A stretch of DNA of 15,911 nucleotides from an uncultured Selenomonadaceae bacterium (lineage in GTDB: Bacteria > Bacillota > Negativicutes > Selenomonadales > Selenomonadaceae), in assembly GCA_905236785.1 (NCBI GenBank), contig CAJOQC010000051.1:1-15911 (forward strand), given 5' to 3'. The translations under genes were made by a program, and so were the position numbers. Below are positions 1 to 15,911 of this stretch, piece by piece (the first letter of the stretch is position 1; each line of letters starts with the position of its first letter). The notes under the pieces are model-generated. The model was not told the DNA's origin and ran no database searches. It saw only the letters and a list, made by a program, of their open reading frames with translations.

Positions 1-146
1 ATGAGCTGACGAAGGACGAGGCGGACGCGTACATGGCGGAGATTTCGGATTTCGAGCTGGACGAGGCGGCGCTTTCTCGGGCTGCGGGCGGCGGTTGCTA
101 CTCGAACAGCGACAACCATGGGTCGGATCCGTATATGCCCATGTGA
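1..146 (+). CDS. C-terminal part of a double-glycine-leader RiPP/bacteriocin-like precursor peptide (5' end outside window)
   Basis: An open frame runs in from the left edge (first full codon at base 3) and stops at TGA 144-146, giving 47 visible residues. The first 31 look like the end of a RiPP leader: acidic and amphipathic (ELTKDEADAYMAEISDFELD, then EAALSRAAGGG), ending in a small-residue/GG motif of the kind cut by C39-peptidase transporters or similar proteases. What follows is a short core of 16-17 residues, GCYSNSDNHGSDPYMPM, rich in Ser, Asp, Asn and Gly with a single Cys directly after the glycines. This architecture is known for Nif11/NHLP-type and other GG-leader precursors; the modification class cannot be told from this fragment because no maturase or transporter is visible. 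It is the only gene on the plus strand and points away from the rodA operon, converging on it. The start codon and probably a further stretch of leader lie outside the window. An artefactual reading frame is possible but unlikely given the leader pattern. Confidence 0.72.
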   Translation, partial: ELTKDEADAYMAEISDFELDEAALSRAAGGGCYSNSDNHGSDPYMPM

Positions 147-153
147 TTTTTTT
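117..153 (+). terminator. Possible intrinsic terminator at the end of the precursor-peptide gene
   Basis: A 6-bp inverted repeat, CATGGG (117-122) and CCCATG (138-143), encloses the small palindrome CGGATCCG. It is followed by the stop codon and a run of seven T (147-153). The hairpin uses the last codons of the peptide gene. The T-run placement fits a Rho-independent terminator, but the stem is short and the loop long (15 nt), so this is tentative. Confidence 0.35.
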
Positions 154-192
154 GCGGCGGATTTGTTATCATAGGCAGTACCAATTCAAACC

Positions 193-338
193 AAGGAACC
201 TCTAAAAACTCCATTTTTCGTCTGAACCCCTCCGCCCTGCGGGAGGAACAGTCCACTGGACTGTTCCTCCCCTTTCAGGGGAGGTGGCGCGAAGCGCCGG
301 AGGGGTGCTATTTGAAAAAGAGTTTTTAGAGATGCCCT
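193..338. repeat. MITE-like stem-loop repeat, copy 1 (divergent core)
   Basis: The left end AAGGAACCTCTAAAAACT (193-210) is mirrored by the right end AGTTTTTAGAGATGCCCT (321-338), so the shared CTCTAAAAACT/AGTTTTTAGAG forms terminal inverted repeats. Between them is a nest of inverted repeats: outer CCCCTCCG/CGGAGGGG; a 14-bp stem with arms GGGAGGAACAGTCC and GGACTGTTCCTCCC around ACT; CCCC/GGGG around TTTCA; and GGCGC GAA GCGCC. The ends match copies 3 and 4, but the core stem-loops differ from those of copies 2-4. The right end reaches into the rodA stop codon (337-339), so the element directly abuts rodA. It fills most of the 190-bp space between the peptide gene and rodA; bases 147-192 show nothing else recognisable. 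It has no coding capacity. I found no convincing target-site duplication. Confidence 0.75.
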
Positions 339-1446
339 AAAACACCAATTTTTGTCGCTTTAGATTTATGTTCAGAAGCACCGCCACCGCCATTATGTTG
401 GTGGTGAGGGAGCTTACGCCGTAGCTCATCAAGGGAAGGGGTATGCCCGTCACGGGCATTATGCCCATGGTCATGCCCACGTTCACCAACACATGGAAAC
501 CAAGCATACTCGTGATGCCGACGGCCAAGAGCCGCCCGAACATATCGCTTGCGCCCTTGGCAATTTCAACGCCCCGCCACAGCACAACAAGATAAAGCAC
601 CAGCAAAAACGCCGCACCCACAAAGCCCAATTCCTCCCCAACCACGGCGAAAATAAAATCCGTGTGGTTTTCGGGCAAAAAATTCAGTTGGCTCTGCGTC
701 CCCTCAAACAAGCCCTTGCCGAACACCATCCCCGAACCTATGGCAATCTTCGACTGAATTATGTGGTAGCCCGCCCCCAAAGGGTCAACGTTGGGGTCAA
801 TGAAAACCATTATGCGGTTCTTTTGATATTCCTTCAAAAACTGCCACATCACCGGGAGCAACGCCGTGCCGGCGGCGAACAACCCAAAAAGCATTTTAAG
901 ATTGATGCCCGACACAAAAACCATGCCCAAAAATATGGCGATAAACACCAAGGAGGTGCCAAGGTCGGGTTGCTTTAGAACCAACAGGAAAGGCACTGCC
1001 ACATAAAGAGCCACGGGGGCAAGGTCTTTGAGGTTGTTTAGCTTGCCTATTCGCGGCTCTAAAATCCCCGCCAGGGAAACTATCATAATGAGCTTTGAAA
1101 ACTCCGAGGGCTGAATGTGAATTGGACCTATGGCAATCCACCTTTGCGCCCCCAAGGCCGTATGCCCGAAGAGCATGACCGCCAACAGCATGACAAGGTT
1201 AAAAACGTATAATTTATTGCCGTAGCGTTGAAGCAGTTTATAGTCAAAATTCATCAGAAAAAAGACCAAGCCTGCGTTTATAAGGGCAAACATTCCCTGC
1301 CGCTGCACAAACCAGTACCGTTCTTCGCCGGGAGTGTTCACATGGGTCGCGCTGCCGATGATTATTAAGCTCATAATGACTATAAGAGCCGTTGCCCCGA
1401 TAAGGGTAAAATCAATGCGGCGCAAAAAACGTTTGTTTACCGACAT
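337..1446 (-). CDS. rodA: RodA, SEDS-family peptidoglycan glycosyltransferase of the elongasome
   Basis: The product is a 369-residue, very hydrophobic protein with about ten membrane segments, matching the SEDS family (RodA/FtsW/SpoVE). SEDS proteins polymerise lipid II into glycan strands and work with a class B PBP; RodA does so for side-wall growth. Visible family signatures are the QPSEFSK motif (112-118), KQPDLGTS (158-165), the extracellular-loop PENHTDFIFA segment (258-267) with the essential Asp at residue 263, and the C-terminal MPVTGIPLPLMSYG (330-343). Length is normal for RodA and lacks the longer tails common in FtsW. Its neighbours (PBP2 and MreBCD upstream) favour RodA over FtsW. 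The ATG at 1446 overlaps the minE stop as TAATG, implying translational coupling; rodA is the last gene of the operon. Its TAG stop lies in the end of repeat copy 1. Confidence 0.95.
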   Translation of the reverse strand: MSVNKRFLRRIDFTLIGATALIVIMSLIIIGSATHVNTPGEERYWFVQRQGMFALINAGLVFFLMNFDYKLLQRYGNKLYVFNLVMLLAVMLFGHTALGAQRWIAIGPIHIQPSEFSKLIMIVSLAGILEPRIGKLNNLKDLAPVALYVAVPFLLVLKQPDLGTSLVFIAIFLGMVFVSGINLKMLFGLFAAGTALLPVMWQFLKEYQKNRIMVFIDPNVDPLGAGYHIIQSKIAIGSGMVFGKGLFEGTQSQLNFLPENHTDFIFAVVGEELGFVGAAFLLVLYLVVLWRGVEIAKGASDMFGRLLAVGITSMLGFHVLVNVGMTMGIMPVTGIPLPLMSYGVSSLTTNIMAVAVLLNINLKRQKLVF

Positions 1447-1715
1447 TATACTCCACCATGTTTTAGTCGGTTGACGGGGATATTCGCCACCAAGGCCACG
1501 GAGTTTTCGTCGTTGGCCAAGGAAAGTTCCATGTCCTTGCGGTTTATTTCCATATAATTGGAAATGACACGAATAATATCGTCCCGCAAATGTTCCATAA
1601 GCTCCGGGGAAATCCGCGCCCTGTCGTGTATCAGCACCACCTGCAAACGTTCTTTGGCGGTCTGTCGCGACGATTTTTCGTTCTTGCCGAATATTTTCAT
1701 AAGTGCCTCAAGCAT
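1446..1715 (-). CDS. minE: MinE, topological specificity factor of the Min system
   Basis: The product is an 89-residue protein of typical MinE length. The N-terminus (MLEALMKIFG, 1-10) is the short amphipathic membrane-targeting stretch. Residues 20-33 (AKERLQVVLIHDRA) match the anti-MinCD region that contacts MinD and stimulates its ATPase. The C-terminal part (about 36-89) is the topological-specificity/dimerisation domain, with RISPELMEHLRDDIIRVISNYMEI as its helix and SVALVANIPV as its final strand. In species with MinE, it drives pole-to-pole movement of MinCD so that division inhibition is lowest at mid-cell. The gene follows minD by 23 bp and overlaps the rodA start by one base. The presence of MinE, rather than DivIVA-only placement, suggests an oscillating Min system in this organism. 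Confidence 0.95.
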   Translation of the reverse strand: MLEALMKIFGKNEKSSRQTAKERLQVVLIHDRARISPELMEHLRDDIIRVISNYMEINRKDMELSLANDENSVALVANIPVNRLKHGGV

Positions 1716-1738
1716 GAGGAAATGTCACATCCTTTCGG

Positions 1739-2527
1739 TTATAACCCGAAGGCTTTTTTCAGTCTGCCGAAAAATCCTTCCTTGGGGAAGGTCATAAAGG
1801 GCACCTGTTCGCCGAAAATTCGCCTTACAATGTTGCGATAGGCCTGCCCCGCCATGGATTTTTCCATGGTGATGACGGGTTTGCCGTCGTTGGTGGCCTT
1901 TATGACAAGTTCATCGTCCGGCACTTGGCCTATGCACTCAATGGAGAGTAAATCGTTAATGTCCTCCATGTCCAGCATATCGCCCTTTTCCACCATCTGC
2001 GGTCGAATACGGTTTACGATGAGTTTGATGTTGTTTTTGTCGGCGCGCCCAAGTTCGCCGATGATTTTGTCCGCGTCCCGCACCGCCGAAATCTCCGGCA
2101 TGGTGACCACTATGGCGCAGTCGGCGGCGGCTATGGCCGTGGCAAACCCCTGCTCAATGCCCGCCGGGCAATCTATCAAAATATAATCAAACTCCGGGCG
2201 CATCTCTTCGCAGAGCTTAATGAGCTGCTCCGGCCGCACCGCCGACTTATCCTTCACTTGGGACGTGGGCAAAAGGTACAAACTTGAAAACTTTTTATGC
2301 TTCACCAATGCTTTTTTATAGGGTTGGCGGCCTTCCGTCACGTCGATTAAATCATACATGATACGGTTCTCAAGCCCCAAGAGCAAGTCTAAATTTCTAA
2401 GACCCGTGTCAACGTCGATAAGGGCGACTCTTTTGCCGGCTATGGCCAGCCCCGCCCCCAAGTTGGCGGTGGTGGTGGTTTTCCCAACGCCGCCTTTTCC
2501 CGATGTTATTACTATTACTTCGCTCAC
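1739..2527 (-). CDS. minD: MinD, septum-site-determining ATPase
   Basis: The product is a 262-residue P-loop ATPase of the ParA/MinD family. The deviant Walker A motif GKGGVGKTT occupies residues 10-18 (signature Lys11), followed by DVDTGLRNLDLLLGLE (38-53), which is characteristic of MinD. Walker B is in YILIDCPAGIEQGF. The C-terminus FFGRLKKAFGL is an amphipathic membrane-targeting helix with Lys/Arg on one face and Phe/Leu on the other. When bound to ATP, MinD dimerises on the membrane, recruits MinC to block FtsZ assembly away from mid-cell, and is released when MinE stimulates hydrolysis. It lies 30 bp after minC and 23 bp before minE in one transcriptional direction. All key residues seem intact. 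Confidence 0.97.
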   Translation of the reverse strand: MSEVIVITSGKGGVGKTTTTANLGAGLAIAGKRVALIDVDTGLRNLDLLLGLENRIMYDLIDVTEGRQPYKKALVKHKKFSSLYLLPTSQVKDKSAVRPEQLIKLCEEMRPEFDYILIDCPAGIEQGFATAIAAADCAIVVTMPEISAVRDADKIIGELGRADKNNIKLIVNRIRPQMVEKGDMLDMEDINDLLSIECIGQVPDDELVIKATNDGKPVITMEKSMAGQAYRNIVRRIFGEQVPFMTFPKEGFFGRLKKAFGL

Positions 2528-2557
2528 TGTTTTTCCTCGTTTTCTCCGATTATCTTT

Positions 2558-3208
2558 TTATCTTTTTATTGACTCTATAACTATTTGCCCGTCCCGTATC
2601 ATGGCGCGTTCGGCGTTGTCGGATTCTTCCGGCGCGGCGTCGTCCGGGGCGCGGGCGATAAGGTTGGCAATTCTGATTTGCATGGGCATGAGTTTATCGG
2701 CCACAATAAAGGCTTGGGTGTTGCCGTTTGCCCCTGCGTGCACCACGCCGCGGCAAGTCCCCCGAACGTCGATGCTGCCCCCGGCTATTATCTGCGCGCC
2801 GGGGTTTACGTTGCCGCAAATAAGCACGGAACTGTCCGTTCGTATCTCTTGGCCGCCGCGCAAAGTGCGGTTCACCACCACCATTTGCTGAACTTCTTCT
2901 TCATGCTTTTTTTCGACGGCTTTTTGCTTTTCAGCCTGTTTTTTCTCCCGCGCCTTTAGCTCTTGCAACGGATCTGTGGTACGGAAAAGAACGCCATGTT
3001 GCGAAAAAAGTTTTTTCAGCCTGTCGCGGTCGCCCTTGCGGAGGGCGCTGGGCGAAACCTGTATCACCGTGCCGCGAGTGAAAAAGCCCGAGCCGGACTC
3101 CAATTTGCCCCGAATGTCCCGTTCTATGGAGGCAAAATCCGCGCCTTGGGCAAAGTCCAATTTAAGCCCGCTTTTAGAGCCTTTTATTTTTACGATTTCC
3201 TCGCTCAT
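2558..3208 (-). CDS. minC: MinC, septum-formation inhibitor
   Basis: The product is a 216-residue protein with the two-domain MinC plan. Residues 1 to about 80 form the N-terminal FtsZ-inhibiting domain (VKIKGSKSGLKLDF at the start). A Lys/Glu-rich linker spans 82-108. Residues 110-190 form the right-handed beta-helix domain that dimerises and binds MinD, with glycine-rich turns and the family motif RTLRGGQEI (114-122), then GNVNPGAQIIAGGSIDVRGTCRGVVHAGA. A Glu/Asp-rich spacer precedes a terminal strand (IRDGQIVIESIKR). MinC with MinD blocks Z-ring formation at wrong sites. The gene starts 27 bp after the mrdA stop, with an AGGT-type ribosome site about 10 nt before ATG. Length is normal. Confidence 0.93.
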   Translation of the reverse strand: MSEEIVKIKGSKSGLKLDFAQGADFASIERDIRGKLESGSGFFTRGTVIQVSPSALRKGDRDRLKKLFSQHGVLFRTTDPLQELKAREKKQAEKQKAVEKKHEEEVQQMVVVNRTLRGGQEIRTDSSVLICGNVNPGAQIIAGGSIDVRGTCRGVVHAGANGNTQAFIVADKLMPMQIRIANLIARAPDDAAPEESDNAERAMIRDGQIVIESIKR

Positions 3209-3235
3209 GTCTATCTACCTGCTTTTGCTTTTACA

Positions 3236-5029
3236 TTACTGCGCGGCTTTTTGCGCCGCAGGTTGCGGCGGCACAATGTGAAATGCCGCCTCCAAAATTT
3301 TTCTGCCGATAGGCACGGCGGACTGCGAACCGTAGCCGCCCTGCTCCACCACCACGGCAACCACAACATTGGGGTTGTCAAAAGGGCCGTAGGCAACAAA
3401 CCAACCATGGTCGCGGCCGTGGGGGTTTTCCGCCGTGCCGGTCTTGCCGGCTATCTCCACGGGGAAACCGGCGAACACACCCGCCGCCGTGCCGTACTTC
3501 GTCACCTCATGAAGCCCCGCTTGCACAAGTTGTATAATGCTTTTGGCGTAGGGCAATTCCCCCAAAAGCTCCGGCTCGAAAACCTTTATGGTCTTGCCGT
3601 CTTGGGAGGCGATTTTGTTTACAAGATGGGGCTTATACCTCTTGCCGTTTGCGGCAATTTCCCCCATTACCATGGCCGCCTGCAACGGGGTTACAAGGTT
3701 AAACCCTTGGCCTATGGCCGCGTCGAAGGTTTCGGCCAAGTACCATTCTTCTTCAAAAACTTTTTCCTTATAGGCGCGGCTTGCCACCAAGCCTTCGCTT
3801 TCATAGGGCAGGTCGATGCCCGTTTTCTCCCCCAAGCCGAAAATCCGCGAATTTTTTTCCAAAAGATCGATGCCCAAACGGTTGCCCATTTCGTAAAAAT
3901 ACACGTTATCCGAGTGCGCCATGGCCTCTAAGAAGTTAATCCACCCCAAGGCCTCGCCGCCGGCGTTGCCCTTTGGTATCAGCCAATGATGCCCCACGTC
4001 CAAAATTTTCTCCTCCGGCGTTACGCGCCCTTCGGCAAGGGCGGCCGTCCCCGTGACAATCTTAAATGTGGAGCCGGGGGGGTATTCGCCGGTAATGGCC
4101 TTGTTATCCATGGGGTGATAAGGGTTACTATTTATCACGTTCCAATTCTTGCTCGATATGCCCCCCACAAACAAATTCGGGTCAAAGGCCGGCCTGCTGA
4201 CCAAGGCCAAGACTTCGCCGGTTTGGGGGTTCATCACCACAGCCGCCGCCGCATGGGCGTTTATGGCCGCCAGTTGCGCGTCCACGGCTTGTTCTGTGGC
4301 CTCTTGCAAACTTTTGTCAATGGTGAGGTACAAATCTGCGCCGGGGATAGGCTCTTTGCGCCCCAAAATCTCCACGGGCTTGCCGGATACGTCCACTTCC
4401 ACCTGCTCGCCGCCCCCTTCGCCACGAAGGTACGCATCGTAAATTTTTTCAAGGCCGAATTTGCCGATTATGTCGCCGGACTTATAGCCTTCGCTCTTTC
4501 GCCTTTCAAGTTCTTCGTCGCTTATTTCGCTGACATAACCGAAGGCGTGCGCCCCTTCTTCCTTTAGGATATAATTTCGCGCCGGTTGCACTTCTATGAC
4601 CACGCCGGGGTAGCTGTCCTTTTGCTCCTCCAAAATCGTCACGATGTCTTGGGTTACGTCGGTTTTAATCCGTATCGGGTCAAACCCCACATGAGCGTCG
4701 ATTTTTTTGTGGATTTCCTCGGGCTTTATCTTTAGGAGATTAGCCAGTTTTATGATTACGTCCTCGGACACGGGGGCTATAAGAGGCAACAGGGAAACGG
4801 TAAAGCCCGGCCGATTAACCACCAAGGGAGTGCCGAAGCGATCGTAAAAAGTCCCCCGCGGCGCCATGGTGGGGATTATCCGTATACGGTTGCCGTCGGC
4901 AAGTTTGGCGTACTTCTCGCCGTCGTAGACCTGCAAATGGCCGGCTCTTGCTATCAGCACCGCCACCACAAAAATCATGCACCAGCCCAAAACTTTTATG
5001 CGGCCGTAATATTCATCGTCTTCAATCAT
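3236..5029 (-). CDS. mrdA: Penicillin-binding protein 2 (class B transpeptidase, elongasome)
   Basis: The product is a 597-residue class B PBP. A single membrane anchor (about 13-29) follows a short cytoplasmic N-terminus. The non-catalytic pedestal starts with the conserved APRGTFYDRFGTPLV (56-70) and includes PARNYILKEEGAHAFGYVSEI. The transpeptidase domain has all three active-site motifs: PPGSTFK with nucleophile Ser320 and Lys323, SDN (373-375), and KTG (529-531). It cross-links peptidoglycan during side-wall elongation and is paired with RodA, encoded at the end of the same block. A Pro/Ala-rich tail (587-597) closes the protein. The start at 5029 gives a typical N-terminus, but its ribosome site is weak (AAGGA about 14 nt upstream). 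The 144 bp before it, separating it from mreD, carry repeat copy 2. No PASTA or SpoVD-type extra domain is seen. Confidence 0.95.
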   Translation of the reverse strand: MIEDDEYYGRIKVLGWCMIFVVAVLIARAGHLQVYDGEKYAKLADGNRIRIIPTMAPRGTFYDRFGTPLVVNRPGFTVSLLPLIAPVSEDVIIKLANLLKIKPEEIHKKIDAHVGFDPIRIKTDVTQDIVTILEEQKDSYPGVVIEVQPARNYILKEEGAHAFGYVSEISDEELERRKSEGYKSGDIIGKFGLEKIYDAYLRGEGGGEQVEVDVSGKPVEILGRKEPIPGADLYLTIDKSLQEATEQAVDAQLAAINAHAAAAVVMNPQTGEVLALVSRPAFDPNLFVGGISSKNWNVINSNPYHPMDNKAITGEYPPGSTFKIVTGTAALAEGRVTPEEKILDVGHHWLIPKGNAGGEALGWINFLEAMAHSDNVYFYEMGNRLGIDLLEKNSRIFGLGEKTGIDLPYESEGLVASRAYKEKVFEEEWYLAETFDAAIGQGFNLVTPLQAAMVMGEIAANGKRYKPHLVNKIASQDGKTIKVFEPELLGELPYAKSIIQLVQAGLHEVTKYGTAAGVFAGFPVEIAGKTGTAENPHGRDHGWFVAYGPFDNPNVVVAVVVEQGGYGSQSAVPIGRKILEAAFHIVPPQPAAQKAAQ

Positions 5030-5063
5030 GTCTATTAAGAAGTCCTTGCAAACAGATATAAGA

Positions 5064-5165
5064 GCCTCCCTCCGTCAGCCCTGCGGGCTGCCACCTCCCC
5101 AAGAGGGGAGGCTTAAAATCAGCCCTCCTCTTTTATGAGAGCGTCGGCGCAACCGACGGGAGGAT
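5064..5165. repeat. MITE-like stem-loop repeat, copy 2 (core only, inside the mreD-mrdA gap)
   Basis: The core is nearly identical to that of copies 3 and 4: CCTCCGTC, then CAGCCC TGC GGGCTG, CCTCCCC AAGA GGGGAGG, a degenerate third hairpin (CCCTCCTC with a poor partner), and GTCGG CGCAA CCGAC closing into GACGGGAGG. The outer arms CCTCCGTC/GACGGGAGG pair. The CTCTAAAAACT terminal sequence of the other copies is absent on both sides, so this copy is a core-only or end-deleted version. It lies wholly between mreD and mrdA, inside an apparent operon, and would be transcribed as a structured spacer. Confidence 0.72.
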
Positions 5166-5173
5166 GTCAATAA

Positions 5174-5668
5174 TTATTTCGGTTTTTTCACATATTCGTC
5201 AAATTTCATGGTCAATTTGTGGACGGGGTACGCAAACAAAAACTGAAGCACCACCATCTGCGGCAAAACGCTTTTCATGTGCTCGGCTGCGTTCACGTTA
5301 TAACCCATCATCAGCACAAAAGCCAAGGGAATAAGATAATTGGCAAAGGCGGAGAAAAACGCCGCCGACAAGGGCAGGAAAAACTGATCCTTAAAAACCT
5401 GATCGGACAATTTCCCGCACAAAAGCCCCACCGTCATTTTAACAAAGGTGTTTATGCCAAAGAATGTCCCCGACGCCAAGTCCTGCATAAGCCCCAACAA
5501 AAAGCCCGCCAACACGCCGAGCCGCCGCCCTTTCAAAAAGCCGTAAGAGCAGGTGAGCAACAACAAAAGATCGACGGTTATGCCCTTTATTGTCAAAAAA
5601 GTGAAAAGGGAGGTTTGCAAAACGTACAAAGCTGCGGCAAAAGCCGCCCACATTCCCGCTTTTTTCAT
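5174..5668 (-). CDS. mreD: MreD, rod-shape-determining membrane protein
   Basis: The product is a 164-residue, strongly hydrophobic protein with about five membrane segments, the normal size and layout for MreD. Recognisable features are the N-terminal helix with QTSLF, the ITVDLLLLLTCSYGFLKGRRLGVLAGFLLGLMQDLASGTFFGINTF block (GxxxGxxxD(L/S)xSG is typical of MreD), and a C-terminal YPVHKLTMKF. MreD links MreC and the PBP2/RodA synthase in the inner membrane; its biochemical role is less settled than that of its partners. Sequence conservation is low in this family, so the call leans partly on position. Its ATG at 5668 overlaps the mreC stop by four bases (ATGA), indicating translational coupling. 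Confidence 0.9.
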   Translation of the reverse strand: MKKAGMWAAFAAALYVLQTSLFTFLTIKGITVDLLLLLTCSYGFLKGRRLGVLAGFLLGLMQDLASGTFFGINTFVKMTVGLLCGKLSDQVFKDQFFLPLSAAFFSAFANYLIPLAFVLMMGYNVNAAEHMKSVLPQMVVLQFLFAYPVHKLTMKFDEYVKKPK

Positions 5669-6567
5669 TGTGTTTGCTCCGTCCCCGGCGTTTGCGGCGG
5701 CGGTTTCATGGGTTCGGGGGGAGCTTCGCGGGATTTTACTATTATGCCCACGTCCTCCAACTTTTGAAAGTCCACTGCCGTTTCGATAACGCCGTATTTA
5801 AGAAGCCCCCCCGGCTCGTTTTTCACGGCGACCACCTTCCCCACAACAATGCCTTTGGGGAAAATGCCGCCGTAGCCGCTGGTTACGACTATGTCATCCT
5901 CGACAATATCCGCCGTCTTGGGCAAATTCACCATGCGGGGCAAAGAAAAATTTTCAAGGTCGCCCTCCACAATCCCCGCCACCCGGGAGGCGGAGCGTTG
6001 CACCAACGCCCCCACCGACGAACGGGGGTCAAGGATAAGCTGCACCTTTGATGAGTTGGGGTTTGTTTCGCTCACGCGCCCCACCAAGCCTTTTTCCGTC
6101 ACCACGGTCATGTCCTTTTGGATGCCGTCCAAACTGCCGCGATTTACGGTGATCATGCTTGTCCATGTGGCGTTTTCGCGCCCCGTCACCCTTGCCGCCA
6201 CGATGTCAAACTGCACGGCGGCTTGTTTATACCCCAAAAGCGCCCGCAAGCGTTCGTTTTCGGCGGCGTATTCGTTGGCCTGCACGTTTTGCATACGCAG
6301 TTGCTCAACTTCGTTGCGGAGCATTTTGTTTTGTCGGTGAACGGTGGCAATTTCGTATATATTGCCCGTGACGTATTTTATCTGGCTGCCCGTCCACGAC
6401 ACAAACTGCTCAAAGGGCGACAAAACAAAGGACACGGCAGAGGAAGTCACCTGCGGGTCAAAACGCCCCCGCTGGGCAAAAAACACCGCGCAAAAAATGC
6501 TGACAAAGACAAAAACCAACGCCCAAAACTTACGGTTGCCGTTTCTGCCCCTTCTTACTCTGCTCAT
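5665..6567 (-). CDS. mreC: MreC, rod-shape-determining periplasmic/extracytoplasmic scaffold protein
   Basis: The product is a 300-residue protein with a basic N-terminus ([14 protein letters not shown]), one membrane segment (about 14-31), a coiled coil (about 72-110, HRQNKMLRNEVEQLRMQNVQANEYAAENERLRALL), and the paired beta-barrel domain of MreC. Typical motifs are ARVTGRENATWTSMITVNRGSLDGI, VVTEKGLVGRV, LILDPRSSVGALV and VVTSGYGGIFPKGIVVGKV. MreC activates PBP2 and connects it to MreB/MreD. A Pro/Glu/Thr-rich tail (285-300) is likely disordered. The ATG at 6567 shares one base with the mreB stop (TAATG), and the gene's end overlaps mreD by four bases. This supports a tightly coupled mreB-mreC-mreD unit. 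Confidence 0.95.
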   Translation of the reverse strand: MSRVRRGRNGNRKFWALVFVFVSIFCAVFFAQRGRFDPQVTSSAVSFVLSPFEQFVSWTGSQIKYVTGNIYEIATVHRQNKMLRNEVEQLRMQNVQANEYAAENERLRALLGYKQAAVQFDIVAARVTGRENATWTSMITVNRGSLDGIQKDMTVVTEKGLVGRVSETNPNSSKVQLILDPRSSVGALVQRSASRVAGIVEGDLENFSLPRMVNLPKTADIVEDDIVVTSGYGGIFPKGIVVGKVVAVKNEPGGLLKYGVIETAVDFQKLEDVGIIVKSREAPPEPMKPPPQTPGTEQTQ

Positions 6568-7604
6568 TATTGTTTCAACTTCTTATGGGTCATCACTACC
6601 CGTTTTAGGAGATTGAGGTTCTCAAGGGATCTGCCCGTGCCTTCCCCAACGCAGGAGAGGGCGTCTTCCGCCACCAGCACCGGCATGCCCGTTTCATGGG
6701 AGAGGAGTTTATCAAGGTTCTTTAGAAGCGCGCCGCCGCCGGTCATCATGATGCCGTGGTCCATAACGTCCGCCGCAAGTTCCGGCGGCGTTTTTTCAAG
6801 GGTGCTTTTAACTGCGTCGATAATCTTAAAAATCGGCTCGCCCAAGGCTTCTCTTATTTCCTTTGCGCTGATGTTCAAGGTTTTGGGCAGGCCGCTGACG
6901 AGGTCGCGGCCCCTTATGTCCATGCTCCTATCCGTCTCCGGCGCGACAATGGCCGTGCCGATGCTGATTTTTATTTCTTCGGCGGTGCGTTCGCCGATCA
7001 TAAGATTATACATTCTTTTAATGTACTGTTGGATTGACCAATCCATTTCGTCGCCGCCAATCCGTATCGAGCGGCTGGTGACGATGCCCCCCAAGGATAT
7101 GACGGCGATTTCCGTAGTGCCGCCGCCAATGTCCACCACCATGCTGCCCGTGGCCTCCTCAACGGGAAGCCCCGCGCCGATGGCCGCCGCCATGGGTTCT
7201 TCTATTAAATACGCTTCCCTTGCGCCCGCCTGCTGCGCCGCGTCGATAACGGCGCGTTTTTCAACCTCCGTCACGCCGCTGGGGACGCCCACCACCACCC
7301 GGGGGCGGACAAAAGAACGCGAATTCATGGCTTTTTTTATGAAATATTTGAGCATTGCCTGGGTCACGTCAAAATCGGCGATAACGCCGTCCTTCATGGG
7401 GCGAATGGCAACAATGTTGCCCGGGGTGCGCCCTATCATCTGCTTGGCCTCTTCGCCGACGGCCAAAACGTCGCCGCTGTCGCTCTTAATGGCCACCACC
7501 GACGGCTCGCGAAGGACAATGCCCCGCCCTTTGACGTGTACCAAAGTGTTTGCCGTCCCCAAATCTATTCCCATGTCATGGGACAAACCGAATACATCCC
7601 ACAT
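6567..7604 (-). CDS. mreB: MreB, actin-like rod-shape-determining protein
   Basis: The product is a 345-residue actin-fold protein that forms membrane-bound filaments and orients lateral wall synthesis. Visible motifs are the phosphate-1 loop [13 protein letters not shown] near the N-terminus, [15 protein letters not shown], the phosphate-2 loop [24 protein letters not shown], and the adenosine loop [16 protein letters not shown] chose the ATG at 7604 because the product then begins [16 protein letters not shown], as family members do. A GGGAG site (7619-7623) lies 14 nt upstream, which is rather far. An in-frame ATG at 7649 would add 15 residues ([15 protein letters not shown]); its AGAGG site lies in the end of repeat copy 3. 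mreB heads the shape/division block. No clear promoter was recognised between it and dnaJ. Confidence 0.95.
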
Positions 7605-7649
7605 AATACTGTATATAACTCCCTTCTGTTCGGAAAACTGCGTTGCCAT

Positions 7650-7789
7650 AAGGTAACCTCTAAAAACCCCTCCGTCAGCCCTGCGGGCTGCCACCTCCCC
7701 AAGAGGGGAGGCTCAGCCCTCCTCTTGGAGGAGGGTGTCGGCGCAGCCGACGGGAGGAGGTATAAAAGCGAGTTTTTAGATATGCCCTT
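7650..7789. repeat. MITE-like stem-loop repeat, copy 3 (complete, between dnaJ and mreB)
   Basis: Left end AAGGTAACCTCTAAAAAC (7650-7667) and right end AGTTTTTAGATATGCCCTT (7771-7789) form imperfect terminal inverted repeats. Inside are four consecutive hairpins: CAGCCC TGC GGGCTG (7676-7690), CCTCCCC AAGA GGGGAGG (7694-7711), CCCTCCTC TTG GAGGAGGG (7717-7735) and GTCGGC GCA GCCGAC (7737-7751). An alternative outer pairing joins CCTCCGTC to GACGGGAGG. This is the best-preserved copy in the window. It occupies most of the 216 bp between dnaJ and the chosen mreB start and may weaken read-through between them. A short open frame across it is a by-product of the repeat. Confidence 0.8.
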
Positions 7790-7820
7790 TATTGAAAAGT
7801 AAATTCTTGAGCCTTGCAAT

Positions 7821-8975
7821 TCAAGAAGTGAAAAATTCCTTCAGCTTGTCCTTAAAACTTTTCTGCTCCGGGTTTACGCTGTCCCCCGAAAGTTCGGCAA
7901 ATTTTTTCAGCAAGTCTTTTTGTTCGCCGGTCAGCTTTTGGGGCGTTAAAACTTTGACGATGACGTGTTGGTCGCCGCGTCCGCCGCCGCGCAAATACGG
8001 CACTCCCTTGCCCTTTATCCGCAACACCTTGCCCGACTGGATGCCGGCGGGGATTTTAAGCTCCACCGCGCCGTCCAAGGTGGGGACTTGCACCGTGTCG
8101 CCCAAAGCCGCCTGCACGAAGGAAACAGGCACTTCCACAATAACATCCACGTTTTGCCGCTTAAAGAGATTGTGGGGTTTTACGAAAATATAAACGTACA
8201 AATCGCCGTTTTCGCCGCCGCGGCTTCCCGCGCTCCCCGCGCCCGTCACCCGCACTCTTGCGCCTTGATCCACGCCCTTGGGTATGTTGACGCTTATCTT
8301 GCTCCGCTTGGTTTTTTTGCCCGTGCCATGGCAACCCTTGCACGGGCTTTTGATAACCTTTCCTGTGCCATGGCAACGGGAACAAGTGGAGGTGCTCATC
8401 ATGCTGCCCAAAATGGTTTTTTGGACGCGTTGAATTTGCCCCGTGCCTTTGCAGTCCGGGCAGGTTTCCGGCTTTGTGCCTTTTTCCGCTCCCGTGCCGC
8501 CGCATTCGTCGCAGGTTTGCGCCCGATCGACTTCAATTTCCCGCGTTGTGCCGAAAGCCGCCTCTTCAAAAGTTATCTCAATATCGCGCCGCACGTCGCT
8601 GCCGCGAACGGGGCCGTTGCGGTTTTCTTCGCGCCCGCCGGAGAAGAAAAAGTCAAATATATCGCCAAAGTCCCCCGCCGCGCCGCCGGCGTGCCTAAAC
8701 CCGCCGAAGGGATCAAAGCCCCCGGCGCCGCCCGCGCCCGCCGCCGAATACGCCTCCGGGCCGAAACGGTCGTACTGCGCCCGTTTTTGCGGGTCGGACA
8801 ACACTTCGTAGGCCTCGTTGACTTCTTTGGACTTCTCGCGAGCTTCTTCTTTGTTGTCTTTGTTGCGGTCGGGGTGATATTTAAGCACCATTTTCTTGTA
8901 GGCTTTTTTTATCTCTTCGGGGGTTGCGTCCTTGCTCACGCCCAAGACTTCGTAGTAATCGCGTTTATCGCTCAC
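7821..8975 (-). CDS. dnaJ: DnaJ, Hsp40 co-chaperone
   Basis: The product is a 384-residue type I DnaJ. The J domain (about 5-70) carries HPD at 34-36, the motif that stimulates DnaK ATPase. A Gly/Phe-rich segment follows (about 78-113). Four CxxCxGxG zinc motifs lie at 155-162, 172-179, 198-205 and 212-219, all intact, then the C-terminal substrate-binding domains. DnaJ delivers unfolded clients to DnaK. The start is GTG at 8975, with an AAGGAG ribosome site at 8984-8989 (8-nt spacing), giving the family-typical [13 protein letters not shown]. It is the last gene of the HrcA-controlled operon. An inverted repeat in the 80-bp gap after dnaK may tune its level. A 7-bp inverted repeat (TTCTTGA/TCAAGAA, 7804-7827) spans the stop codon but lacks a strong T-run. 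Confidence 0.97.
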
Positions 8976-8992
8976 AATAGGTACTCCTTACA

Positions 8993-9030
8993 GAACCTGT
9001 ATTCGCCGTAAAAGCCGCAAATACAGGTTC
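8993..9030 (-). promoter_or_regulatory. Perfect 11-bp inverted repeat in the dnaK-dnaJ gap
   Basis: GAACCTGTATT (8993-9003) and AATACAGGTTC (9020-9030) are exact inverse complements around a 16-nt loop. In the minus-strand transcript the hairpin ends 17 nt before the dnaJ GTG and just before its AAGGAG site. No T-run follows on the transcribed strand, so a full terminator is unlikely. mRNA stabilisation, processing or attenuation between dnaK and dnaJ is a plausible role, but this is inference. Confidence 0.6.
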
Positions 9031-9055
9031 GTTTAACCGTGTTGTTCCAATTTGA

Positions 9056-10918
9056 TTATTTCTTGTCGTCTTTAACTTCGGTGTATTCCGCATCCACCAC
9101 GTCGTCGTTGTCGTTTTTGGCAGTGTTGCCGCCGTCTGCGGAGCTGCCGCCCGCCGCGCCTGCCGCCGCTTGTTGCTCTTGGCTTGCCTTGTAGGCCGCC
9201 GCGCTCATTTCGTAAAGGGGCGTTTGCAGTTCTTCGGCGGCTTTTTTGATGGCCTCGGTGTCCTCGCCCTTTAGAGCCTCTTTCACTTTGTCAACAGCCT
9301 TTTGCACCTTTTCGACCTGTTCTTTGTCCGCTTTGTCGCCCAAGTCTTTAATGGCTTTTTCGGCTTGGTAGACCAAAGAATCGGCTTGGTTTCTGGCGTC
9401 GATTTTTTCTTTTTGTTTCTTGTCGTCGGCGGCGTGGGCTTCGGCCTCCTTCACCATGCGGTCGATGTCCTCCTTGCTCATGCCGCTGCCGGACTGAATG
9501 GTAATTTTCTGCTCTTTGCCCGTACCCAAATCCTTTGCGGACACATTGACAATGCCGTTTTCGTCGATGTCGAATTTAACTTCGATACGGGGAACGCCGC
9601 GGGGCGCAGGAGGAATATCCGAAAGCTCGAACCGCCCCAAAGTTTTGTTGCCGGCGGCCATTTCCCGCTCGCCCTGCAAAACATGAATATCAACAGAAGG
9701 CTGATTGTCCGCCGCCGTGGAGAACACTTGGCTCTTTGACGTAGGAATGGCCGTGTTGCGCTCGATAAGTTTGGTGCAAACGCCGCCCAAGGTTTCAATG
9801 CCCAAGGACAAAGGCGTAACATCAACCAACACCACGTCTTTTTTCACGTCGCCGGCGATTATGCCGCCCTGAATGGCCGCGCCCACGGACACACACTCGT
9901 CGGGGTTTACGCCCCGGGAGGGTTCTTTGTTCAAATATTTCCTTATGGCCTCTTGCACGGCGGGAATACGGGAAGATCCGCCCACAAGAATTATCTTGTC
10001 AATGTCGTTGCCCGTCAAATCCGCGTCGGCCATGGCCTTGCGGGTCGGCTCCATGGTGCGCTCCACCAAATCGGAGGTAAGTTCGTCGAACTTGGCGCGG
10101 CTCAACGTGAGGTCAAGGTGCTTAGGCCCTGTGGCATCGGCGGTGATAAAGGGCAGGTTTATGGTGGTCTGGGTCATGTTGGACAATTCGATTTTGGCTT
10201 TTTCCGCCGCCTCGATAAGACGTTGCGCCGCCATTTTGTCCGCGCTGAGGTCAATGCCGTTTTCGCGCTTAAATTCTTCCACCATCCAATCCATGACTTT
10301 CTTATCAAAGTCATCGCCGCCAAGATGGGTGTCGCCGTTGGTGGCCTTAACTTGGAACAATCCCTCCGACAGTTCCAAAATGGAAACATCGAATGTGCCG
10401 CCGCCAAGGTCAAACACAAGAATGGTTTCGTCGCTGTCCTTGTCAAGGCCGTAGGCCAAAGCCGCCGCCGTCGGTTCGTTTATTATGCGTTTTACGTCAA
10501 GCCCCGCGATGCGCCCCGCGTCCTTGGTGGCTTGGCGCTGGCTGTCGTTAAAGTAGGCAGGCACGGTAATAACCGCCTCGCTGACGGTTTCGCCCAAATA
10601 CGCCTCGGCATCGGCTTTTAATTTTTGCAGAACCATTGCCGAAATTTCCTGGGGCGTATATTTTTTGTCGTCAACGGCAACTGTGTAATCCGTCTCGCCC
10701 ATGTGTCGTTTTATGGACGAAATAGTGCGGTCGGGGTTAGACACGGCCTGCCGCTTGGCAAGCTGCCCCACCAAACGCTGGCCGTCCTTGGCAAAGCCAA
10801 CGACCGAAGGGGTTATTCTGCTGCCTTCCGGGTTTGTTATAACAGTGGGTTCGCCGCCTTCCATAACGGATACCACCGAGTTTGTCGTTCCTAAGTCAAT
10901 ACCTATAACTTTTGCCAT
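9056..10918 (-). CDS. dnaK: DnaK, Hsp70 chaperone
   Basis: The product is a 620-residue Hsp70. The nucleotide-binding domain shows [16 protein letters not shown] (phosphate 1), [26 protein letters not shown] (phosphate 2) and [13 protein letters not shown] (adenosine loop). The interdomain linker is [12 protein letters not shown], followed by the substrate-binding beta domain, the helical lid and a Gly/Ala-rich spacer ending [16 protein letters not shown]. DnaK binds and releases unfolded polypeptides with DnaJ and GrpE. The segment after SSIKRHMG goes straight to the [11 protein letters not shown] region, lacking the roughly 23-residue insert of proteobacterial DnaK; this is typical of Bacillota, including Negativicutes. 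GGGAGG lies 8-9 nt before the ATG. The 58-bp gap from grpE is AT-rich, without a clear promoter. Confidence 0.99.
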
Positions 10919-10976
10919 GATTTATTCCTCCCATAGGTCAATTACAAAATTTATATATAATTTCATATTTGCGGCA

Positions 10977-11654
10977 TCAGCCGTTGCCCACCACTTGCAC
11001 CATGGCGGGGCGAATTACGCGCCCTTTTGCCATGTAGCCCTTTTGCAGTTCGGCAACAATCGTGCCGTCCTCAAGTTCGGGGTTCTCCACGCGCATCACC
11101 GCTTGATGAAAGTTGGGGTCAAATTGAACGTTCGTTGTGTCTATTTGGGTTAGACCGTTCTTTTTTAAGATTTCCGCAAATTGCGTGAATATCATTTCAA
11201 TGCCTTTTTGAAAAGCCATCGCGTCGGTCTGTTCGGCGACCATCGCCCGCTCGAAGTTGTCTAAGAGCGGCAACAAATCTTTTAATATGCCCTGCGCCAC
11301 GAAATCGGAGAGTTCCTCCTTTTCTTTGGCGGTGCGCCGTCGGTAGTTTTCAAAATCGGCGCGCAGTCGTTTTAGGCTGCTTTCCGTCTCCTGCAGCTTG
11401 GCCGACAGCCTTTGCGCCTCGGCGGCAAACTGCCCTTCGGCGGAAAAGGATACCGTGGCAGCATCGTCGTCGGCGGTTTCGGCATAAAAGCCCGTGTCCG
11501 TCGGCGGCTCGTTGTTGTCGGCGGTGTCGTTTGCAACTTCGTTTTCGTTTTGATTTTCCGAAGAAGTAGCCTCGTCAATTTCCCGCTGCATTTCGTCCAA
11601 GCGTTGTTCTTCCTTCTTTTTTAATTCGTCCTTCATAAAAGGCGGCATACACAT
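10977..11654 (-). CDS. grpE: GrpE, nucleotide exchange factor of DnaK
   Basis: The product is a 225-residue GrpE. A long acidic, probably disordered N-terminus (about 1-75) precedes the dimerising coiled coil (about 76-118, including LSAKLQETESSLKRLRADFENYRRRTAKEKEE). The four-helix region and beta head follow, with LLPLLDNFERAM, KGIEMIFTQFAEILKKNGL, FDPNFHQAV and the C-terminal GYMAKGRVIRPAMVQV. GrpE drives ADP release from DnaK. AAGGAG (11659-11664) serves the start. The ATG at 11654 is 4 nt away and a second ATG at 11648 is 10 nt away, so the true start could be two residues later (MPPFMKDEL). It is 19 bp after hrcA and 58 bp before dnaK, within the CIRCE-controlled operon. Confidence 0.96.
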   Translation of the reverse strand: MCMPPFMKDELKKKEEQRLDEMQREIDEATSSENQNENEVANDTADNNEPPTDTGFYAETADDDAATVSFSAEGQFAAEAQRLSAKLQETESSLKRLRADFENYRRRTAKEKEELSDFVAQGILKDLLPLLDNFERAMVAEQTDAMAFQKGIEMIFTQFAEILKKNGLTQIDTTNVQFDPNFHQAVMRVENPELEDGTIVAELQKGYMAKGRVIRPAMVQVVGNG

Positions 11655-11673
11655 TCAACTCCTTCGGTTAAAT

Positions 11674-12699
11674 CTATGATGTTCCTATCTTTTTTACGAT
11701 TTGCGTCATGTTGTCGTTAAGGTAGTTTAAGAGGGCTATGGCCTTGCCGTATTGCATCCGCGTCGGCCCCAAGACGGCAACCGTCCCCAACAGCTCGCGC
11801 CCCATGTGGTACGAGGCGGTGACGATGCTGCAATCCTTAATCTGCTCGTCCTCGTTTTCGCGGCCAATCGACACGTTAAGCCCTGCGCCGCGATGGGCGC
11901 GCAGAATGTCTTTTATTATTTCCTCTTCCTCAAGTACGAGCAAAATGTTTTTCACCCGCGCCACGTCGCGAAACTCCGGCTGTTCCAAAAGCTGACGCGT
12001 GCCGCCCAAGTACAGCCTTTCGGCTTTGCACCCGTCAAGGGCGCGGTAGATAAGTTCCTCGGCGGCATCGTAGAGTTTGGCATCGTTTATGGCGTCCCTG
12101 ATTTGCTTTAGGCTCTCCCCCACGGATTTTAACGCTTTGCCTGCCAAAAGCTCGTTCACCGTTTCGGCAAGGCGGCGAAAATCTTCAAAAGTCGCTCCGT
12201 CGGGCATATCGACAATCTTGTTTTCCACAAAGCCGGCGTCCGTCAGCAAAACGGCAATGGAACGGTTTTTATCCAAAGGCAAAAACTGCAAGCAACGAAA
12301 GGCGGCCTCCTGTATTTGCGGCGCAACCACAATGGCCACGCTTTTGGTGACGTTGGCTATAAGTTTGGCTGTTTCATGAAAAACTTCGTCAAGCCGTTGC
12401 ACTTTTTTCCTGTACCACTCGTCGATAATCGCCTTTTCTTCGTCGCTCACCTGCCGGGGCGGCAACAAGCCGTCAACGTAGAACCGCCAGCCCTTCGCCG
12501 AAGGGACGCGCCCGGAGGACGTGTGCAGATGCTCAAGAAACCCCAACATTTCAAGGTCGGCCATTTCGTTTCGTATCGTCGCCGCCGACACGCCAAGGTC
12601 GTATTTACGCGCCAAAGTCCGCGAACCGACGGGTTCGGCCGTTTCTATGTAGTCGTCGATGACGGACAACAACACGCGACGTTTTCGCTCGTCAAGCAA
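11674..12699 (-). CDS. hrcA: HrcA, heat-inducible transcription repressor (TTG start)
   Basis: The product is a 341-residue HrcA, the usual length. It has an N-terminal winged helix (1 to about 75; GVSAATIRNEMADLEMLGFLEHLHTSSGRVPSAKGWRFYVD is the signature), then the GAF-like and dimerisation domains (FLPLDKNRSIAVLLTDAGFVENKIV and the C-terminal GPTRMQYGKAIALLNYL). HrcA binds CIRCE as a dimer and represses class I heat-shock genes; in studied species its folding depends on GroEL. The frame is open up to 12855, but I chose TTG at 12699 for three reasons: the product then begins (M)LDERKRRVLL like its family; GGGGAGG lies 8 nt upstream (12708-12714); and the longer frame would run through the CIRCE operator and promoter. 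It is the first gene of the operon and very likely represses itself. Confidence 0.95.
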   Translation of the reverse strand: MLDERKRRVLLSVIDDYIETAEPVGSRTLARKYDLGVSAATIRNEMADLEMLGFLEHLHTSSGRVPSAKGWRFYVDGLLPPRQVSDEEKAIIDEWYRKKVQRLDEVFHETAKLIANVTKSVAIVVAPQIQEAAFRCLQFLPLDKNRSIAVLLTDAGFVENKIVDMPDGATFEDFRRLAETVNELLAGKALKSVGESLKQIRDAINDAKLYDAAEELIYRALDGCKAERLYLGGTRQLLEQPEFRDVARVKNILLVLEEEEIIKDILRAHRGAGLNVSIGRENEDEQIKDCSIVTASYHMGRELLGTVAVLGPTRMQYGKAIALLNYLNDNMTQIVKKIGTS

Positions 12700-12740
12700 A
12701 CAGCCCGCCTCCCCGCAGAAACACCAAAAGAATTTTTGTG

Positions 12741-12767
12741 TTAGCACTCTTTTGTGTTGAGTGCTAA
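12741..12767 (-). promoter_or_regulatory. CIRCE operator (HrcA-binding site)
   Basis: TTAGCACTC (12741-12749), nine bases, then GAGTGCTAA (12759-12767) is a perfect match to the CIRCE consensus (9-9-9). The symmetry continues three more bases on each side (GTG...CAC, 12738-12770). It starts a few bases after the predicted transcription start of the hrcA operon and ends 41 nt before the hrcA TTG, the classical position for HrcA repression. Confidence 0.98.
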
Positions 12768-12779
12768 CACCTGAAGTAA

Positions 12780-12808
12780 ATAATAACGCAAATTTGACTT
12801 TTTGACAA
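12780..12808 (-). promoter_or_regulatory. Sigma-A type promoter of the hrcA-grpE-dnaK-dnaJ operon
   Basis: On the minus strand, TTGTCA (12803-12808) serves as the -35 and TATTAT (12780-12785) as the -10, with exactly 17 bp between them. Each differs from consensus by one base. The expected start near 12773 puts the CIRCE operator at about +6 to +32. The position just after the upstream terminator fits an independent heat-shock transcription unit. Confidence 0.85.
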
Positions 12809-12820
12809 TAGTTTTTTATA

Positions 12821-12873
12821 AAAAAAATTCGGCGGCGAAATTTGCTCTTAAACAAACCGCCGACCGAATTTTT
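12821..12873 (-). terminator. Rho-independent terminator after the uvrB/membrane-protein unit
   Basis: Reading the minus strand directly after the stop codon at 12874, AAATTCGG(T)CGGCG pairs with CGCCGCCGAATTT. This gives a 13-bp stem with one bulged T and a loop of about 20 nt that contains an extra TTTG/CAAA pairing. A T-run (7 T, complement of 12821-12827) follows. T/A runs on both sides would also allow termination in the opposite direction. It insulates the heat-shock promoter from upstream transcription. Confidence 0.85.
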
Positions 12874-13719
12874 TTATTTTTGTTTTTCCTTCCCCGCCGC
12901 CTCGTTGTTGAAAAGTTCGTAAAGCTTTACCATATCGCGGACATGGCGAATGTTTTCCCGGGACATGGGCGTGGTGCGGCTGCGGCCTTCTTTGCCGGAG
13001 TAGGTGACCGTCACGTTCTTGGCATCGCCGATGGCTTTTAAGTCCGCAATTCGCGACGCGGGCGCGGTTTCAACATAGCTTTCAAAGAGGGATTCTGCCC
13101 CCTTGCCGAATTTGCCGCGCCGTTTGGCCGGGTCAAAATGCCATGTTATTGTGCGGCCGTCGGCATTTATGGTCACGGTGTCGCCGTTTACCCAGTTAAA
13201 ATCCGCATCTTCCAATGTGACATAATAATACACGTCGTTTTTTAATATTGCGTCGCTGTGCCCTTTGATGACAAAGGGGCGAATGTACACGCCGGAAGGA
13301 GGCGTGTTGCTGTAGTCATGGGTGTAAAAAGTCACGTTTCCGCGCACGGTTTCTTTCATGGGCGCGGTCAGCTCGCGGAAAGTTTTGTCGTTGCCCCAAA
13401 TTTTTTTATTTTCCTCGCGGATTTTTTCCCGTTTTTCTTCGGCTTTTTCACGGGCGGTTTTTTTCTCTTCCTCCGAGGGTTCTTTCTTCTTTTTCTTTTC
13501 TTCCTCTTCCTTTGCCGCCGCCAATGCCGCTTTTATCTGTTCTTCTTCCGTAAGTTGTTTATTCTCTTCGTCGGCGGCGGCAACTTGGGCGGCCTCCGAA
13601 CTAAGTTCTTCCTGCGGCACAACAAAGGGCATCATAAAATACACCACGATTGCGGCAAACATAATTACTCCGTATATCCCCGCCGCGCAAATTAGCCAAG
13701 TTTTTATTTTTTCGTTCAT
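12874..13719 (-). CDS. Hypothetical membrane-anchored protein with a highly charged coiled-coil stretch
   Basis: I do not recognise this 281-residue protein. It has a short cytoplasmic N-terminus (MNEKIKT), one membrane segment (about 8-34), and a linker. A very charged Glu/Lys region follows (about 51-108, with EEEEKKKKKE and KAEEKREKIREENKK), likely a long helix or coiled coil. The C-terminal part (about 110-270) looks folded and beta-rich (GNVTFYTHDYSN, VYYYVTLEDADFNWVNGDTVTINADGRTITWHF) and ends in a short helix (NIRHVRDMVKLYELF). By the positive-inside pattern, the C-terminal part should lie outside the cytoplasm. It begins 24 bp after the uvrB stop, so the two are probably cotranscribed, and it ends in a strong terminator. 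A direct role in repair is not supported by its sequence; an envelope-associated function is more likely. Codon use resembles its neighbours. Confidence 0.85.
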   Translation of the reverse strand: MNEKIKTWLICAAGIYGVIMFAAIVVYFMMPFVVPQEELSSEAAQVAAADEENKQLTEEEQIKAALAAAKEEEEKKKKKEPSEEEKKTAREKAEEKREKIREENKKIWGNDKTFRELTAPMKETVRGNVTFYTHDYSNTPPSGVYIRPFVIKGHSDAILKNDVYYYVTLEDADFNWVNGDTVTINADGRTITWHFDPAKRRGKFGKGAESLFESYVETAPASRIADLKAIGDAKNVTVTYSGKEGRSRTTPMSRENIRHVRDMVKLYELFNNEAAGKEKQK

Positions 13720-13743
13720 AACCGTTGCCGCCTTTGCAGAATT

Positions 13744-15771
13744 TTATCCTTTTGTTTTCTTCGGTTTTTCCCCCGTCAGTTCGATAATCATGTCCCGAAG
13801 TTCCGCCGCCCGCTCAAATTCCAAAGCGCGGGATGCCTGTTGCATTTCCTTCGTTAAACTTGCCACCAGCGTTTGGCTGTCCTTTTTGGATAATTTTTTC
13901 TTTGCGCCGCCCTTGCCCTTGGCGGCGGTGTTTATGAGCGTTGTTTCGATAAGCGGGACAACGGGTTTCACGATTGTCTTGGGGGTTATGCCGTGAGCCT
14001 TGTTATATTCGTCCTGAATTTTTCTTCGTCGCGCTGTTTCCTCCATAGCCCGCCTCATGGAATCCGTCACATGGTCGGCGTAGAGCACCACCAAGCCGTT
14101 GACGTTTCGCGCCGCCCGCCCTATGGTCTGGATTAGCGCGGTGTCCGAGCGCAAAAAGCCTTCTTTGTCCGCGTCAAGGATGGCGATGAGGGAAACTTCC
14201 GGCATATCAAGCCCTTCCCGCAACAAATTTATTCCCACCAAAACGTCAAATTCGCCGCTGCGGAGGTCATGGATTATTTCGGCGCGTTCTATGGTGGCTA
14301 TGTCCGAGTGCATATATCTAACGCGAATACCCGCTTCCTGCAAATATTCCGTCAAATTTTCCGCCATTTTTTTCGTCAGCGTGGTTATAAGCACCCGTTC
14401 CCTTGCCGCCGTCCGCTCTTTTATGCTCGCGATAAGGTCGTCGATTTGCCCCGCAAGAGGGCGCACCTCCACCATGGGGTCTAACAGCCCCGTGGGGCGA
14501 ATAATTTGCTCGGCGATTTGCTGGGCGCGTTCCGTTTCATATTTGCCCGGCGTGGCGGAAACATAAATTATCTGGTTAATTCTTGCACAAAATTCGTCAA
14601 ATGTCAAAGGTCGGTTGTCAAAAGCCGACGGCAAACGAAAACCGTTGTCCACAAGGGAAATCTTGCGGGAACGGTCGCCGGCGTTCATGGCGCGAAGTTG
14701 GGGCAAAGTGACATGAGATTCGTCCACCACTATCAAAAAATCGTCGGGGAAATAATCAAGGAGCGTATAGGGCGCGTCCCCCGCCCGGCGATGGGTTAAG
14801 TGCCGCGAATAGTTTTCGATGCCGGAGCAATAGCCCACCTCCGCCATCATTTCAAGGTCGTAATTTGTCCGTTGCTCAATCCGTTGCGCCTCCACAAGTT
14901 TGTTTTCGGCCTTAAAATATTTTATCTGTTCTTCAAGTTCCGCCTTGATGCCCCGAACGGCAATTTCCCTGTCCTCGTCGGCGGTGACGTAGTGGCTGGC
15001 GGGGAAAATCATGGAGTGGACGCGCTCGCCGTATATTTCCCCGGTCAAAACGTCAAACTCCACAATGCGCTCCACCTCGTCGCCGAAAAGTTCAATCCTT
15101 ACGCCGCGATTATTAAACCCCGCCGGAAAAACTTCCACCACGTCGCCCCGCACGCGGAACGTGCCGCGCTCAAAAGCCACGTCGTTCCTTTCGTATTGGA
15201 TGCTCACAAGTTTTTTTATTATTTCTTCTCGCGGCGCTTCCTGCCCCTTGTGCAGGGACAACACCAACTCGTAGTAACTCTCGGGCGAACCCAAGCCGTA
15301 AATGCATGACACGCTGGCCACTATGATAACGTCGCGCCGTTCAAACAAGGAGCAAGTCGCGCTGTGCCGCAGTTCGTCGATTTCGTCGTTTATGGCCGAG
15401 TCTTTTTCGATGTATGTGTCGGTGCTGGCGATATAGGCTTCCGGCTGATAATAGTCATAGTAGCTTACGAAATAGCCGACGTAGTTTTTTGGGAAAAACG
15501 CCTTAAACTCTCCGGCAAGTTGCGCCGCCAAGGTTTTGTTGTGGGCTATGACAAGGGTCGGCTTTTGCACGGCTTCTATCACTTTGGCGACGGTGTATGT
15601 TTTCCCCGTGCCGGTTGCGCCCAACAAAACCTGCTCCGTCATACCGTTTTTTAAGCCCCCCGCAAGGTCGGCAATAGCTTTAGGTTGATCGCCCATGGGC
15701 GCAAAAGGAGCGACGACTTCAAAGGGTACGCTCTCCGTAAACTCACGGCGGTTAAGCGTCGGCAATTTCAT
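13744..15771 (-). CDS. uvrB: UvrB, excinuclease ABC subunit B
   Basis: The product is a 675-residue UvrB, normal length. It has Walker A GATGTGKT (51-58), the beta-hairpin region that clamps damaged DNA ([23 protein letters not shown], about 103-125), a DESH Walker B box ([11 protein letters not shown]), helicase motifs such as SATPGKYE and QTIGRAARN, and the C-terminal UVR domain for UvrC contact ([27 protein letters not shown]). UvrB receives lesions from UvrA, verifies damage and recruits UvrC in nucleotide excision repair. I chose ATG 15771 because GGGAG (15779-15783) lies 7 nt upstream and the product then begins [20 protein letters not shown]; the ATG at 15792 would place that site inside the gene. 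A palindrome at 15793-15807 lies just upstream. uvrA is not in the window. Confidence 0.98.
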
Positions 15772-15792
15772 GATAATTCTCCCGTTTTGCAA

Positions 15793-15807
15793 ACTGTATC
15801 ATACAGT
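15793..15807. promoter_or_regulatory. Palindrome upstream of uvrB, candidate operator
   Basis: ACTGTAT, one base, ATACAGT form a perfect 7-1-7 inverted repeat 21 bp upstream of the uvrB ATG. On the coding strand it includes TATGAT, a plausible -10 hexamer, although no convincing -35 was found. uvrB is commonly under SOS control. The site resembles neither the GAACN4GTTC-type LexA box of Bacillota nor the exact CTGTN8ACAG spacing of the enterobacterial box, so the regulator is unknown. Confidence 0.45.
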
Positions 15808-15826
15808 GCTTTCTTTTTTCCATCAT

Positions 15827-15911
15827 AAGGCAACCTCTAAAAACTCCCTCCGTCAGCCCTGCGGGCTGCCACCTCCCTCCAAGAGGGAGGCTTAAATCAG
15901 CCCTCCTCTTG
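15827..15911. repeat. MITE-like stem-loop repeat, copy 4 (cut by the window end)
   Basis: The end AAGGCAACCTCTAAAAACT (15827-15845) matches the left ends of copies 1 and 3. The core then follows: CCTCCGTC, CAGCCC TGC GGGCTG, a hairpin CCTCCCTCC/GGGAGG (one triplet longer than in copies 2 and 3), and the start of the third hairpin CCCTCCTCTTG. The window stops there. It lies about 55 bp upstream of the uvrB start codon. Confidence 0.75.

Follow-up and report, generated by a model that had tools for sequence, protein, structure and literature searches.

A truncated double-glycine RiPP precursor with a probable Nif11-like leader at a contig edge of an uncultured Selenomonadaceae bacterium

The window, the whole 15,911-nucleotide stretch of DNA that was analysed (G000:C51:1-15911), begins at base 1 of its contig, so that the gene at its left edge is cut and the region to the left of it cannot be read. 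The genome bin from which it came, G000, comprises 1.65 Mb in 282 contigs, is 79% complete and belongs to the same family as Schwartzia and the other Selenomonadaceae genomes considered below. A frame of 47 codons on the forward strand, open from the first bases (3..146), encodes ELTKDEADAYMAEISDFELDEAALSRAAGGGCYSNSDNHGSDPYMPM; its start codon and the 5' part of the leader lie off the contig. To the right, in convergent orientation, are genes which, from their translations, we take to be rodA-, min-, mre-, dnaK- and uvrB-like. The GC content at third codon positions was 0.81 in the fragment, a value drawn from 47 codons only, and ranged from 0.59 to 0.67 across 13 contig genes. The features of the window and the recurrent features of related loci are collected in Table 1.

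The repeat beside the precursor was predicted to form a long hairpin with branches (-80.9 kcal/mol). Parts of window positions 1-400 matched 48 further places in the bin, including one within the window itself, and ends resembling the repeat were seen by eye near 7770 and at 15830-15911. On 12 contigs of the bin, such matches lay within about 105 bases of a contig end and, therefore, this intergenic element probably breaks the assembly.

Table 1. Features of the window and recurrent features of related precursor loci.
Feature	Position	Strand	Basis
C-terminal 30 residues of Nif11-like leader, ending AAGG	3..92	+	homologues, alignment A2, P0001 family scores
17-residue core peptide GCYSNSDNHGSDPYMPM with three Ser and a single Cys	93..143	+	sequence; GCY start common among relatives
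Stop codon TGA	144..146	+	sequence
Palindromic repeat between precursor and convergent rodA-like gene, outside precursor	189..345	+	bin matches, fold
Nif11 leader, core and Hint-like domain	L094:9149-9874; L095, L096, L097, L103, L105, L110, L117, L140, L145 (three copies)		motif filter
605-aa-type pseudo-radical-SAM/SPASM protein	L056:429-2243	-	precursor loci
605-aa-type pseudo-radical-SAM/SPASM protein	L154:6073-7887; L147:10259-12046; L099:13463-15313; L108:2721-4517		precursor loci

Three proteins in a database of 5.8 billion matched the 47-residue fragment, with E values from 1.2e-10 to 3.2e-7. P0001 aligned with 85% of the fragment at 78% identity, while the alignment with P0002 spanned all 47 residues at 67% identity. 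A match in the genome of a relative had an E value of 1.2e-13 in a search of 100 genomes, and a search of 189 genomes of the family gave a homologue at 4.3e-15, the own bin being included in both. These homologues, found in the protein database, in the genomes of relatives and in the family search, rule out a chance frame, and the frame is the genuine 3' terminus of a RiPP precursor of the double-glycine type. The preliminary description had proposed such a precursor, its leader acidic and its core short, and leader homology and the position of the double glycine bear it out. The core boundary first assumed was also upheld by the alignment, in which the leader ends in AAGG and the third glycine is core residue 1.

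In the family search, 20 of the 188 other genomes matched the leader stretch at E<=1e-7 and, the window itself excepted, the matches listed broke off between residues 30 and 43 of 47, which is at the double glycine or shortly beyond it. Since these matches never pass residue 43, the leader is shared among the matching genomes and the core is not; homologues with a conserved leader and a variable core, which the preliminary description had named as a test, were thus found. Sister precursors, another of its tests, were present in relatives. As to the start codon and ribosome site, which for the window gene lie off the contig, a Shine-Dalgarno-like motif preceded 114 of 150 relatives, those of 166 with a usable upstream stretch, as compared with 22 of 150 shuffled stretches. 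Eight other genomes in the 100-genome search had precursor matches at E<=1e-3, and one relative had as many as 22 at E<=1. Further genomes had only matches with E values of 0.1-1, which were treated as chance. The same-genus genome G001 gave no precursor match in either search. The bin itself, at 79% completeness, holds one copy and no second Nif11 precursor; a TIGR03798 match within a 972-aa frame of another contig (G000:C43; E 0.027) was too weak and was rejected as evidence. Several paralogues per genome occur in the relatives, an expansion that is frequent and not obligatory for each family member.

At E<=10, neither NCBIfam nor Pfam gave a match to the fragment, because only half a leader is visible. 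Intact P0001 passed both TIGR03798 (36.7 bits, cut-off 32.3) and PF07862 (24.4 bits, cut-off 23.8). P0002 and P0003 fell below the same cut-offs, with 28.3 and 28.4 bits for TIGR03798, the match ending at the double glycine, and 15.1 and 15.4 bits for PF07862. A profile of 11 sequences including the window (A2) matched 9zn4, a Nif11-domain protein of solved structure, as far as its last double glycine (E 5e-4). PHROGs returned no match for the fragment and weak matches for P0001 and P0002. The earlier label "unclassified" was consequently abandoned, the leader being Nif11-like by the scores of P0001, and the homology makes it very probable that the fragment is a member of the Nif11-like-leader precursor family. 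The family trait of a leader ending in a double glycine followed by a short core is present. The N11P family (TIGR03798/PF07862) resembles the window gene in leader sequence, terminal double glycine, short core and NHLP-type exporter, although the window shows just the last 30 residues of the leader and its bin, unlike the relatives with their paralogues, has one copy and no maturase was seen in it.

The core of the window has its cysteine at position 2 and begins with GCY, as do many relatives, and the core itself was not found elsewhere. Its best matches were FCYTKKCSNNITPDPYIPV and GCYSKCNQDNWIPL, a score that was equalled by 29 of 300 shuffles that kept GCY. Placement in the group of CYTKKCSNNITPDPYIPV looked good by eye, but was rejected on the same count. 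The window core is therefore its own type on present evidence and, beyond GCY, none of 205 distinct cores resembled it significantly. P0001 and P0002 (ENA), with the cores GCYSKCALEGPR and TCYNKDCNENRYMGPM, share the GG-x-CY start, but both have a second cysteine and are otherwise not significantly like the window core. Among 129 distinct cores from 149 precursors of relatives, 28 have one cysteine and 10 have none, and 69 have CY or CW within the first eight residues.

A profile scan of genome contigs with the alignment gave 64 loci. The hosts were Schwartzia, other Selenomonadaceae and Selenomonadales, Succiniclasticum, Acidaminococcaceae, a few Spirochaetia and one Lachnospiraceae, together with one weak match in Prochlorococcus; two hosts, Selenomonas ruminantium HD4 and Succiniclasticum ruminis DSM 9236, are cultured. 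Many of the records name a gut compartment (rumen, reticulum, omasum or duodenum) or an animal (deer, goat, sheep or buffalo). A profile search of database proteins listed 6945 at E<=1e-3 among 7999 scored. Within P0004-P0016, several proteins of 135-161 aa, for example P0004, seemingly hold two precursors per frame (leader-core-leader-core).

Nif11-derived precursors have been tied to the NHLP transporters TIGR03794, TIGR03796 and TIGR03797 in one report (PMC2887384). The bin has an NHLP export system, on a contig other than that of the precursor (G000:C39), where an operon encodes an ECF sigma factor, two HlyD-type adaptors, an NHLM ABC1 protein with a Peptidase_C39 domain and NHLM ABC2. One adaptor (TIGR03794, 206.7 bits, cut-off 156.2), NHLM ABC1 (TIGR03796, 961 bits, cut-off 853.3) and NHLM ABC2 (TIGR03797, 725.7 bits, cut-off 709.4) exceeded their cut-offs. 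The C39-peptidase ABC transporter that had been anticipated near the precursor is thus present as a domain in the own bin, the sole place tested for it, and lies on a different contig; NHLP ABC transporters did occur on the precursor loci of relatives, as expected. A GG peptide of another type, MIEKMKKNALSDNQLDNVAGGTYLDSMQV..., with no family match, was observed in the NHLP operon (L089, 774-1130). Because the exporter contig encodes this peptide, it may be the cargo of the C39 exporter. The exporter may also serve the window precursor, and export of the precursor with cleavage after the double glycine is quite probable.

These data would also accommodate an ordinary short bacteriocin that is cut after the double glycine, its cysteine free or paired between molecules, and that is no RiPP. 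The bin has an NHLP exporter and no maturase was seen there, and cores with one cysteine or none occur among the relatives (28 and 10 of the 129). However, relatives with the same leader family share their loci with radical SAM/SPASM genes, and we regard this alternative as improbable.

A radical SAM enzyme whose SPASM domain exceeded its cut-off (52.4 bits, cut-off 27) was encoded on 19 of the 64 named precursor loci, in L144 just as a piece at the end of the locus, which agrees with the earlier expectation of radical SAM genes beside precursors. Its nearest models were CefB, TIGR04463, Clo7bot and PapB, all far under cut-off. Among the 100 genomes, it was found at E<=1e-100 in six of the eight with precursors and in none of the 92 others, with weak matches in two more genomes; as the genomes are related, the counts of six and, for a second protein described below, seven of eight are not independent. 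The fullest gene order was that of L094: an NHLM ABC1-like gene cut by the end of the stretch (672.8 bits, cut-off 853.3), NHLM ABC2, an ECF sigma factor, a metallophosphatase, a PTP-like phytase, a Nif11-Hint fusion, Nif11 precursors, the radical SAM/SPASM enzyme, a further precursor and an M15 peptidase. L103 repeats this order from NHLM ABC2 onward and L096 from the metallophosphatase onward, with an added TIGR03975 gene. A B12-binding radical SAM C-methyltransferase was observed at L040:5330-7249 on the minus strand (TIGR03975, 460.6 bits, cut-off 281.85), and genes of this type also stand on the precursor loci L093, L096, L111, L148 and L151.

In the 79% complete bin, searches for LanM (TIGR03897), YcaO (PF02624) and TIGR03975 gave no match, the best SPASM score was 14.4 bits (cut-off 27), and the radical SAM enzyme of the relatives was not found; G001, the genus mate, had two SPASM matches over the cut-off. 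A radical SAM step was inferred for the family because the radical SAM/SPASM enzyme shares loci and genomes with the precursors. By analogy, modification of the window precursor by such an enzyme may occur, a reading to which we give slightly under an even chance.

Nif11 leaders occur elsewhere with LanM or cyclodehydratase clusters, according to two reports (PMC2887384; PMC10783134), and with one cysteine and three serines the window core could be that of a lanthipeptide or azole precursor. Neither LanM nor YcaO was matched in G000 or G001, both incomplete. The LanM result lacks a positive control, because none of 14 control genomes passed the cut-off either, while YcaO was found in 5 of the 14. 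Neither enzyme appeared among the scanned neighbours of relatives, in chosen sets of 20 and 10 proteins. A lanthipeptide or azole identity is accordingly given little credence. The prochlorosins have the same leader superfamily and a double glycine (PMC10783134). They are modified by LanM, for which there was no match in the bin of the window, and they differ further in that some cores in the rumen set recur nearly unchanged across assemblies.

Another alternative is an orphan or relic: a horizontally acquired Nif11 gene without maturation enzymes, exported unmodified or not expressed. Several observations favor this reading, 1) no maturase of the kinds tested scored over cut-off in the bin, 2) the bin has no second precursor, 3) the genus mate G001 gave no precursor match and 4) the third-position GC of the short fragment exceeds that of the contig genes. 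On the other hand, the bin is incomplete, the gene is cut where linked genes would be, and the frame is intact to its stop codon. Over the 30 leader codons, the three nearest of 166 relatives differed from the window by 4 non-synonymous codons each and by 3, 4 and 9 synonymous codons, the nearest relative having the 9 synonymous and 4 non-synonymous changes, while the sum over all 166 leaned to non-synonymous changes (1836 as against 1413 synonymous). An orphan gene is judged rather unlikely, at a higher likelihood than that of an ordinary bacteriocin.

The best explanation overall, which is probably correct, is a RiPP precursor with a Nif11-like leader that is exported and perhaps modified by a radical SAM enzyme. 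The leader, about 65 residues long in relatives and visible here over 30, would be recognized by a maturation enzyme, most likely of the radical SAM/SPASM type, that would act at the Cys-Tyr start of the core and presumably form a bond. An NHLP-type ABC exporter would then cut the leader after the double glycine with its C39 peptidase, and the 17-residue core would be released outside the cell. Direct support in this analysis came from leader homology, the position of the double glycine and the NHLP exporter in the same bin.

In some relatives the core is followed by a Hint-like domain. A motif filter identified 12 such precursors on 10 loci, of which 8 have a core that starts with CY, and tblastn found Hint matches on 11 of the 64 loci. 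One fusion was scored and exceeded the cut-offs of PF01079 (31.8 bits, cut-off 29.7) and PF13403 (28.6 bits, cut-off 28.4). Hint domains are expected to contain TxxH and to end in HN. All eight aligned fusions had TxSQ in place of TxxH, with no TxxH elsewhere and no HN end. On several loci the fusions adjoin ordinary precursors and the radical SAM/SPASM gene. The fusion of Schwartzia sp. RGIG4989 (G192:C112, L097) gave the best leader match among the 189 family genomes, 72% over residues 1-39, and its core starts GCYTKNSN. It differs from the window gene, which stops 17 residues past the double glycine and has no Hint; the Hint domain was likewise not found in the bin of the window.

The second protein, of 605 aa, was present at E<=1e-100 in seven of the eight precursor genomes and, with weaker matches, in two others of the 100, G045 (a fragment) and G081, where the same contig holds an NHLM ABC2-like gene. 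The own bin had no copy. Its relatives have a SPASM-like tail that scored under the cut-offs (20.5 bits as against 27, and 19.9 as against 21.5). Profile matches were to SuiB (E 7e-4), an armadillo-repeat protein (0.0024) and PqqE (0.045). The best matches of the structural model among RiPP enzymes were SuiB (E 2.9e-8), PqqE (8.8e-8) and SkfB (5.6e-5), with TM-scores by query of only 0.27-0.31 and other barrel proteins following. The model, built from 5 sequences, is poor overall (mean pLDDT 56.6), with low confidence outside about residues 316-499 and parts of the N-terminal half, so the reading of this protein leans on residues 316-499 and on the sequence matches. The CxxxCxxC motif was absent from all five aligned sequences of this type and from two further ones, whereas the neighboring radical SAM enzyme has it.

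The recurrence of cores was followed in 166 precursors from 28 assemblies; counts of cores and leaders leave out L156 (Prochlorococcus), frames without a double-glycine match and duplicates within an assembly, and the core groups and pair comparison used cores of 10-60 residues (148 of the 166). Of 102 core groups, 23 span two or more assemblies. In 115 same-core pairs across assemblies, some of them Hint fusions, leader identity ranged from 0.53 to 1.0 with a mean of 0.79, as compared with means for different cores of 0.62 between assemblies and 0.67 within one. The core was more alike than the leader in 70 of 96 same-core pairs and the reverse held in 15, a tally biased, as are the averages, by the choice of pairs at a core identity of at least 75%. 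The telling fact is that leader identity is near background in part of the same-core pairs. The core RDVCYTNGCALKCVNNL, from Schwartzia and Succiniclasticum, was 100% identical, with 64% identity in the leader and 74% in the core DNA; the corresponding values for the pair with VKTCYMVDGCAFKCGTLKDC were 100%, 67% and 83%. In other core groups the leaders were 100% alike. On loci L093-L155, distinct genera, and Spirochaetia as well, shared identical or near-identical cores that follow leaders of diverging sequence. The recurrent cores are consistent with recombination between leader and core together with purifying selection on the cores, and metagenome chimaeras could add to the mismatch of leader and core.

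Literature searches that joined Nif11 with Selenomonas, that joined Nif11 with the Hint domain, or that combined rumen, RiPP, Selenomonas and radical SAM found no such work in the collection searched, while a search for Nif11 and rumen found work only on microbial mats and lanthipeptide mining. The fragment adds one truncated precursor to the known Nif11 family. The surrounding family is more novel, and the recurrent cores, the Hint fusions and the 605-aa partner in relatives go beyond the familiar picture of Nif11 peptides. The window gene might be an outlying member of a rumen-wide pool in which conserved, portable cores pass from one genus to another, and into Spirochaetia, joined to leaders whose similarity is sometimes close to background. 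Some precursors of this pool would have Hint domains, and a radical SAM enzyme would work with a partner that lacks CxxxCxxC; we hold this broader view only tentatively and consider it doubtful. If true, it would describe a combinatorial system, in contrast to the view of Nif11 peptides as hypervariable in the core, and a new two-protein radical SAM machine. The fragment leads to an extensive family with many members in Negativicutes of the ruminant gut. Selenomonas ruminantium HD4 has precursors (one at L147:9977-10216), NHLM ABC2, the radical SAM/SPASM enzyme (L147:8337-9902) and the 605-aa-type partner on one contig (L147), so that the recurrent cores, the Hint fusions and the pseudo-radical-SAM partner constitute a testable system in this cultured organism.
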